Positions 1 to 64,000 of a stretch of 64,000 bases of DNA are shown here, one piece after another (position 1 is the stretch's first letter; the number at the start of each line of letters is the position of its first letter). The DNA is taken from contig JAMPDC010000001.1 in the NCBI GenBank assembly GCA_023665865.1, positions 753,981-817,980 on the forward strand, in the 5' to 3' direction. Below the pieces are notes generated by a model, which saw only the letters and a list, made by a program, of their open reading frames with translations, searched no databases and was not told where the DNA came from. Source of the stretch: Staphylococcus sp. GTDB lineage: Bacteria; Bacteroidota; Bacteroidia; Bacteroidales; Muribaculaceae. The position numbers were made by a program, and so were the translations under genes.

Positions 1-385
1 GGTTGATACGATAGACAAAGGTGCGTCCCCCCTCTCCGGCAAAGCTCAGGTCGGTCACGGACGTACCGGTGATCGACGGCGATTCCTTCGCACCGGTAAA
101 AATCAGCGTGGAGCCACCGAGCGAATCAAAAGGCGAAGCTGTCGCACCGAATATGAGGCGGATCTTGTCGTCGGTAACACGAAACCTCTTCCCCGGCCTC
201 CACTCCGCGAGGCTTTCGTTGGTGACATTTGCCAGAAACGTATCCTCGGGAGTGGTTGTGATGTTTTCCTTGCGCACGTCGCGGACGCTGACAGTGGGAG
301 TGTACTCCACGCCTGTGAAACAACCGCTCAGAAGCGCCATCAATGATAATATCGGAAGAAGGTTAAGCCGGGTCAGGGATTTCAT
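1..385 (-). CDS. Secreted lipoprotein of unknown function (3' end outside window)
   Basis: The reading frame starts at an ATG at 385 and runs off the left edge, so only about 128 N-terminal residues are visible. The N-terminus has a basic start, a hydrophobic stretch and a lipobox ending LLSGC with the acceptor cysteine at residue 22, so it should be a lipid-anchored envelope protein. After the anchor the sequence is polar and rich in Thr/Ser without a domain I recognise. It lies about 38 bases downstream of the prolyl oligopeptidase gene on the same strand and may be cotranscribed with it. Function unknown. Confidence 0.75.
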   Translation of the reverse strand, partial: MKSLTRLNLLPILSLMALLSGCFTGVEYTPTVSVRDVRKENITTTPEDTFLANVTNESLAEWRPGKRFRVTDDKIRLIFGATASPFDSLGGSTLIFTGAKESPSITGTSVTDLSFAGEGGRTFVYRIN

Positions 386-423
386 TTCAGATTTCGATCT
401 GTATATGGGGATATATAGATGAG

Positions 424-2553
424 TTATTTCGGTTCGATGCCGAGGTTTTCAAACATGAACGAATACATGTCGGTATATTCCTCAAGCTGCTTGGCAATGG
501 GCTTGCCGGCGCCGTGTCCGGCCTTTGAGTCGATACGGATGAGCTTGGGAGCATCGCCGGTATCTGAAGCCTGGAGAGTTGCTGCATACTTGAATGAGTG
601 TGCGGGGACTACGCGGTCATCATGATCGGCAGTGGTCACGAGGATCGCCGGATAGGGAGTGCCATCGTTCTTGATATTGTGGATGGGAGAGTAGTCGAGA
701 AGATACTTGGCCATCTCAGGCGAATCGGCGCTTGTGCCGTAGTCCGAAGCCCAGTTCCAACCGATGGTGAAAAGATGATAGCGCATCATGTCCATCACAC
801 CTACGCGGGGGATAGCCACCTTGAAGAGGTCGGGACGCAGGTTGACCGTAGCACCGACGAGGAGACCGCCGTTGCTGCCACCCTCGATAGTGAGGTAGTC
901 AGGTGAGGTCCATCCCTCTTTGATGAGATATTCGGCCGCACCGATGAAGTCGTTGAATACGTTGAGCTTATTCATCTTAGTGCCGCCCTGGTGCCACTCC
1001 TCGCCATATTCGGAACCGCCGCGGAGATTTGCCTGGGCATAGATCACACCGTTCTCAAGAAGGAACATGCGGTTGGCTGAGAAGCCGGGAGTGAGCGACA
1101 CGTTAAAACCGCCGTAGCCATAAAGATAGACGGGATTCTTTCCGTTGCGCTCAAGCCCTTTCTTGTAGGTGAGGAACATGGGGACTTTTGTACCGTCGGC
1201 CGAGGGATAGAACACCTGCTCGGTGACATATTCATCGAGGTTCACACCCTTGATCTCGGGCTGGAAGAGGCGCTTGCTCTCACCGGTCTTCACATCATAG
1301 GCATACTGGGTAGAGGGAGATGTGAATGAAGAGAAGGTATAGTAAACATCCTCGGGATATTTGCGCTCGGTGTAGAGACCGACCGAACCGAAACCGGGGA
1401 GCTTGACATCGCTCTCTTTCTTGCCGTCCATATTATAAACGGCAATCTGGTCAGCGGCATCTTTCTCATAGGTCAGGAAGAGTTTGTCGCCGGCAAACTG
1501 AGCGTTTGTAAGCACGCCGTCGGCTTCAGGCACGAGCTCTTTCCAGTTTTCAATCTGCGGATTGGCGAGATCGGCCACCATCAGGCGATTTTTAGATGCT
1601 CCGTAGGATGTGAGCAGATAGATCTTTCCGTCGATGACATCAATGACACCGACATTGTAGTCCTGGGTCGGAGCCATGGTCACCCATGCGCCGTTCTTGC
1701 GCACTTTAAGCTCGTTGCCGACACCTGCACCACCGACCGAGACAAACACTACCGGCTCAGACTCGGCTACAAAGGCAGAGTGGAAATGGAATGGATGGGC
1801 CGGGTCGCTGAACACGACAGTGTCCTCGCTCTGGGGTGTACCGATCTTATGATAGTAGACGAGGTGGTTCTGGTTTGCGTTGGAATACTCCTTGCCCTGC
1901 TCGGGTGCGGGATAAGCGCTGTAGTAGAAACCGTCGCCATCCCAGGCTGCACCGGTAAACTTGGCCCACTCGATGTGGTCGGGGAGCAGCTCTTTGGTCT
2001 TGGTATCCATCACATAGATTTCAGTCCAGTCCGAACCGCTGCGGCTGATGGTATAGGCTGTATATTTTCCATCCTTCGACTGGCTGACTCCTGTGAGAGC
2101 CACAGTGCCGTCGTCGCTGAGGGTATTGGGATCGAGGAAGACTTCGCGCTCGGTGGAGTCGAGAGTCGGCTTGCGATAGAGCACCGACTGGTTGCGGAGT
2201 CCGTCGTTCTCATAGAAATAGAACATTCCGTCGTTCTCACGATAGGTGAGACCGCGCTTCACAAAATCGTTGAGCTCGTTGAGTCGCTTATTGATCTTCG
2301 AGCGGAAAGGTATCTTCGAGAGATAGGCATCGGTAACTGCATTTTCGGCCTCTACCCATTTGAGGGTTTCAGCGGCAGTGTCGTTTTCGAGAGGACGATA
2401 GTTGTCATTGACAGCCATGCCGAAGATAGTGTCGACGGTGCCGTCAGACGGAGCTGTCGGATAGCTGAGCTGCTTCTGCTGCGAGCATCCGACCATAGAG
2501 CCAAGGACTGTAGCAGCCATAAGCGCAGAGGTTAGATTTCGTGATAATGACAT
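424..2553 (-). CDS. Prolyl oligopeptidase family serine peptidase (S9A), lipoprotein
   Basis: Predicted periplasmic or surface-exposed peptidase that cleaves short peptides after proline. From the ATG at 2553 the protein has 709 residues, the usual length for S9A. The N-terminus is a lipoprotein signal ending GSMVGC. The central part is the beta-propeller region and the C-terminal third is the alpha/beta-hydrolase domain: nucleophile motif GGSNGG, Asp in the segment TTADHDDRV and His in KAGHGAG close to the C-terminus, so the triad looks intact. An in-frame upstream start at 2607 would add 18 residues before the lipoprotein signal and is less likely. A TACTTTTG promoter box lies about 40 bases upstream of the chosen start. 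Confidence 0.93.
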   Translation of the reverse strand: MSLSRNLTSALMAATVLGSMVGCSQQKQLSYPTAPSDGTVDTIFGMAVNDNYRPLENDTAAETLKWVEAENAVTDAYLSKIPFRSKINKRLNELNDFVKRGLTYRENDGMFYFYENDGLRNQSVLYRKPTLDSTEREVFLDPNTLSDDGTVALTGVSQSKDGKYTAYTISRSGSDWTEIYVMDTKTKELLPDHIEWAKFTGAAWDGDGFYYSAYPAPEQGKEYSNANQNHLVYYHKIGTPQSEDTVVFSDPAHPFHFHSAFVAESEPVVFVSVGGAGVGNELKVRKNGAWVTMAPTQDYNVGVIDVIDGKIYLLTSYGASKNRLMVADLANPQIENWKELVPEADGVLTNAQFAGDKLFLTYEKDAADQIAVYNMDGKKESDVKLPGFGSVGLYTERKYPEDVYYTFSSFTSPSTQYAYDVKTGESKRLFQPEIKGVNLDEYVTEQVFYPSADGTKVPMFLTYKKGLERNGKNPVYLYGYGGFNVSLTPGFSANRMFLLENGVIYAQANLRGGSEYGEEWHQGGTKMNKLNVFNDFIGAAEYLIKEGWTSPDYLTIEGGSNGGLLVGATVNLRPDLFKVAIPRVGVMDMMRYHLFTIGWNWASDYGTSADSPEMAKYLLDYSPIHNIKNDGTPYPAILVTTADHDDRVVPAHSFKYAATLQASDTGDAPKLIRIDSKAGHGAGKPIAKQLEEYTDMYSFMFENLGIEPK

Positions 2554-2594
2554 AAGTGATGGTTTAACTCTAAAAAAATTGAGACATATTACCA

Positions 2595-2602
2595 CAAAAG
2601 TA
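2595..2602 (-). promoter_or_regulatory. Bacteroidota -7 box (TACTTTTG) for the prolyl oligopeptidase gene
   Basis: Read on the minus strand this is TACTTTTG, matching TAnnTTTG. It lies 41 bases upstream of the ATG at 2553, a suitable distance for a short untranslated leader. Confidence 0.55.
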
Positions 2603-2660
2603 GGCATTTATTTCCAATCACCGTCAATAGTATGTGTTTAAAATCTATAATGGGACGGGA

Positions 2661-2860
2661 GAGTCGAGAATCGAGAGTCGAGAGTTGAGAATTGAGAATT
2701 GAGAATGGAGAATGGAGAATTGTGAATTGTGAGTCGAGAATGGAGCGCGTAGCTATCTTTCGACTCTCGACTGACGACTGACTCTCGATTCCCAACTCTC
2801 GATTCCCAACTCTCGACTCCCGACTCTCGACTCCCGACTCCCGACTCCCGACTCCCGACT
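2661..2860. repeat. Heptad repeat array in two inverted halves
   Basis: From 2661 to 2744 there are 12 consecutive 7-base units of the form GARTNGA (for example GAGTCGA, GAATTGA, GAATGGA). After a spacer of about 15 bases, 2760-2860 holds about 14 further 7-base units of the complementary type (ACTCTCG, ACTCCCG, ATTCCCA). The right half is largely the reverse complement of the left, so the array could fold back into a long imperfect hairpin. It is non-coding and directly abuts the T-run of the terminator at 2861-2898. Confidence 0.85.
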
Positions 2861-2898
2861 AAAAAAAGCTACAGCTCTCACAACGGAGACCTGTAGCT
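2861..2898 (-). terminator. Rho-independent terminator of the small-ORF transcript
   Basis: On the minus strand the stem AGCTACAG/CTGTAGCT (8 bp, 16-base loop) is followed by seven T residues. It would end a transcript arriving from the small ORFs at 3078-3400. Confidence 0.8.
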
Positions 2899-3077
2899 TG
2901 TTGATTTCATTATATCAATGCTATTGAATGATCTAAAAAGAGGGACGGGTCTGAACGCCGCGGACTTTTGACGGCACGATTGCCGCTTTTCAATCCTGAT
3001 AGTTTTGTCTGTTTCAGACGTTCCTTGTCCCCTGAGGGAGAATTCGGGCGTACCGTTGTGGCGCGCTCCGTCGATTA

Positions 3078-3179
3078 TCAGAGTTCGTGATAATGTTCGG
3101 AGTCATTCACACGATACATGAGGGCTGCTGATTCGCAATACCACTCGATGGCTTTTTTTACCATTTTTGTTACTTTCAT
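3078..3179 (-). CDS. Putative small protein, 33 residues (second of a pair)
   Basis: An ATG at 3179 opens a 33-codon frame ending in TGA at 3078-3080. The peptide begins MKVTKMVKKAIEWYCESAAL and ends with an acidic/His-rich tail. The first half would form a basic amphipathic helix carrying one cysteine; there is no signal peptide. It follows the 40-codon frame at 3278-3400 by about 100 bases and precedes a clear terminator, which supports a transcribed unit. I do not recognise the family. That it is translated is inference from position, an ordinary start context and composition. Confidence 0.5.
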   Translation of the reverse strand: MKVTKMVKKAIEWYCESAALMYRVNDSEHYHEL

Positions 3180-3277
3180 AATGCGTTCATTTTAAAAGTT
3201 AAACATACATGGGAGAATTAATTGATTTTGCTTTCCGGCGACGTGAGGAGACGCTACGGCAGCTTTGGATGTCGGCC

Positions 3278-3400
3278 TCATTCCATCTCTTCATGCGAGC
3301 GGTAGACGCAGTCTCCGGTCGTACGGAAACAGTCTCGCTCGCCGAGAGTGCGGAAGAATGAGTGAACGTCTGCTTTGAGAACCTTAAACATGTTGGTCAT
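3278..3400 (-). CDS. Putative small protein, 40 residues (first of a pair)
   Basis: An ATG at 3400 opens a 40-codon frame ending in TGA at 3278-3280. The peptide begins MTNMFKVLKADVHSFFRTLG, continues with a Cys/Arg-rich middle and ends HEEME. It has no signal peptide or membrane segment. It is preceded by an A/T-rich stretch typical of Bacteroidales starts, a strongly structured leader (3462-3519) and a TAACTTTG promoter box (3554-3561). No known family recognised; it may be a cytosolic regulatory peptide or the translated part of a dual-function RNA. Confidence 0.5.
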   Translation of the reverse strand: MTNMFKVLKADVHSFFRTLGERDCFRTTGDCVYRSHEEME

Positions 3401-3461
3401 AGTTGCAGAATTTTTAATTAAACCTTAAATAAAACAATCTTTTTTTTCTCTCTTATGAAAT

Positions 3462-3519
3462 CCGATAGCGCTCTGCTGACGTTATTAGGACGAACCCTAT
3501 TCATCAGCATCGCTATCGG
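3462..3519 (-). promoter_or_regulatory. Structured 5' leader hairpin upstream of the small ORFs
   Basis: The arms CCGATAGCG and CGCTATCGG pair perfectly over 9 bp. Inside them TGCTGA pairs with TCAGCA and TAGG with CCTA around a 6-base loop, giving a three-segment stem. There is no T-run next to it on either strand, so it is not a simple terminator. It lies between the promoter box and the first small start codon. Confidence 0.6.
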
Positions 3520-3553
3520 CTTCGTTCACTAATACTAACATTCAAATACGCTG

Positions 3554-3561
3554 CAAAGTTA
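3554..3561 (-). promoter_or_regulatory. Bacteroidota -7 box (TAACTTTG) for the small-ORF locus
   Basis: The minus strand reads TAACTTTG, a full match to TAnnTTTG. Transcription from here would start near 3548 and give a leader of about 150 bases before the ATG at 3400. A TTTG at 3577-3574 lies closer than the usual -33 spacing. Confidence 0.55.
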
Positions 3562-3722
3562 GATGTATTTTCTCAAATTATGCTATAAAAATATGTTCTT
3601 TAACATAAATCCCACCCGAAACCCCTCTGTATCCACGCATTTAACATTGTTAATTTCAAATGTTAAAATCGCAAATTATTGAGAAGATAAAACTATTGTG
3701 AAGATAATATATTACTTTAGAC

Positions 3723-3765
3723 ATAATAGGACATCGTAGTTTTTAATGCTACCATGCCCTATTAT
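3723..3765 (-). terminator. Imperfect 17-bp hairpin downstream of the 972-residue gene
   Basis: ATAATAGG...GTAG at 3723-3739 pairs with CTAC...CCTATTAT at 3749-3765 with two mismatches and a 9-base loop. It follows the stop of the minus-strand gene by about 50 bases, but no T-run follows, so a terminator role is uncertain. The remaining bases from 3566 to 3815 show nothing else that I can support. Confidence 0.35.
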
Positions 3766-3815
3766 ATTCAAATATTATGATTTCAGTTTAAATATTCGAC
3801 CTATTAGTCAATACT

Positions 3816-6734
3816 TCAACGAATAAACTTAAGAGAGCGATCTTTGATTCGCATTATATATATGCCATGCGGTAACTGTGGGCAATTTCCTAATTTCCCA
3901 TTAAAAACCATATTCCCATTTAAGTCAATTATAATACATGTATCGTCAAATTGAAAATCAATATTATCTACTTTACTGCTACCTTTACCCACAACTTTAA
4001 TCCTTATCTTTTTATCAATAATATAATTTGACATTCGAATTGTAATATTTATATCACATTCTCCAATGCTCTTAGCATGAAGAATTCCATCATTTATTAT
4101 ATCAGCAATTTCATCGTTAGACGATTCCCATTCGATATTATCAAATGTTCCATCTAATGGTTCTGTCTGTATCGGAATAATGAACTTACTATCTTCACAA
4201 ACTTCTAGTTCCTCAGGCACTATTAGATCCTTGAGATCCGGATTTCTCTTGGATTTTAAAAACATATTCGGATATATAAATAGGACACTGGATCCCACTG
4301 GATTAGTCGAATAATCTATAATTTCGCTATGGCAAAATTCTTTATCTACAGATTGATTTCCCCATCCATATATATCACCATCTGTTGACAATGCAATAGC
4401 ATAATCTTCAGAAACCGATATTGTTTCATATCTTACATTTCCTGAAGGACTTTCTTTAATTCTGACTGCTCCTTCAGAATTTATAAATCTATTATTACTC
4501 TTAAAATAATCATCTCCTTCATAAGAAAAGTAATCACCGAGTCTAAAATTTGAGTTTGTACCCCAGCCAAATAGTTCTCCGTTGTTTGTTATATAGTATC
4601 CTCTATTAGAATTGCCTTCTAACATTTTTACATTTTCTGCGAACTTTCTCACTTTCATCAAATTAGTTGTTTCTGTCACTTGCCACGCTGTACCATCTTC
4701 TTTTAAATATATTGGGAGAGAGCGCGCGATACCCCCTAAAATAGAAGCGGATTTAACACCATAATCGATCGGTTTAGGAGTTTTATACTGTTCATTGGAA
4801 TTTCCACTAAATGTTCCCCAACCGCCTAATTGACCTGTATTCATTAGCGCTAGAACAAAATTATCCCCAGCAAACACAGACTTAACATTATATGCAAGTA
4901 ATATTGGAGTGTCTGAATATTTTTCGCCATATCTATTTGATTTAGTGCCCTTACCCATTAGCTCATAACTCGTATCTCTTCCTACTCCATACAGACATTC
5001 ATCATCTGTAACATAAAACAATGCTCCATTAAGCGCTATATCTGAAACATTTTTTGCATACAATCTTGGAATAGAGCCAAAATTATCTAGGAGATATTGT
5101 GTGCCAGCCACCCATAAATTGTGATCAGTATCTATATACGCAATCAAAGAACCAGTACAGACCCCCTTGATTGCATTAGGATACTCATGCATACTATTAA
5201 CCCCAGATGACGATAATGCACCCCAATAATGCAATACTTTATCCGATGTTATATAAAGAGAGCCTTTTTCCCCTGCATGTATTGAAATAGGATGACAAAT
5301 ATCCACTTCGTCATGAGGAACAGTCTCCCATGCATATTCTAATGCTATATTAGTATCACCCGAACTTGATAATAAACTATATTCCGGTATTAATATTTTA
5401 CATACATGTTTTCCTTTGGAATCCAAGCCTTCCGGAAACAGATATAGTTTTTTATCATAAATCGTACACTCTATGTTTGCTTGCTTCCCATCTACAGTAA
5501 ACTTTAAATTAGATTTATTTACATCCTTTAGTATTGAATTAAATTCGATAAATGGACGATTGAAATCACTCACATTTTTATCACTATTATCCGGAAACTT
5601 CTTTATAACTTTTAAAGATGTTATTTCTATATCAAGATTTATGATTTCACTTGATATGTAATCATTATGAATTGCAACAGCACGTAATTGTGTAGAATTT
5701 TGCAATTTGATAGGTTCTACATACTTATTACTCCTTTCGGTTGGATTTGATCCATCTGTCGTATAATATATAGTTGCATTAGAATTATCACTTCTAAGCT
5801 CAACTACCGTCCCTTTCTCGTAAAGACCAGACTGCAATGAGGAAAATATTTTTAGTTTCGATTTATTTACAGTAACTTGACAAGAAGAGGATAGACCATT
5901 AGAAGTCCTCACAGTAACAATAGAATTACCATAACGTAGTGCCTTTATTGTTCCTGAAGCAACCGTAATAACTGACGGATTTGATGTTGACCATGTATAT
6001 GATGTTTGCGCATTTGAAGGGCTCAACGTTGGCGTAATTGATCTTGACTCACCTGAAGTCATTGTAATAGCTGATGGGATGTACACAGATATAGGATCTA
6101 TTTTTTCTATGATGATCTTTACAGATGCAACATTTCCTCCTAAATTTGATGATGCAGTAATTGTTGCTTCACCTGCCCGCAAAGCTGTTACCATACCAAA
6201 TTGATCTACTATAGCAGTACTTGACCCGCAATTCCATTTTATATTGGGGGTTACATTATATGAGGAACTAGCGAATCTATAATTTAGTTGCATCGTTTCT
6301 CCGACAGCCATTTTAGGTCGTGGCGCAGATATTATAATATCATTACCCTCACACCTAAGCGTATGGTATTCTCTTGAAGTTCCAGCATGCATATTGCCGT
6401 TACTATATACAATAGTATAACTTAAAAAACATTCAATCGTAACAGAACCTTCAAAATAAGATGTTATCGTAACTTCTCCTAAACCATCTGTATTTTTAAT
6501 ATTAACTTTTGAACTTGAGCACGAATATGACCATGAATTTAAGTAACTATTTTTTACTGGAGCCTGCGGAATAGGCAAAATAAACACCTCGCCTACTTTC
6601 TTAGTATAAGATTCAGCATTTACTGAAACGGGAGTAATACAGCATAACAAAATAGTCATTACTAATACTTGTAACCAATTAAACTGATTTTTTTGCTTCT
6701 TATCGAACATAACAATATCTGAATTATAGTACAC
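3816..6734 (-). CDS. Large secreted protein with BIG2, chitobiase-like and RCC1-like regions and a sorting tail
   Basis: The protein has 972 residues from the first ATG; an ATG at 6710 (MFDKKQKN) is equally possible and gives a more compact signal peptide ending near SVNAES. In order it shows: bacterial Ig-like BIG2 units (about 130-290, with phrases such as ALRAGEATITASS); a chitobiase C-terminal-like Ig unit (about 300-370, with TIYYTTDGSNPTE); an Ig-like linker; a region of RCC1-like repeats (about 480-800) with recurring GWG and LYGVG; a further BIG2-like stretch; and a tail IYIMRIKDRSLKFIR resembling type IX sorting domains. It should be exported and probably adhesive or surface-bound. 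The gene is much more AT-rich than its neighbours, which suggests acquisition. It starts 35 bases after apbE. Function unknown. Confidence 0.85.
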   Translation of the reverse strand: MYYNSDIVMFDKKQKNQFNWLQVLVMTILLCCITPVSVNAESYTKKVGEVFILPIPQAPVKNSYLNSWSYSCSSSKVNIKNTDGLGEVTITSYFEGSVTIECFLSYTIVYSNGNMHAGTSREYHTLRCEGNDIIISAPRPKMAVGETMQLNYRFASSSYNVTPNIKWNCGSSTAIVDQFGMVTALRAGEATITASSNLGGNVASVKIIIEKIDPISVYIPSAITMTSGESRSITPTLSPSNAQTSYTWSTSNPSVITVASGTIKALRYGNSIVTVRTSNGLSSSCQVTVNKSKLKIFSSLQSGLYEKGTVVELRSDNSNATIYYTTDGSNPTERSNKYVEPIKLQNSTQLRAVAIHNDYISSEIINLDIEITSLKVIKKFPDNSDKNVSDFNRPFIEFNSILKDVNKSNLKFTVDGKQANIECTIYDKKLYLFPEGLDSKGKHVCKILIPEYSLLSSSGDTNIALEYAWETVPHDEVDICHPISIHAGEKGSLYITSDKVLHYWGALSSSGVNSMHEYPNAIKGVCTGSLIAYIDTDHNLWVAGTQYLLDNFGSIPRLYAKNVSDIALNGALFYVTDDECLYGVGRDTSYELMGKGTKSNRYGEKYSDTPILLAYNVKSVFAGDNFVLALMNTGQLGGWGTFSGNSNEQYKTPKPIDYGVKSASILGGIARSLPIYLKEDGTAWQVTETTNLMKVRKFAENVKMLEGNSNRGYYITNNGELFGWGTNSNFRLGDYFSYEGDDYFKSNNRFINSEGAVRIKESPSGNVRYETISVSEDYAIALSTDGDIYGWGNQSVDKEFCHSEIIDYSTNPVGSSVLFIYPNMFLKSKRNPDLKDLIVPEELEVCEDSKFIIPIQTEPLDGTFDNIEWESSNDEIADIINDGILHAKSIGECDINITIRMSNYIIDKKIRIKVVGKGSSKVDNIDFQFDDTCIIIDLNGNMVFNGKLGNCPQLPHGIYIMRIKDRSLKFIR

Positions 6735-6769
6735 TCTTATATAAAATTTTAATCTAATGAACTCCTTAT

Positions 6770-7786
6770 TTATTTCAAAATCTCCGGGAAAGTAGCGGTA
6801 GTGATGATTGAATAGGTTGAGTCGGAGGGATTGAGGGTGACAAAGAGGGCGTCGACACCATCTACATCATCGAGCATCACACGGGCGCTGTCGGCGCTCA
6901 TGGCCATGCAGGCTGTAGCGTAGGCATCGGCAAGCATAGCCGACGGAGCCACGACGGTGGCCGAGAGCAGATCGGTGTGGGCCGGCCGTCCGTCACGGGT
7001 GCTTATGGTGTGCCAGATGCGTCCGGATGCTGTCTGCTTATAGTTCCGGTAGTTGCCGGAGGTAGCAATTCCTCCCGACGAGCGGGTGATCACACCCATG
7101 CGCTCATGGACGATGGACGTATCATTGTCGACGGGTGCATCAACCATGATATGCCACTCATCGCCACGCTGATTATGGCCACTGAGAGCGATTTCACCTC
7201 CGATCTCCACCATATAGTTATCGCAACCGTTGCGGCGGAGCATCTCCCCGACAAGATCGCAGCCATAGCCCTTGGTAATGGCTGAGAAATTAAATTCGGT
7301 CTCTGGCGAGAGCCTGACGATATGGCCGGCACTGTCGATGGAGCAGTTGAGGATGCCGACGGTAGGCATGACGCTGTCGATCATCTCTTGCGTCGGCTCT
7401 ACTCCGGAATTGCGGTAACCGAATCCCCAGAGATTGACAAGCGGGGCGACCGTCGGGTCGAAAGCCCCCCCGCTGCGGCGGCACACATCCTGCGAGGCAG
7501 CGAAGATGCGGCGCAGCAAGGTATCGGCCACCGGATCGTCACCCCGGTTGATGCGCGAGATGAGCGAACTGTCGTTGAACGGCGACAGCGACATCTCCAC
7601 CTGCTTCATCACCGCGAGCACTGAGTCGCTAAGATCGACGGCTGACTCATAGCGTATATTATAGGTGGTGTTCCACACCCCACCCTGCATGACATAGTAT
7701 TGCTTCCGTGGGCCACATGATCCCGCCAAAACGAGGAGGGTCACAAGCACGAAGATGGCCGGAAACAGACGACGGCTTATTTTCAT
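6770..7786 (-). CDS. apbE: FAD:protein FMN transferase (ApbE family), lipoprotein
   Basis: ApbE enzymes attach FMN covalently to Thr/Ser of exported or membrane flavoproteins such as Na+-translocating NADH:quinone reductase and Rnf subunits. The 338-residue protein has a lipoprotein signal ending VLAGSC with Cys24, and the family signatures: MQGGVWNTTYNI near the N-terminus, AITKGYGCDLV, the GGEIALSGHN flavin-binding segment, and DAYATACMAM, which carries metal-binding residues. Length is normal. A TAATTTTG box at 7824-7831 lies 38 bases upstream. No Nqr or Rnf genes are visible here, so its target is encoded elsewhere. Confidence 0.92.
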   Translation of the reverse strand: MKISRRLFPAIFVLVTLLVLAGSCGPRKQYYVMQGGVWNTTYNIRYESAVDLSDSVLAVMKQVEMSLSPFNDSSLISRINRGDDPVADTLLRRIFAASQDVCRRSGGAFDPTVAPLVNLWGFGYRNSGVEPTQEMIDSVMPTVGILNCSIDSAGHIVRLSPETEFNFSAITKGYGCDLVGEMLRRNGCDNYMVEIGGEIALSGHNQRGDEWHIMVDAPVDNDTSIVHERMGVITRSSGGIATSGNYRNYKQTASGRIWHTISTRDGRPAHTDLLSATVVAPSAMLADAYATACMAMSADSARVMLDDVDGVDALFVTLNPSDSTYSIITTATFPEILK

Positions 7787-7823
7787 TATTCGGTCTGAGA
7801 TTGTTTTATACGTGATTTTTCCT

Positions 7824-7831
7824 CAAAATTA
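7824..7831 (-). promoter_or_regulatory. -7 box (TAATTTTG) for apbE
   Basis: Minus-strand TAATTTTG matches TAnnTTTG, 38 bases upstream of the apbE start codon. Confidence 0.55.
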
Positions 7832-7855
7832 CTAAAAGAATCCGAATTAATTCAA

Positions 7856-7863
7856 TAAATTTG
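7856..7863 (+). promoter_or_regulatory. -7 box (TAAATTTG) for the DJ-1 family gene
   Basis: TAAATTTG on the plus strand, 77 bases before the ATG at 7940 and back-to-back with the apbE promoter. Confidence 0.5.
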
Positions 7864-7939
7864 CCATTGACAAGTGTTGATAGTCTGTAAGCCTGACAGC
7901 AATCATCAATTCAAACCCTCAAATACATTTATATCATTT

Positions 7940-8491
7940 ATGGAAAAATCCTATCTCTTTCTTGCCGACGGTTTCGAGGAGACAGAGGCACTCGCCACTG
8001 TAGACCTTCTCCGTCGTGCCGGCATTGACGTAGACACAGTGTCGATCAACGAAACCCTTGCCGTCAAGGGTGCTCACAATATAGAAGTGGCTGCCGACAT
8101 CCTCCTCGCCGACTGCCCCGACAAGGCACATATCTTCATCGCTCCCGGTGGCATGCCCGGTGCCTCAAACCTCGCAGCCAACACAAGAGTGTGTCAACTC
8201 TTCACCGACCAGCATGCAGCCGGAGGCCGCGTGGCCGCCATCTGCGCCGCTCCGGCAGTGTTGCTCGCTCCGCTCGGGATCCTCGACGGTTATGACTCGA
8301 CATGCTATCCCGGCTTTGAAGAGGCTCTGACCGCCGGCGGCTCGCACCACAAGAACCAGCGTGTGGTTGTCGACCGTAATGTCATCACAGCCAACGGCCC
8401 CTCGTCGGCAATTCCTTTCGCGCTCTCGATCATTGAAGCGCTGAAGGGCCAGGACAAGGCCGACGAAGTCGCAGCCGGACTCCTCTGCTGA
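7940..8491 (+). CDS. DJ-1/PfpI family protein (YajL-like)
   Basis: A 183-residue cytosolic protein of the DJ-1 superfamily, members of which are described as chaperones, glyoxalases or deglycases that protect against oxidative or carbonyl stress. The start at 7940 (MEKSYLFLADGFEETEA) gives the canonical N-terminus; an upstream in-frame ATG at 7874 would add 22 residues with no homologous look. The conserved Glu region FEETE and the nucleophile elbow AAICAAP with Cys102 are present. It is a single-gene unit ending in a strong hairpin shared with the convergent lipid kinase gene. The exact substrate cannot be told from sequence. Confidence 0.9.
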   Translation: MEKSYLFLADGFEETEALATVDLLRRAGIDVDTVSINETLAVKGAHNIEVAADILLADCPDKAHIFIAPGGMPGASNLAANTRVCQLFTDQHAAGGRVAAICAAPAVLLAPLGILDGYDSTCYPGFEEALTAGGSHHKNQRVVVDRNVITANGPSSAIPFALSIIEALKGQDKADEVAAGLLC

Positions 8492-8515
8492 TTCTTGCCT
8501 GCATAAAAAAATATT

Positions 8516-8550
8516 CGCGCCGGAAGATGACACAATCATCTTCCGGCGCG
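8516..8550. terminator. Bidirectional terminator
   Basis: A perfect 15-bp stem CGCGCCGGAAGATGA/TCATCTTCCGGCGCG with a 5-base loop lies between convergent genes. The minus strand continues with a T-rich run (8504-8512), and the plus strand with TTGCCTTTAT. Confidence 0.85.
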
Positions 8551-8572
8551 TTGCCTTTATCTATGCCGTCTG

Positions 8573-9535
8573 TCAGGCTTTCTGAAAGAGGTTGGTCACC
8601 GCCAGACGGAAATCATTGAACATCGCGGTCACCGGCGTCACAATCGGTTTGAACGGGTGGACCACCTTGGGCGTGAAAACCTTCAGTCCGTTGTGGTGAC
8701 AGCGGATGTCGAGCCGCTCGTCGAAGTCAAGAGGCTCACCGTCGAGATGGAAAGGGCCGCGGCGTTCGCGCTCGATGATGATATTGTCGGTACGGAAAGT
8801 GTTGATAAGCATGTTGCGCTCAATCATACCGGTCATCATATCTACCCCGACGAGAGCTGTCGAAAGTGTGTTGCCGGCATGGATGATGGTGACATCGAGC
8901 AGACCGTCGTTGATCGACGCGCTCGGGGCAATATAGGCGTTATTACCATATTGCGAGGCATTGCACACAGCTACGAGAAAAGCTTTTTCAGTCAGCTTCT
9001 GACCGTTGGCACTGATGGTATAGTATTCCGGTTCATAGCTGGCATAGGTCTCGAAAGTGCTCTGTATATATGTCAGTTTGCCGCGTGTTTTCTTGCGGGC
9101 GAAAGCCGCGCTGACAGCTGCGTCAAACCCCACACCGCAGGTGCAGAAAAACTTGCGGTCGTTGACCGTGGCATAGTCTATTGTCTCCGGATGGTTTTCA
9201 AGAATCACCTTCAGTCCCTCACGCAGATCAATCGGTATGCCGAGATGTCTTGCCAGGCCATTTCCTGAGCCACAAGGGAGGATGCCGAGTACCACTCCGG
9301 TACCACATAGGGCGGCAGCGGTTTCATTAATGGTACCGTCGCCACCGGCAGCGATGACGGTGTCACAATTCTTTTCTATAGCGGAGTGTGCGAGGCGGGT
9401 CGCATCGCCATGGCCTTTGGTGAAGACCACTTCTACTTCCCAGCCGAGCGGAGAGAGCGAATCGATTACCAGACGGTCAAGTCCGGCTTTATTCTTCGTG
9501 CCGGAGATGGGGTTGATGATCAGACGTGCTTTCAT
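8573..9535 (-). CDS. Diacylglycerol/lipid kinase family protein (YegS/BmrU-like)
   Basis: The 320-residue protein has the DAGK catalytic domain: INPISGTKNK at the N-terminus and the nucleotide-binding motif GGDGTINE at residues 64-71, followed by GILPCGSGNGLARHLG. A C-terminal half typical of YegS/DgkB-type lipid kinases follows. It would phosphorylate diacylglycerol or a related lipid on the inner membrane face, feeding phospholipid turnover. Length is normal. It lies 62 bases downstream of the 105-residue secreted protein and may share its promoter. Which lipid it uses is unknown. Confidence 0.9.
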   Translation of the reverse strand: MKARLIINPISGTKNKAGLDRLVIDSLSPLGWEVEVVFTKGHGDATRLAHSAIEKNCDTVIAAGGDGTINETAAALCGTGVVLGILPCGSGNGLARHLGIPIDLREGLKVILENHPETIDYATVNDRKFFCTCGVGFDAAVSAAFARKKTRGKLTYIQSTFETYASYEPEYYTISANGQKLTEKAFLVAVCNASQYGNNAYIAPSASINDGLLDVTIIHAGNTLSTALVGVDMMTGMIERNMLINTFRTDNIIIERERRGPFHLDGEPLDFDERLDIRCHHNGLKVFTPKVVHPFKPIVTPVTAMFNDFRLAVTNLFQKA

Positions 9536-9597
9536 TTATACAGAAGATAGATCTATGGTAGCTCTGTGATGATTTAGGCTTGCCGGAGGCTTGGCTA

Positions 9598-9915
9598 TCA
9601 GATGGTCACACGACGGGTGGCTGTGCCTATTTTCAGGATATAGATACCTTTGGCGCTCATCTGAAGCCGGTGTACACCTGACGGAAGGGTTTCCTGGCAG
9701 ATGAGCTGCCCGAGGATGGTGAATACCTTCACGTTGACCGAGCGGGGACACATCACATAGATGCTGCTGTCGCGCACGGTCACGACATCGTCCGTGTCGC
9801 TGCGCAACTCCGTCAGCCCACGGTCAGGCGCATTGACCTGCTCCCACCGCGGCGCGGCTCCCGAGGAGAGCAACGCTGAGAGTATGAGTAAGGTTATGAT
9901 TGCAAGTCGACGCAT
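9598..9915 (-). CDS. Very small secreted protein made of a signal peptide and a type IX-like sorting tail
   Basis: A 105-residue protein with a signal peptide (MRRLAIITLLILSALLSSGA) and, after about 25 residues of linker, a stretch that resembles the C-terminal sorting domain of type IX cargo: VKVFTILGQLICQETLPSGVH followed by KGIYILKIGTATRRVTI. There is little room for any cargo domain. It is the first gene of a likely two-gene unit with the lipid kinase. It may be a remnant of a larger secreted protein or a genuine stand-alone member of this tail family. Function unknown. Confidence 0.7.
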   Translation of the reverse strand: MRRLAIITLLILSALLSSGAAPRWEQVNAPDRGLTELRSDTDDVVTVRDSSIYVMCPRSVNVKVFTILGQLICQETLPSGVHRLQMSAKGIYILKIGTATRRVTI

Positions 9916-9946
9916 CTGACTGAGATTTATAATGGTGTATCTGTGG

Positions 9947-9954
9947 CAAAATTA
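9947..9954 (-). promoter_or_regulatory. -7 box (TAATTTTG) for the small secreted protein/lipid kinase unit
   Basis: Minus-strand TAATTTTG, 31 bases upstream of the start codon at 9915. Confidence 0.55.
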
Positions 9955-9999
9955 CATAAAATTTCTACGAATTCCAAACCTGACTCTGAAGCTCATACA

Positions 10000-10044
10000 A
10001 AAAAAATCTTCCGTCGGGAGGCGGGATAGACCATCCGGACGGAA
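10000..10044 (-). terminator. Rho-independent terminator of the choloylglycine hydrolase gene
   Basis: On the minus strand TTCCGTCCGG...CCCGACGGAA forms a stem followed by GATTTTTTTTG. It lies about 105 bases past the stop codon of the gene at 10148. Confidence 0.75.
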
Positions 10045-10147
10045 AATTTCATAAAGTTGTATGTTTGCTTGACAGTAGGACGGGTAATTACAAATGTATG
10101 TATATCTGGGTCGACATGTTGCGGAGGCTGCTTCACCTCCCGTCAAC

Positions 10148-11185
10148 TCAATACATCGGGGTAAACGGTTCGGTCTTAAAAAGATGGGAGGTCGCGTCGC
10201 CTACATAATCCTTGCTCTTGGATGTATCGATCTTCATGACAGGCGCACCCGAACGCAGGTCACACTTCCTGAGATCGATATAGAAAAGACCGGGATTGGT
10301 CACGAGATCGAAGTAGTAGCGGCCGTCGCGGATATTGGCAAATGTGCGCCACTGGGTCGAGCTGACATTTGCATCGCCGACTGTATAGGTGTAGGGAACA
10401 GATACGTTATAGAGAATCGACCGGGTGATAGCTACTCCGAGATCGGCATCGCCAGTCTTCTCCACATGTCCGTCAAAGAAATATGCCCTGACGAAGCGGT
10501 CGGGACTTGAGACGGTGCCCGGAAGGGTGTTGGTGCCACCCTTTTTCACCCAGTAATCGTTGATGGCATTCATCTGGGGGAAGTTAGGGTCATTGGTAAG
10601 CACCGGGATATCCTGACCCTCATAAATTCTGATGGTACCGTGGTCAAACTCCAGGATAGCGCTCTTGCCGGTGTGGTCGGTTATGCCCCAGTGCAGCGCC
10701 GAGACCGTTCCACCGTCAAAGGTAGCGCCGGAAATATTGAAATTGTGCTCGCGGAGCATCGCCACAGCCTCGTCTGTAGTCTCGCAGAGGTCAAGAAGCC
10801 ATGCCGGAAACATGGCAAGCGACATCGGCGGCCGGTTCATTGTCGAATCATTGACATATACGGTGCCTTTGCAGAAAAGACCGCTGACGACGAGGCCCTT
10901 CTCGTTCATACCCTCGGTCACACCGCCATCATAGCCAACGGCATAGACAGCTCCATATTTAGAAGTCCACTCCACGGAGCCGGGAAGATTGTTTCCCTGC
11001 TTGTGCATGCCACGTGGATAGACATAGAGATTTGTGGGGATAGGAGTTTTCCAGTCAAGGGAGCGCCCGATTATGCGCAGGCTATCATTGCCGACATAGA
11101 GAACACGTGAACACCCCTCTGCATTATTGGTCATACCGGCGACAGCGGCCACTGCCATTGCCGCAGCAATAAGTTTTGCCTTCAT
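10148..11185 (-). CDS. Linear amide C-N hydrolase, choloylglycine hydrolase family (bile salt hydrolase/penicillin V acylase-like)
   Basis: An Ntn-hydrolase that cleaves a linear amide bond, such as glycine- or taurine-conjugated bile acids or N-acyl compounds. The 345-residue precursor has a signal peptide (MKAKLIAAAMAVAAVAG...NAEG) directly followed by Cys25, the predicted N-terminal nucleophile freed by cleavage. The family pattern continues with Arg41 and Asp44 in GRSLDW, the segment VLTNDPNFPQM with a conserved Asn, and NGT-type loops. Length suits the Gram-negative secreted branch of the family. It would act in the periplasm. Whether it prefers bile salts or other acyl amides cannot be settled from sequence alone. 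Confidence 0.9.
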   Translation of the reverse strand: MKAKLIAAAMAVAAVAGMTNNAEGCSRVLYVGNDSLRIIGRSLDWKTPIPTNLYVYPRGMHKQGNNLPGSVEWTSKYGAVYAVGYDGGVTEGMNEKGLVVSGLFCKGTVYVNDSTMNRPPMSLAMFPAWLLDLCETTDEAVAMLREHNFNISGATFDGGTVSALHWGITDHTGKSAILEFDHGTIRIYEGQDIPVLTNDPNFPQMNAINDYWVKKGGTNTLPGTVSSPDRFVRAYFFDGHVEKTGDADLGVAITRSILYNVSVPYTYTVGDANVSSTQWRTFANIRDGRYYFDLVTNPGLFYIDLRKCDLRSGAPVMKIDTSKSKDYVGDATSHLFKTEPFTPMY

Positions 11186-11241
11186 AACAGTCGAAATTGT
11201 GTGTGTATTTATATATTGAGTATTATTTCATTCCATACACA

Positions 11242-11261
11242 CCCGGCCTCATATAGCCGGG
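11242..11261. terminator. Weak hairpin between the Nudix gene and the choloylglycine hydrolase gene
   Basis: CCCGGC/GCCGGG with an 8-base loop, without a T-run on either strand. It could be a weak end for the upstream minus-strand unit. Confidence 0.3.
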
Positions 11262-11316
11262 GGATATAGAATGTTAACACACAGAAAGGCTGCTATGTTC
11301 GCCTGAAAAGCGGTAG

Positions 11317-11889
11317 TTATTTGCAGCGTCCGCTGAGCGCGAAGTATTTCCAGAGCGGAGCGGCCATGAGCGACTGTTTCATCTCATCATTGACAAGCAT
11401 ATCCCAGACCTCATCCTCAGTCAGGATCTCCACTTTGATATCCTCGGTCTCATCAAGATGCTGATCAGATATTTTCTCGACTCCGCGGGCGATGAAACTG
11501 TAGCTTAGATTATTCTGACTTCCGGGATTGGCCGAGAGCACAGTGTTGAGTTCCCATTCGCCACCGCCGAAGCCGGTCTCCTCGAGCAGTTCACGCCGCG
11601 CGGCCTCGATCGGTTCCTCTCCTTCCTCGGCGACACCGGCACAAAGCTCTGTGGCCACGATGCCGAGCCCATGGCGATATTGCTTGACCATGACAAAGTT
11701 TCCCTCAGGGGTAAGCGCGATGACATTGATCCACGTCGGGTATTCAAGCACATAGTATTCATCGTGGACTTTACCGTTGGGCAGACGCACCTCATCGCGG
11801 CGCACAGTGAGCCACGGACGACGGTGGAGATATTCGCTCTTGACGAGGTTCCACTTCATTTTCTCATCTTCAGCCTTGTTGTCTTTCAT
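11317..11889 (-). CDS. Nudix hydrolase, ADP-ribose pyrophosphatase-like
   Basis: About 190 residues carrying a complete Nudix box (GVAEEGEEPIEAARRELLEE then TGF), which binds Mg2+ and hydrolyses a nucleoside diphosphate linked to another moiety. The N-terminal pattern LTVRRDEVRLPNG resembles ADP-sugar pyrophosphatases. The chosen start at 11889 has an A/T-rich upstream typical here. A longer start at 11925 would overlap the recQ stop codon as ATGA, which could mean translational coupling, but adds 12 residues (MRHRINKINIRI) without family resemblance. It is the last gene of the sugar-phosphate transferase-recQ-Nudix run. Confidence 0.9.
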   Translation of the reverse strand: MKDNKAEDEKMKWNLVKSEYLHRRPWLTVRRDEVRLPNGKVHDEYYVLEYPTWINVIALTPEGNFVMVKQYRHGLGIVATELCAGVAEEGEEPIEAARRELLEETGFGGGEWELNTVLSANPGSQNNLSYSFIARGVEKISDQHLDETEDIKVEILTEDEVWDMLVNDEMKQSLMAAPLWKYFALSGRCK

Positions 11890-11921
11890 AATTCTTATAT
11901 TTATCTTGTTGATTCGATGTC

Positions 11922-14054
11922 TCATTTCTGTTTTGCCCGCAGGAGGAAGTCGCTGATGGCAAGCGCTACGGAAGGCAACCCGTCAGGCATCTCCGCCGAG
12001 AGGATGTCCCACATGCCTTCAGGATTCTCACGGGCGAGGGTCATGACCCTATTGTATTGCTCACGGGTGATGATTGCTGAAAACTCCGTCAGTTTATCCT
12101 GGCGTATGAGCGAGACCACATGAGAATAGACCGTGCGCTCCTTTATACCCTTTGTGGCTGCAATCCCTCTGACATCGTAGCCTGCGTTGAGCAGCAGCAA
12201 TGTCTCGTCATGCGACAGACCTGCGCCGAGTGGCTCGGCTATGCCCTTGAATTTGCGGATAGCGGTGACAAACGGCTTCCAATACTTCACGGTCTTCTTC
12301 TCGCCTACACCCTCTACCTTCGAGAAGGCCTCCATGTCGGTCGGCTCGACACGCACCATCTCGAGGAGAGCCTTGTCGGAAAAGACAATGTAGGGGGGCA
12401 CCTGTTCTTTTCTCGCAAGTTTCAGGCGTACCTCCTTGAGCTCGGCAAGCAGACGCTCTGCCGGCTTGAGTTCCGGCTCGGCGGGAGTCTCCTTAGCCTT
12501 GCGTCCACCCTTGCGTCGCTCCGGCTCCTTATATTGAGCCAATGTCACCGGCGTTCGCTCACGCAAGACAGTGACACCATAGGGTGTGACCTTGAGATGA
12601 TTGTTTTCATTGTATGCAATATCTATCAGTCCGAGCTGGATCAGCTGCGACAGATAGCTGTTCCACTCCGGATAGCTGAGGTCACGCCCGGCGCCGTAGG
12701 TTTTTATCTGGTGGTAGCCTCTCGCTATCAGATCTTGCTTAGCTGCACCGCGCAGTATGTCGATCAGCATCGAGAAACCGACTTTCCCCTCGGTTCTCAC
12801 TATCGCGCTTAGAGCTTTCAGCGCTATTATGGTTCCGTCCATGCGTTGCGGCGGGTTGAGACAGATGTCACAGTTGCCGCAGTCATGATCCATCACTTCG
12901 TTGAAATAGCTCAGGAGTATGCGCCGGCGGCAGAGAGATGACTCGGCATACTCCTGCATGCGCTTCAGTTTCTCGGCATTGATGGCCTGCTGCCCGCTTT
13001 CGTCGACAAAGCCCTGAAGGGTGATGATGTCGGCATAGGAATAGAACATGACTGCCTCCGCACTGACTCCGTCGCGTCCGGCTCGGCCGATCTCCTGATA
13101 GTAGCTCTCGATGTTGCGCGGCATATTGTTGTGGACCACCCATCGGATATTGCTTTTGTCGATACCCATGCCAAAGGCTACGGTGGCACAGACGACCTGG
13201 ACATCGCCGTTGATGAAACGATCCTGAGCCGCGTTGCGCTCGGTGACCGAAAGACCTGCATGATAGACCACCGACCGGTAGCCGCGCGCAAGCAGTTCGG
13301 AATTCATCGACTCCGCGCTCTTGCGGCTGATGCAGTAGACGATTCCGGAGTCGTAGCGGTAACGCTCGATAAGAGTGCTGATATATTGAAGCCGCTGTGA
13401 TTTGCCCGGATTGCCGAGCACTTTAAGTGAGATATTAGGACGGTCGAAGGACCCGAGGAAGAGCGCCGGGTTGTCAAGACGCAACTGCTTGGCTATGTCA
13501 TCGCGCGTCAGCCTGTCGGCAGTGGCGGTCAGGGCCATGACAGGCACGTGGGGGTAGAGTTCTTTTATCCGCGACAGCCTCGTGTAGTCCGGACGGAAAT
13601 CATGTCCCCACTGCGAGATGCAATGCGCCTCGTCGATGGCGATGAGACTCAGCGGGAGGTCGCGCGACCAACGCTCGATCTCCATCAGCAGGCGCTCGGG
13701 CGAGATGTAGAGGATTTTGATGCGTCCGGTGAAAAGCTGCTGGAGTATATGGTGATTCTCCTCCTCAGTCTGCATTGAGTTGACAGCCGCAGCCGGAATA
13801 CCGTTGGCCGTAAGAGCCGTCACCTGATCCTTCATCAGTGCGATAAGCGGCGACACCACTACCGCCACACCACCCTCGGCAAGGAGCGCGGGGATCTGAT
13901 AGCAAAGAGACTTGCCCCCACCCGTAGGCATCAGCACCACACTGTCGCGCCCCTCGACAGCACTCGTAATGATATCGAGCTGAAGGGGGCGAAACTGGCT
14001 GTAGCCGTAAAACCTGCGCAGCAAGGCGAGCGCACGATCCTTTATATCAAGCAT
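11922..14054 (-). CDS. recQ: ATP-dependent DNA helicase RecQ
   Basis: A 3'-5' DNA helicase that unwinds recombination intermediates and stalled forks. The 710 residues show Walker A (MPTGGGKS, Lys48), the DEAH box at 141-144 followed by CISQWGHDFRP (the RecQ aromatic loop), helicase motif VI (QEIGRAGRDG), the zinc-binding Cys cluster with CGNC/DIC near 385, an RQC winged helix, an HRDC domain (about 560-625) and a C-terminal helix-turn-helix-like segment. The extra C-terminal segment is seen in Bacteroidota RecQ proteins. It lies 21 bases after the glycosylphosphotransferase gene and overlaps or abuts the Nudix gene. Confidence 0.96.
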   Translation of the reverse strand: MLDIKDRALALLRRFYGYSQFRPLQLDIITSAVEGRDSVVLMPTGGGKSLCYQIPALLAEGGVAVVVSPLIALMKDQVTALTANGIPAAAVNSMQTEEENHHILQQLFTGRIKILYISPERLLMEIERWSRDLPLSLIAIDEAHCISQWGHDFRPDYTRLSRIKELYPHVPVMALTATADRLTRDDIAKQLRLDNPALFLGSFDRPNISLKVLGNPGKSQRLQYISTLIERYRYDSGIVYCISRKSAESMNSELLARGYRSVVYHAGLSVTERNAAQDRFINGDVQVVCATVAFGMGIDKSNIRWVVHNNMPRNIESYYQEIGRAGRDGVSAEAVMFYSYADIITLQGFVDESGQQAINAEKLKRMQEYAESSLCRRRILLSYFNEVMDHDCGNCDICLNPPQRMDGTIIALKALSAIVRTEGKVGFSMLIDILRGAAKQDLIARGYHQIKTYGAGRDLSYPEWNSYLSQLIQLGLIDIAYNENNHLKVTPYGVTVLRERTPVTLAQYKEPERRKGGRKAKETPAEPELKPAERLLAELKEVRLKLARKEQVPPYIVFSDKALLEMVRVEPTDMEAFSKVEGVGEKKTVKYWKPFVTAIRKFKGIAEPLGAGLSHDETLLLLNAGYDVRGIAATKGIKERTVYSHVVSLIRQDKLTEFSAIITREQYNRVMTLARENPEGMWDILSAEMPDGLPSVALAISDFLLRAKQK

Positions 14055-14075
14055 AGATGTAATAGTAGAGTTAGA

Positions 14076-15461
14076 TCAATACGCCTGCTCTTCGTTGGAG
14101 AAGGCGTTCATGACGGTTCTGAATATGATCTTCAGATCAAGAAGGAAAGTCCAATGTTCGATATACCAGATGTCGTGTTCGACACGGCGCTCCATCTGCC
14201 ATAGCTCCTCAGTCTGCCCGCGATAGCCGCGGACTTGCGCCCAACCTGTGATGCCGGGCTTGATAAGGTGGCGCACCATATATTGACCGATGAGGCGGCG
14301 ATAATCCTCAGTGTGTTTGAGCATGTGTGGCCGAGGACCGACGACCGACATATCACCCTTGAATACGTTGATGAACTGCGGGAGTTCGTCGAGGCTCGTG
14401 CGCCGCAGGAAGTCTCCGACTCTGGTCTTCCGCGGGTCATCTTTGGTCGCCTGGAGGGTATCAGCCTCGGCATTGACCTTCATTGTCCTGAATTTCCAGC
14501 ACAGGAAATCGCGCCCCATGTAGCCGGTGCGCATCTGCTTGAAAAACACAGGTCCCGGAGAGGAGAGCTTGATAGCGATGGCGACCGGGATGAAGATGAT
14601 CGGAGAGAAAAGCAGGAAGGTTCCGGAGAAAGCCACGTCAAACGTGCGTTTGAGCAGTCGGTTGGCATTTCCCTCAAGCGGATTTGTCCTGACCTCGAGT
14701 ACAGGCATCTCCCCGATGGAATCAAGACGGAATTTTCGGGTGAGATAAGGAGAGATCTGCGGGACGAAGTGGAATTTGATCATGTGTTTCTCACACAATC
14801 CCAATATGAGCTGTACGGCCTCACGGTTTTCACCGGAAATTGTATAGAAAATCTCATCCGTATGGTTGGCTACGACAAAGTCTTCAAGGTCCGAGAGATT
14901 TCCGGCATAGAGTGACTTATGTTTGAACGACGGCGGACAATAGATATCGAAAAATCCCTGACAGCGGTAGCCGAAACCACTGTCCGACTCCATCTCTGAA
15001 AGCAGACGCTCGGCCGTGGCGCTACAGCCGACTATGACGATACGCGTGTAGCTTCGTCCGCGACGCCGGTAGGCCTTCAGCAGATAGTGTGAACCGAGCC
15101 ACCAGAGCATGAGAAGCACGGTCGCCACTCCGTAAAATTCCCCGAAGACATACCAGGGGATGGCATCGAGGTCAAGGAAATAGAGCAGGAATATGAAACA
15201 CAACGCATGATACCCGACGGCATGGAGCGTCGACAGACTCAGACGGTCCATCTGCATGGCCCTGACCTTGTGGATCTTGCCGATACTGCGCGCGGCGGGT
15301 ATATAGGCTATGTTTAGAAGCACCCACACCAGTTTGCCATGCAGTTCCGGAATATCAGGGTTGAGCATGCTCACGACGAAGAAGACTCCGTTGAGAATCA
15401 AGAAGTCAACAAGGGTCAACGCCCGGTGGAAATAACGTCCGTGTCTGGTGGTTCTGCCCAT
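14076..15461 (-). CDS. Undecaprenyl-phosphate glycosylphosphotransferase (WbaP/WcaJ-like, exopolysaccharide priming)
   Basis: This enzyme transfers a sugar-1-phosphate from a UDP-sugar to undecaprenyl phosphate, the first step of capsule or exopolysaccharide repeat-unit synthesis on the inner membrane. The 461-residue protein has N-terminal membrane helices (about 15-120), a central Rossmann-like CoA-binding region ([14 protein letters not shown]), one more helix (about 270-290) and the C-terminal bacterial sugar transferase domain with [18 protein letters not shown], the LDELPQ-type segment, VVGPRP and [15 protein letters not shown]. All conserved blocks are present. There is no polysaccharide cluster around it, so it may be a stand-alone priming enzyme. 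Sugar specificity is not predictable here. Confidence 0.93.
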
Positions 15462-15579
15462 AAAAAGCCGTGGAAGGTTGCCTGTGTCTATATTGATATC
15501 GTGGTTACAAATCTGAGGATCGTGAAATCAAATGCAAATTTGTGAAAAAATATTCATCCGTGCAAACACAAAGCAAATA

Positions 15580-15629
15580 CCGGCATCTGACGGAGGTCTC
15601 GCCGCGGAGAGCCCGCCATGATGCCGGTA
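15580..15629 (-). terminator. Hairpin terminator downstream of the DUF349 gene
   Basis: ACCGGCATC at 15580 pairs with GATGCCGGT ending at 15629; an inner stem lies between them. On the minus strand ATTTGCTTTGTGTTT follows, a weak T-rich tail. Confidence 0.5.
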
Positions 15630-15693
15630 TGATGGCTGCTGTTTGTTATCTGTTTATATACTTGTCACTTATGTGTGCATAGGGCAGCTCCTA

Positions 15694-17610
15694 TCAGAGC
15701 TTGCTGTCGATGACAGCGATTTTCTTTTCGAGATCAGCGATGTCGTCCTTCAGGCGCTGCACACGGCGCTCCATGTCGCGGAGCATAGAGTCGGCATTCT
15801 TCGACTTGGCCGAGAGGAATCCCATGTTATTCTCATAGGTCTGAAGCTCGTTGCGGCGCTGCTCGTAGGCACGCATCAGTCGCTCGCGCTCGCGGTAGAG
15901 ACGGTTCTCGTCATTGCCGATTTCATTGATTGTGCTTTCAAAAGAAGCCATGCGCGATCCGCGCTGCGAGATGTCGAGTTTCTGATAGAGAGCGTTGACA
16001 ACCGCACGATAAGCCTCATAGATATTGTCTTTCTCGCTGAAAGGCACGTGGCCTACGCTCTGCCACTCAGCCTGGAGATCCTTGACAGCCTTGATGGCCT
16101 CCTCGCGGCCGAGGGCTTCGGTATCGAGAGCCTTGAGCTTGTCTATGATCTCATTTTTCTGCTCAAGATTGGCACGCTCGGTGCGGCGGGTGCCGGAATT
16201 GTTTTTCTTCTTCTGCTCGAAGAAGTAGTCACAGGCGGCAAGGAAACGGTGCCACACCTGGTCGGAGTGCTTCTTGGCCACAGCTCCGATCGTCTTCCAT
16301 TCTTTCTGGAGAGCGGCCAGCTCGTCGGCAGTCTTGCGCCATTCGGTGCTGTCTTTCAACGCTTCGGCACGCTCGCAGAGAGCGATTTTCTTTTCGAGGT
16401 TACCGGCGAGGGTGTCCTTCATGCTACGGAAGAACTCAGCCTTGGCTGCAAAGAACTTATCGCAGGTGGCACGGAAACGGGCGAAGAGTGCATTGTTTGA
16501 CTTGCGCGAGGCATAGCCGATCTTCTTCCAGTCTTCCTGAGCGGCGATAATGAGTTTTGTCATCTCGTCCCAGGCGGCATAAGTCGAAAGTTTATCAAAT
16601 TCATAGGCCTCGATACGCTCGCAGATAGCTTCCTTGGCGGCCTCATTCTGCTGCTCGCGGGCCTTGCGCTCCTCAAAAAACGCCTGATAGCGCTTGTTGA
16701 TATCGGCGGAGATGTCCTTGAAACGTCCCCAGATCTCCTCGCGGACATCTTTGGGCACCGGTCCGATTGAGCGCCACTGCTCGTGGAGCTCCTGGAGACG
16801 GCGGAAAGCTGCTATGACATCATCCTCTCCGCGTAGTTTCTCCGCTTCGGCGACAATGAGTTCCTTCTCCGACAGATTTTTCTTGAAATCATAGTCACGG
16901 AGCTCTTTGTTAATCTTGAGTTGGTCATAGAATTTCTCGACCGCATCCTGATAGCTCTTCCAGATCTCGGCTGCGACGGGTGCGGGGACTTCGCCGATTT
17001 CCTTGAACTCAGTCTGGAGATCTCTCACCTGCTGGAAGAAGCGGTTGGCATTGTCGACATCGCCGCTCATCTCAAGGATAGAAGCGATGATGGCTTTCTT
17101 GCGGTCACAGTTGGCCTGCTGCTCAGCCTCGATGGCTGCACGCTGCTCGGCTTTCTTCTCCTTGACGGTGGCAAGAAGGGCCTTGAAAGTCTCCTCGGTC
17201 TCGTCGGTGACAGGCTCGAATGCTTCGGGCTGATTACCGGCTTCCACAAAGGCCTCACGCTCACGCCGCTGCTCGTCGTTGCGGATGGCATAGAACTGTT
17301 GTTTCAGGCGCGACACTTCCTCATTGGTGATTTCGGCCGGTTCTTTTTCCGACAGAAGTCTGAGAGCGGCGAGCACACTGTCTTTGCTGACAGGCTCACG
17401 CGACGGAGCTTCAGCGGTTTGGGCTTCAGGCTGAGGCTCAGCCTCGGCTGTTGTCTCCCCGGCCGACGGGGTTTCCTCGACAGGCGCAGCGGCCACCTCG
17501 GGTGTTGTTGACTGGAGAGTGTTTTCATTACCGGCAACCTGTTCAGGTGTGCCTTCGTTCAGAGTCTTATCCAATGCGTCAGGTTGCATTGAAACGTCAC
17601 GCGGTTCCAT
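15694..17610 (-). CDS. DUF349 domain-containing coiled-coil protein
   Basis: A 638-residue cytosolic protein. After an Ala/Glu/Pro-rich low-complexity head of about 90 residues it consists of successive DUF349 units, each with a Trp-centred motif (for example ELHEQWRSIGPVPK, LQKEWKTIGAVAKK, LQAEWQSVGHVPF). It ends in a charged coiled coil (about 560-638). DUF349 proteins are conserved in Bacteroidota; their biochemical role is not established. It is monocistronic, with a hairpin downstream. The 17611-17884 gap upstream is AT-rich and shows no gene and no clear promoter box. Confidence 0.92.
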   Translation of the reverse strand: MEPRDVSMQPDALDKTLNEGTPEQVAGNENTLQSTTPEVAAAPVEETPSAGETTAEAEPQPEAQTAEAPSREPVSKDSVLAALRLLSEKEPAEITNEEVSRLKQQFYAIRNDEQRREREAFVEAGNQPEAFEPVTDETEETFKALLATVKEKKAEQRAAIEAEQQANCDRKKAIIASILEMSGDVDNANRFFQQVRDLQTEFKEIGEVPAPVAAEIWKSYQDAVEKFYDQLKINKELRDYDFKKNLSEKELIVAEAEKLRGEDDVIAAFRRLQELHEQWRSIGPVPKDVREEIWGRFKDISADINKRYQAFFEERKAREQQNEAAKEAICERIEAYEFDKLSTYAAWDEMTKLIIAAQEDWKKIGYASRKSNNALFARFRATCDKFFAAKAEFFRSMKDTLAGNLEKKIALCERAEALKDSTEWRKTADELAALQKEWKTIGAVAKKHSDQVWHRFLAACDYFFEQKKKNNSGTRRTERANLEQKNEIIDKLKALDTEALGREEAIKAVKDLQAEWQSVGHVPFSEKDNIYEAYRAVVNALYQKLDISQRGSRMASFESTINEIGNDENRLYRERERLMRAYEQRRNELQTYENNMGFLSAKSKNADSMLRDMERRVQRLKDDIADLEKKIAVIDSKL

Positions 17611-17884
17611 AACAGTTATTTAAAGTGATATATTCCCCACGGTGTTTTTTCAGAGGGCCGCGGCCACTCTCACCGATGGGGAGAAAAGGGGGTAAATAGA
17701 TTTTTATCGTGCTAATTTACTGATTATTTTTATAAAAAGCCATATTTTAACGAAAAAATTCAAATATTAACATTCTTAGGCTAATTTTAACGGTCAAAAC
17801 GGGCCTTATTGTACATTTTCCGCACCCAAGTGCCTGATTTTAAGCGTGTATATTATACACTCATTTTATCCTGCCAACGAGGCG

Positions 17885-19540
17885 TCAATCCTCCGATGAA
17901 GAGGCATAGACCCCGACCATCGTTCCGGTAAAATTACCAGCAGTCGCAGTGCTGAGGAGCGATGCGCTGACGGTACGTCCGAGAGTCACCCCCTCTCCGT
18001 CTCCGACGGAATATGCAAAGGAGTAATTGCCATTACCGTCCGCCGTGATTTTCAGATTGAGCGGGAGAGCCGGATCGATGGGTTGCGAGTCAAACTCCTC
18101 CCGGTGCTTACCCTTGCTCCGGGCGATCACACGGACTACGGTATTTCCCATCGAATCGAGAGTCTTGCCGAAAACCACGTTGCAGTCATCATCCTGAAAC
18201 AGGAGCAGGCCCGCGAAATCGGCCGACGACGCAGGTGTAAACTCATCAAGACACACCGTCACCTCAAATGCGCTTTCAGTTGCCCACATTCCGATGGCCG
18301 AGGGTGACTTCCGGTCAGCCAAGGCGATCTCTGATGCCTGAAGGCTGAGAGTGCCATCCTCACCGAGGCCATAGAACGCACTCTGAGGATTGCGCACGAA
18401 GAAAGCATAGGGCGACAATCCGGCGTCAGACCACAATGAACTTTCAGCCTCCCGCTGGGGACGTCCGACAAGGACTTCGTCACTACGGGTGATCACCGGC
18501 TGCCCCTTGATCCAGCTGACGGGATGGATGAAAGTCTCACGCCCCATGATGTCGTGTCCGGCAGATGAATAGGGTCTCACTCCGAGAAACACTGCCCACC
18601 ACTTGCCGTCCTTATCCTCGACAAGATCGGCATGACCGGTAGATGTAACAGCATATTGACGCCCGGGGTCAAGACCTCGCTGCGAGAGGATGGGGTTGAT
18701 GCGGCAAGGCACAAACGGCCCCTTGGGACTCTTCGACTCGAAGATGACTTCACGATGATCGGCCCCGGTGCCACCTTCGGCACACATCAGGAAATACTTA
18801 TCCTTTATATGATATAGATGCGGGCCTTCGATCCACACGGGATGTTGCGCAATGTCGACACCACCGTCGACAAGCACGTCATTTCCACCTGTGACTCGTC
18901 CGGTCTGCCAGTCGAAATCATGGATGCGGATGGTCCGGTGGCCGTCATAGAGCGGCTGCCCCTCAGGGCCGTCGTTGTTGACAATATAGGCTCTGCCGTC
19001 GGTATCGAAAAGGAAGCTCGGATCAATGCCCCCGACTTCCGGAAGCCACACCGGGTCACTCCACACTCCTTTCTGCGGATCGTCGGTCGTGACATAAAAC
19101 GTACCTCCATTGTCGACAAGAGTGCTTATCATATAGAAAGTCTCATTGTGTGGATTGTAGGAGATGTCAGGAGCGTATATTCCACCCGAAATGCGCAGGC
19201 TGTCAGGAAGATCGAGCTGCTCACGGCGGTTGAGCACATAGCCCAGTCTCTCCCAGTTGCGCAGATCGGTGCTATGCCAGATCGGGACTCCCGGATAGAA
19301 CGCGAACGAAGAATTGACCATATAGTAGTCACCGCCGACACGGACTATCGACGGGTCGGGGTAGCATCCGGGAAGCAAAGGCGTCCAGTCGGGGCTGGCG
19401 ACCTCATCGTTGTCCGACAAGACCGTCCGATAACTGAAATCGGAGAAGACGGCAAATTGCTCTTCATCGGTTTCGGCGCATGAGAATGTCCCGGCACAAA
19501 AAGCAGCAATGCCGACGATATGCAAAAGGTAGTTTTTCAT
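17885..19540 (-). CDS. Glycoside hydrolase family 43 protein (beta-xylosidase/arabinofuranosidase type), lipoprotein
   Basis: GH43 enzymes remove xylose or arabinose from plant hemicellulose and arabinan. The 551-residue protein has a lipoprotein-like signal (Cys21 in GTFSC) and a five-bladed propeller catalytic domain with all three expected acidic residues: Asp62 in YPDPSI (base), Asp173 in GGIDPSF and Glu238 in WIEGPH (acid). The last 200 residues form a beta-sandwich, as in two-domain xylosidases. It would act in the periplasm or at the outer membrane. There are no susC/susD genes beside it. A TAACTTTG box lies about 90 bases upstream. Confidence 0.93.
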   Translation of the reverse strand: MKNYLLHIVGIAAFCAGTFSCAETDEEQFAVFSDFSYRTVLSDNDEVASPDWTPLLPGCYPDPSIVRVGGDYYMVNSSFAFYPGVPIWHSTDLRNWERLGYVLNRREQLDLPDSLRISGGIYAPDISYNPHNETFYMISTLVDNGGTFYVTTDDPQKGVWSDPVWLPEVGGIDPSFLFDTDGRAYIVNNDGPEGQPLYDGHRTIRIHDFDWQTGRVTGGNDVLVDGGVDIAQHPVWIEGPHLYHIKDKYFLMCAEGGTGADHREVIFESKSPKGPFVPCRINPILSQRGLDPGRQYAVTSTGHADLVEDKDGKWWAVFLGVRPYSSAGHDIMGRETFIHPVSWIKGQPVITRSDEVLVGRPQREAESSLWSDAGLSPYAFFVRNPQSAFYGLGEDGTLSLQASEIALADRKSPSAIGMWATESAFEVTVCLDEFTPASSADFAGLLLFQDDDCNVVFGKTLDSMGNTVVRVIARSKGKHREEFDSQPIDPALPLNLKITADGNGNYSFAYSVGDGEGVTLGRTVSASLLSTATAGNFTGTMVGVYASSSED

Positions 19541-19632
19541 GAATTATATACCTATTTTTATATAAGATGGTGATTAACGATATATCGGGCGAAACGAAGT
19601 GATGTGATGGCCAACGTATGAACGCCCTTTCA

Positions 19633-19640
19633 CAAAGTTA
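19633..19640 (-). promoter_or_regulatory. -7 box (TAACTTTG) for the GH43 gene
   Basis: Minus-strand TAACTTTG, 92 bases upstream of the start codon at 19540. Confidence 0.5.
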
Positions 19641-19704
19641 CTTTTTAACACATTCAACTCCAAATTTTAGAAGATTATTTTACAATCCGTACACTATTTT
19701 TCTC

Positions 19705-19712
19705 TAACTTTG
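19705..19712 (+). promoter_or_regulatory. -7 box (TAACTTTG) directly upstream of the M6 protease start
   Basis: TAACTTTG ends only 5 bases before the ATG at 19718, so transcription would begin at or next to the start codon and the mRNA would be leaderless or nearly so. Confidence 0.6.
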
Positions 19713-19717
19713 CATAT

Positions 19718-21523
19718 ATGAAACCAATACGACTACACATTCTTGCCGCTTTGACATCAGTTGTCACTGCATTTTCAGCCATGGGCGCACCCGCCCGTCC
19801 GGCTCTGCATAAAACTGTCTTCTCCGATGGCTCGACAGTCACATATCGTGTCGTCGGCGATGAATTCTTCCACTATACTCTCAGCGAGGACGGCTATCCT
19901 CTTGTGAAGGACGGCGACAACTTCTACTTCGCCACCAACGACGCCACAGGCAAACTCGTCAGCAGCGGAGTCCGTGCCCTCGACCCCGACCAGCGGTCAC
20001 TTGCCACCAACACATTTCTGGCCGATCTTGACAGCGAGAGCATCATCAACCGCGCGGCCAAAGCATCGGAGGCGTCAACCTCGCGCGCCAATGCTCCCTC
20101 CCGCGTACCGGCCAACATGAAAGACGGAGCATTTCCCGCCATCGGCTCCCCGCGCTGCCTCGTGGTCCTCGTCAACTACTATGATGTAAAGTTCACGATC
20201 GACGAACCGAAAACATATTTCACCAATCTGCTCTCGAGAGACAATTTCTCGGACTATGGCGCCACAGGTTCGGTGCGTGACTACTTCAAGACCGCGTCCA
20301 ACGGAGCCTTCACCCCGACTTTCGATGTCTATGGCCCGATTGATCTCCCCCGCCGACAGGCTTACTATGGAGGTGACACCACCACAAGCCAGGACCCCTA
20401 CGCTCACGAGATGGCTATCGATGCCTGCAACATTCTCTCAGAGCAGGGTGTGGATCTGTCGGTATATGACACCGACGACGACGGATATATCGACAATATC
20501 TATATTTTCTACGCCGGAATGGGGCAGTCGTATGACACAAATAAGTATAAAGACACCGTGTGGCCTCACTCCTGGGATATCGAATATGCCGTGACGGACA
20601 CAAGCTATACCTACAACGGCAAGATCCTCAACCACTATGCCTGTTCGCCCGAATTTGACCGTCCCGGCTATCCCGACGGACTCGGTACATTCTGCCATGA
20701 GTTCTCCCATGTGCTCGGTCTGCCGGACCTCTACACCACCGACTACTCCACAGCCATCACACCCGACACATGGAGCGTCCTCGATGTCGGCTGCTACCTC
20801 AACGACTCGCGCACACCTCCCACCTACTCGACTTTTGAGCGCATGAGCCTCGGCTGGATGGACCCGCTTGAGCTTACCTCTGCCGGCGACTATATTCTCG
20901 ACCCGCTTGAGGCCTCAGGCCAGAGCTACATCATAGCCACCGATAAGGAGAATGAGTTTTTCGTGCTTGAAAACCGTCAGAAGGAGGGTTGGGATTCATA
21001 TCTCGCAGGTCATGGCATGCTCATCTGGCACATTGACTATAACGAGACCTATTGGCACAACAACACTGTCAACAACAACCGCATGCACCAGCATGTGGAT
21101 GTCGTCGAGGCTGTCAACAAACTCCTGTCCAACCGCTATGCGGCATCGACCGATCCCTTCCCCGGCACGCGCAACATCACCGAGTTCAATGCCACCTCGC
21201 GCCCCTCATTTCTTGCCTGGTCAGGCTATGATCCAGGGCTCCCGCTCTCAAATATCCGTGAGGAAAATGGCCGCATCTATTTCCGGGCCGGCGATAACGG
21301 CGGTGACGACAATACCGGCATCGACGATATCATCAATGATGACTCGGCGATCACTATAAGCGGTGGGAATTCAATCGTCATCTCAGGAACCGACGAGCCG
21401 GCCAGAGTATACAACGTCCAGGGTTCACAGGTCTACTTCGGCCACTCCCGCTCGATCGAGCTCAATCCCGGGCTCTATATCGTGAAAGTAGGCGACCGGA
21501 CTACAAAAGTAGTGCTCCACTGA
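19718..21523 (+). CDS. Secreted M6 family metalloprotease with sorting tail
   Basis: Zinc protease of the immune-inhibitor-A type. The 601-residue precursor has a signal peptide ending near AMGAPA, a propeptide, then the catalytic domain with HEFSH at 327-331 and the following GLPDLY glycine turn. A DxDxDG-type calcium-binding loop is seen at 251-259 (DTDDDGYID). The C-terminus (ARVYNVQGSQVYF...PGLYIVKVGDRTTKVV) looks like a type IX sorting domain, so the protein may be surface-attached or released. Many Bacteroidales secrete M6 proteases; the substrate is unknown. It is monocistronic and ends in a long perfect hairpin. Confidence 0.92.
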   Translation: MKPIRLHILAALTSVVTAFSAMGAPARPALHKTVFSDGSTVTYRVVGDEFFHYTLSEDGYPLVKDGDNFYFATNDATGKLVSSGVRALDPDQRSLATNTFLADLDSESIINRAAKASEASTSRANAPSRVPANMKDGAFPAIGSPRCLVVLVNYYDVKFTIDEPKTYFTNLLSRDNFSDYGATGSVRDYFKTASNGAFTPTFDVYGPIDLPRRQAYYGGDTTTSQDPYAHEMAIDACNILSEQGVDLSVYDTDDDGYIDNIYIFYAGMGQSYDTNKYKDTVWPHSWDIEYAVTDTSYTYNGKILNHYACSPEFDRPGYPDGLGTFCHEFSHVLGLPDLYTTDYSTAITPDTWSVLDVGCYLNDSRTPPTYSTFERMSLGWMDPLELTSAGDYILDPLEASGQSYIIATDKENEFFVLENRQKEGWDSYLAGHGMLIWHIDYNETYWHNNTVNNNRMHQHVDVVEAVNKLLSNRYAASTDPFPGTRNITEFNATSRPSFLAWSGYDPGLPLSNIREENGRIYFRAGDNGGDDNTGIDDIINDDSAITISGGNSIVISGTDEPARVYNVQGSQVYFGHSRSIELNPGLYIVKVGDRTTKVVLH

Positions 21524-21537
21524 TACTGTCATGCGCA

Positions 21538-21593
21538 TAAACATTGCAACCCGGCCCCGGATCTTATGAGATCAGGGGCCGGGTTGCAATGTT
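21538..21593. terminator. Strong bidirectional terminator hairpin
   Basis: A long, nearly perfect stem (about 20 bp, AAACATTGCAACCCGGCCCC and its complement) lies between the M6 protease gene and the convergent FAH-like gene. Confidence 0.85.
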
Positions 21594-21614
21594 TATATCC
21601 TTTATAAATATCTG

Positions 21615-22148
21615 TCAGACCACTTTGAGAGTAAGCACCTCAGCGCTGTTGACCGAGAGAGCGAGATGTGACTGCTCACGAAGAGCCAACTGTAGGCCTA
21701 CCACCGGAAGCATGATGACATCGCCCATCTTCAGAGTCATATATTGACTGACGCGAGAGATTGCATCTTCAATTTCTCCGTCGAGAGCCGGACACTCCAC
21801 CCGGTCAGCCCCGCTATCCACAGTCATCGCTCCGGCAACCGTCTCGGCAGGAAGCCACTCACCGTAGACAAGGGTCGAGTCCATGCCGGAAAGCACTCCA
21901 CTGTCGACATCCGTAGCGGGGAGGTTGACATGTAGCGCAAGGGAGATGCCATCATAGTAGCGTGAGGCAAACTTGCGCCCGACATTCTTTCCGAGACGTC
22001 CGATCCTGACAGCGACATACACGTCCCCGACCCAACCTTCGCCCCATTCAGGCATGAAAAGAGGCCGGCCCGGCAAGATCATGGCCGAGTCGGGATGGAT
22101 GTCGAGACTTAATTCGGGAGAAAGGCTCTTTAGACGGATGAATTTCAT
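21615..22148 (-). CDS. Divergent fumarylacetoacetate hydrolase-like protein, coupled to rex
   Basis: A 177-residue protein with no signal peptide. Phrases such as RIGRLGKNVGRKFASRYYDG and the later MGDVIMLPV resemble parts of Bacteroidales FAH-family proteins, but it is shorter than a typical FAH domain. I do not see the usual acidic metal-binding set, so catalysis is doubtful. Its ATG overlaps the rex stop codon as ATGA (22145-22148), which indicates translational coupling. Function unknown; the FAH link rests on my pattern recognition and is moderately secure. Confidence 0.65.
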   Translation of the reverse strand: MKFIRLKSLSPELSLDIHPDSAMILPGRPLFMPEWGEGWVGDVYVAVRIGRLGKNVGRKFASRYYDGISLALHVNLPATDVDSGVLSGMDSTLVYGEWLPAETVAGAMTVDSGADRVECPALDGEIEDAISRVSQYMTLKMGDVIMLPVVGLQLALREQSHLALSVNSAEVLTLKVV

Positions 22149-22774
22149 TTTGGCATGCGGTTATACATCACGGCGAGGTGAGCATAGATAGAAGTATTCT
22201 GGATCACCACGTCGGGAGAAGTCTTGATATGGAAAGGTGTGAAATTCCAGAGCGCCTTGATGCCTGCCTGCACACAGAGCTCCGCGACCTCGGCAGCGCT
22301 CTCGACCGGAACCGCAATCACAGCGATCTCAGCCTCGAGTTCCGCTATGCGTTCCGGGAGTTCTGAAAGATGATAGATCGGCTTCCCACCGTGCGATGTA
22401 CCGACGACATCGGGGTTCACGTCAAAACCGGCCACGATATGAAGTCCGTAGTGCGACAAACCGGAATCCGCCATGAGCGCGGCGCCGAGACTGCCGACAC
22501 CCATCATCACCGCATTGTGTTCACGATGAAAGCCGAGGAAGTCCAACAAGCCTTGTTCCAGCTCCTTGACCTCGTAGCCGATGCGGGTCTTGCCTTTAAT
22601 GTTGAGATACGACAAATCCTTGGCTATCTGCGAGGCGTCAACATTAAGCTGGTGGGAAATGGCCGTCGATGAGACATATTCCACTCCTTGAGCTCTGAGA
22701 TTTGACACACAGGCCAGATACCACGGCAAGCGGCTGATGGCCGGCTCCGGGACGTAGGGATGCGGGTTCTCCAT
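22145..22774 (-). CDS. rex: Redox-sensing transcriptional repressor Rex
   Basis: Rex binds DNA and senses the NADH/NAD+ ratio, repressing fermentation and respiration genes when NADH is low. The 209-residue protein has an N-terminal winged helix (AISRLPWYLACVSNL, then VDASQIAKDLSYLN) and a C-terminal Rossmann domain with the VGSLGAAL dinucleotide-binding loop. Length is typical. It is transcribed divergently from gltX and overlaps the FAH-like gene. A TAAATTTG promoter box sits 27 bases upstream of the start. Confidence 0.94.
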   Translation of the reverse strand: MENPHPYVPEPAISRLPWYLACVSNLRAQGVEYVSSTAISHQLNVDASQIAKDLSYLNIKGKTRIGYEVKELEQGLLDFLGFHREHNAVMMGVGSLGAALMADSGLSHYGLHIVAGFDVNPDVVGTSHGGKPIYHLSELPERIAELEAEIAVIAVPVESAAEVAELCVQAGIKALWNFTPFHIKTSPDVVIQNTSIYAHLAVMYNRMPK

Positions 22775-22800
22775 GGAAGGTTTATCTTATCTTTCGAGGA

Positions 22801-22808
22801 CAAATTTA
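22801..22808 (-). promoter_or_regulatory. -7 box (TAAATTTG) for rex
   Basis: Minus-strand TAAATTTG, 26 bases upstream of the rex start codon at 22774. Confidence 0.55.
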
Positions 22809-22848
22809 CAACTTTTCCCCATATTATCAAAGAACTCCCCCCTTTGGC

Positions 22849-22867
22849 TTTTTGCATCTCGCAAAAA
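22849..22867. promoter_or_regulatory. Palindrome between the rex and gltX promoters
   Basis: TTTTTGC-ATCTC-GCAAAAA, a 7-bp perfect inverted repeat with a 5-base spacer, placed between the two divergent -7 boxes. It does not match the classical Rex operator closely, so its regulator is undetermined. Confidence 0.35.
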
Positions 22868-22873
22868 ATTTCA

Positions 22874-22881
22874 TAATTTTG
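22874..22881 (+). promoter_or_regulatory. -7 box (TAATTTTG) for gltX
   Basis: TAATTTTG on the plus strand, about 90 bases before the gltX ATG at 22973. Confidence 0.5.
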
Positions 22882-22972
22882 TCGTCAGATAATGATTAAC
22901 TCGCAGGTGGATAGCGGCCGGTAAGAGAAATCATGACCGCAAATCCTCCCGTAAAACACAGTTTTTTTGACA

Positions 22973-24508
22973 ATGGATCGTAAAGTCAGAGTACGTTTTG
23001 CCCCCTCTCCCACAGGGCCTCTCCATATCGGCGGCGTCCGCACTGCCCTCTTCAACTATCTTTTCGCCCGTCGCCACGGTGGCGAGATGATCCTCCGCAT
23101 CGAGGACACAGATTCAAACCGCTTCGTCCCCGGCGCTGAGGACTATATCAACGAGTCGCTCGCATGGCTCGGCATCAAGATTGACGAAGGTGTCCGCGAA
23201 GGTGGTGCCTACGGCCCCTACAAGCAGAGCGAACGTCGTGACATCTACCGCCAATATGTCAAGCAGCTCCTTGACAACGGCAAGGCTTATCTCGCGTTCG
23301 ATACTCCTGCCGAACTTGAGGCCGCCCGCGCCGCAACCCCCAACTTCCAGTATGACGCCTCAACCCGCATGGGCATGCGCAACTCCCTCGCCCTTCCCGC
23401 CGAAGAGGTGAAGGCGCTGCTCGATGCCGGCACTCCCTACGTGGTCCGCTTCCTCATCGAACCCGGACGTGATGTCGAGGTCAACGACCTGCTCCGCGGC
23501 AAAGTCACCATCAATTCTTCGATTCTCGACGACAAGGTGCTCTACAAGAGTGCCGATGATCTCCCTACCTACCACCTGGCCAACATTGTCGACGACCATC
23601 TGATGGAAGTGACCCACGTCATCCGCGGCGAGGAATGGCTTCCCTCCGCACCCCTCCACTTCCTCCTCTATGAGGCTTTCGGCTGGAGCGATACACGTCC
23701 TGAATTTGTCCATCTCCCCCTCCTGCTCAAACCCGACGGCAAAGGCAAGCTCTCTAAGCGCGACGGTGACCGTCTCGGCTTCCCCGTCTTCCCTCTCGAA
23801 TGGACCGACCCCAAGACCGGTGCCATCTCATCGGGCTACCGCGAGTCAGGCTATCTGCCCGAAGCCGTCATCAACTTCCTCGCCCTTCTCGGCTGGAATC
23901 CCGGCGACGACACCGAAATCATGTCGATGGACGAACTCATCGCCAAATTCTCCTTTGACCACTGCTCACGTTCAGGTGCCAAATTTGCCTTCGACAAGGG
24001 CCGTTGGTTCAACCACGAATATCTCCAGATGGCGCCCGACAGCGAGCTCGCCACCCTCTTCCGCCCCATCCTCGAAGCTCATGGCGTCAAAGCCGATGAC
24101 TTCTCTGACGAATATATAGCCCGCGTGGTATCGCTCGTGAAAGGACGCATCAACTTCGTGGCCGACCTCTGGGACCAGGCCCGCTTCTTCTTCACAGCTC
24201 CCGAGACCTACGCCGAGAAGGATATCAAGAAACGCTGGAAAGAGGACACCCCACAAATCCTCACCGAACTCATCGAGGTGCTCGAAGCGCTTCCTGATTT
24301 CGGCTCAAAGGCTGCCGAGCCCATAGTCCTTGACTGGGTTGCCGCCAAGGGCTATCATCTCGGCAACGTCATGAATGCCTTCCGCCTGACCCTCGTCGGC
24401 GAGTGCAAAGGCCCCCACATCTTCGACATCACCGAGCTCATCGGCCGCGAGGAGACCATCAGTCGTATCCGCAAGGGTATCGAGACGATCAAACCGGTCG
24501 AAGCTTAA
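22973..24508 (+). CDS. gltX: Glutamate--tRNA ligase
   Basis: Class I aminoacyl-tRNA synthetase that charges tRNA-Glu. The ATG at 22973 ([15 protein letters not shown]) gives 511 residues; a frame opening at 22967 would use a TTG codon only two codons earlier. The HIGH-like motif [14 protein letters not shown] lies in the first 30 residues, and the KMSKS-like motif [11 protein letters not shown] near residue 260. The C-terminal anticodon-binding helices are present. Codon use is very regular, as for a highly expressed gene. It begins a possible run with argC 33 bases downstream. Confidence 0.97.
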
Positions 24509-24541
24509 CTATCAACAACACACCTTAACACTATCCAGACC

Positions 24542-25513
24542 ATGATAAAAGTTGGAATCATCGGAGGTTCAGGCTATGCCGCCGGCGAACTCATCCGCAT
24601 CCTCATCAACCACCCCGACGTCGAGCTGAAGTGGGTACACTCCCGCACCGTGGGTGGACAGCGAATCGTCGACGTACACCAAGGACTCCACGGAGAGACT
24701 GACATGAACTTTTCCAGCAACTTCGACTTGAAAAACATCGACGTCCTCTTCTGCTGCCGTCCGGCGGGTAAAACCCGTGAGTTCATCGAGACCCACACTA
24801 TCCCCGAAGACCTCAAGATCATCGATCTCGCACGCGACCACCGCATCGAAGACGGCACCCACGACTTCGTCTACGGCCTTTCGGAGCTCAACCGCAAGCC
24901 GATGGTACGCGGCGCAAAACATGTCGCCAACCCCGGCTGTGTCGCTATGGCCGTCGAACTCTCGCTGATTCCACTCGCCAAGAATCTGCTCCTCAACTCC
25001 GACATCCACACTACAGTCATCACCGGTGCGACGAGCGAAGGGGCCGAGCATCGCCCCACCACCCACTATGCGTGGCGCAACGACAACATGGTCGTCTACC
25101 GTCCCTTCGCCCACACCCAGATGCCTGAAATCATCCAGGCGCTCAAAGCCATGCAACAGAGCTTCGACTCAAAGATCCACATGCTCCCCATGCGCGGATG
25201 CTTCTCGCGCGGCATCATGGCCGTGTCATACCTCGACTGCGCCCTCGAACTGCCGGAGATCATCAAGCTCTACAGCGACTATTTCGCCGACCATAACTTC
25301 ACCTTCATCACCTCGAAGATTCCCGATCTGAAAGATGTGGTCAACACCAACAAGTGTATCATCCACCTTGACAAAATCGACGGCAAGCTCCTCATCACCG
25401 CCGTCATCGACAATCTGCTCAAAGGTGGCGCCGGCAACGCTGTCCACACCATGAATCTGCTCTTCGGTCTTCAGGAAACAACCGGCCTCACCATGAAGCC
25501 GGCCGCATTCTAA
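24542..25513 (+). CDS. argC: N-acetyl-gamma-glutamyl-phosphate reductase
   Basis: Third enzyme of arginine biosynthesis, reducing N-acetylglutamyl phosphate with NADPH to the semialdehyde. The 323-residue protein begins with the Rossmann motif GIIGGSGYAAGELIR and has the catalytic Cys133 in HVANPGCVAMA; the region HMLPMRGCFSRGI carries a conserved His/Arg. Length is normal. No other arg genes are adjacent, which is uncommon but not unheard of. It follows gltX closely and is followed by a spacer with a TTAACCTTAA-type leader before the porin gene. Confidence 0.95.
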   Translation: MIKVGIIGGSGYAAGELIRILINHPDVELKWVHSRTVGGQRIVDVHQGLHGETDMNFSSNFDLKNIDVLFCCRPAGKTREFIETHTIPEDLKIIDLARDHRIEDGTHDFVYGLSELNRKPMVRGAKHVANPGCVAMAVELSLIPLAKNLLLNSDIHTTVITGATSEGAEHRPTTHYAWRNDNMVVYRPFAHTQMPEIIQALKAMQQSFDSKIHMLPMRGCFSRGIMAVSYLDCALELPEIIKLYSDYFADHNFTFITSKIPDLKDVVNTNKCIIHLDKIDGKLLITAVIDNLLKGGAGNAVHTMNLLFGLQETTGLTMKPAAF

Positions 25514-25609
25514 GACCAACCCCCACACCTCTCTCCTCACCACTCTCCACCCTCGCGTCAGCACACTTCGTTATACTTCCGTTAACCTTAACTCATCACA
25601 TTCTATATC

Positions 25610-26653
25610 ATGAAACCATTGCTATGCACAGCCATCGCAGGCTTCTGCACGCTGATGTCATTGGCCCAATCATCGGGTGTGGAAATCGAACGCTCAGAAA
25701 TCGCACGTCTCGAAGTCGAGGCCCGTCTCGATTATCAGCTCAACCGCATCGACGGAAACACTGTCGACAGCAACAGCGGTTTTGAAGGCAAGTATCTCGT
25801 CATCCGCCTTGATGGCAACATCACCGACAACCTCTCCTACTCCTGGCGCCAACGCCTCAACAAAAATCACAACGACGGATCCTTTTTCGACGCCACTGAC
25901 TGGGTGTGGATCAACTATGACATTGACTCCCGGTGGTCAGTAGCCGGAGGCAAGCAGGTAGTGGCTATAGGCGGATGGGAATATGACCGCGCACCGATAG
26001 ATCTCTACGGCTGCTCCGTGTTCTGGAACAACATCCCCTGCTATCAGATAGGAGCCTCAGCCTCTCTCAACCTTTCGGCGACCGACAAGCTCACATTGCA
26101 GGCATGCCAGAGCCCCTTCTTCACCTCATCCAACCGCAATCTCTATGCCTACAATCTTCTTTGGTCCGGCACACATGGCTGCTTCAGTGCCCTTTGGTCG
26201 GCCAACATGATCGAATATACTTCCGGCCGCTATATCAGCTACATTTCACTCGGCAACCGTTTCTCAGCCGGCAAAGTCGCTCTTGAGCTTGACTTCATGA
26301 ACCGCGCATCCTCCCATCAGCAATATTTCTTCAAGGATTGCTCCGTAATGGGCGAGATCTCCTACCGTCCGGCCCTGAAATGGAATGTCTATGCCAAAAT
26401 GACCTATGACGTCAACCACTCAGGCACCAACGCCGACTACTGCGTGCTCGACGGCACCGAACTGACCATGGCTGGTGGCGGCCTCGAGTTCTACCCCCTC
26501 TCCAACCACCGCTCCTCTCTCCGTCTCCATGCCAACTGTTTCTATTCATGGGGCAACAACGCCAATACCGGCAATGTGATGCAGGACAAGACCCTGCTGC
26601 TGGACGTCGGCGTGAAATGGGACATGAATCTCTTCTCAATCAAACGTAGATAA
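25610..26653 (+). CDS. Porin family outer-membrane beta-barrel protein (porin O/P-like)
   Basis: A 347-residue protein with a signal peptide ending near SLAQSS and then alternating, aromatic-rich amphipathic strands (YSWRQRLNK, DWVWINYD, GGKQVVAIGGWEYDRAP), as in phosphate-selective porin O/P proteins of Bacteroidota. It ends in a hydrophobic strand. It should sit in the outer membrane and allow diffusion of small, probably anionic, solutes. It lies 20 bases upstream of the YjiH-like gene and two genes from the carbonic anhydrase, which suggests shared physiology. Substrate unknown. Confidence 0.7.
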   Translation: MKPLLCTAIAGFCTLMSLAQSSGVEIERSEIARLEVEARLDYQLNRIDGNTVDSNSGFEGKYLVIRLDGNITDNLSYSWRQRLNKNHNDGSFFDATDWVWINYDIDSRWSVAGGKQVVAIGGWEYDRAPIDLYGCSVFWNNIPCYQIGASASLNLSATDKLTLQACQSPFFTSSNRNLYAYNLLWSGTHGCFSALWSANMIEYTSGRYISYISLGNRFSAGKVALELDFMNRASSHQQYFFKDCSVMGEISYRPALKWNVYAKMTYDVNHSGTNADYCVLDGTELTMAGGGLEFYPLSNHRSSLRLHANCFYSWGNNANTGNVMQDKTLLLDVGVKWDMNLFSIKRR

Positions 26654-26673
26654 ACCCACCCAACTGACACTCC

Positions 26674-27852
26674 ATGGAATCACAGACCAACGAAAAGGAG
26701 ATCCAACGACAGACCCGCTCGATCTCATCCTACATCCCGACAGGTATCCCTTGCCTTCTGATAGTCACAGGCCTGTTCTACTACCTCGGCTCGGTCATGG
26801 GACTACCCAACATGCTCAACACCATCATGCACACTGCCCACGACCTGCTCATCAACACAGTGTTCTATCTCATGGGCATCTGCGTAGTGACCGGTGCCAT
26901 CGGACGCCTATTCGTAGAGTTTGGAGTAGTCAGCCTTCTCGAGAAGCTACTCCGTCCGCTCATGGGGCCACTGTTCCGTCTGCCGGGAGTCGCATCGCTC
27001 GGCGCAGTCATGACCTTTCTCAGCGACAACCCGGCCATCATCTCCCTCTCGCAGGACAAACGCTTCAGCCGCTACTTCAAGAAGTTTCAATACATCTCAC
27101 TGACCAACTTCGGCACCGCATTCGGCATGGGTCTGTTGGTCATGGTCTTCATGATCGGCCAGGGCTTCTATCTCGCGCCATTCATCGGACTTGTCGGAGC
27201 CACCTTCGGATGTATTGTCTCCACCCGTCTCATGCAGCACTTCGTCATCAAAGCCTATCCCCATTTCGCGGAGGAGAACGTGGTTGACGAAGAGATCACT
27301 GACGAGGAGAAAACACAGACCGACAACAAATCGCTGCCGATCCGAATCCTCAACGCCCTTCTCGACGGCGGACGCACCGGCGTCGACGTAGGCATCGCCA
27401 TCATCCCCGGTGTACTCATCATCTCCACCTTCGTTATGATCCTGACCTTCGGCACCTCGGCCACAGGCGAATATACCGGCGGGGCATACGAGGGTGTCGA
27501 GCTCCTCCCCTGGCTCGCACAGAAGATCAATATCGTCTTCGAATGGCTCTTCGGATTCACCGATCCACACCTCGTGGCCTTCCCCATCACGGCACTCGGT
27601 GCAGTCGGTGCGGCGCTGAGCCTCGTCCCCAATTTCATCTCCCAGGGCTGGATCGACGGCAACGCAATCGCAGTCTTCACAGCCATAGGCATGTGTTGGA
27701 GCGGCTATCTCAGCACTCATACAGCCATGCTCGACTCGCTCGGTTACAGAGAACTCACACCCAAAGCAATACTCGCCCATACGATCGGCGGTATCTTTGC
27801 CGCTATCGTCGCCCACGGGCTATATACAATCATCACATTATTTATATTATGA
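26674..27852 (+). CDS. YjiH-like nucleoside-recognition (Gate) domain membrane protein
   Basis: A 392-residue integral membrane protein with about eight to ten hydrophobic helices. It contains two Gate-like blocks (for example FGVVSLLEKLLRPLMGPLFRLPG and the later GRTGVDVGIAIIPGVLI region), as in YjiH/SpmA-like nucleoside-recognition proteins. Such proteins are presumed transporters, with substrates mostly unproven. Its TGA stop overlaps the carbonic anhydrase ATG by the ATGA arrangement at 27849-27852, so the two are probably translationally coupled. That hints at a role linked to CO2 or bicarbonate handling (inference). Confidence 0.8.
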   Translation: MESQTNEKEIQRQTRSISSYIPTGIPCLLIVTGLFYYLGSVMGLPNMLNTIMHTAHDLLINTVFYLMGICVVTGAIGRLFVEFGVVSLLEKLLRPLMGPLFRLPGVASLGAVMTFLSDNPAIISLSQDKRFSRYFKKFQYISLTNFGTAFGMGLLVMVFMIGQGFYLAPFIGLVGATFGCIVSTRLMQHFVIKAYPHFAEENVVDEEITDEEKTQTDNKSLPIRILNALLDGGRTGVDVGIAIIPGVLIISTFVMILTFGTSATGEYTGGAYEGVELLPWLAQKINIVFEWLFGFTDPHLVAFPITALGAVGAALSLVPNFISQGWIDGNAIAVFTAIGMCWSGYLSTHTAMLDSLGYRELTPKAILAHTIGGIFAAIVAHGLYTIITLFIL

Positions 27853-28388
27853 TTGACGAAATCCTACGCTACAACCGCGAATTCGTGGCCTCCGAAGGCT
27901 ACCGCAGCTTCCAGACCTCAAAGTATCCCGACAAACGCATAGCCATCGTGACCTGCATGGACACACGCCTCGTCCAGCTGCTTCCGGCCGCCCTCGGCAT
28001 CAAAAACGGAGATGTCAAGATGATCAAAAACGCCGGTGGCACCATCACCAACCCCTTTGACTCGACCATGCGCTCACTGCTCGTGGCGGTCTATGAGCTC
28101 GGTGTCAACGAAGTCATGGTCATCGGTCACACAGGTTGCGGAGTCCAGGGCATGGATGCCGAGGAGATGCTCGACCTGATGCGCAAACGGGGAATAGACG
28201 AGGAACACATATCGCTCATGCGCCACTGCGGCATAGATCTCAACAGTTGGCTCCACGGCTTCACCGACACCGCCGACGCCGTAACCGAAACCGTAGACCT
28301 CATACGCAACCATCCGTTGATGGCAAAAGACGTGCGTGTCGCCGGCTACATCATGGACTCAATCACCGGGCGCCTCGACAGCCTCTGA
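27849..28388 (+). CDS. Beta-type carbonic anhydrase
   Basis: Interconverts CO2 and bicarbonate, a supply step for carboxylation reactions. The 179-residue protein has the beta-class zinc site: Cys36 with Asp38 and Arg40 in CMDTR, and His94 with Cys97 in GHTGCG. It is short like other class-D-type members of Gram-positive and Bacteroidota bacteria. The ATG overlaps the preceding stop. A hairpin at 28426-28460 follows. Confidence 0.92.
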   Translation: MIDEILRYNREFVASEGYRSFQTSKYPDKRIAIVTCMDTRLVQLLPAALGIKNGDVKMIKNAGGTITNPFDSTMRSLLVAVYELGVNEVMVIGHTGCGVQGMDAEEMLDLMRKRGIDEEHISLMRHCGIDLNSWLHGFTDTADAVTETVDLIRNHPLMAKDVRVAGYIMDSITGRLDSL

Positions 28389-28425
28389 TCCCACCGCCTC
28401 AGCCACAGTCTCTATCTTACATCCT

Positions 28426-28460
28426 ACAATAAGCCTGCCGCAATCCGGTGGGCTTATTGT
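28426..28460 (+). terminator. Hairpin downstream of the carbonic anhydrase gene
   Basis: ACAATAAGCC/GGCTTATTGT, a 10-bp stem with a 15-base loop. There is no clear T-run after it on the plus strand, so termination may be partial. Confidence 0.5.
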
Positions 28461-28533
28461 AAAACATGTTATTAAACATCTATATCTCACCATAAAAATT
28501 CCGCAAGCACGCTTCCAATATTGATTTTTTTTG

Positions 28534-28541
28534 TAATTTTG
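28534..28541 (+). promoter_or_regulatory. -7 box (TAATTTTG) for the secreted protein at 28663
   Basis: TAATTTTG on the plus strand, giving a leader of about 115 bases before the ATG at 28663. Confidence 0.5.
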
Positions 28542-28662
28542 CGGCGAATTAACGGTTAATTGCATTTATAATCATCCCTGACACAATAGATTAATATCAG
28601 GCTAAGAATGTTGTAAATTTTTCCTTATAATTTATAATACCTCTAATCTTAAAAAACATTTT

Positions 28663-29625
28663 ATGAAGAAAATCTTTACTCTCGTTGCCATGGCATCAAT
28701 GGCTTGGTGTGTGAACGCACAGACAACAGAAGCATGGACAATCAACGACGACGCTACCCTTAAGCCCGTCTATGTCGCCAATGAAAACGCAAGCGCAATG
28801 TCGGTCGTCAATTTCAGCACTGACCACCTCAGCGGCACCCACACTTCTGGCCCGATCGCAGGCTACACCGACGCCGATGTCACTCCCCTCGAACCGAAAG
28901 TTGACAACACCTGGGGCAACCTCCAGACCAAAGCTCTCAGCAATGACGGCTCTGTAGCTCCCATCTACTACATCCAGGGCAAAGGCAATCCCGTCAACAT
29001 CGAAAAAGTGACCTGGGAATTTGTGGAAGGTTCAGGCCTTTACCGTGCATTCTGGGACAACGCCTACTATCAGCCCGACGGATCAACTGGTCTTCCCACC
29101 AACGGAACATATATGACTTTCACCCCCAAGACTGCCGGTTCGCTCAAAGTAACTATCTGGATCAACAAGGGTAGCCGCGATGTCTACGTAGTGAAAAAAT
29201 CCGATGCCAAAGCTCTCGAACTCGGCAGAGAAGTCATCGCCTCTGGTTACATCAACGGTCAGAACAACGACGAGACCGCTCCCGCCGGCGTACAGGGCTA
29301 TCCCGCCTTCCAGGAAAACATCGCACCCAAGGGCGCTGAAGGTCCTTCCGCATACGTAATCGGTGCCGGCAACCAGGCTTTCTGGGGATACCTCACTTTC
29401 AATGTAGAGCCCAACGAGACCTACTATGTATTCAACAAAAACACCCAGATCGGCTTCGGCGGTTACGAATTCACTTTTGAAGGCGGTGAGACCAACGGTA
29501 TCGCTAACATCGTCGCTGATCAGCTCGACGAAAACGCTCCCATCTACAACGTAATGGGTCAGCGCGTCAACAAGGACTACAAGGGCATACTCATCCAGAA
29601 CGGCAAGAAGTTCATCAACAAGTAA
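28663..29625 (+). CDS. Secreted protein of unknown function with sorting-tail-like C-terminus
   Basis: A 320-residue protein with a signal peptide (MKKIFTLVAMASMAWCVNAQ). The middle is a beta-rich, carbohydrate-binding-like fold (YMTFTPKTAGSLKVTIWINK, EPNETYYVFNKNTQIGFGG) without a family I can name. The end, APIYNVMGQRVNKDYKGILI, is the short form of a C-terminal tail common in Bacteroidales secreted proteins. Codon use is strongly regular, which suggests high expression. It has its own promoter box and a strong terminator, so it is monocistronic. Function unknown. Confidence 0.85.
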   Translation: MKKIFTLVAMASMAWCVNAQTTEAWTINDDATLKPVYVANENASAMSVVNFSTDHLSGTHTSGPIAGYTDADVTPLEPKVDNTWGNLQTKALSNDGSVAPIYYIQGKGNPVNIEKVTWEFVEGSGLYRAFWDNAYYQPDGSTGLPTNGTYMTFTPKTAGSLKVTIWINKGSRDVYVVKKSDAKALELGREVIASGYINGQNNDETAPAGVQGYPAFQENIAPKGAEGPSAYVIGAGNQAFWGYLTFNVEPNETYYVFNKNTQIGFGGYEFTFEGGETNGIANIVADQLDENAPIYNVMGQRVNKDYKGILIQNGKKFINK

Positions 29626-29651
29626 TCCCATTCCTATTTTAATAATAAAAT

Positions 29652-29705
29652 CCGAGGCAGCGCCGGGAGTGAAATCCTTCCGGCTCTGCCTCGGATAGTT
29701 TTTTT
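29652..29705. terminator. Strong terminator after the secreted protein gene
   Basis: ATCCGAGGCAG/CTGCCTCGGAT with an inner CCGG/CCGG stem, followed by AGTTTTTTTG on the plus strand. The minus strand also continues T-rich (TTTTATTATT), so it may work both ways. Confidence 0.85.
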
Positions 29706-29708
29706 GTG

Positions 29709-30056
29709 TTTATCACCGGGCTTTTGACAAATGCCCCCGAAGCCCGGAGAAACAGGGGCAAAAAAAATTGATTGTCTCTCGACAACCAATCTTAGTTAAC
29801 CTTAAATCTAATACCATGAAAAACACGTTACAAAGGTAAGCACTTTTGCAATTCCCGCCAAATTTTGCCACTTCAAAATGCTTGATTTTAACATATTTTT
29901 TGACATAAATGTCATTTTTCCATGAAACTCGTGAATTTTTGGCAATATTTGGGCGTTTTGGTGACATTTTGCTATTGCCGCTACATATTCTGTCTGAAAG
30001 CATACTGAAACTCTGAATCCAAAGCCGGACAATGTGGCAAAAACCGGATTTTTTTG
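29709..30056. other. Intergenic stretch with overlapping hairpins and a 7-codon frame; no gene called
   Basis: CCGGGCTT (29716-29723) can pair with AAGCCCGG (29740-29747), while TGCCCC (29732-29737) can pair with GGGGCA (29755-29760); the two are mutually exclusive. A TTAACCTTAAATC-type leader precedes a short frame MKNTLQR (29816-29839). On the minus strand TACCTTTG (29839-29832) matches a -7 box. The rest, 29840-30056, is AT-rich with nothing I can support. Confidence 0.4.
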
Positions 30057-30064
30057 TAACTTTG
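30057..30064 (+). promoter_or_regulatory. -7 box (TAACTTTG) for the topoisomerase IV gene
   Basis: TAACTTTG, 27 bases before the ATG at 30092. Confidence 0.6.
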
Positions 30065-30091
30065 CCAATACAAAATAATTGAGCACGAACT

Positions 30092-32821
30092 ATGAGCGAG
30101 GATACACCTACACCTGATGCCCCGGAAGACAACGACGCGCTTTCGCCTGAAAACGGATCGCCGGCACATTCCGACAATTTTGATCCGAAGATAATAGTCG
30201 ATACCAGCAATGACACCATACGCCACCAACTGCGCGGCATGTACCAGAGTTGGTTTCTCGACTATGCAAGCTACGTTATCCTTGAGCGAGCCGTCCCCAA
30301 CATCGAGGATGGCCTTAAACCTGTGCAGAGACGTATCCTCCACTCGATGAAACTGCTCGATGACGGCCGCTTCAACAAAGTAGCCAACATTGTCGGCAAC
30401 ACCATGCAGTTTCACCCCCACGGCGACGCATCAATCTATGAGGCACTCGTGCAGCTCGGACAGAAGGAATTGCTCGTGGAGACCCAGGGAAACTGGGGTA
30501 ACACCCTAACCGGTGCCGGAGCTGCCGCCGGACGATATATCGAAGCACGACTCTCGCAGTTCGCGCTCGACGTGGTCTACAATCCCAAAGTCACCGAATG
30601 GACACTCAGCTACGACGGACGAAAGAAGGAGCCGGTCACTCTTCCGGTCAAATTTCCTCTTCTCCTGTCGAAAGGAGCCGAGGGCATTGCCGTAGGTCTC
30701 TCGTCGAAGATCCTCCCTCATAATTTCAACGAGATCATAGATGCCTCCATAGCATATCTCAACGGCGAGGAGTTCACACTCTATCCCGACTTTTTCACCG
30801 GAGGCTCCATCGATGTGTCGCGCTACAACGACGGCGAGCGCGGAGGCGTGGTGAAAATTCGTGCGAAAATAGAGAAAATCGACAACAAGACTCTCGCCAT
30901 CACGGAAATCCCCTACGGGAAGACGACGGCAACCCTCATCGAATCAATCGTAAAAGCACAGGAAGCCGGCAAGATAAAAGTGCGTTCCGTTGTCGACAAC
31001 ACCGCACAGACGGCCAATGTCATCGTCTATCTCCAACCGGGCACGTCAAGCGACAAAGCCATCGATGCCCTCTATGCCTTCACCGACTGCGAGGTGTCAA
31101 TCTCTCCCAACTGCTGCGTCATCTCCGACAACAAGCCTCACTTCATCGGTGTCAGTGATGTCCTGCGCCACAACGTCGACCGCACCCGCCAGATTCTCGG
31201 AGCCGAACTCCGGATCCAGCTCGGCGAGGTGCGCGAGCAACTCCACTTCGCCTCCCTCGAACGCATCTTCATCGAAGAGCGTATCTACAAGGATAAAGGT
31301 TATGAGGACAGCGAGAACCGCGAACAGGCCATAGCCCACATACGCTCGCGCCTTGAGAAATTCAAAGACACCTTCATCCGCGAGATCACCGATGACGACA
31401 TCATCCGCCTCTTCGAGATCAAGATGGGGCGCATCCTCAAGTTCAACGTTCAGAAATGTGAGGAACAGATCGCTGCCTTCCACGAGCGCATCAATGAACT
31501 GACCGAGAAGCTGGAACATCTGACCGCCTATACGATCGACTGGTTTGCCAATCTCAAGCAAAAATATGGTGACGCCTACCCGCGCATGACCGCTATACGC
31601 AGCTTCGACAACATCCAGGCAGCCTCCGTAGCCGAAGCCAACGAGAAGCTCTACATCAACCGCGAGGAGGGATTCATCGGCACATCGCTCAAGAAGGACG
31701 AGTATCTCTGCAACTGCTCCTCGATCGACGACATCATCATCTTCTACAAGGATGGCCGCTACAAAGTGGTCAAGGTACAGGAGAAAATGTTTGTCGGCAA
31801 AGGCATCCTCCATGTCGACGTCTTCAAGCGCAACGACAAGCGCACCGTCTACAATGTAATCTATCAGAACGGCAAGGGTGGCACCTATTATATGAAACGG
31901 TTCTTTGTCACCGGTGTCACCCGTGACAAGGAATACAACCTCACCCCCGGCGAACCCGGGAGCAAGGTCAAATGGTTTTCGGTCAACCACAACGGTGAGG
32001 CAGAGGTTGTCCGCGTGACCCTCAAACCGAAACTACGTCTGAAAACCCTCCAGTTTGACGTCGACTTCTCAGAGCTCGCCATCAAAGGGCGCAGTGCGAT
32101 GGGCAACATCGTGACCCGCAACGAGGTTCACCACTTCTCTCTGAAAGAGAAAGGGCGGTCGACACTTGGAGGACGCGACGTGTGGTATGACCCCGACGTC
32201 ATGCGCATCAACTACGATGGCCGCGGCGACTATCTCGGTGAGTTCAACAGCGGCGATCTCGTCCTCGTCATACAGAAAAACGGCGAATACTACACCTCGA
32301 CATTCGATGCATCCAACCACTATCCCGACAACATCCTCCGCATCGAAAAATTCGATCCCCACAAAGTCTGGACAGCTATCCTCGACGATGCCGACCAGAA
32401 ATATCCATATATCAAACGCTTCACCTTCGAACCCTCGGCTAAGACCCAGCGCTTCCTCGGCGACAACGAGAAATCACAGCTCATCCTCCTCAGCGACGAG
32501 CCGGGCCTACATATCGAAGTGGTCTTCGGCGAGGGAGACTCATTCCGTCCGCCGATGGAGATCGTGGCCGCCGATTTCATAGCCGTCAAGTCATTCAAGG
32601 CAAAGGGCAAACGTCTGACAACCTTCTCAATCGACCATATCACCGAACTCGAGCCGGTCAACACTGATGACTCCGACGATGATGACGATGAAAACCGGCC
32701 GGTAGAAGGAGGAGATCCCGACAGCTCTCCTACCCCCGGCGACAGCGATCCGGAGATCGAACCCGAGCGCAGCGACGATGAAGTCAGGGATGAACTGACC
32801 GGTCAGCATCGACTGTTCTAA
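30092..32821 (+). CDS. parC: DNA topoisomerase IV subunit A (GyrA/ParC family)
   Basis: Type IIA topoisomerase breakage-rejoining subunit, needed to separate daughter chromosomes. The 909-residue protein has the winged-helix domain with catalytic Tyr149 in AGRYIEARL, preceded by FHPHGDASIYEAL, and a coiled-coil tower. Its C-terminal domain lacks a clear GyrA box (QRRGGKG), which favours ParC over GyrA. The N-terminal 35 and C-terminal 50 residues are acidic, Pro-rich, low-complexity tails. No ParE gene is in the window. A GyrA identity is the alternative. Confidence 0.9.
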   Translation: MSEDTPTPDAPEDNDALSPENGSPAHSDNFDPKIIVDTSNDTIRHQLRGMYQSWFLDYASYVILERAVPNIEDGLKPVQRRILHSMKLLDDGRFNKVANIVGNTMQFHPHGDASIYEALVQLGQKELLVETQGNWGNTLTGAGAAAGRYIEARLSQFALDVVYNPKVTEWTLSYDGRKKEPVTLPVKFPLLLSKGAEGIAVGLSSKILPHNFNEIIDASIAYLNGEEFTLYPDFFTGGSIDVSRYNDGERGGVVKIRAKIEKIDNKTLAITEIPYGKTTATLIESIVKAQEAGKIKVRSVVDNTAQTANVIVYLQPGTSSDKAIDALYAFTDCEVSISPNCCVISDNKPHFIGVSDVLRHNVDRTRQILGAELRIQLGEVREQLHFASLERIFIEERIYKDKGYEDSENREQAIAHIRSRLEKFKDTFIREITDDDIIRLFEIKMGRILKFNVQKCEEQIAAFHERINELTEKLEHLTAYTIDWFANLKQKYGDAYPRMTAIRSFDNIQAASVAEANEKLYINREEGFIGTSLKKDEYLCNCSSIDDIIIFYKDGRYKVVKVQEKMFVGKGILHVDVFKRNDKRTVYNVIYQNGKGGTYYMKRFFVTGVTRDKEYNLTPGEPGSKVKWFSVNHNGEAEVVRVTLKPKLRLKTLQFDVDFSELAIKGRSAMGNIVTRNEVHHFSLKEKGRSTLGGRDVWYDPDVMRINYDGRGDYLGEFNSGDLVLVIQKNGEYYTSTFDASNHYPDNILRIEKFDPHKVWTAILDDADQKYPYIKRFTFEPSAKTQRFLGDNEKSQLILLSDEPGLHIEVVFGEGDSFRPPMEIVAADFIAVKSFKAKGKRLTTFSIDHITELEPVNTDDSDDDDDENRPVEGGDPDSSPTPGDSDPEIEPERSDDEVRDELTGQHRLF

Positions 32822-32845
32822 ACGCACTTCAAACAGAATAAAGAT

Positions 32846-32889
32846 TGTGTGGATGTGACAAATTCAAACAGATTTGTCACATCCACACA
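32846..32889 (+). terminator. Perfect 18-bp hairpin downstream of parC
   Basis: TGTGTGGATGTGACAAAT pairs perfectly with its complement around an 8-base loop, 25 bases after the parC stop. A TTTTTT run begins about 14 bases later, further than in a standard terminator, so it may be a terminator or a protected 3' end. Confidence 0.6.
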
Positions 32890-32912
32890 GCGTATATATC
32901 ATGTTTTTTGTG

Positions 32913-32920
32913 TAATTTCG
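32913..32920 (+). promoter_or_regulatory. Near-match -7 box (TAATTTCG) for the GH115 gene
   Basis: TAATTTCG differs from TAnnTTTG at one position and lies about 67 bases before the ATG at 32987. Confidence 0.35.
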
Positions 32921-32986
32921 CAACGACCGGACATAACTATCTCCGGCATATACCCACTCTTGACTTCACCACCTCATCCACCCACC

Positions 32987-35584
32987 ATGAAAACAGGAAG
33001 AATTAGCAACCTTATGCGCACCCTCATCGCATCCACCCTCACTCTCCTTGCCACCCTCCAGCCGGCTCTCGCCCTCGACCATAAGGGAATCGTCTCCGAC
33101 AGCCCCACCGGCGGCTTTCCTCTCATCACCGGCTCCGTCCCTCTTGCAATCTGTGTCGACAATGCTGACGAGAAAGGCGTCAGGATCGCAGCGGCAAATC
33201 TTGCGGATGACTTCGGACGGGTGTGTGGCACCAAAGCGTCTCTATCTGCCACTCCTGAGGGCAAGCGGATGATACTCGCCGGCACCGTCGGAAGTCCACT
33301 GATCGACAGACTTGTCAAGACCGGCCGGCTTGACGATTCAGAGCTGCGCGGGAAGACCGAGAAATATCTCATGACCACTGTCTCCAACCCACTTCCGGGT
33401 ATGGATGAAGCCCTCGTCATAGCCGGAAGTGATCGCCGCGGCACCATCTACGGCATCTACGAACTCTCGGAGCAGATCGGTGTATCCCCCTGGTATGACT
33501 GGGCAGATGTCCCGGTCAGCCGCCATAGTGATCTTTCGATAAACCGTGGCAGCTACACTGCCGGAGAACCGGCGGTCAGATACCGTGGCATTTTTCTCAA
33601 CGACGAAGCGCCATGCCTGACCGGGTGGGTCAGGAACACATACGGTACAGGCTATGGCGACCACCGTTTCTATGCGCGCGTATTTGAACTCATCCTGCGT
33701 CTGCGCGGCAATTTCCTTTGGCCCGCCATGTGGAGCTGGGCTTTCTATGCCGATGACCCCGACAACGGTCGTCTGGCCGACGAAATGGGCGTGATAATAG
33801 GCACATCCCATCATGAGCCTATGGCCCGCAACCATCAGGAGTGGGCCCGCCACCGCAAGGAAAACGGAGCCTGGAACTATGCGACCAACCGCCGTGTGCT
33901 CGACCGTTTCTTCACCGAGGGCATAGAGCGTATGAAAGGGACGGAAGACGTGGTCACGATCGGCATGCGCGGTGACGGTGACGAGGCCATGAGCGCGGAG
34001 GCCGACGTCAAACTGCTTGAGAATATCATAGCGAACCAACGCAAGATCATAAAGAAAGTCACCGGTCGTCCGGCGTCGGAGACTCCGCAGGTATGGGCAC
34101 TATACAAAGAGGTACTCGACTACTACGATGCAGGCTTGCGTGTGCCCGACGATGTCACGCTGCTGCTCTGTGATGACAACTGGGGCAATGTACGCCGTCT
34201 GCCCGACGCCAAGGAGCGGCAGCATCCCGGCGGCTGGGGTATGTATTACCACGTCGACTACGTAGGCGCCCCACGCAACAGCAAGTTACTGAACTGCACT
34301 CCGATCCAAAACATGTGGGAACAGCTGCAACTGACCTACGACTACGGTGTCGATCGCCTGTGGATCCTCAACGTCGGCGACCTGAAGCCGATGGAATATC
34401 CCATCACCCTCTTCCTCGACATGGCCTGGAATCCCCGTAGCCGGAATCTCGCCGACCCGCTTGACCACACCCGTGAGTTCTTCTCATCGATCCTCGGCGA
34501 GAATCAAGCGGAAGAAGCCACAAGGATCTTCAATCTTCTGTGTAAATACAACGGGCTCGTCACCCCCGAAATGCTCGACTCAGGGACATATAATCTCGAA
34601 AGCGGCGAGTGGCGGCAAGTGGCCGACAACTACGCACGTCTTGAGGCCGAAGCCCTGCGCCAGTATCTGACTCTTCCCGCCGATACCCGCGACACCTACA
34701 TGCAGCTAATACTCTTCCCCCTCCAGACGATGGGCAACCTCTATGAGATGTACTATTCCCAGGCCATGAACCACAATCTCTACAGCCGGGGCTTGGCCGA
34801 AGCCAACGAATGGGCCGACCGCACCGAGCGTTGCTTCGCCCGGGACCGCGAGCTGATGGAGGCTTACAACAAAATCATGGCCGGAGGAAAATGGGACGGC
34901 ATGATGACACAGAAGCATATCGGCTACAAGTCATGGAACGATGACTTCCCTGCCGACACCTGCCCTGAAGTCTACCGTATCTCCACCGGCACAGGACTCG
35001 TCACCGGACATGAGTTTGAGCCTTCCGATGGTTGTGTCGTCATCGAAGCGCCACACATCTCGGCCCTCAGCAACCCCGCCGGCCAAGGCAAGTGGTGCGA
35101 ACTCCCCTACGTGGGGCGCACTAAAGGCGGCGTGGCTGTGATGCCCTACACCGAGCCTGTCGACGGAGCCTCGCTTTCCTACTCTTTCATCCTTCCCGAG
35201 GATGTCGACAGCGTGAAGGTCCATGTGGTGGTCAAATCCACCCTCGCTTTCTCGCGCAAGGAGGGCCACCGCTATGCCCTCAGTCTTGACGGAGGCGATG
35301 CAACCGAGGTCAACTTCAACAGCAAGCTCAACGAAGCGCCTGAAAATATCTATGACGTCTTCTATCCAACGGTCGCACGCCGCGTTGTCGAGACTGTCAT
35401 CCCCTTGCAGCTCACTGCTAACACGCCCGACGGTCGCCACACCCTCACGCTTTCCCCGATCGACCCAGGCATCGTGTTTGAAAAAATCATCGTCGACTTC
35501 GGAGGCTACCGTCCATCCTACCTGTTCGGCCGGGAATCTCCCTGCCGCCGCCCCGTTCACTCAACAATCGCCCAAGCCGAGTAG
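32987..35584 (+). CDS. Glycoside hydrolase family 115 alpha-glucuronidase
   Basis: GH115 enzymes remove (4-O-methyl-)glucuronic acid side chains from xylan. The ATG at 32987 (MKTGRISN) gives 865 residues with a signal peptide ending near ALALDH; an in-frame start at 32849 adds 46 residues that look untranslated. Family features seen: GTIYGIYELSEQIGVSPWYDWADVP, YRGIFLNDEAPCL, LRLRGNFLWPAMWSWAF and GTSHHEPM. C-terminal beta domains follow the catalytic part. It pairs functionally with the GH43 gene in xylan breakdown, though they are 13 kb apart. Its 3' end overlaps the convergent small gene at 35487-35903 by 98 bases. Confidence 0.92.
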   Translation: MKTGRISNLMRTLIASTLTLLATLQPALALDHKGIVSDSPTGGFPLITGSVPLAICVDNADEKGVRIAAANLADDFGRVCGTKASLSATPEGKRMILAGTVGSPLIDRLVKTGRLDDSELRGKTEKYLMTTVSNPLPGMDEALVIAGSDRRGTIYGIYELSEQIGVSPWYDWADVPVSRHSDLSINRGSYTAGEPAVRYRGIFLNDEAPCLTGWVRNTYGTGYGDHRFYARVFELILRLRGNFLWPAMWSWAFYADDPDNGRLADEMGVIIGTSHHEPMARNHQEWARHRKENGAWNYATNRRVLDRFFTEGIERMKGTEDVVTIGMRGDGDEAMSAEADVKLLENIIANQRKIIKKVTGRPASETPQVWALYKEVLDYYDAGLRVPDDVTLLLCDDNWGNVRRLPDAKERQHPGGWGMYYHVDYVGAPRNSKLLNCTPIQNMWEQLQLTYDYGVDRLWILNVGDLKPMEYPITLFLDMAWNPRSRNLADPLDHTREFFSSILGENQAEEATRIFNLLCKYNGLVTPEMLDSGTYNLESGEWRQVADNYARLEAEALRQYLTLPADTRDTYMQLILFPLQTMGNLYEMYYSQAMNHNLYSRGLAEANEWADRTERCFARDRELMEAYNKIMAGGKWDGMMTQKHIGYKSWNDDFPADTCPEVYRISTGTGLVTGHEFEPSDGCVVIEAPHISALSNPAGQGKWCELPYVGRTKGGVAVMPYTEPVDGASLSYSFILPEDVDSVKVHVVVKSTLAFSRKEGHRYALSLDGGDATEVNFNSKLNEAPENIYDVFYPTVARRVVETVIPLQLTANTPDGRHTLTLSPIDPGIVFEKIIVDFGGYRPSYLFGRESPCRRPVHSTIAQAE

Positions 35585-35903
35585 AGGGAGAAATTGTAGT
35601 CTGAGGCTCAGTCTCGGTGACGTGACGTTTGCAGCGCTTTCTTGCGGCGGCAGAGCGGCTCATGGCCTTGTCGATCTCCGGTTTGAGAAGGGTGAAGACA
35701 AGCATAACCTCGGCGGTGTGTCCCGATGGTTGGACGCCGTCATTGATATAGGCATCGACCACCTTCATGACATCGACGCCGAGCAACGGTTTGCCGACCA
35801 CATTGGCGGCGTCGATAGCCCGCTCGTTGAGTGACTGATAGAATTTTTCGGAAACAGGACGCGAGTTTTTCTTCGCCTTATCTGTGGATTGTTGTTTTTT
35901 CAT
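35487..35903 (-). CDS. Small basic hypothetical protein, convergent and overlapping with GH115
   Basis: A 138-residue frame starting at an ATG at 35903 (MKKQQSTDKAKKN). The first 90 residues look like a folded helical domain (FYQSLNERAIDAANVVGKPLLG, then EVMLVFTLLKPEIDKAMSRSAAARKR); the last 45 are Arg/Gly-rich and lie inside the GH115 coding region, so the conserved part may be only the first two thirds. No signal peptide. A TAAATTTG box 28 bases upstream supports the start. Not recognised; the basic charge could suit nucleic-acid binding (inference). Confidence 0.7.
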   Translation of the reverse strand: MKKQQSTDKAKKNSRPVSEKFYQSLNERAIDAANVVGKPLLGVDVMKVVDAYINDGVQPSGHTAEVMLVFTLLKPEIDKAMSRSAAARKRCKRHVTETEPQTTISPSTRLGRLLSERGGGREIPGRTGRMDGSLRSRR

Positions 35904-35930
35904 CGTGGTTGGATTTTTGTAATTACGATG

Positions 35931-35938
35931 CAAATTTA
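35931..35938 (-). promoter_or_regulatory. -7 box (TAAATTTG) for the small basic protein
   Basis: Minus-strand TAAATTTG, 27 bases upstream of the start at 35903. Confidence 0.55.
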
Positions 35939-36067
35939 ACCACACTCCACCCCCGAAAAGGTGCGATAATGCAAAATGGCCTGAATAATTTTCCGGCCGC
36001 CCCCCTGACCGGGTAGTGTGACGGAGAGTTTTGACGTCCCGGCTTCTGATTTTCTCGAAAAAATCAT

Positions 36068-36075
36068 TAACTTTG
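36068..36075 (+). promoter_or_regulatory. -7 box (TAACTTTG) for the DUF3316-S41-dnaE-trxA run
   Basis: TAACTTTG on the plus strand, 61 bases before the ATG at 36137. No other box is seen before dnaE. Confidence 0.5.
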
Positions 36076-36136
36076 TCATTCAATACCGAAGTGCCGCCCT
36101 CCTCTGCAACCAATCCGCGACACTTACCAATGACTG

Positions 36137-37009
36137 ATGACCCGACATTACCTCTTCTGCCTGATACTCACCCTCCTGTCTGTCTCCACCCCGGCCAAAG
36201 CTGCCGACGACGAGGATACCGAAACAGTCCTGCGCCCCGTATTCGCGGCCTACACAGCCGAATTTGGCTCGGCGCATCTGACAGACACCTACCTGACCCC
36301 GCTGAAATATTCCGGATGGCACACCGCCCTGGACTATCAGCGCTATCAGGCCATGCGCTTCGCCCCCGATGACTGGACGATGCGCCTGCACTTCAATCTC
36401 AGCCTCGACAAGACCGACAATCCCGCCCGCAATGCCTCGATGTGGGAGGCCATGCTGTCGGCCGATTGGGGTATGATGCGCCGCTTTGCCCTCTTCACCC
36501 CGGGCCTGACTCTCGCCATCGGCGGTTCTACAGGCCTTGATCTCGGTTGCATCTACAGTACCCGCAACGGCAACAATCCGGCCTCGGCAAAGGCTGCATG
36601 GACTGTCAATCTCACCGGATTCGCCTCATATCGCACCAATCTGTGGCGACTGCCTGTCACCCTCACCTATCAGCCGACCCTTCCGGTGGCCGGCGTCTTC
36701 TTCGCGCCCGACTACGGCGAACTGTACTACGAGATCTATCTCGGCAACACTCATGGCCTGGCTCATGGAGCATGGTGGGGCAACTATTTCAAACTCGACA
36801 ACCAACTGACGGCCGACCTCAACTTCGGTGCGACCAACCTCCGCATCGGTTACCACGGCTCGATTTTCTCCTCCAAGGCCAACCATATCGTCACCAACCT
36901 CTTCACCCACGCCATCACCATCGGCATCAGCGGCGAATGGCTCTCTGTCAACCCGCGAAAAGGGCTACCGAAACGCACACGTCTCATCAATCCTCTCTGC
37001 AAAGACTGA
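36137..37009 (+). CDS. DUF3316 family secreted protein
   Basis: A 290-residue protein with a signal peptide (MTRHYLFCLILTLLSVSTPAKA) and a beta-strand-rich body with regular aromatic residues (YSGWHTALDYQRYQAMRF, GELYYEIYLGN), suggestive of a small outer-membrane barrel. It resembles the Bacteroidota DUF3316 family in length and motif spacing. The gene ends 3 bases before the S41 protease start, so the two are probably cotranscribed. Function not established for this family. Confidence 0.75.
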   Translation: MTRHYLFCLILTLLSVSTPAKAADDEDTETVLRPVFAAYTAEFGSAHLTDTYLTPLKYSGWHTALDYQRYQAMRFAPDDWTMRLHFNLSLDKTDNPARNASMWEAMLSADWGMMRRFALFTPGLTLAIGGSTGLDLGCIYSTRNGNNPASAKAAWTVNLTGFASYRTNLWRLPVTLTYQPTLPVAGVFFAPDYGELYYEIYLGNTHGLAHGAWWGNYFKLDNQLTADLNFGATNLRIGYHGSIFSSKANHIVTNLFTHAITIGISGEWLSVNPRKGLPKRTRLINPLCKD

Positions 37010-37012
37010 CCT

Positions 37013-38047
37013 ATGCGACCGATCCACACATCCATACAGCGACTGATTGTCGCACTCATACTCACAACCGGACTTGCATCCTGCCATAAGGTCGACGAGT
37101 ATGCCGACGATCCGCGCGGCAACTTCGAGGCACTATGGTCGATCATCGACGAGCACTACTGCTTTCTCGAGCAGAAAGGCATCGACTGGGACGCCGTCCA
37201 CTCCACCTATTCGCGCCGCATCGGCGACGAGATGACCCGCGAGGAGCTCTTCATCGTCTGTGCCGACATGCTCGATGAACTCCGCGACGGGCATGTCAAC
37301 CTGACAGCCCCGTTCAACACCTCCTACTACCGGAAATGGTGGAGCGACTATCCCCAGAACTTCTCGCTGCGCCTCATCGAGGAGTCATATTTCAACTTCA
37401 ACTACCGTCAGGCAGCCGGAATGACATTCGGGATCCTCTCCGACAACGTGGGCTACATCTATTACCCCTCGTTCAGCTACACGATCGGAGAAGGTAACCT
37501 CGACAATGTGCTCTACTTTCTCAAAAACACACAGGGACTCATCATCGATGTCCGTGACAACGGCGGAGGGGACCTCACAAATGTCCGCACCCTCGTCAGC
37601 CGCTTCATCACCGAACCGACTCTCGTCGGCTACATATCCCACAAGACCGGCCCCGGCCACAGCGACTTCTCAGAGCCATACGCCATCACCTACAATCCCG
37701 CTGACCTCGGACGCATCCGCTGGGGGAAACCGGTCATAGTGCTCGCTAACCGCTCAACCTTCTCGGCCGCCAACAACTTCGTCTCCGTCATGAAGCTGCT
37801 CCCCGGCGTCAGGGTCGTCGGAGCTACGACAGGCGGTGGCTCCGGCATGCCCTATTCATCCGAGCTGCCATGCGGATGGGGGGTCAGGTTTTCTGCCTGC
37901 TCAATGCTCGACGCCAACGGTGAGAGCACAGAGTTTGGCGTAGAGCCGACCGAAGGCTGCGCCATCGACATGACCACAGCCGACGCACTTGACGGCAAAG
38001 ACACAATCCTCGAATTTGCAATCCAACTGCTGAAATCAGGCGAGTGA
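37013..38047 (+). CDS. S41 family peptidase, lipoprotein
   Basis: A serine protease of the C-terminal-processing/tail-specific family. The 344-residue protein has a lipoprotein signal with Cys24 in GLASC and a helical N-terminal domain (FEALWSIIDEHYCFLEQKGIDW) typical of Bacteroidota S41 proteins. The protease core follows: IIDVRDNGGGD and RSTFSAANNF near residue 247-255, holding the expected nucleophile serine. I see no clear PDZ insertion. It acts in the periplasm. It is flanked by DUF3316 (3-base gap) and dnaE (22-base gap). Confidence 0.9.
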   Translation: MRPIHTSIQRLIVALILTTGLASCHKVDEYADDPRGNFEALWSIIDEHYCFLEQKGIDWDAVHSTYSRRIGDEMTREELFIVCADMLDELRDGHVNLTAPFNTSYYRKWWSDYPQNFSLRLIEESYFNFNYRQAAGMTFGILSDNVGYIYYPSFSYTIGEGNLDNVLYFLKNTQGLIIDVRDNGGGDLTNVRTLVSRFITEPTLVGYISHKTGPGHSDFSEPYAITYNPADLGRIRWGKPVIVLANRSTFSAANNFVSVMKLLPGVRVVGATTGGGSGMPYSSELPCGWGVRFSACSMLDANGESTEFGVEPTEGCAIDMTTADALDGKDTILEFAIQLLKSGE

Positions 38048-38069
38048 CATCTCCTAAAATCCATCAACA

Positions 38070-41000
38070 ATGCAACAGTTTGTCCATCTCCACGTACATA
38101 GCCAGTATTCACTCCTCGACGGTCAGGCATCGGTCACGGGGCTTGTCGACAAAGCCCTCGACCTCGGTATGCCCGGCTTTGCCCTGACCGACCATGGAAA
38201 CATGTTTGGCATAAAGGAATATTTCAACTACGTCAACAAACTCAAAGGAAAATATAAAGGCAAGCTCGCCGACCTCAAGAAAAAAATCGAGGAGGCTCCG
38301 GAGGGTGAGGCCGACAAGGTGCGTGAGGAACTCGCGCCCGAAATCGCCAAGATCGAAAAGAAGCTCGCGTTCAAACCGATCTTCGGCTGTGAGATGTATG
38401 TGGCCAAAGGCTCCCTGACCGACCGAAGCGACAAGACCGACAAGGGACGCCACCTCGTCGTGCTCGCCAAAAACCTAAAAGGCTACAAAAACCTCATCAA
38501 GATAGTATCCCAAGGCCACACCGAAGGCTTCTACCATCATCCCCGCACCGACAAGCAGGCACTTGCAGCCCACCGCGAGGGCTTGATCGTCTGCTCGGCC
38601 TGTCTCGGCGGCGAGATCCCGCGCCTGATCGCCGAGGGAAACATCGCTGAGGCTGAAAAGCAAGTGCTGTGGTTCAAGGAAACCTTCGGCGACGACTATT
38701 ATCTCGAGCTGCAACGCCACAAGACCGACGTCCCCGGAGGCAACCGCGATACATACGAAGAGCAGGAGCGTGTCAACCCCGTGCTCATCGAGCTCGCTCG
38801 CAAACATGGCATCAAGATCATAGCCACCAACGACTCCCACTTCATCAATGCCGAAGATGCCGAGGCCCACGACCGCCTCATCTGCATCTCGACCAACAAC
38901 TATGTAGCCGACCCCGACCGCATGCGCTACACCAAGCAGGAGTGGTTCAAATCGCAGGAGGAGATGGCTGCCATCTTCCCCGATCTCCCAGAAGCGCTGG
39001 AGAATACCCTCGAGATTCTCGACAAGGTGGAGATCTACTCCATCGACCATGCTCCCATCATGCCTTTCTTCGAGATTCCGGCCGAATTCGGCACCGAAGA
39101 GGAATACCGCAGCCGCATCACCGAGCAAGAACTCTTTGATGAGTTCACACAGGATGAAAACGGCAACGTGGTACTCTCGCCCGAAGCCGCGCAGAAGAAA
39201 ATCGACAAGCTCGGAGGCTACGACAAACTGTATCGCATCAAATTCGAGGCCGACTATCTGTCGAAACTCGCCTACGAGGGGGCGGAACGCCGCTATGGTT
39301 CCCCGCTGACGCCTGAACTCGAAGAGCGCATACGCTTCGAGCTCTACATCATGAAGACAATGGGTTTCCCCGGCTACTTCCTCATCGTGCAGGACTTCAT
39401 CAACGTGGCCCGCCACCAACTCGGCGTCAGCGTCGGCCCCGGCCGTGGCTCAGCGGCCGGTAGTGTCGTAGCCTACTGTCTCGGCATCACCCAGGTTGAC
39501 CCGATCAAATATGACCTCCTTTTCGAACGTTTCCTCAACCCCGACCGTATCTCGCTCCCCGATATCGACGTTGACTTCGACGACGACGGCCGCGCCGACG
39601 TGCTCCACTATGTCACCGAGCGCTACGGCGAGGAAAAGGTGGCCCACATCATCACCTTCGGCACCATGGCGGCCAAGTCGGCGATCAAGGATGTGGCCCG
39701 CGTCGAGCAGCTCCCGCTTCCCGAGAGCAACCGCATAGCCAACCTCGTCCCGAAGCGCATGCCTGACGGTCCGGACGGTAAGACCCTGAAGACCAACCTC
39801 AAGAACTGCTACCAATACGTCCCTGAATTTGCACCCGAGCTCAACTCGGGCAACTATCTCATCCGCGAGACTCTTGAATATGCCCGCCGTCTCGAAGGCA
39901 ATGTCCGCAACACTGGCGTCCACGCCTGCGGTGTCATCATCTGCCGCGACCCGATCACCGACTGGGTCCCCGTAGCAACAGCGGTCGACAAGAGCGTCGA
40001 CTCGAAGGATAACGACAAGATGATCGTGACGCAATATGAAGGCTCCATCATCGAGGATACCGGACTTATCAAGATGGACTTCCTCGGCCTGAAGACCCTT
40101 TCGATCATCAAGGAAGCCATCTCAAACATCAAGCAGACATGCGGCATAGACGTCGACATCGACAATATCGACATCAATGACCCGAAGACCTACGAGCTAT
40201 ACAGTCAGGGAAACACGGTCGGAACCTTCCAGTTTGAGTCGGCCGGCATGCAGAAGTATCTACGTGAACTCCAGCCGTCGACATTCGAGGACCTCATAGC
40301 CATGAACGCCCTCTACCGACCGGGCCCTATGGACTATATCCCCGACTTCATTGCCCGCAAACATGGCCGGAGCCCCATCACCTACGACATCCCGGTGATG
40401 GAAAAATATCTCAAGGACACCTATGGCGTGACCGTCTATCAGGAGCAGGTCATGCTTCTGTCACGACTTCTTGCCAACTTCACCCGCGGCCAGAGCGACA
40501 CACTGCGTAAAGCAATGGGTAAGAAGCTCATCGACAAGATGAACGAGCTCAAAGGCCTCTTCCTCAAAGGGGGCCAGGCCAACGGACATGATCCGAAAGT
40601 GCTCGAGAAGATATGGGCCGACTGGGAGAAGTTTGCATCCTACGCCTTCAACAAATCTCACGCCACATGCTACTCCTGGGTTGCCTTCCAGACGGCATGG
40701 CTCAAGGCCAACTATCCCTCGGAGTACATGGCTGCCGTGCTCACCCGCAACCGCTCGGATATCAACAAGCTCACTGCCTTCATGGACGAATGTAAACGCA
40801 TGAAGATACCGGTGCTTGGACCGGATATCAACGAAAGTTTCATGGAGTTCGGTGTCAACTCCCACGGAGACATCCGCTTCGGTCTCGCCGCCATCAAGGG
40901 TGTCGGCGAAAACGTAGTGAAAGCCATCATAGCCGAGCGCAAGGACAACGGGCCCTTCGAGACAATCTATGATTTCGTGGAGCGCGTCCCCTCGTCGGCC

Positions 41001-41882
41001 ATCAACCGCCGAGTGTTTGAGAATCTTGTCTATGCCGGAGCCTTCGACTCGTTTGAGAATATCAAACGTGAGGACTTCTTCTATGAAAATCCCCGTGGCG
41101 AGGTCTTTACAGAGACACTCGTCCGCTACGGCCAGGCCTTCCAGAACGACAAGCACAACGCAGCGATGTCGCTCTTCGGCGACGACGCGGAGATGTCGAC
41201 AGCCGGGCGTCCGCCCTTTGTCCCCCAGAAAGAATGGGCCAACGCCGTCAAGCTCGAACGCGAGCGTGAGTTAGTCGGGATGTATCTTTCAGCCCATCCG
41301 CTCGATCCCTTCTACATGGAACTTAACTACGGCACCTCCTGCACGATCAAAGGCTACAACGAGTTTCAGGCTGTCGAAGGTGTTGAGCTGACATTTGGCG
41401 GAATGGTCGTGGAATTTACGAGCCGTCCCGCACGCGACGGCGGCCACTTCGGCATCATGAAGATCGAGGACTACACCGGCAGCGCCGAATTCATGCTTTT
41501 CGGCACCAACTATATCAACTTCCACAACTTCGGCGTCCCCGGCACACCTGTGCTGATCCGTGGCCGCTACGAGAAGCGATTCGCTACATCGCCGTTGCGC
41601 TTCAATATCATGAATATCTCTCTTCTCACCCAAGTCAAAGGCACACTCGTCCGATCGATCACCATCGATCTCCCGTCGGAAAAAATCACTACACACCTCA
41701 AGGAGCTTATCGAAGAAGAGATCAAACGTGAGCCAAATCCTCAGGGAGAACTCAACTTCCGCATCTTCGATCCGGGCATCAACCGCTCACTCCATCTGAG
41801 ATCGAGCCGGCAGATTCCCATTTCAAGAAAACTTGTCGAGACTTTGGCCGAAGAGGATATAAGTTTCACCATTAATGATTAA
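38070..41882 (+). CDS. dnaE: DNA polymerase III subunit alpha
   Basis: Catalytic subunit of the replicative polymerase. The 1270-residue protein begins with a PHP domain (FVHLHVHSQYSLLDG) and contains the polymerase core with catalytic aspartates in PDIDVDFDD (Asp498, Asp500) plus GPGRGSAAGS. It continues with helix-hairpin-helix (FGLAAIKGVGENVV) and OB-fold domains, then a C-terminal tail. There is no C-terminal exonuclease domain, so it is DnaE1-type rather than PolC. Its length is somewhat longer than the E. coli enzyme, as usual for Bacteroidota. It is followed by trxA 77 bases later. Confidence 0.97.
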   Translation: MQQFVHLHVHSQYSLLDGQASVTGLVDKALDLGMPGFALTDHGNMFGIKEYFNYVNKLKGKYKGKLADLKKKIEEAPEGEADKVREELAPEIAKIEKKLAFKPIFGCEMYVAKGSLTDRSDKTDKGRHLVVLAKNLKGYKNLIKIVSQGHTEGFYHHPRTDKQALAAHREGLIVCSACLGGEIPRLIAEGNIAEAEKQVLWFKETFGDDYYLELQRHKTDVPGGNRDTYEEQERVNPVLIELARKHGIKIIATNDSHFINAEDAEAHDRLICISTNNYVADPDRMRYTKQEWFKSQEEMAAIFPDLPEALENTLEILDKVEIYSIDHAPIMPFFEIPAEFGTEEEYRSRITEQELFDEFTQDENGNVVLSPEAAQKKIDKLGGYDKLYRIKFEADYLSKLAYEGAERRYGSPLTPELEERIRFELYIMKTMGFPGYFLIVQDFINVARHQLGVSVGPGRGSAAGSVVAYCLGITQVDPIKYDLLFERFLNPDRISLPDIDVDFDDDGRADVLHYVTERYGEEKVAHIITFGTMAAKSAIKDVARVEQLPLPESNRIANLVPKRMPDGPDGKTLKTNLKNCYQYVPEFAPELNSGNYLIRETLEYARRLEGNVRNTGVHACGVIICRDPITDWVPVATAVDKSVDSKDNDKMIVTQYEGSIIEDTGLIKMDFLGLKTLSIIKEAISNIKQTCGIDVDIDNIDINDPKTYELYSQGNTVGTFQFESAGMQKYLRELQPSTFEDLIAMNALYRPGPMDYIPDFIARKHGRSPITYDIPVMEKYLKDTYGVTVYQEQVMLLSRLLANFTRGQSDTLRKAMGKKLIDKMNELKGLFLKGGQANGHDPKVLEKIWADWEKFASYAFNKSHATCYSWVAFQTAWLKANYPSEYMAAVLTRNRSDINKLTAFMDECKRMKIPVLGPDINESFMEFGVNSHGDIRFGLAAIKGVGENVVKAIIAERKDNGPFETIYDFVERVPSSAINRRVFENLVYAGAFDSFENIKREDFFYENPRGEVFTETLVRYGQAFQNDKHNAAMSLFGDDAEMSTAGRPPFVPQKEWANAVKLERERELVGMYLSAHPLDPFYMELNYGTSCTIKGYNEFQAVEGVELTFGGMVVEFTSRPARDGGHFGIMKIEDYTGSAEFMLFGTNYINFHNFGVPGTPVLIRGRYEKRFATSPLRFNIMNISLLTQVKGTLVRSITIDLPSEKITTHLKELIEEEIKREPNPQGELNFRIFDPGINRSLHLRSSRQIPISRKLVETLAEEDISFTIND

Positions 41883-41959
41883 CTTTGCATCCGGTTACCC
41901 TCATCTCCGGGCAAACACGCTAAGAATAATCTAAAACTAAAACATCCAACAATACTATC

Positions 41960-42280
41960 ATGACATTCACTGATCAGAACGTACACGAAATCATTGCTTC
42001 AGGCAAACCCGTAGTTATCGACTTTTGGGCAACATGGTGTGGCCCCTGCCAGCGTATGGCACCCGTCGTAGAAGAACTCGCCGAAGAGTATAAGGACACT
42101 GTCGCTATCGGCAAATATAACATCGAGGAGGAAAACGACCTCACAACTGAATATCGCATCATGTCGATCCCCACCATCCTCTTCTTCAAGAACGGTGAGC
42201 AGATCCGCGATCTCCGTCTCGTCGGCGCCCAGCCCAAGGAGCAGCTCGAAAACCAGATCAAGAAGCTCATCGAGCTCTAA
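41960..42280 (+). CDS. trxA: Thioredoxin
   Basis: A 106-residue cytosolic thioredoxin with the active site WCGPC (Cys27, Cys30), the cis-Pro loop SIPTILFF and the expected single domain. It reduces disulfides in ribonucleotide reductase and other enzymes. It ends the dnaE run before a strong terminator. A TTAATTC-like own promoter is not obvious, so it may depend on upstream transcription. Confidence 0.96.
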   Translation: MTFTDQNVHEIIASGKPVVIDFWATWCGPCQRMAPVVEELAEEYKDTVAIGKYNIEEENDLTTEYRIMSIPTILFFKNGEQIRDLRLVGAQPKEQLENQIKKLIEL

Positions 42281-42303
42281 GCAGACAAAGACAAAAGAAA
42301 CGA

Positions 42304-42351
42304 CAATCTCCACGCCCGGACAAGAGCCGGGTGTGGAGATTGCTGTTTTTT
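42304..42351 (+). terminator. Rho-independent terminator of the dnaE-trxA run
   Basis: A 16-bp stem (CAATCTCCACGCCCGG and complement) with a 7-base loop, followed by CTGTTTTTTAT. Clear plus-strand terminator. Confidence 0.92.
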
Positions 42352-42366
42352 ATATATACGGCAATT

Positions 42367-44730
42367 TCAGAGCTTGACTGTCACCTCTGAGTCGGATGGA
42401 TTATAGAGAATGAACTGAGCGTGTCCGTTGAAAGCCGGGATGGTGAAGCTCCCACTGTCCGTTCCAGGCGCCGGACGCTCAACTCCGCGAAAGGCCGGAT
42501 CGCCGTTGCCGGCCCCGAGCAGACGGGCTCCGTTGGCGCTGTCGTAGGCTATGGTGACATCATTGCAGGCATCTGGGACAAAACGCCCCTTGGCATCGAC
42601 AAGCGAAATATTGATAATCTCCACTCCATCTTTCGAAAATGCTTTGTCAGCGATAACACGGACAGCCTCTCCGGTCGTCTCGATCTTTTCTGTCATCACC
42701 CGTTTGCCATCCTTATATCCACGTGCCTCGACGCGACCGGGAGCATAGACGGCCTGCCATGACAGATGGCCGTTGCGGGGCATGGACTTACGTCCGAGAC
42801 TCTTACCGTTGACCAGCAGCTCAACCTCATCCATGTTTGAATAGACCCACACATCGATCTCCTCACCTTCATGGCCCGAAAGGTTCCAATGTGGGAATAT
42901 GTGGAGCACAGGCGTGTCTGTCCACCATGATTTCAGATAGAACGCTTCGTCCTTCGGGAAACCGCAATAGTCGAGCAGGCCAAATTCAGATCCCGTTGCC
43001 GGATATTCAAGCGGATTAGGTTCGCCGCGATAATCGAAACCGGTCCAGTAGAAGAGTCCACCGAGCCACGGACGCTCGTCGTAGAACTTCCAGCCTCGTT
43101 CGATGCGATTCATGCAACTGTCCTTCGAATCGGGCACCCGGTTGAGGGAGGCCATGCGGCCATTGGCCCTGTCATCGAAATATATGCCACGTGTTCCACA
43201 TCCTGTGGTTTCCTCTGATCCGTAGGCACAGCGCTCAGGGTAATCCTGCCGATGCTTCTCGACAGGATTCTGCATGATATAGTTATATCCGGCGACATCG
43301 GCAGGGATCACAGGCATAGGCCCACCGCTGGTGGCTACGGTCATCGGGCGGGTGGAGTCAAGGCGGTGGACCACGTCGCGGAGCTCGCGCACGATACGCT
43401 CACCCTTGTCGTTCCACTCCACGCCCCACTCCTCGTTGCCGACACTCCAGAGGATGACTGACGGATGGTTTCGGTCGCGGTCTATCATGGCACGCAGCTG
43501 CCCGACGTTGTAGTCATTGATGCCGAGAAGTCGGTTTTCCTCAATGACAAGGATACCGAGCGAGTCGCAGGCGGCAAGCACTTCGGGAGTCATAGGATTA
43601 TGACTCGCACGATAGGCATTGACACCATATTTTTTCAGTTCTTTCAGTCGATAGATATTTACGGCATCCGGGATTCCGGCTCCGACACCGGCATGATCCT
43701 GATGCATGTTGACACCTTTGAGTTTCACCTGACGACCGTTGAGCAGGAAACCTCTGTCGGGATCAAACTCCACACGGCGGAAACCGGTGACGATGCTTTC
43801 GGTGTCAGTGGTGTGGCCGTCGGAAAGGGTAAGGTTAAGTGTATAGAGCGTGGGAGCATCGATGTCCCACTCTGTCAGCGATGAAGGTTTCAGAGTCAGC
43901 GTCCACTCCTCTTCAGCTTCAGACTTGGGGAGTTCCGTCAGCCTAACGCTTTCCGTGGCTACTTCCTTACCGGTATTGTCGACAAGCGAGGCGCTCAGAG
44001 TCCAGCTTTCGCCGGGCGCAATCGCTCTGCCGTGAAGTTTGTTGGCCACCCGCCCGCTCACCTTCACCTCAGGCGAGGTGCCGGGATGGTAGGCGGTGGC
44101 TACCGAATTGTCAACGATATGACGTGGCGCCTGTTTGTCGAGCCAGACGTGACGGTAGATGCCGCCACCCTCATAGAACCATCCTTCCTCGAAGGTAGCA
44201 TCCGCACGGACGGCAATGACATTGTCGCCATCCCAGTTTACGTATGGCGTGATGTCGTAAGTACGCGAGGTATAGCCGCTCGGCTCACCCCCGAGATAGA
44301 AACCGTTGAACCACACTTTGCTGTCGCGGAAGATGCCGTCAAATGTCAGTGCGAGCCGATTAAGCGAATCGGCTGCCGCTATCGGGAGCACCTTCCGATA
44401 CCATCCTACCGATGAATCAGGATAGCGGTAGCCAACAGTCTTGTAGCCATGACTATGACTTGCATCGCCATCAAACGGGAGGTCGACCACGAAGTCAAAG
44501 GGCAGGTTGACATGAACCCATGCCGAATCATTGAATTCTGTAGCATAAGGGCCCTTGTTGTGGATAGAAGCTGCCTTGGTCAGATAGTTGAAATATTCAG
44601 TTCCGGCTCCGAAATCCTTTGCCGGATCTGTATTTCCAAACGAAAAGCGCCAGTCTGCGTCAAGGTTAACCCTCTCGGCCGAGACTGTCATGGCCGAGAA
44701 TAAGGCAGCGATGACGATAAATGTTTTCAT
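42367..44730 (-). CDS. Glycoside hydrolase family 2 beta-galactosidase-type enzyme
   Basis: A 787-residue exported enzyme with a signal peptide (MKTFIVIAALFSAMTVSA). The order is sugar-binding jelly roll, Ig-like domain, TIM barrel, then a C-terminal Ig-like region. The barrel carries the acid/base Glu433 in VGNEEWG and the nucleophile Glu506 in GSEETTG. It hydrolyses beta-galactosides or related beta-glycosides in the periplasm; the exact linkage is uncertain, since GH2 also holds glucuronidases and mannosidases. It lies 82 bases after the Lrp regulator gene, which could be its regulator (inference from position only). Confidence 0.9.
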   Translation of the reverse strand: MKTFIVIAALFSAMTVSAERVNLDADWRFSFGNTDPAKDFGAGTEYFNYLTKAASIHNKGPYATEFNDSAWVHVNLPFDFVVDLPFDGDASHSHGYKTVGYRYPDSSVGWYRKVLPIAAADSLNRLALTFDGIFRDSKVWFNGFYLGGEPSGYTSRTYDITPYVNWDGDNVIAVRADATFEEGWFYEGGGIYRHVWLDKQAPRHIVDNSVATAYHPGTSPEVKVSGRVANKLHGRAIAPGESWTLSASLVDNTGKEVATESVRLTELPKSEAEEEWTLTLKPSSLTEWDIDAPTLYTLNLTLSDGHTTDTESIVTGFRRVEFDPDRGFLLNGRQVKLKGVNMHQDHAGVGAGIPDAVNIYRLKELKKYGVNAYRASHNPMTPEVLAACDSLGILVIEENRLLGINDYNVGQLRAMIDRDRNHPSVILWSVGNEEWGVEWNDKGERIVRELRDVVHRLDSTRPMTVATSGGPMPVIPADVAGYNYIMQNPVEKHRQDYPERCAYGSEETTGCGTRGIYFDDRANGRMASLNRVPDSKDSCMNRIERGWKFYDERPWLGGLFYWTGFDYRGEPNPLEYPATGSEFGLLDYCGFPKDEAFYLKSWWTDTPVLHIFPHWNLSGHEGEEIDVWVYSNMDEVELLVNGKSLGRKSMPRNGHLSWQAVYAPGRVEARGYKDGKRVMTEKIETTGEAVRVIADKAFSKDGVEIINISLVDAKGRFVPDACNDVTIAYDSANGARLLGAGNGDPAFRGVERPAPGTDSGSFTIPAFNGHAQFILYNPSDSEVTVKL

Positions 44731-44812
44731 GTAAGGTAAGAAGGAGTGATAAAAACTACGTTAGGTAAGATTCTGTGAGAGAAGGGCAGGATGGAGAGGA
44801 AAAACTGATATT

Positions 44813-45277
44813 TCATTCATCGTATGTCACCGGAAGCACACGGCTGATACTATGATCGAGCGATATGAGAGTTTCCGTACCGACAACGCCCGGAATCATC
44901 TGCAATTTATCGTTGAGGAGCTCCATGAGGTGCTCGTTGTCGCGGGCGAAGAGCTTGATGAGCATAGAGTAGGGGCCGGTGGTGTAGTGACATTCAACAA
45001 TCTCCGGAATCTTCTCAAGTTCCGGGACCACCTCGCGGTACATCGCACCGCGCTCGAGTGTCACACCGATATAGGTGCATGTCCTGTAGCCCAACACTTT
45101 CGGATCGACCAGATAGCCGGAGCCGGTGATGACATTGAGGTCTACCATACGCTGGATACGCTGATGGATGGCTGCACGCGACACACCACACTCCTGAGCG
45201 ACATCCTTTGAGGCGATGCGGGCATTACGCATCACAATTTCTAAGATTTTCCGGTCTAAATTATCAATTTTTTCCAT
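44813..45277 (-). CDS. Lrp/AsnC family transcriptional regulator
   Basis: A 154-residue DNA-binding protein with an N-terminal helix-turn-helix (DLDRKILEI-type start, then KDVAQECGVSRAAIHQRIQRM) and a C-terminal RAM ligand-binding domain (VECHYTTGPYSMLIKLFARD, IPGVVGTETLISLD). Such regulators respond to amino acids or other small ligands. The ATG at 45277 gives the canonical start; an upstream extension to 45346 is unlikely. It lies directly upstream of GH2. A TATATTTG box at 45401-45408 fits a leader of about 120 bases. Confidence 0.92.
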   Translation of the reverse strand: MEKIDNLDRKILEIVMRNARIASKDVAQECGVSRAAIHQRIQRMVDLNVITGSGYLVDPKVLGYRTCTYIGVTLERGAMYREVVPELEKIPEIVECHYTTGPYSMLIKLFARDNEHLMELLNDKLQMIPGVVGTETLISLDHSISRVLPVTYDE

Positions 45278-45400
45278 TGTGACTTGAAGAACAGCGTCCT
45301 GCCGGACTGATATCGCTTGCAGTCTCCATCGCCGACAGCAAACCACTGCCGATTCTAAAAATCTATCGGACAGGCACGCACTTTTGTTATTATTTCATGG

Positions 45401-45408
45401 CAAATATA
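45401..45408 (-). promoter_or_regulatory. -7 box (TATATTTG) for the Lrp gene
   Basis: Minus-strand TATATTTG, matching TAnnTTTG, about 120 bases upstream of the Lrp start. Confidence 0.5.
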
Positions 45409-45455
45409 CTGATTTTATACAGAATATCAAACAAATTGCCAATAAAACACAGAAA

Positions 45456-45496
45456 ATGGCCCGCGACTGTAAAATAACAGACAGTCAGCGGGCCAT
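45456..45496 (-). terminator. Terminator downstream of the ABC exporter gene
   Basis: ATGGCCCGC-GACTGT pairs with ACAGTC-A-GCGGGCCAT around an 10-base loop; the minus strand continues TTTTCTGTGTTTT. Confidence 0.75.
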
Positions 45497-45536
45497 ATTA
45501 TTGAGGTCAGAAACCGCAGGCAAAAGCTCCGGTATG

Positions 45537-47369
45537 TCATTTCATCGATTGCATCTCCACGAGGCGGGTATAGTAGCCGTTGAGGGCAAGAAGTTCTTCG
45601 TGAGTGCCACGCTCGACAATCTCACCTTCATGCAACACACAGATGAGATCGGCATTCTTGATCGTCGACAGACGATGGGCGATCACAAGGGTTGTACGGT
45701 CACGCATGAGGCGTTCGAGGGCTTCCTGGACTGACTTCTCACTCTCACTGTCGAGTGCAGAGGTCGCCTCGTCGAGAATGAGGATAGGAGGATTCTTGAG
45801 AATGGCACGGGCTATCGACAGACGCTGGCGCTGTCCGCCCGACAAGCGGCAGCCCCGGTCACCGATATTGGTGTCATAGGCTTGCTCGGTCGCCATGATG
45901 AATTCATGAGCGTTGGCTATGCGCGCAGCCTCCTGGACCTGTTCGAGAGTGGCGCCTTTCACACCGAAGGCGATATTGTTGAAGATAGTGTCGTTGAAAA
46001 GTATGGCTTCCTGGTTGACATTGCCCATGTAGCTGCGCAGTTCATGCACACGGAGATCGCGGATGTCGCAACCGTCGACCGTGATGCGGCCACCGTCGAT
46101 GTCATAGAAGCGCGGGAGAAGATCAGCGAGCGTCGACTTGCCGCTACCGCTCTGCCCGACAAGAGCCACCGTACTGCCGGCCGGGATGTCGAGATCTATT
46201 TTCTTGACCACAGGGACAGAGGGATCGTAGCCGAAGGTCACATCCTTGTATTCTATATGGCCTTTGAGTTTCTTGATCTCGCTCGGCTTCTCAGGATCGG
46301 TGATGGGATTGGTGGCGGCGAGGATGGCATCGACACGCTCCATTGCCGCGAGACCTTTCTGAATACTGTAGACAGCCTTTGACAGATCTTTGGCCGGATT
46401 GATGATGCTATAGAAAATCACCATGTAATATATGAACGAGGCGGCGTTCATGCTTGAGGTACCGGAGAGGATCAGGGTACCGCCGAAACTGAGGACTACA
46501 GCGACTGTGAGGGTGCCGAGCAACTCGCTCATCGGATGGGCGAGCGACTGGCGGCGCTGCACCGAGGCGGTGATTTTGAAAAACCGCTGGTTGCCGTCGC
46601 GGAAACGTTGCTTGACCTTCTCCTCGGCGTTGAATGCCTTGATGATGCGGAGGCCGCCGAGGGTTTCCTCGATGTAGCTCATGATTGTTCCCCACTGCTG
46701 CTGTCCCTGGAGCGATTTGCGTTTCAAGCGCTTGCCGACCCGGCCCATGACTGCACCGGCAATCGGGAGCAGGACAAGGACGAAGATGGTGAGCTGCCAG
46801 GAGATGACTATCATCATTGAAAGGCAGACGATGATCATCACGGGATTTTTGAAGAGCATGTCGAGCGATGACATGATGGAATTTTCAATCTCCGCCACAT
46901 CGCCCGTCATTCGCGCCATGACATCTCCCTTGCGTTCGGATGTGAAATATGATATCGGGAGAGACACGATCTTGTCGTAGACAAAGTTGCGGATGTCTCT
47001 TACGATGCCCGCACGCATAGGGATGACGTAGTAGAGACTGGCATAAGTGGCTCCCGTCTTCAGAGCTGTCATAAAGACCAACATCCCTGAGAGCACCACA
47101 AGGGTACCGATGGGGCCCCAGCTGCCGATCGCTTCCTGCGTGGCCCAATAGAAATTGTTGATCGCCACATCCTTGAGTGACTCCGAGCCTAAAGGCATGA
47201 ACTCATAGTGGGCCTCCCTGACCTTGAAGAGCATCTCGAGAATCGGGATGATGAGAGCGAAGGAGAAGAGTGTGAGAAAAGCGGCGAGGAAGTTGAAGAA
47301 TATGTTTAGAAAAAGATATTTCTTATATGGAGGGACAAACCTCAGCAGTAGTTTCCAGAATTCTTTCAT
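45537..47369 (-). CDS. ABC transporter, fused permease-ATPase (MsbA-like exporter)
   Basis: A half-size ABC exporter of 610 residues, the length of lipid A or multidrug exporters. It has six hydrophobic helices in the first 330 residues, then the ATPase domain with Walker A GQSGSGKST, the signature LSGGQRQR and Walker B ILILDEAT followed by an H-loop (VIAHRLST). It would work as a homodimer in the inner membrane. The ATG at 47369 (MKEFWKLLLRF) fits the family; the frame upstream starts with TTG. It may move lipid A across the inner membrane, but a drug or glycolipid substrate is equally possible. lptE and secG lie just upstream on the same strand, beyond a terminator. Confidence 0.93.
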   Translation of the reverse strand: MKEFWKLLLRFVPPYKKYLFLNIFFNFLAAFLTLFSFALIIPILEMLFKVREAHYEFMPLGSESLKDVAINNFYWATQEAIGSWGPIGTLVVLSGMLVFMTALKTGATYASLYYVIPMRAGIVRDIRNFVYDKIVSLPISYFTSERKGDVMARMTGDVAEIENSIMSSLDMLFKNPVMIIVCLSMMIVISWQLTIFVLVLLPIAGAVMGRVGKRLKRKSLQGQQQWGTIMSYIEETLGGLRIIKAFNAEEKVKQRFRDGNQRFFKITASVQRRQSLAHPMSELLGTLTVAVVLSFGGTLILSGTSSMNAASFIYYMVIFYSIINPAKDLSKAVYSIQKGLAAMERVDAILAATNPITDPEKPSEIKKLKGHIEYKDVTFGYDPSVPVVKKIDLDIPAGSTVALVGQSGSGKSTLADLLPRFYDIDGGRITVDGCDIRDLRVHELRSYMGNVNQEAILFNDTIFNNIAFGVKGATLEQVQEAARIANAHEFIMATEQAYDTNIGDRGCRLSGGQRQRLSIARAILKNPPILILDEATSALDSESEKSVQEALERLMRDRTTLVIAHRLSTIKNADLICVLHEGEIVERGTHEELLALNGYYTRLVEMQSMK

Positions 47370-47448
47370 GATGAAACGATAGGCGCGACGACGCGCGGTC
47401 AATGCATGGCTGTTGTTTTCTTGGTCTCTGAAGGATATGAAGAAGAAA

Positions 47449-47492
47449 AGCCTGCGCCGACTTGAAGTTTAGTTCAATCGTCAGAGCAGGCT
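47449..47492 (-). terminator. Terminator of the lptE-hypothetical-secG unit
   Basis: AGCCTGC/GCAGGCT encloses an inner stem (GACGATTGAA with TTCAAGTC); on the minus strand TTTTCTTCTTC follows. Confidence 0.75.
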
Positions 47493-47556
47493 GTATGAGT
47501 TATGGCCATTTCCTGAGAGGAGCGATGGGCGCTCCGGCGGGTGAGGAATGGTGAGA

Positions 47557-47958
47557 TTATTCGGCAGGAGTCTCAGCGGCAGCCGGCGCAGGTGCGGGAG
47601 CGTCAGCGGCGGGAGCGGCGGGAGCTTCGGTCGCGGGGGCGGCAGGAGCGCTTTCAGGAGCGGCAGTGTTGAAGTCGCCGGGGACAACCTGCTCAGCGGG
47701 GACAGCGCTTACACGCGATGAGGTCGAGCTGATGGCCTGAGGCATGGTGAATGTTGCAAGGATCGAGAGAACGCAGATGGCACCGGCGAGGCTCCAGGTG
47801 AGCTTTTCGATGAAGCTGTTGGTGCGGCGCACGCCCATGATCTGGTTTGAACCGGCAAATGTTGATGAGAGGCCTCCTCCTTTGGACTTCTGAACGAGCA
47901 CGACACAGATAAGAAGCACTGCGCAAATGAGCGTCAGGATAATCAATACGATATACAT
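47557..47958 (-). CDS. secG: Preprotein translocase subunit SecG
   Basis: Small inner-membrane partner of SecYE that aids protein export. The 133-residue protein has two membrane helices (about 3-22 and 56-75) with the family loop KSKGGGLSSTFAGSNQIMGVRRTNSF between them. The last 50 residues are an Ala/Pro/Glu-rich low-complexity tail, longer than the usual short C-terminus. It is the third gene after lptE; a TTACTTTG box upstream may give it its own promoter. Confidence 0.93.
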   Translation of the reverse strand: MYIVLIILTLICAVLLICVVLVQKSKGGGLSSTFAGSNQIMGVRRTNSFIEKLTWSLAGAICVLSILATFTMPQAISSTSSRVSAVPAEQVVPGDFNTAAPESAPAAPATEAPAAPAADAPAPAPAAAETPAE

Positions 47959-47979
47959 AGTTGGTTTTTGGTTTATTTT

Positions 47980-48795
47980 TTATTCGTTAAAGCTCGAATT
48001 GAGCATCAATTTCCGCAAAAAACGTAATTGGTCTGCAAAGTAAACACTTTTTTTTGGATTTTTCAAACTCAAATTGTGAATTATTTCAAAAGCCTTGTCA
48101 TAGCGGCGGCGGCGGATGTAGATTTTCGCAAGACTTTCGCTGAGCGAAGTGTCGTCGGCATGGGTTTGATGAGAGGTGGCCGGCTGGCTCTTAGGCTCCT
48201 GTGATGCCGCCGGAATCTCTTCGGGCGACGTTTTTGGCGTCAGCTCCGGCTGAGTCTCCACATCGGTCTGTCCGGCGTCAGACGGCAGGCTGATTTTTTC
48301 AGATTTTCCTTTGAGGATGAAAGCATTGATGAGCGCATCCTGCGAATCGTCGGCTTCATCGGGAGCGTCGGGCAGACTCTCCTCTTCCTCGCGGGCAAGA
48401 AGGGCTGAATAGTCCGCGGCAGGATTGAAGATGAGTTTTTCGAGGAGCTCATCATCCTTGGGTGATGAATGTCCGTAGGTGGCGAGAAAAGTATCGATAA
48501 CCTTCTCGGTCGTCACCGTCTTCTCCTTCTCGGCAGCATAAAAATTGGCCCAGGTCTCACACTTGGGATCAGTCAGAATGGAGAGTGCCGTCGGGTCGGG
48601 CGAGTTGAGAGCTGCGTGTTCGAGAAGTTTGCGCCGCGTTTCGGCAGGAAGAGCCTCACCCTCGCGTCTGAGCAGAGTGACAGCGGGAAGTGTGAAGAAT
48701 GGATATTCCTTCATGAGCCGCTCCACATCAGAGATGCTCACAGGTATGTCCGGGTAGGAAAGAGCGCGGAGATAATGACTGAGTGCTTCGTCCAT
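47980..48795 (-). CDS. Conserved hypothetical protein between lptE and secG
   Basis: A 271-residue cytosolic protein without signal peptide. The N-terminal 120 residues are helical (YPFFTLPAVTLLRREGEALP, LPAETRRKLLEHAALNSP). A long acidic/Pro/Gln-rich linker follows (about 140-215), and the last 50 residues (LAKIYIRRRRYDKAFEIIHNL) look like a tetratricopeptide-type helix pair. It sits 33 bases after lptE and 21 before secG, an arrangement I believe is conserved in Bacteroidales. Function unknown; the position suggests envelope biogenesis (inference). Confidence 0.85.
   Translation of the reverse strand: MDEALSHYLRALSYPDIPVSISDVERLMKEYPFFTLPAVTLLRREGEALPAETRRKLLEHAALNSPDPTALSILTDPKCETWANFYAAEKEKTVTTEKVIDTFLATYGHSSPKDDELLEKLIFNPAADYSALLAREEEESLPDAPDEADDSQDALINAFILKGKSEKISLPSDAGQTDVETQPELTPKTSPEEIPAASQEPKSQPATSHQTHADDTSLSESLAKIYIRRRRYDKAFEIIHNLSLKNPKKSVYFADQLRFLRKLMLNSSFNE
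48036..48043 (-). promoter_or_regulatory. Near-match -7 box (TTACTTTG), possible internal promoter for secG
   Basis: Minus-strand TTACTTTG with one mismatch to TAnnTTTG, 77 bases upstream of the secG start, within the 3' end of the preceding gene. Confidence 0.35.
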
Positions 48796-48828
48796 GTCGT
48801 TGTCTTGAAAGGGGGGGTAGTGGAGATG

Positions 48829-49359
48829 TTACCAATCGCCGAGAGTCGCATTGAATATCAGGTCGACGAGCTCTTTGGATATTTCATTACAAAGCTGATC
48901 CTGCACATCGGTGAGCATTTCCGAACTGTCGAAGTCACGGTATGCGCTGAATGTCTGGTCGATATCCTTTCCCTCGGATTTATTGTCGACGTAGCGGACC
49001 TTGACCTGGATGGTCAGGCGTGTCATCGAGGCATAGGCGTTTTCGGTCACAGCCTGGGGAGAGAGCGAATAGCCGGTGATCTCACCCTCGAGCTGGAGGT
49101 CGGCGTTGGGGGTGTCGACAGTGCGCAGACGTGTGTTGCGCGAGATGTAGTCGAGCAATTCGTTTTCAAACGTCTGCTGCAAAGGAGGATAGACGAGAGC
49201 AGCGCGGATAGGGAACTCGGAGACGTAGATTGTCTTGTAGATCGAGTAGTCAATCGCCGCACCGTTGAGTTTATAGCTGATGCGGCACGCACTCATGACA
49301 CACGACATGAGCACGATGAGCGCGATGCTGAGTATGTGGGGGATACGAAATGTCTTCAT
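48829..49359 (-). CDS. lptE: LPS assembly lipoprotein LptE
   Basis: Outer-membrane lipoprotein that plugs and helps assemble LptD for LPS insertion. The 176-residue protein has a lipoprotein signal with Cys25 in VMSAC and then the Bacteroidota LptE pattern (RISYKLNGAAIDYSIYKTIYVSEF). A beta/alpha fold follows, with VKVRYVDNKSEGKDIDQTFSAYRDFD. Length is typical. It heads the run with the hypothetical protein and secG. The -7 box at 49367-49374 ends only 7 bases before the start codon. Confidence 0.93.
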   Translation of the reverse strand: MKTFRIPHILSIALIVLMSCVMSACRISYKLNGAAIDYSIYKTIYVSEFPIRAALVYPPLQQTFENELLDYISRNTRLRTVDTPNADLQLEGEITGYSLSPQAVTENAYASMTRLTIQVKVRYVDNKSEGKDIDQTFSAYRDFDSSEMLTDVQDQLCNEISKELVDLIFNATLGDW

Positions 49360-49366
49360 GGAAGTA

Positions 49367-49374
49367 CAAAGTTA
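49367..49374 (-). promoter_or_regulatory. -7 box (TAACTTTG) directly upstream of lptE
   Basis: Minus-strand TAACTTTG, 7 bases before the lptE ATG, implying an almost leaderless mRNA. It faces away from the box at 49406-49413. Confidence 0.6.
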
Positions 49375-49405
49375 CAACTTTCTTGAAAAAATGCCAAAAA
49401 ATACC

Positions 49406-49413
49406 TAACTTTG
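49406..49413 (+). promoter_or_regulatory. -7 box (TAACTTTG) for the DUF4199 gene
   Basis: TAACTTTG on the plus strand, 39 bases before the ATG at 49453; divergent from the lptE promoter, with only 31 bases between the two boxes. Confidence 0.6.
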
Positions 49414-49452
49414 CAAGTCGTGAGGCCCACTCACACACCACTCATTATCACC

Positions 49453-50022
49453 ATGACATCTACTGGCCCGCACTTAGACCCATCTCCATACCGCCGTGGA
49501 GCCGACTACGGATTCCTCTTCGGCATATACCTGACGGTGATGTTTTTCGCCTTCATCTTCTCCCAGACCCACCTGCTTGTGTCGGCGCTGGCTCTTTTCA
49601 TGCTCCTTGCCATCCCGGGGCTGCTTGTCGGGGCCATGCGCCACTACGACAAGAGCATGTATGGCTGCGCCACGTTTCCGATGATGTGGATGCTCGGGGT
49701 GATGATGTTTCTCTGCGGCCTCATCATCTCATGTTGCGCGCTCATCATCTACCTCAAGTGGATCAACCCCGACCTCATCTTCAACCAGTTGAAATTTCTG
49801 GTCGACTCCGGCAAGGAGACCGACAGCGAGTTCATCAGGCAGGCCGGTACCCTCGCCGCCGAGATGATTGAATACAATTTCGTCCCCTCGGCAACGGCAT
49901 ATGTCACCGAGATTTTTCTCGCGCTGCTCTCGGCCGGCTCCATCACCTCGCTCGTGTTCGGCTTTCTCTACACCCGTCTGCGTCTGTCGAAGCACGACAG
50001 TGGAGGTCGCCGGCAACTGTAG
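49453..50022 (+). CDS. DUF4199 family membrane protein
   Basis: A 189-residue integral membrane protein with four hydrophobic helices (about 20-40, 45-62, 72-95 and 150-175) and the DUF4199 pattern FLFGIYLTVMFFAF and the amphipathic stretch between helices three and four. The ATG at 49453 is favoured over an in-frame start at 49411, which would lie inside the promoter. It precedes GT2 by 72 bases; the two are often neighbours in Bacteroidota (from memory). Role not established; possibly lipid-linked sugar metabolism. Confidence 0.85.
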   Translation: MTSTGPHLDPSPYRRGADYGFLFGIYLTVMFFAFIFSQTHLLVSALALFMLLAIPGLLVGAMRHYDKSMYGCATFPMMWMLGVMMFLCGLIISCCALIIYLKWINPDLIFNQLKFLVDSGKETDSEFIRQAGTLAAEMIEYNFVPSATAYVTEIFLALLSAGSITSLVFGFLYTRLRLSKHDSGGRRQL

Positions 50023-50094
50023 CCGCCGGCTGATATAACCCCACTCATCATACCCTCTCTGCAATCAAGCAAGATTTTCTATATCACAGAAACT

Positions 50095-51066
50095 ATGGAT
50101 ATATCTGTTGTCATCCCTCTCTACAACGAAGCCGAGTCGCTTCCCGAACTCTCCGCATGGATCGAGCGCGTCATGAGCGAACATGACTTCTCCTACGAGG
50201 TCATCTTCGTTGACGATGGAAGCACCGACGACTCCTGGAAGGTCATCAACCGCCTGTGTGCCTCCAACCCCAACCTCCACGGCATCTCTTTCCGCCGCAA
50301 CTATGGAAAGTCACCGGCCCTCAACACCGGCTTCCGTGCCGCCTCGGGCGATGTGGTCATCACCATGGACGCCGACCTTCAGGATTCACCAGACGAAATC
50401 CCGGAGCTTTACCGCATGATCTTGCGCGACGGCTATGACCTCGTCTCGGGCTGGAAACGCAAGCGCTACGACCCTCTCTCGAAGACTATCCCTACCAAGC
50501 TCTTCAACGCCACCGCCCGTATGGTCAGCGGCATCAAGAATCTCCACGATTTCAACTGCGGGCTCAAAGCTTACCGTCTCGACGTTGTGAAGCATATCGA
50601 AGTCTATGGCGACATGCACCGCTACATCCCCTACCTTGCCAAAAACGCCGGCTTCACCCGCATCGGGGAGAAGGAAGTCCACCATCAGGCCCGCAAATAT
50701 GGCACGACAAAATTCGGTCTTGACCGATTTGTCAACGGCTATCTCGATCTCGCCACCCTGTGGTTCACCGGCAAATTCGGAGCAAAGCCGATGCACTTCT
50801 TCGGACTTCTGGGCTCACTGATGTTTATCATCGGCTTCATAGCCGTCATGGTGGTGGGATTCGGAAAACTTTGGGACATGTATCACGGCAACCCCTATAT
50901 CCTCGTGACCGACTCCCCCTACTTCTATCTTGCCCTCACCATGATGCTTCTGGGAACCATGCTCTTCCTGACCGGCTTCATAGGAGAGCTGATTGTCCGA
51001 AACGCTCCCGGCCGCAACCACTATGAGATCAAAGAGCGTATCGGCATCGTTGATGATAAACAGTAG
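50095..51066 (+). CDS. Glycosyltransferase family 2, DPM1/GtrB-like, membrane-anchored
   Basis: A 323-residue transferase. The GT-A domain starts with VVIPLYNEAESLPEL, followed by VDDGSTDDSW and the metal-binding MDADLQDSP. After it come FNCGLKAYR and, at the C-terminus, two membrane helices (about 240-265 and 275-300), as in polyprenyl-phosphate glycosyltransferases. It should make a polyprenyl-phosphate-linked sugar at the inner membrane for later transfer to a polysaccharide or lipid A. Donor sugar unknown. Confidence 0.92.
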   Translation: MDISVVIPLYNEAESLPELSAWIERVMSEHDFSYEVIFVDDGSTDDSWKVINRLCASNPNLHGISFRRNYGKSPALNTGFRAASGDVVITMDADLQDSPDEIPELYRMILRDGYDLVSGWKRKRYDPLSKTIPTKLFNATARMVSGIKNLHDFNCGLKAYRLDVVKHIEVYGDMHRYIPYLAKNAGFTRIGEKEVHHQARKYGTTKFGLDRFVNGYLDLATLWFTGKFGAKPMHFFGLLGSLMFIIGFIAVMVVGFGKLWDMYHGNPYILVTDSPYFYLALTMMLLGTMLFLTGFIGELIVRNAPGRNHYEIKERIGIVDDKQ

Positions 51067-51108
51067 ACGGTATCATCCATACACACCTCTGTAACCGAAG
51101 AAACAACA

Positions 51109-51657
51109 ATGAATTCAAACACATATCCCGAACTCTACCATCTGGCGCTCGACCGGCACTCATGCCGTGCCTACTCCGAGCGCAAGGTCGAGCGCGACAC
51201 CATCCTCTCGGTCCTCGACGTGGCGCGGCTCGCACCCTCAGCCTGCAACCGCCAGCCCTGGCTCTTCCTTGTCGCAGACTCTGACGAGCAGCGCGGTGCC
51301 ATCATCGAGAGCTACAACCGCGAGTGGGTCAAGTCAGCACCCGAATTCATCATCGCCTGCGGCCTTCACGACGAGGCCTGGCATCGTCCCGCCGATGGCA
51401 AAGACCATACCGACATCGACGTTGCCATCGCTGTCGACCATCTGACTCTCGCCGCAGCCTCGCTCAAGCTTGCCACCTGCTGGATCTGCAACTTCGACAC
51501 CGAGATCATCCGCAACGCCTTCGGCCTACCTGCCAACATAGAACCTATTGCCATAATCCCCATCGGCTACCCGGCCGACAATGAAACTGTCACCGAAAAG
51601 AGACGCAAACCTATCGGTGAAATCGTCAAATGGGGCAAATATCAAGACAACGATTGA
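51109..51657 (+). CDS. Nitroreductase family protein
   Basis: A 182-residue FMN-dependent oxidoreductase. N-terminal RHSCRAYSERKVERD binds the flavin phosphate, followed by ARLAPSACNRQPWLF and a C-terminal GYPADN. Such enzymes reduce nitroaromatics or quinones with NAD(P)H; the physiological substrate here is unknown. Its 3' end overlaps the start of the DUF6452 gene by 28 bases. Confidence 0.9.
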   Translation: MNSNTYPELYHLALDRHSCRAYSERKVERDTILSVLDVARLAPSACNRQPWLFLVADSDEQRGAIIESYNREWVKSAPEFIIACGLHDEAWHRPADGKDHTDIDVAIAVDHLTLAAASLKLATCWICNFDTEIIRNAFGLPANIEPIAIIPIGYPADNETVTEKRRKPIGEIVKWGKYQDND

Positions 51658-52184
51658 AAACACTCCTTCTATATATAGCCACCGGTATCGTCCTGACCAC
51701 TGCCGCAAGCTCATGCAGCAGTCCCATCGGTTGCACTGAAAACCAAAACTCGCTGCCACTTGCCGGATTTTACTCGATGCAGACCGGAAGCGCCATCACG
51801 CCCGACTCCATCGCCGTCGGAGGCGTCGGTGCGCCCGACGACACCCTGCTCCTCGGCCCGGGCTCACGCGTCAGCCAGCTCTACCTTCCGTTCCGCTCGA
51901 CGTCGCCGGAAACCGAGTTTTATTTCCGCTACAAGCAGCAGGCTCTCGACTATGACTGGCTCGTCGACACTATCCGTTTCTCCTATGAAGCGACACCCTA
52001 TTTCGCCTCGGAGGACTGCGGCGCGATGTATCACTACCTCATCACCTCATTCAGCTACACCACCCATCTGATCGACTCCGTAGCCGTCACCGACTCGCTC
52101 ATAACCAACATTGACCGCGAGACGATCCAAATCTATTTCCGCACGGCACAGCCCGGCGAGGGTGACGAGGGCTCGACAAACTGA
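51630..52184 (+). CDS. DUF6452 family lipoprotein
   Basis: A 184-residue lipoprotein (MGQISRQRLKTLLLYIATG...SSC with the acceptor Cys at 29, followed closely by a second Cys). The remainder is beta-rich (SQLYLPFRSTSPETEFYFRYKQ, DWLVDTIRFSYEATPYF) as in DUF6452 proteins of Bacteroidota. The ATG at 51630 overlaps the nitroreductase 3' end by 28 bases and is the only start that gives the signal. It precedes DUF6048 by 14 bases. Function unknown. Confidence 0.8.
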   Translation: MGQISRQRLKTLLLYIATGIVLTTAASSCSSPIGCTENQNSLPLAGFYSMQTGSAITPDSIAVGGVGAPDDTLLLGPGSRVSQLYLPFRSTSPETEFYFRYKQQALDYDWLVDTIRFSYEATPYFASEDCGAMYHYLITSFSYTTHLIDSVAVTDSLITNIDRETIQIYFRTAQPGEGDEGSTN

Positions 52185-52198
52185 CACCAGAGACAGAG

Positions 52199-53107
52199 AT
52201 GAACAACGTATTGAAACAGATTATTGACCTTCTGTCGACCCGCCGGTGTGCAGCCTTGATGCTCACGCTCCTACTGGTCGCCGTCACAGGCCTCGAAGCC
52301 ACGGCCCAACGCCGCGTGACACCCGTCCAGCCGACCACACCGGGAACTGCGCCCAAGACCGAGGAGACAAAAAAGGTCGACCTCAGCAAATATGTCGAGA
52401 TGGTCGATGCCGAAGGCCGCACAATCCTCGTCGACACCATCTCCGGCACGGAGTATCACGACTCTACCCTCCTCGCCGGCCCGCCAAAGATGGAATATCC
52501 CCTTCTCCACTCGGTGACGGTCGGTGCCAACCTCTGGAATCCGCTGATGCGCGCCTTCGGGCAGCACTACGGCCTGGGCGACGTCTGGGCAGAAGTAAGC
52601 CTCCACAACCGCTATTTCCCCTTCCTCGCCATCGGTCTTGACAACTGCAACGACGCGCCGGACGATTCCAACTTCCGCTTCAGGGTCGGAACAGCTCCAT
52701 ACGTCAAAATCGGAGCTTCCTACAATTTTTTCTACAACTCAAATCCTGACTACAAGCTTCAGGTGGGACTGCGCTACGGCTTCACCTCTTTCAAATGGAA
52801 TGTCGACGACATCACTGTCGACGAAGGTTACTGGCAGGATCCCTCCCACTTCTCCATCCTCAACCAAAAGGCTACAGCCGGTTACTTTGAGCTGACTTTC
52901 GGTCTAAAGGTCAGAATCATCAAAAACTGGTCGCTGGGTTGGACCTTCGTCTACCATTCCCTGCTCCACGAGACCAAAAATCCCGTGGGTGAACCTATGT
53001 TCATCCCCGGCTATGGAAAGCGGGGCTCGTCGATCACCGGCAATTTTTCCCTCATGTACACTCTGCCCATAAACAAAAGCAAACCCGCAGAGGTTGATAA
53101 TTTATAG
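52199..53107 (+). CDS. DUF6048 family outer-membrane protein
   Basis: A 302-residue protein with a signal peptide (helix LMLTLLLVAVTGLEATAQ) and a low-complexity Pro/Thr linker. A beta-barrel-like body follows (LHSVTVGANLWNPLMRAFGQ, YFPFLAIGL, FRFRVGTAPYVKIGASYNFFY), ending in alternating strands. Adjacent to DUF6452 by 14 bases; I believe this pair plus PhoH is a repeated Bacteroidales arrangement. Function unknown; envelope location is inferred. Confidence 0.8.
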   Translation: MNNVLKQIIDLLSTRRCAALMLTLLLVAVTGLEATAQRRVTPVQPTTPGTAPKTEETKKVDLSKYVEMVDAEGRTILVDTISGTEYHDSTLLAGPPKMEYPLLHSVTVGANLWNPLMRAFGQHYGLGDVWAEVSLHNRYFPFLAIGLDNCNDAPDDSNFRFRVGTAPYVKIGASYNFFYNSNPDYKLQVGLRYGFTSFKWNVDDITVDEGYWQDPSHFSILNQKATAGYFELTFGLKVRIIKNWSLGWTFVYHSLLHETKNPVGEPMFIPGYGKRGSSITGNFSLMYTLPINKSKPAEVDNL

Positions 53108-53133
53108 AGGGACATTTCTTAACCACGTTTTTT

Positions 53134-54117
53134 ATGATAGAAAGAATAGTTATTATCGACAACGTTGATCCCGTCAGCTTCTACGGCGTCAATAATTGCA
53201 ATATGCAGCTCATCCGCAACCTCTTCCCGAAATTGCGCATGGCAGCCCGCGGGTCGGTCATCAAGGTCATAGGCGACGAGCATGAGACCGCGGAATTTGA
53301 AAAACACATCAAGGAGCTGGAAGATTACTGCATCAAATACAACAAGCTGACTGAAGATGTGATCCTCGACATCATAAAGGGAAAGTCGCCGGAGACACCT
53401 AAACACGACGACGTCATCATCTATGGAGTCAACGGCAAGCCCATCAGCGCCCGCAACACCAACCAGGAACTTCTCGTCAAAGCTTTCCGCGAAAACGACC
53501 TCACCTTTGCCCTCGGCCCGGCCGGAACCGGCAAGACCTACGTAGCCATCGCGCTGGCTGTCCGGGCACTCAAAAACCGGGAAGTTCGCAAGATCATCCT
53601 CTCCCGTCCGGCCGTCGAAGCCGGCGAGAAACTCGGTTTCCTCCCGGGTGATATGAAAGACAAGATCGACCCCTATCTCCAGCCGCTCTACGATGCGCTC
53701 GAAGATATGGTACCGGCGGTCAAGCTCAAGGAATACATGGAGACCAACGTCATCCAGATCGCACCGCTCGCGTTCATGCGCGGACGCACGCTCAACGATG
53801 CCGTCATCGTGCTCGACGAGGCCCAGAACACCACCATCCATCAGATCAAGATGTTCCTGACCCGCCTGGGCATGAACGCCAAGATGATCATCACCGGCGA
53901 CGCTACGCAGATCGACCTCCCTCGCTCAGTCTCCTCCGGTCTAATCCAGGCTCTGAGAGTGTTGAAAGATGTCCCCGGCATCGGCAAGGTGGAGTTTGGC
54001 AAGAAAGATATCGTCCGCCACTCGCTCGTACAGCGCATCGTCGAAGCCTACGAACAGTTTGACAAAGAGCAGAAGGAGCAGAACCAGCCTGAGCCCGAAA
54101 AGGACATGGCTGAATAG
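53134..54117 (+). CDS. PhoH family ATPase
   Basis: A 327-residue P-loop protein with Walker A GPAGTGKT (Lys134), Walker B VIVLDEAQNTT and the PhoH block RPAVEAGEKLGFLPGDMKDKIDPYLQPLYDALEDM, plus an N-terminal helical domain. The family is linked to RNA metabolism and ribosome maturation, but the precise reaction is unresolved. It follows DUF6048 by 26 bases. The 47-base gap to the convergent MFS gene holds no evident terminator. Confidence 0.9.
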   Translation: MIERIVIIDNVDPVSFYGVNNCNMQLIRNLFPKLRMAARGSVIKVIGDEHETAEFEKHIKELEDYCIKYNKLTEDVILDIIKGKSPETPKHDDVIIYGVNGKPISARNTNQELLVKAFRENDLTFALGPAGTGKTYVAIALAVRALKNREVRKIILSRPAVEAGEKLGFLPGDMKDKIDPYLQPLYDALEDMVPAVKLKEYMETNVIQIAPLAFMRGRTLNDAVIVLDEAQNTTIHQIKMFLTRLGMNAKMIITGDATQIDLPRSVSSGLIQALRVLKDVPGIGKVEFGKKDIVRHSLVQRIVEAYEQFDKEQKEQNQPEPEKDMAE

Positions 54118-54164
54118 AATCTGTTATTTCTGTCGCTTCTGAGTTTCTGCACCACCGCTTGATT

Positions 54165-55379
54165 CTATCCCGGCAGCTTCTGATTCTTGAGATTAGGAAG
54201 CAGAAGAGCCACTATGCCGAGCAGAGGCATATAGGCGCAGAAATCATAGACAGCGTCAATGCCATACTTGTCGGCAAAATCACCGAGGACAGCAGATGCG
54301 ATGCCTCCGACTCCGAATGCAAATCCGAAAAACAGACCTGAGATCATGCCGAGTTTAGTCGGCAGCAACTCCTGTGCATAAAGCAGAATAGCCGGGAAAG
54401 CAGAAGAAAGCATGAAGCCGGCACAGAAACTGAGCACGGCAGTCGGCACCAAGGCCACATGTGGAAGCAGAAGGCTGAACGGGGCAGTACCGAGAATAGA
54501 GATCCAGATGACTGTCTTGCGGCCATAACGGTCACCGACCGGCCCTCCGATCAATGTTCCGGCAGCCGTCGACACTACAAAAATGAAAAGGAATATCTGC
54601 GACAGCGAGACTGAAATGCCGAAACGGTCGATCAGATAAAAAGTGTAGTAGCTCGACAGGCTCGCCATGTAGATGTATTTCGAGAAGATGAGCACTATGA
54701 TGACCCCGATGGTGAAAAGCGTGCGTCCTTTCGACAAAGGCAGATGTGCTTTTGCCTCAGCCTTCTCCTCGCGCGTCTTAAGCTCCCTGAGATAGCCGGC
54801 ATACCAGCGGCATATAGGAGCCATGGCCCAGAAACAGAGCATGGCGAAAATCAGAAACACGGCTATGTAGCGGCGATCATGGGGAGCGACGATAAGCGCC
54901 ACCAGAAGCGGACCGATCGAACCTCCGAAGTTACCGCCGACCTGAAAGACCGACTGGGCGAAGCCGCGGCGCTGACGTCCGGCAAGCGAGGTGATGCGCG
55001 AAGCCTCGGGATGAAGCGTGGCCGAGCCTATGCCGACCATAAAGACGGCTATAAGTATTCCGGGCAGTGTCGACGAGAAAGCAAAAAGCAGGATGCCTAT
55101 GGAAGTAGAACACATTCCGGCCGGCAGACTCCACACAAACGGCCGGCGGTCAAAAGCATAGCCGACGACAGGCTGGAAGATCGAAGCCGCGAGCTGATAG
55201 ACAAGTGTTATGATACCGATCTCTGCAAAGCTGAGATTGAGGTCGGTCTTAAGCATCGGATAGACAGCCGTGATGACCGACTGGAGCAGATCGTTGAGAC
55301 AGTGGGCGGCACTCAGCGCGAGCAGGACATGAAATGTCGGCATCTCAGTCAGATGCCTTAGTTTTTTTACGAAACTCAT
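54165..55379 (-). CDS. MFS transporter, fosmidomycin resistance (Fsr)-like
   Basis: A 404-residue inner-membrane antiporter with 12 hydrophobic helices. The first loop (ALSAAHCLNDLLQSVITAVYPML) and ATLHPEASR in helix 4 are typical of the Fsr group, which exports fosmidomycin-like and other compounds. Loop 2-3 has DRRPFVW in place of the classical DRxGRR; the second loop 8-9 keeps GDRYGRK. It is monocistronic with a TAACTTTG box 36 bases upstream. Substrate uncertain. Confidence 0.88.
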   Translation of the reverse strand: MSFVKKLRHLTEMPTFHVLLALSAAHCLNDLLQSVITAVYPMLKTDLNLSFAEIGIITLVYQLAASIFQPVVGYAFDRRPFVWSLPAGMCSTSIGILLFAFSSTLPGILIAVFMVGIGSATLHPEASRITSLAGRQRRGFAQSVFQVGGNFGGSIGPLLVALIVAPHDRRYIAVFLIFAMLCFWAMAPICRWYAGYLRELKTREEKAEAKAHLPLSKGRTLFTIGVIIVLIFSKYIYMASLSSYYTFYLIDRFGISVSLSQIFLFIFVVSTAAGTLIGGPVGDRYGRKTVIWISILGTAPFSLLLPHVALVPTAVLSFCAGFMLSSAFPAILLYAQELLPTKLGMISGLFFGFAFGVGGIASAVLGDFADKYGIDAVYDFCAYMPLLGIVALLLPNLKNQKLPG

Positions 55380-55414
55380 ATTGACTAAGAGAGTGTATTT
55401 CTATTTTCGGGCTG

Positions 55415-55422
55415 CAAAGTTA
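55415..55422 (-). promoter_or_regulatory. -7 box (TAACTTTG) for the MFS transporter gene
   Basis: Minus-strand TAACTTTG, 36 bases upstream of the MFS start codon. Confidence 0.55.
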
Positions 55423-55527
55423 CGACTTTTTTCCCGAAACGGAGGCAGGGTGTCGACCGCGTGGCGACAGGTGTCATGGTCATCACCCTTCACCACTCCA
55501 TATCGTCAGTCAACCCTCCGTGGCAAG

Positions 55528-55543
55528 TTTCGATTGGTCGAAA
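55528..55543. promoter_or_regulatory. Palindrome TTTCGA-TTGG-TCGAAA upstream of the RND operon
   Basis: A perfect 6-bp inverted repeat with a 4-base spacer about 80 bases upstream of the efflux promoter; a possible regulator-binding site. Confidence 0.35.
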
Positions 55544-55608
55544 TTGGAAATAATGAGGGGCTTTTCGCCAATTTTACAATTTTTTATTGTTACTTTTTCC
55601 TCTTATTG

Positions 55609-55622
55609 ACCAAATGATTGGT
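55609..55622. promoter_or_regulatory. Palindrome ACCAA-ATGA-TTGGT next to the RND -7 box
   Basis: A perfect 5-bp inverted repeat with a 4-base spacer that touches the first base of the -7 box at 55622, where a repressor would block polymerase. The half-site ATTGGT also occurs in the palindrome at 55528-55543. Confidence 0.4.
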
Positions 55623-55629
55623 AACTTTG
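55622..55629 (+). promoter_or_regulatory. -7 box (TAACTTTG) for the RND efflux operon
   Basis: TAACTTTG on the plus strand, 62 bases before the adaptor ATG at 55692. Confidence 0.6.
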
Positions 55630-55691
55630 CACTTTGATTTAGCAAATTAACAAAAATAGGTATATATATTTAAGCAACAAAAAGAAAGACA

Positions 55692-56870
55692 ATGAAATCC
55701 ATCGCATTATCGAAAGGCAGCATCGGCATGATGCTCGCAGCAGTGGTTTTGCTTCCCTCATGTTCGAAAGACCAGCAGCAGATGCAGGCACCTGCACCTG
55801 AGATCGCCACTATCACTCTGGCGCCCCAGACTGCCGATCTTCAGTCGACACTCCCTGCCACCATCAAGGGTAAGACCGATATCGATATCCGTCCGCAGGT
55901 CACGGGATTCATCACCAAAGTTCATGTTGATGAAGGTCAGCACGTCCGCAAAGGCCAGGTGCTCTTCACTCTCGACCAAGTGACCTTTCAGGCAGCAGTC
56001 GACCAGGCAAAAGCCGCTGTCAACAATGCACAGACCGCCGTCAACACTGCCAAGATGACCGCCGACAGCAAAAAGGCGCTCTTCGACAAGCAGATCATCA
56101 GTGAATATGAGTATCAGCTCTCCCAAAACTCTCTCGCCCAGGCCCAGGCCCAGCTCGCCAACGCCAAGGCTGCCCTCGCTTCCGCACAGAAAAATCTCGC
56201 ATATACAGTCGTGACCTCTCCGAGCGACGGCGTGGTCGGCACAATCCCCAACCGCGAAGGCTCACTCGCATCTCCCTCTTCGGCACAGCCCCTCACCACT
56301 GTCAGCGACAACTCTCAGGTCTACGCCTACTTCTCGCTCACTGAAAAAGACCTCCTCAACATGGTCGGCGAAGGCGAACGCACCATGGATGCCGCCATCA
56401 AGGCTATGCCCGAGGTACAGTTCCGCATGAGCGACGGCACCATCTATCCCCTCACCGGCAAGGTGGCCACCGTCTCAGGTGTGATCGACAACTCGACCGG
56501 TTCGTCAAGCGTCCGCGCCCTCTTCAACAACCCCAACGGTCTTCTCCGCAGCGGCGCCACCGGCCAGATCATCATCCCCGACAATAAAGAAGGTGTGATC
56601 GTGATCCCCCAGAAAGCCACCTTCGAGCTTCAGGACCGTCGTTTCGCTTACGTGGTCAATGACTCCAACAAGGTTGTCTCAACTCCTATCACTGTCGACG
56701 CCAACAATGACGGCAAAAACTTCGTGGTCACCTCAGGCCTCAAGGCAGGACAGCGCATCGCCATCGAAGGTGTGGGCACCAAGCTTGCCGACGGCATCGT
56801 CATCAACCCCGTCGCGCCCAAGACTGAGGCCGCAGCCGCTCCCCAGACCCAGGCTCCCGCAGCTGAATAA
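55692..56870 (+). CDS. RND efflux periplasmic adaptor subunit
   Basis: The membrane-fusion protein that links the inner-membrane pump to the outer-membrane channel. The 392-residue lipoprotein has a signal with Cys24 in LLPSC. It has the lipoyl-type domain (RPQVTGFITKVHVDEGQHVRKGQVLFTLD), a coiled-coil hairpin (about 105-165, rich in Ala/Gln/Lys), its second half-motif TVVTSPSDGVVG, and the barrel domain (GQIIIPDNKEGVIVIP). First gene of the operon. The Ala/Pro-rich C-terminus is disordered. Confidence 0.95.
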   Translation: MKSIALSKGSIGMMLAAVVLLPSCSKDQQQMQAPAPEIATITLAPQTADLQSTLPATIKGKTDIDIRPQVTGFITKVHVDEGQHVRKGQVLFTLDQVTFQAAVDQAKAAVNNAQTAVNTAKMTADSKKALFDKQIISEYEYQLSQNSLAQAQAQLANAKAALASAQKNLAYTVVTSPSDGVVGTIPNREGSLASPSSAQPLTTVSDNSQVYAYFSLTEKDLLNMVGEGERTMDAAIKAMPEVQFRMSDGTIYPLTGKVATVSGVIDNSTGSSSVRALFNNPNGLLRSGATGQIIIPDNKEGVIVIPQKATFELQDRRFAYVVNDSNKVVSTPITVDANNDGKNFVVTSGLKAGQRIAIEGVGTKLADGIVINPVAPKTEAAAAPQTQAPAAE

Positions 56871-56955
56871 TAAAACCAATCAATTCATTCATACATTTTT
56901 CACAGCAGCCGCAATCTCTCTCTCCCACGGCTGCCAGACGAATTAAACTCAAGCA

Positions 56956-59900
56956 ATGAAATTAGATACTTTTATCAACAGGCCGGTGCTGTCGACGGTG
57001 ATCTCCATCTTCATCGTGCTGCTGGGTCTCATCGGACTCTTCGCGCTTCCAGTGACCCAGTTTCCTGACATCGCACCTCCTACAATCCGCGTATCGACCA
57101 CCTATACCGGTGCGAACGCACAGGCCGTGCTCAACTCCGTGATCGCCCCTCTCGAAGAGTCGATCAACGGCGCGGAAGGCATGACCTATATGGAATCAAC
57201 CGCCACCAATACCGGCTCGGCCGACATCACGGTCTACTTCGAGCAGGGTTTCAATCCTGACATGGCTGCCGTCGACGTGCAGAACCGTGTGGCAAAAGCC
57301 CAGAACCTTCTTCCTGCCGAAGTCACTCAGGTAGGCGTGCTCACCCAGAAGCGTCAGACTTCAATGCTTCTCATGGTGGCTCTCTACGATGAATCGGGCA
57401 ACTACACCCAGGAATTCCTCGACAACTATGCTAAGATCAACATGATCCCCCAGTTGCAGCGTGTGTCGGGTGTGGGCGACGTCATGTCGTTCGGCGCCGA
57501 CTACTCGATGCGTATCTGGCTCAAGCCGGACGTGATGGCCCAGTATGGTCTCGTCCCGACCGACATCTCTTATGCTCTTGCCGAGCAGAACATCGAGGCT
57601 GCTCCCGGTGCTTTCGGCGAGCAGGGCGACCAGAGCTTCCAGTACACAATGAAGTATAAAGGCCGTCTCAGTACCCCCGAACAGTTTGAGGACATCGTTG
57701 TCTCCGCCAAACCAACCGGTGAAGTGCTCCGCCTCGGCGATGTGGCAGACGTTGAACTCGGACGTGTGACCTATGGTTTCTCCAACTCGCTCAACGGCTA
57801 TGCCTCAACCAGCTGTATCGTCTTCCAGACCGCTGGCTCCAACGCAACCCAGATCATCAACGACTGTCTCAAGGTTGTCGACAGCATGAAGAAAGATCTC
57901 CCCGCAGGTCTTGCCATCGCTGTCCCCATGAACAACAACGACTTCCTTGACGCTTCTATCCACGAGGTGATCAAGACCCTCATCGAGGCATTCATCCTTG
58001 TGTTCTTCGTGGTATATGTCTTCCTCCAGGACATCCGTTCGACCATCATTCCCGCCATCGCCATCCCCGTGGCTCTTGTCGGTACTTTCTTCTTCATGAA
58101 CATCATCGGGTTCTCGCTCAACCTCATCACCCTCTCGGCGCTCGTCCTGGCGATTGCGATTGTGGTCGACGACGCGATTGTGGTCGTCGAAGCGGTCCAT
58201 GCGAAACTTGACGTCGGCTACAAGAGTGCACGCAAGGCATCAATCGACGCTATGGGTGAGATCGGCGGCGCAATCATCTCGATCACGCTCGTCATGATGC
58301 TCGTGTTTATCCCTGTGTCGTTCATGTCGGGAACAACAGGTGTGTTCTACCGTCAGTTCGGTCTGACCATGGCAATCGCCATCGGTCTGTCGGCACTCAA
58401 CGCATTGACCCTCTCTCCGGCACTTTGTGCAGTGTTCCTGAAGGGCCACGACGAGTCAACGCTCAAAGAGCGCATGGGTCAGGCCTACGGTGCAGCAGCC
58501 GAGGCAGTCAAGGGCAACGCCAAGCGCCGCTTCACACTCAATATGCCCCCGTTGGTGACCTTTGCCTTCCTTGCCGCTACCATCACCTTCATGGTGCTCG
58601 GATGGTATAACACCGAGCATCCCGTCCAGCTTGTCATCGCTTCTGTCGTAGCTGTCATCACAATCCTCGGCATTTTCAACAAGCGATTCCACAAGGGATT
58701 TGAGAAGGGCTTCAACCGCATCCTCAAGGTCTACAATAAGCTTACAGGATTCTTCATCAACCATAAGATTCTCTCATTCGGTATCGTTGCCGGCGCTGTT
58801 GCCATCCTCGTGTGGCTCATGAGCATCACGACTTCGACCCTCGTCCCGAGCGAGGATACCGGTACACTCTTCTGTATGGTCGACATGCCCCCGGGCACAT
58901 CTCAGGAGCGCACAGACGAAGTCCTCAATCAGCTCGACAACATCCTCGCGCAGATTCCTGAAATCGAGTATCGCCAAAAAATCTCGGGCTATAGCTTCAT
59001 GGCAGGCCAGGGCGCTACCTACGGAACCTTCATCCTCAAGCTCAAACACTGGGAAGACCGTAAGGAGGCCTCACAGACTTCCGATGCCATCCTCGGCAAG
59101 CTCTATGCAATGACCTCGGCTATCAAGGACGGACGTGTGATGATCTTCGCACCGCCTATGATCACCGGCTACTCGATGACCAATGGTTTCGAGCTCAAGA
59201 TGCAGGACAAGACCGGTGGCGATATCAACAGCTTCTTTGCCGTCGTCCAGGGCTTCCTCGCCAAACTCAACCAGCAGCCGGAGGTTCAGATGGCCTACAC
59301 CACCTTCAACCCGACCTTCCCGCAGTATATGATCGACATCGATGCTGCCAAGGCCAAGCAGGCAGGTATCTCACCCAAGGATATCCTCTCGACACTCCAG
59401 GGTTACTATGGCGGTATGTATGTCTCCAACTTCAACCGTTTCGGTAAGATCTACCGTGTGATGATGCAGGCCAACCCCGAATCGCGCGTTAGCCCCGAGA
59501 CTCTCTCGTCGATCAAGATCCGCAACGGCAAGGAAATGGCATCGCTGTCAAACTACGTCACTCTGACCCGAGTTTACGGTCCTGACCTTCTGAACCGCTT
59601 CAACATGTTCCAGTCAATCTCCGTGACCGGTCAGCCCGCTCCCGGCTACACTTCCGGTGACTGTCTTGCCGTCATCGAGCGCGTGGCCGCCGAGACTCTC
59701 CCCGCAGGTTTCGGATATGAATACTCAGGTATGACCCGTGAGGAGGCCTCAACCGGTGCCGGCAGCACCACCGCAGTCATCTTCGGTCTCTGTCTTCTCT
59801 TCGTCTACCTCCTTCTCTCGGCTCAGTATGAAAGCTACATCCTTCCGTGGGCCGTTATCCTCTCGATCCCCTTCGGTCTCATGGGTACCTTCATCTTCGC

Positions 59901-60336
59901 CCAGATCTTCGGCATCTCCAACAACATCTACCTCCAGATCGCGCTCATCATGCTCATCGGTCTTCTTGCGAAAAACGCAATCCTTATCGTTGAGTTTGCT
60001 GTCGAGCGTCGCCGCACAGGTATGTCGGTTGTCAATGCAGCGATCCAGGGAGCTACCGCCCGTCTGCGTCCTATCCTCATGACATCGCTCGCCATGATCA
60101 TCGGTCTTCTCCCGATGATGTTCGCATCCGGTGCGGGTGCCAACGGTAACCGTGCCCTCGGTACAGGTTCGATCGGCGGTATGCTCATCGGTATGGTGCT
60201 CCAGGTTCTCATCGTGCCTGCACTCTTCGTGCTCTTCCAGAAACTTCAGGAGAAGATCACTCCGCTCAAGTGGGAAGACACCGACAATGAGGGTATCGAA
60301 AACGAAATCGAACAGTACACTCCCGAGACCCACTGA
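56956..60336 (+). CDS. RND efflux permease (AcrB/HAE1 family) with extra membrane insertion
   Basis: Proton-driven pump of 1126 residues, about 75 longer than E. coli AcrB. It starts MKLDTFINRPVLSTVISIF (helix 1) and has the proton-relay pair Asp405-Asp406 in IVVDDAIVVVE and a Lys in helix 10 (LLAKNAILIVEF). Between helices 6 and 7, residues about 500-575 hold an insertion with two added hydrophobic segments (near 528-547 and 555-573) not found in AcrB. The porter and docking domains look complete. Second gene, 85 bases after the adaptor. Confidence 0.95.
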   Translation: MKLDTFINRPVLSTVISIFIVLLGLIGLFALPVTQFPDIAPPTIRVSTTYTGANAQAVLNSVIAPLEESINGAEGMTYMESTATNTGSADITVYFEQGFNPDMAAVDVQNRVAKAQNLLPAEVTQVGVLTQKRQTSMLLMVALYDESGNYTQEFLDNYAKINMIPQLQRVSGVGDVMSFGADYSMRIWLKPDVMAQYGLVPTDISYALAEQNIEAAPGAFGEQGDQSFQYTMKYKGRLSTPEQFEDIVVSAKPTGEVLRLGDVADVELGRVTYGFSNSLNGYASTSCIVFQTAGSNATQIINDCLKVVDSMKKDLPAGLAIAVPMNNNDFLDASIHEVIKTLIEAFILVFFVVYVFLQDIRSTIIPAIAIPVALVGTFFFMNIIGFSLNLITLSALVLAIAIVVDDAIVVVEAVHAKLDVGYKSARKASIDAMGEIGGAIISITLVMMLVFIPVSFMSGTTGVFYRQFGLTMAIAIGLSALNALTLSPALCAVFLKGHDESTLKERMGQAYGAAAEAVKGNAKRRFTLNMPPLVTFAFLAATITFMVLGWYNTEHPVQLVIASVVAVITILGIFNKRFHKGFEKGFNRILKVYNKLTGFFINHKILSFGIVAGAVAILVWLMSITTSTLVPSEDTGTLFCMVDMPPGTSQERTDEVLNQLDNILAQIPEIEYRQKISGYSFMAGQGATYGTFILKLKHWEDRKEASQTSDAILGKLYAMTSAIKDGRVMIFAPPMITGYSMTNGFELKMQDKTGGDINSFFAVVQGFLAKLNQQPEVQMAYTTFNPTFPQYMIDIDAAKAKQAGISPKDILSTLQGYYGGMYVSNFNRFGKIYRVMMQANPESRVSPETLSSIKIRNGKEMASLSNYVTLTRVYGPDLLNRFNMFQSISVTGQPAPGYTSGDCLAVIERVAAETLPAGFGYEYSGMTREEASTGAGSTTAVIFGLCLLFVYLLLSAQYESYILPWAVILSIPFGLMGTFIFAQIFGISNNIYLQIALIMLIGLLAKNAILIVEFAVERRRTGMSVVNAAIQGATARLRPILMTSLAMIIGLLPMMFASGAGANGNRALGTGSIGGMLIGMVLQVLIVPALFVLFQKLQEKITPLKWEDTDNEGIENEIEQYTPETH

Positions 60337-60417
60337 TAAAGTCAGGCTGCCTGTCGCCTCCCTCCCACTGAGGGAGGCAACGGCACTGACCAAAAAGATA
60401 ACATCATCACAACAACA

Positions 60418-61803
60418 ATGAAAATCAAGAATTTTTCACTTGTCATCGCTGCGGGTCTGAGCGTCTCGATGCTCACTGGCTGCGGGATATATAAGAAATA
60501 TAACGTCAACAATATTGACAACCAGCTCGTCAAGGAGTATGCCCAGGCTCTCCAGCAGCAGGACGACTCCCTGGCATTCGGCAATCTCTCGTGGCGCCAG
60601 GTGTTCACCGACCCTGCGCTCGTCGACCTTATCGACCGTGCGCTCTCTGCCAACAAGGATCTGCGCAACGCGAAACTCAATGTCGACATAGCCCACGCCC
60701 AGCTCAAGGGTGCGAAACTCAGCTATCTGCCTTCGCTCACTCTCTCGCCCAACGGCGCCGGAGCCAAATATGCCAGCAATGATTTCAACTGGACCTATCA
60801 GCTCCCCCTCGCTGTCAACTGGGAAGTGGATGTATTCGGCAAGATTCTCAACACCAAGCGTGGTGCGGAAGTAGCCGAGCTCCAGACCAAGGCCTACGAG
60901 CAGGCTGTACGCTCTCAGATCATCGCGGGTGTTGCCCAGTGTTACTACTCCATCGCCGCCCTTGAGGCCCAGCTCAAGCTCTCGCGCGAGACCTCTGAAC
61001 TGTGGAAAGCAAGTATCGATGTGATGCGCAACCTTAAGGAGGCCGGTCGTCTGAGAGAGGACGCCGTTGTCCAGAGCATGGCCCAATACTACAGCATCGA
61101 GGCCTCGATCACCGACATCGAGCTCTCGCTCCATGAGGCTAACAACACCATGTCGCTCCTGCTCAACCAGATGCCCCAGAAATGGACCATCTCTCCCGAT
61201 GCCGCTCTCAACGTCCCGATGATGAAGCGCACAGCCATCCCCATGGCCGAGCTTGCTGTCCGTCCCGACGTGCGTGCATCTGAAATGGCTCTCGCATCCG
61301 CTTACTACTCGACCGCATCGGCCCGCGCAGCTTTCTATCCCTCGATCAACATCACTGCCAACGGAGGTTTCACCAATCTCCTCGGCTCGTTTGTGCAGAA
61401 TCCCGGCGACTGGTTCGTGCAGCTCGCAGGCAGTCTGACGGCCCCGCTTTTCGCCCGCGGTCAGAACATCGCCCGTCTTGAAGCAGCTAAAGCCCAACAG
61501 CAGCAGGCTCTCAACAATTTCGAGTACACAATCATGAGCGCCGCAGCCGATGTCAGCGATGCGATGACTGTCTACGAGAAGAGCATAGCCAAGCAGCAGT
61601 GGCTCGCACTTCAGGTCGACAATCTTGAAAAAGCAGTCTCGATCACCAACGAGCTTCTTCTCTTCGACGGTTCGACAACCTATCTCGAGGTCCTCACCGC
61701 CCAGAAGAATCTCCTTGCAGCCCAGACTGCCCAGATCACAACAAACCTCACTACCGCCCGCTCTATCATCAACCTCTATCAGAATCTCGGAGGCGGCCGG
61801 TAA
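60418..61803 (+). CDS. TolC-family outer-membrane efflux lipoprotein
   Basis: Outer-membrane channel of the tripartite pump. The 461-residue protein has a lipoprotein signal (Cys22 in MLTGC) and two homologous OEP halves with long coiled-coil helices and two beta-strand pairs: SYLPSLTLSPNG in the first, FYPSINITANGGFTNL in the second. It resembles OprM/NodT proteins. Third gene of the operon, 81 bases after the permease. Confidence 0.95.
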   Translation: MKIKNFSLVIAAGLSVSMLTGCGIYKKYNVNNIDNQLVKEYAQALQQQDDSLAFGNLSWRQVFTDPALVDLIDRALSANKDLRNAKLNVDIAHAQLKGAKLSYLPSLTLSPNGAGAKYASNDFNWTYQLPLAVNWEVDVFGKILNTKRGAEVAELQTKAYEQAVRSQIIAGVAQCYYSIAALEAQLKLSRETSELWKASIDVMRNLKEAGRLREDAVVQSMAQYYSIEASITDIELSLHEANNTMSLLLNQMPQKWTISPDAALNVPMMKRTAIPMAELAVRPDVRASEMALASAYYSTASARAAFYPSINITANGGFTNLLGSFVQNPGDWFVQLAGSLTAPLFARGQNIARLEAAKAQQQQALNNFEYTIMSAAADVSDAMTVYEKSIAKQQWLALQVDNLEKAVSITNELLLFDGSTTYLEVLTAQKNLLAAQTAQITTNLTTARSIINLYQNLGGGR

Positions 61804-61833
61804 ATCCACACATTCACCTCTAAACCAAACATC

Positions 61834-62622
61834 ATGATTAGCGACAAAGCACATATTGACCCCTCGGCCAAAATCGGCGAGAACGTCACCATCCATCCAT
61901 TCGCCTATATTGACAAGGATGTTGAAATCGGCGACAATACTGTCATCATGCCCTTTGCGAGCATCATCCGCGGCACACGCCTCGGCAAGAACTGCAAAGT
62001 CTATCAGGGCGCAATCGTCGGAGCCGATCCCCAGGATTTCCGTTGGAAAGGCGGATTTACCTACTGCTATGTCGGCGACAATGTGGTCATCCGGGAGAAT
62101 GTCATCATCAACCGCGGCATCAACACCGAAGGCGGCACCCGCATAGGTTCAGGCTCGTTTCTCATGGCAAACTCTCACGTCGGCCACGACTCGCATCTCA
62201 AAGGCAAGGATGTCATCGGCAACAATGTCTCGATTGCCGGAGATGTCGAGGTCGGTGAATGTACGATCCTCTCATCGAGTGTTGTTATCCACGAGAATTC
62301 ACGCATAGGCGACTGGGTGCTCATCAAGGGCGGATGCCGTATCACAGGCAATGTCCCCCCCTTCTGCATCATGGCCCATAACCCCACTGCCTACTTCGGC
62401 GTCAACGCCGTCATCCTCCGCAGGCAGGGCATCAGCGAAGAGCGCATCGACGATATCGCAAAATGCTACCGCCACATCTATCAGACAGGCACTTCGGTCT
62501 TCAACGCCCTCCAGCGCATCGAAGCCGACGTTGAGGAAACTCCCGAACGCAACAACATTCTCACGTTTATCCGTGACAACAAACTCCGCATCGTGGCTAT
62601 TCCCAAAGACCTTGAGGAATAA
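61834..62622 (+). CDS. lpxA: Acyl-ACP--UDP-N-acetylglucosamine O-acyltransferase (LpxA-like)
   Basis: First enzyme of lipid A synthesis, acylating UDP-GlcNAc. The 262-residue protein is a left-handed beta-helix of hexapeptide repeats, with the catalytic His118 in SHVGHDSHL (equivalent to His125 of E. coli LpxA) and the C-terminal helical domain FGVNAVILRRQGISEERI. It follows the TolC-family gene by 30 bases and ends before a strong terminator. Bacteroidota commonly carry two LpxA-like genes; this could be the second, in which case its acyl acceptor or chain length might differ. Confidence 0.85.
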   Translation: MISDKAHIDPSAKIGENVTIHPFAYIDKDVEIGDNTVIMPFASIIRGTRLGKNCKVYQGAIVGADPQDFRWKGGFTYCYVGDNVVIRENVIINRGINTEGGTRIGSGSFLMANSHVGHDSHLKGKDVIGNNVSIAGDVEVGECTILSSSVVIHENSRIGDWVLIKGGCRITGNVPPFCIMAHNPTAYFGVNAVILRRQGISEERIDDIAKCYRHIYQTGTSVFNALQRIEADVEETPERNNILTFIRDNKLRIVAIPKDLEE

Positions 62623-62666
62623 GCAGGACGGAGGGATTTGTTGCCCTGCATAAAATCCTACCGATC

Positions 62667-62708
62667 GCGCCGCCGCAGCAAGTACAGAGCTGCAGCGGCG
62701 CTTTTTTT
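62667..62708 (+). terminator. Rho-independent terminator of the efflux-lpxA operon
   Basis: GCGCCGCCGCAGC/GCTGCAGCGGCGC (13 bp with one mismatch) followed directly by seven T residues. Confidence 0.92.
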
Positions 62709-62744
62709 ACGCCCACTCCTATGGTGAATACTTCCTTTTTTTCT

Positions 62745-62752
62745 TACATTTG
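62745..62752 (+). promoter_or_regulatory. -7 box (TACATTTG) for the phosphatase-cytidine deaminase pair
   Basis: TACATTTG, matching TAnnTTTG, 37 bases before the ATG at 62790. Confidence 0.6.
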
Positions 62753-62789
62753 CACTAACCAGATATTTTTTCTTCAATATTGACTGATT

Positions 62790-63341
62790 ATGAAAGCTGA
62801 CTCGACAAAATATGCACAGCGGATCCAACAGATACTCTCATCCAACGCCGACTCCGGCCAACCGCTGAAAGTGCTCTTCGTATGCCTGGGCAACATCTGC
62901 CGATCTCCGGCAGCCGAAGGCATAATGCGCGGCATCGTGACCCGCAAAGGAGCGGAAAACGACTGGGTCATCGACTCGGCCGGGACCGGACGCTACCACA
63001 TCGGAGAGCTTCCGGACCGACGCATGAGAGTGCATGCCCGCCAAAGGGGCCTGGAGCTCGCTCACAGATGCCGCCAGGTCGAAGATGAGGATTTCATCAA
63101 ATTCGACATGATAGTCGGAATGGACGCTTCTAACATGGCAAATCTGCAACGCATGGCTCCGGATCCGGAAGCTGAGGAGAAACTCATCCCCATGGCAGAG
63201 TTTTTCCATGACTCAGAACGGTTCGACTACGTCCCTGATCCCTACTATGAAGGAGCGGAAGGCTTCGAGCTCGTCCTTGACCTCCTTGAAGGCGCATGTG
63301 CCAACCTATATGACACCCGAAGCAATTACCAGAAAAACTAA
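62790..63341 (+). CDS. Low molecular weight protein-tyrosine-phosphatase
   Basis: A 183-residue phosphatase with the active-site loop CLGNICRS (Cys32, Arg38) and the Asp-containing loop VPDPYYEG near residue 155. It dephosphorylates phosphotyrosine, often on polysaccharide-synthesis tyrosine kinases; no kinase gene is nearby. An N-terminal extension of about 25 residues precedes the usual start of the family. Only 4 bases separate it from cdd, so they are cotranscribed. Confidence 0.93.
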   Translation: MKADSTKYAQRIQQILSSNADSGQPLKVLFVCLGNICRSPAAEGIMRGIVTRKGAENDWVIDSAGTGRYHIGELPDRRMRVHARQRGLELAHRCRQVEDEDFIKFDMIVGMDASNMANLQRMAPDPEAEEKLIPMAEFFHDSERFDYVPDPYYEGAEGFELVLDLLEGACANLYDTRSNYQKN

Positions 63342-63345
63342 AGAT

Positions 63346-63819
63346 ATGAAGACATTCGACATCACCGTACCCGTCGTGGAGACCACCTTTGAGGAATTGA
63401 CTCCCGAACAACAGAAACTCGTCGAGGCCGCCCGCAAGGCCACTTTCCGCAGCTACTCTCCCTATAGCAAATTCTCCGTAGGAGCAGCAATCGAACTCTC
63501 AAACGGCGAGATCATCACTGGCTCCAATCAAGAGAACGCAGCCTATCCCTCCGGGCTATGTGCGGAGCGTACAGCAGCCTTCTACGCCCATGCAAATTAT
63601 CCCGATGCAACATTCAAGACCATCGCAATAGCAGCGCGCGGGACCGACGGGAAACCCCTTGAAAATCCGATAGCCCCCTGCGGAGCCTGCCGCCAATCAC
63701 TCCTCGAATACGAGACCATCGCACGCCACAATGTTCCCGTAATTCTCGTCGGTCAGCAACGCATACTGATCTTCCGCTCCGTCAACTCGCTCCTGCCCTA
63801 CTCATTCTCTGAGTTCTGA
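63346..63819 (+). CDS. cdd: Cytidine deaminase
   Basis: A 157-residue homotetrameric-type cytidine deaminase of the pyrimidine salvage pathway. The zinc site is complete: Cys-Ala-Glu in GLCAERTA and Pro-Cys-Gly-Ala-Cys in APCGACRQ; the substrate segment SNQENAAYPSG precedes it. The ATG at 63346 gives the family N-terminus. It is the last protein gene before the rRNA operon. Confidence 0.95.
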   Translation: MKTFDITVPVVETTFEELTPEQQKLVEAARKATFRSYSPYSKFSVGAAIELSNGEIITGSNQENAAYPSGLCAERTAAFYAHANYPDATFKTIAIAARGTDGKPLENPIAPCGACRQSLLEYETIARHNVPVILVGQQRILIFRSVNSLLPYSFSEF

Positions 63820-63842
63820 CCGGTTAACTGACTATAAAAGAA

Positions 63843-63882
63843 AACGCCGGCGGCCCCGAATCAATTCCGAGGCCGTCGGCGT
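63843..63882. terminator. Terminator after cytidine deaminase
   Basis: ACGCCGGCGGCC/GGCCGTCGGCGT with one mismatch; the plus strand continues TTTCTATT. It could also back up the rRNA terminator on the minus strand (TTTTC after the stem). Confidence 0.75.
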
Positions 63883-63919
63883 TTCTATTACTGTGTCAGT
63901 ATTGATTACGTCAAGGCAT

Positions 63920-63964
63920 AAAAAAAGTCGGGTCTGAGACGCTCAGAGCGTTTTCAGACTCGAC
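63920..63964 (-). terminator. Rho-independent terminator of the rRNA operon
   Basis: GTCGAGTCTGA/TCAGACCCGAC hairpin (minus strand; one mismatch), followed by seven T residues at 63926-63920. It lies 8 bases past the 5S 3' end. Confidence 0.85.
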
Positions 63965-63972
63965 TCGTAGAG

Positions 63973-64000
63973 GGGGCGGTTATCTACTTTCCCACTTTCG
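63973..64000 (-). rRNA. 5S ribosomal RNA, 3' end only
   Basis: The minus strand from the right edge reads CGAAAGTGGGAAAGTAGATA then ACCGCC, the typical 3' arm of bacterial 5S rRNA. Only the last 28 bases are in the window; the rest of the rRNA operon lies beyond the edge. The exact 3' end is approximate. Confidence 0.8.

Follow-up and report, generated by a model that had tools for sequence, protein, structure and literature searches.

The minus strand of the window (the whole stretch of DNA analysed here, 64,000 nucleotides long) carries what we read, with a probability of about 0.7, as a self-contained operon for two conserved microproteins, pep1 and pep2, under a Cur-type (CRP-family) promoter. 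It forms a closed minus-strand unit between a prolyl oligopeptidase gene (424-2607) and the gene of a 972-residue Ig-like/RCC1 protein (3816-6734), with the following features.

3592..3607: Cur/BT4338-type palindrome TATGTT-N4-AACATA, perfect 12/12 core
3579..3584, minus strand: AGCATA, a degenerate proximal half-site 17 bp ahead of the -7 box
3554..3561, minus strand: promoter -7 box TAACTTTG (TAnnTTTG of Bacteroidota)
3401..3553, minus strand: 5' leader of at most 153 nt, whole-leader z -2.58
3462..3519, minus strand: leader hairpin, -30.5 kcal/mol, z -5.85
3278..3400, minus strand: pep1, 40 aa
3180..3277, minus strand: intercistronic region, 98 nt
3078..3179, minus strand: pep2, 33 aa
2941..3032, minus strand: 3'UTR RNA fold P1/P2/P3
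2861..2899, minus strand: intrinsic terminator, a hairpin of -20 kcal/mol (z -6.11) followed by a T run

A sequence-only reading of this DNA had described the promoter box, a 40-codon and a 33-codon frame and a clean terminator, all of which are present at these positions. We conclude that this is a genuine operon for microproteins, that its promoter is of Cur type, and that it probably falls within an already known regulon. As to its surroundings, the Ig-like/RCC1 gene sits between ApbE and the operon, and it may be an insertion, because some relatives (such as L151 and L010-L013) have no large frame listed there. Just past the terminator, at positions 2655-2860 of the window, short repeats of the GAGAATTGAGAAT and CGACTCCCGACT types form, by eye, arrays that are oppositely oriented.

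Both peptides are conserved in Duncaniella and in other genera of one family. We sought pep1 in 61 relatives and then searched 247 family genomes with a profile built from the 16 genus sequences; at E < 1e-5 this profile has matches in 38 of the 247, spread over six genera, and in 16 of the 27 genomes of the genus. A convincing pep1 is absent from 11 of the 27 genus genomes, so that the gene is either dispensable or has been missed in drafts. The pep2 profile finds matches, some of them partial, in 31 of the 247 family genomes at E <= 1e-3. The two genes stand in tandem at 32 of the 39 pep1 loci, with a spacing of -4 to 230 nt, and pep2 is alone at 16 of all 55 loci, counts that come from related genomes and are thus non-independent. 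At the seven pep1 loci without pep2 there is one, L096, where the contig ends; by eye, the remainder of its operon starts L124, from the same genome. The substitution pattern is that expected of coding sequence, with pN/pS at 0.27 for pep1 and likewise for pep2, against 0.88-1.38 in the frames shifted by +1 or +2 (uncorrected proportions from 28 pairs of 8 Duncaniella loci, with L008 and L010-L016 left out). Both frames are therefore genes under frame-specific purifying selection, and the proposal of a small-protein locus, along with the conservation of its frames in relatives, is borne out. Residues R26, T28, G29, D30 and C31 of pep1 (R-x-T-G-D-C) are invariant in 28 of 28 aligned rows, as are Y14 and Y22 of pep2 in 30 rows, in which W13 is almost invariant. 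We also note that the leaders of L102 (also L238), L106 and L110 contain an extra frame 5' of pep1 that resembles, by eye, a pep1 duplicate minus the TGDC motif.

The earlier statement that neither peptide fits a known family agrees with searches of Pfam, NCBIfam and PADLOC, which gave no match at threshold; the best sub-threshold matches were to a PHROG (E 0.042) and to DUF3319 (E 0.014, below its cut-off), and no relative of solved structure was found below E 0.4. Candidate relatives outside the family, sought among 295 genomes of the order, reached only E 0.001 to 0.01 and were not accepted; they lie in long frames, contain stops, or are short and weak. No paper was found for the pep1 motif variants FRVTGDC, FRITGDC, MRITGDC, MRVTGDC and FRTTGDC, and among the titles listed in searches for small proteins of Bacteroides or Duncaniella, or in connection with Cur, with subscription journals and preprints outside their scope, none concerned these peptides; we have seen no earlier report of them in the literature searched. 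The neighbours of the operon offer no functional clue, as none is common across other genera. An origin in a phage or mobile element was considered and set aside: a contig from a viral collection with a pep1-pep2 pair, L153 (IMGVR_UViG_3300006099_000257, IMG/VR), is probably host sequence, because an ApbE-cluster gene lies upstream of the pair, as it does at 12 of 16 genus loci.

The promoter places the operon in a regulatory context. The palindrome at 3592-3607 lies 30 bp from TAACTTTG, just beyond the interval covered by the sequence-only reading, and was missed there. Its core has a single match in the window at up to one mismatch, where 0.08 would be expected, and the window genome (2.69 Mb) has six perfect palindromes, against none for the reversed control. 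Cur/BT4338 is the regulator that acts on carbon limitation in Bacteroides, and its published box is wwwTATGTTnTAnAACATAwww (PMC3878776), with in vivo evidence at fusA2 and further description of the regulator in PMC6989115; in the window the 12-base core of this consensus is perfect, and its inner TA reads AA. We examined 55 loci, 52 of which have at least 300 nt of upstream sequence (L099, L107 and L124 being incomplete). A Cur-type box with no more than one mismatch is present in 47 of the 52, 37 of them perfect, compared with 0 of 52 for the reversed control and a shuffle mean of 0.17. Within 300 nt upstream, all 37 loci with pep1 have the box, as do 10 of the 15 that have pep2 only; the five without it despite full upstream sequence are L112, L115, L119, L123 and L125. 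The spacing is also maintained, in that 29 of the 39 pep1 loci have a TAnnTTTG either 29 bp (seven loci) or 30 bp (22 loci) from the palindrome; no TAnnTTTG at these spacings is present in the other ten, two of which have incomplete sequence. The promoter thus carries a Cur palindrome at a fixed spacing. Most of these 29 promoters also have a degenerate half-site, some 16-17 bp ahead of TAnnTTTG, whose G, C and A each predominate at their position (21 or 22 promoters out of 29), and the AGCATA half-site in the window presumably has a promoter function.

The window genome has two CRP-family genes, one of which, with cNMP-binding and Crp HTH domains and a one-mismatch box 17 bp before its start, is a candidate Cur ortholog. 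Perfect boxes precede genes for a glycogen debranching enzyme and an aldose epimerase, and one-mismatch boxes precede those for EF-G2 (fusA2), an NrtR/AraR-type regulator, glutamate dehydrogenase and an aquaporin. The EF-G2 call rests on EFG2_Bacteroid as the best NCBIfam model, in a match that is partial as the stretch ends, and its box has no TAnnTTTG in its direction within the stretch checked. There are 13 further one-mismatch sites in the genome versus four in the control, so that some of them must be chance occurrences. In relatives the same box precedes PckA-like and GlgB-like genes, which we named by eye. The set of boxes before the glycogen debranching enzyme, aldose epimerase, EF-G2, glutamate dehydrogenase and AraR-like genes fits the published Cur regulon.

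Related microproteins lie behind promoters of this type at other places in the genome and in other members of the family. Behind another perfect Cur-type site in the window genome is a 35-residue frame, pep3, which has matches in 10 of 149 family genomes; all ten loci have a Cur-type box, nine of them perfect and nine at 16-bp spacing. Aligned with one stand-alone relative of pep2, pep3 reads as pep2 plus a five-residue insert and scores 49 to 76 (shuffle maxima 35 to 47); with a second stand-alone relative it scores 36 to 51 (shuffles 30 to 43), and with the pep2 of the window only 30 to 41 (p 0.006 to 0.02). On these alignments pep3 is a pep2 relative and a third predicted microprotein. A search by promoter only, for the box followed at 15-31 bp by TAnnTTTG in 69 family genomes, returned 37 strict sites in 23 of them, compared with two in the control. 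Thirteen of the 37 precede relatives of pep1, pep2 or pep3 (by our own reading seven pep1-pep2 units, four pep3 and two pep2-like genes), and these include L240, L251 and L253, which had been below the peptide-profile thresholds before the promoter search. Three more (L158, L233 and L257) precede FopS sRNAs as assigned by Rfam, and the remaining 21 have ordinary genes ahead, or nothing nameable. The window genome has three strict Cur-type promoters, those of the pep1-pep2 operon, of pep3 and of one FopS copy, and of its three remaining perfect boxes two precede carbohydrate enzymes. The window itself has a FopS sRNA (RF04319) at 29758-29826 on the minus strand that is without a Cur palindrome, whereas the copies at L158, L233 and L257 have one.

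The transcript is predicted to be highly structured, its 706-nt stretch folding with z -7.13 (20 shuffles). The leader hairpin at 3462-3519 is as the sequence-only reading described it, with none of 200 shuffles folding as well, but the RNA-level control proposed from it is weakly supported, as only three of 30 leaders reach z -2 or below. At genus level the hairpin is not conserved, whereas the frames are: the leaders do not align in the hairpin region, and those of the Duncaniella loci L010-L013 are about 50 nt long with no strong hairpin. A conserved riboswitch-like element was considered for this hairpin and rejected as a general feature, the leaders failing to align and 27 of the 30 falling short of z -2. 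A known RNA family for the locus was rejected as well; Rfam gave nothing at threshold there, a permissive search produced matches that look like chance (best E 0.41), and there is no FopS (RF04319) match at the gathering score at the pep1-pep2 locus. A short sequence, AGATTGTTTTA, occurs in the window at 3430-3440 (minus strand) and 7798-7808 (plus strand), twice where 0.02 would be expected, and it recurs in the pep leaders of several genera; it may be a general 5'UTR element. A gene resembling a Fur-type regulator may be preceded by a short RNA at L156, where the minus strand has, by eye, what look like a promoter box and a terminator hairpin behind a perfect Cur-type box (G000:C1:1099632-1099647). 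This putative RNA has no Rfam match, and its 5' part contains a complement to AGATTGTTTTA as present in the leader of pep1.

Downstream of the frames, the two small hairpins reported earlier fared differently, with that near 2972-2988 present in the predicted fold and that at 3014-3026 missing as a local hairpin from the fold of 2938-3036, where by eye GTCTGAAACAGAC, at 3007-3019, is the closest local inverted repeat. The 3'UTR fold consists of P1 (GGGAC/GUCCC), P2 (GAACGUC/GGCGUUC, or GACGUUC) and P3 (CGGCA-AUCG-UGCCG). RNAalifold on nine rows predicts P1 and P2 unaided, with one pair showing a double-sided change and a covariation term of only -0.11; folded alone, the window 3'UTR keeps P1 and P3 and forms GUCUGAA/UUCAGAC pairs in place of P2. 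The fold is kept in nine Duncaniella genomes, and in the seven rows counted 95.2% of cells are paired, compared with 23.8 to 48.8% for slid versions; these seven rows have two double-sided changes, both in L008. However, shuffles reach the values of the fold in 43 to 249 of 500 trials, depending on the measure. A model of the 3'UTR (R1) matches its nine source loci plus L153, and of the 27 genus genomes only the nine from which it was built have the fold at the operon; among 61 genomes there is no convincing copy away from the operon (one weak match, in G038, at E 0.058), and the model has no match at the peptide-keeping loci of other genera. In one subclade of Duncaniella this fold probably serves to protect or tune the message.

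These structures bear on the earlier suggestion of a dual-function RNA, by which the transcript would be mainly regulatory, through the leader hairpin or an sRNA derived from the 3'UTR, with the peptides secondary. The stability of the whole stretch and the 3'UTR fold kept in nine genomes are in its favour, as are the three FopS sRNAs with the same promoter type and MasB, a known Cur-driven sRNA (PMC10994844). Nonetheless, the selection acts on codons, leader structure is not general, the 3'UTR model goes unmatched at the peptide loci of other genera, and with shuffles equalling the 3'UTR fold, so little covariation and no convincing copy elsewhere, the suggestion is not substantiated and we consider it rather unlikely. 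It is likewise improbable that the palindrome belongs to another CRP/FNR-family regulator, in which case the signal would not be carbon limitation; the genome does have two CRP-family genes, but perfect boxes before the glycogen debranching enzyme and aldose epimerase genes, one-mismatch boxes before those for EF-G2, glutamate dehydrogenase and the AraR-like regulator, and the boxes seen by eye before PckA-like and GlgB-like genes of relatives, all fit Cur.

Two adjacent, very short and probably helical peptides in one operon could also be a toxin-antitoxin pair or a two-peptide bacteriocin. We regard this as very unlikely: PADLOC has no match, a check against the criteria for toxin-antitoxin systems and class IIb bacteriocins found neither a family match nor a partner for immunity or export, no gene next to the operon that recurs across genera could fill such a role, pep2 occurs without pep1 at the 16 loci noted above, and pep3 has a unit of its own. 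The mean hydrophobicity is, moreover, near zero or negative in ten peptides, with no hint of membrane spans. Short frames on a structured transcript might be leader or attenuator peptides for a downstream gene, an explanation that is hardly tenable given that the terminator closes the unit and that the downstream gene varies among genomes.

By eye, pep1 and pep2 look like short helices that are amphipathic in part, and neither has an obvious signal peptide or membrane span; their amphipathicity is moderate, that of pep1 from the window not being significant (shuffle p 0.109) and that of pep2 having p 0.034. In the mechanism we propose, when carbon is short Cur would bind at 3592-3607 and activate transcription from about 3548, and the bicistronic message would yield pep1 and pep2. 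The likeliest mode of action would be intracellular binding of the peptides to a larger target, such as the ribosome, the surface of the inner membrane or a protein complex, with contacts predicted at the invariant RxTGDC of pep1 and at the W-Y...A..Y face of pep2, and this binding would adjust growth or metabolism under carbon limitation. We regard pep1 and pep2 as putative starvation-induced small helical regulators. Tentatively, we suggest in addition that the Muribaculaceae Cur may deploy a dedicated microprotein family, pep1/pep2/pep3, whose promoters are among the strictest Cur promoters of the genome, together with FopS sRNAs, and that the pep1-pep2 pair may reprogram the cell when carbon is limiting.

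If the peptides are made, a layer of the starvation response of these gut bacteria has gone unnoticed because gene finders miss frames this short, and a promoter-first search is then a direct route to further genes of this kind. In Bacteroides, colonisation of the gut depends on Cur (PMC6989115). The regulator of FopS on bile exposure is described as unknown in PMC11697453, and the Cur-type box before some FopS copies bears on this question.

The closest known system is the Cur regulon of Bacteroides thetaiotaomicron, with which the window genome shares the palindrome TATGTT-N4-AACATA and boxes before carbon genes and, with one mismatch, EF-G2. Unlike the window operon, the targets named in the portions of the Cur literature drawn on here are enzymes, regulators, fusA2 and the sRNA MasB, with no microproteins among them. 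FopS sRNAs are non-coding and repress PUL genes (PMC11697453). The three FopS copies (RF04319; L158, L233 and L257) resemble the window operon in lying behind a Cur-type promoter, but pep1 and pep2, unlike FopS, are coding. SgrT and SpfP of E. coli are very short proteins tied to sugar stress or to CRP control. The peptides of the window are similar to these in their very small size and in the proposed link to sugar stress or CRP control, and they differ in being encoded by two genes in one operon rather than as a peptide inside a known sRNA.
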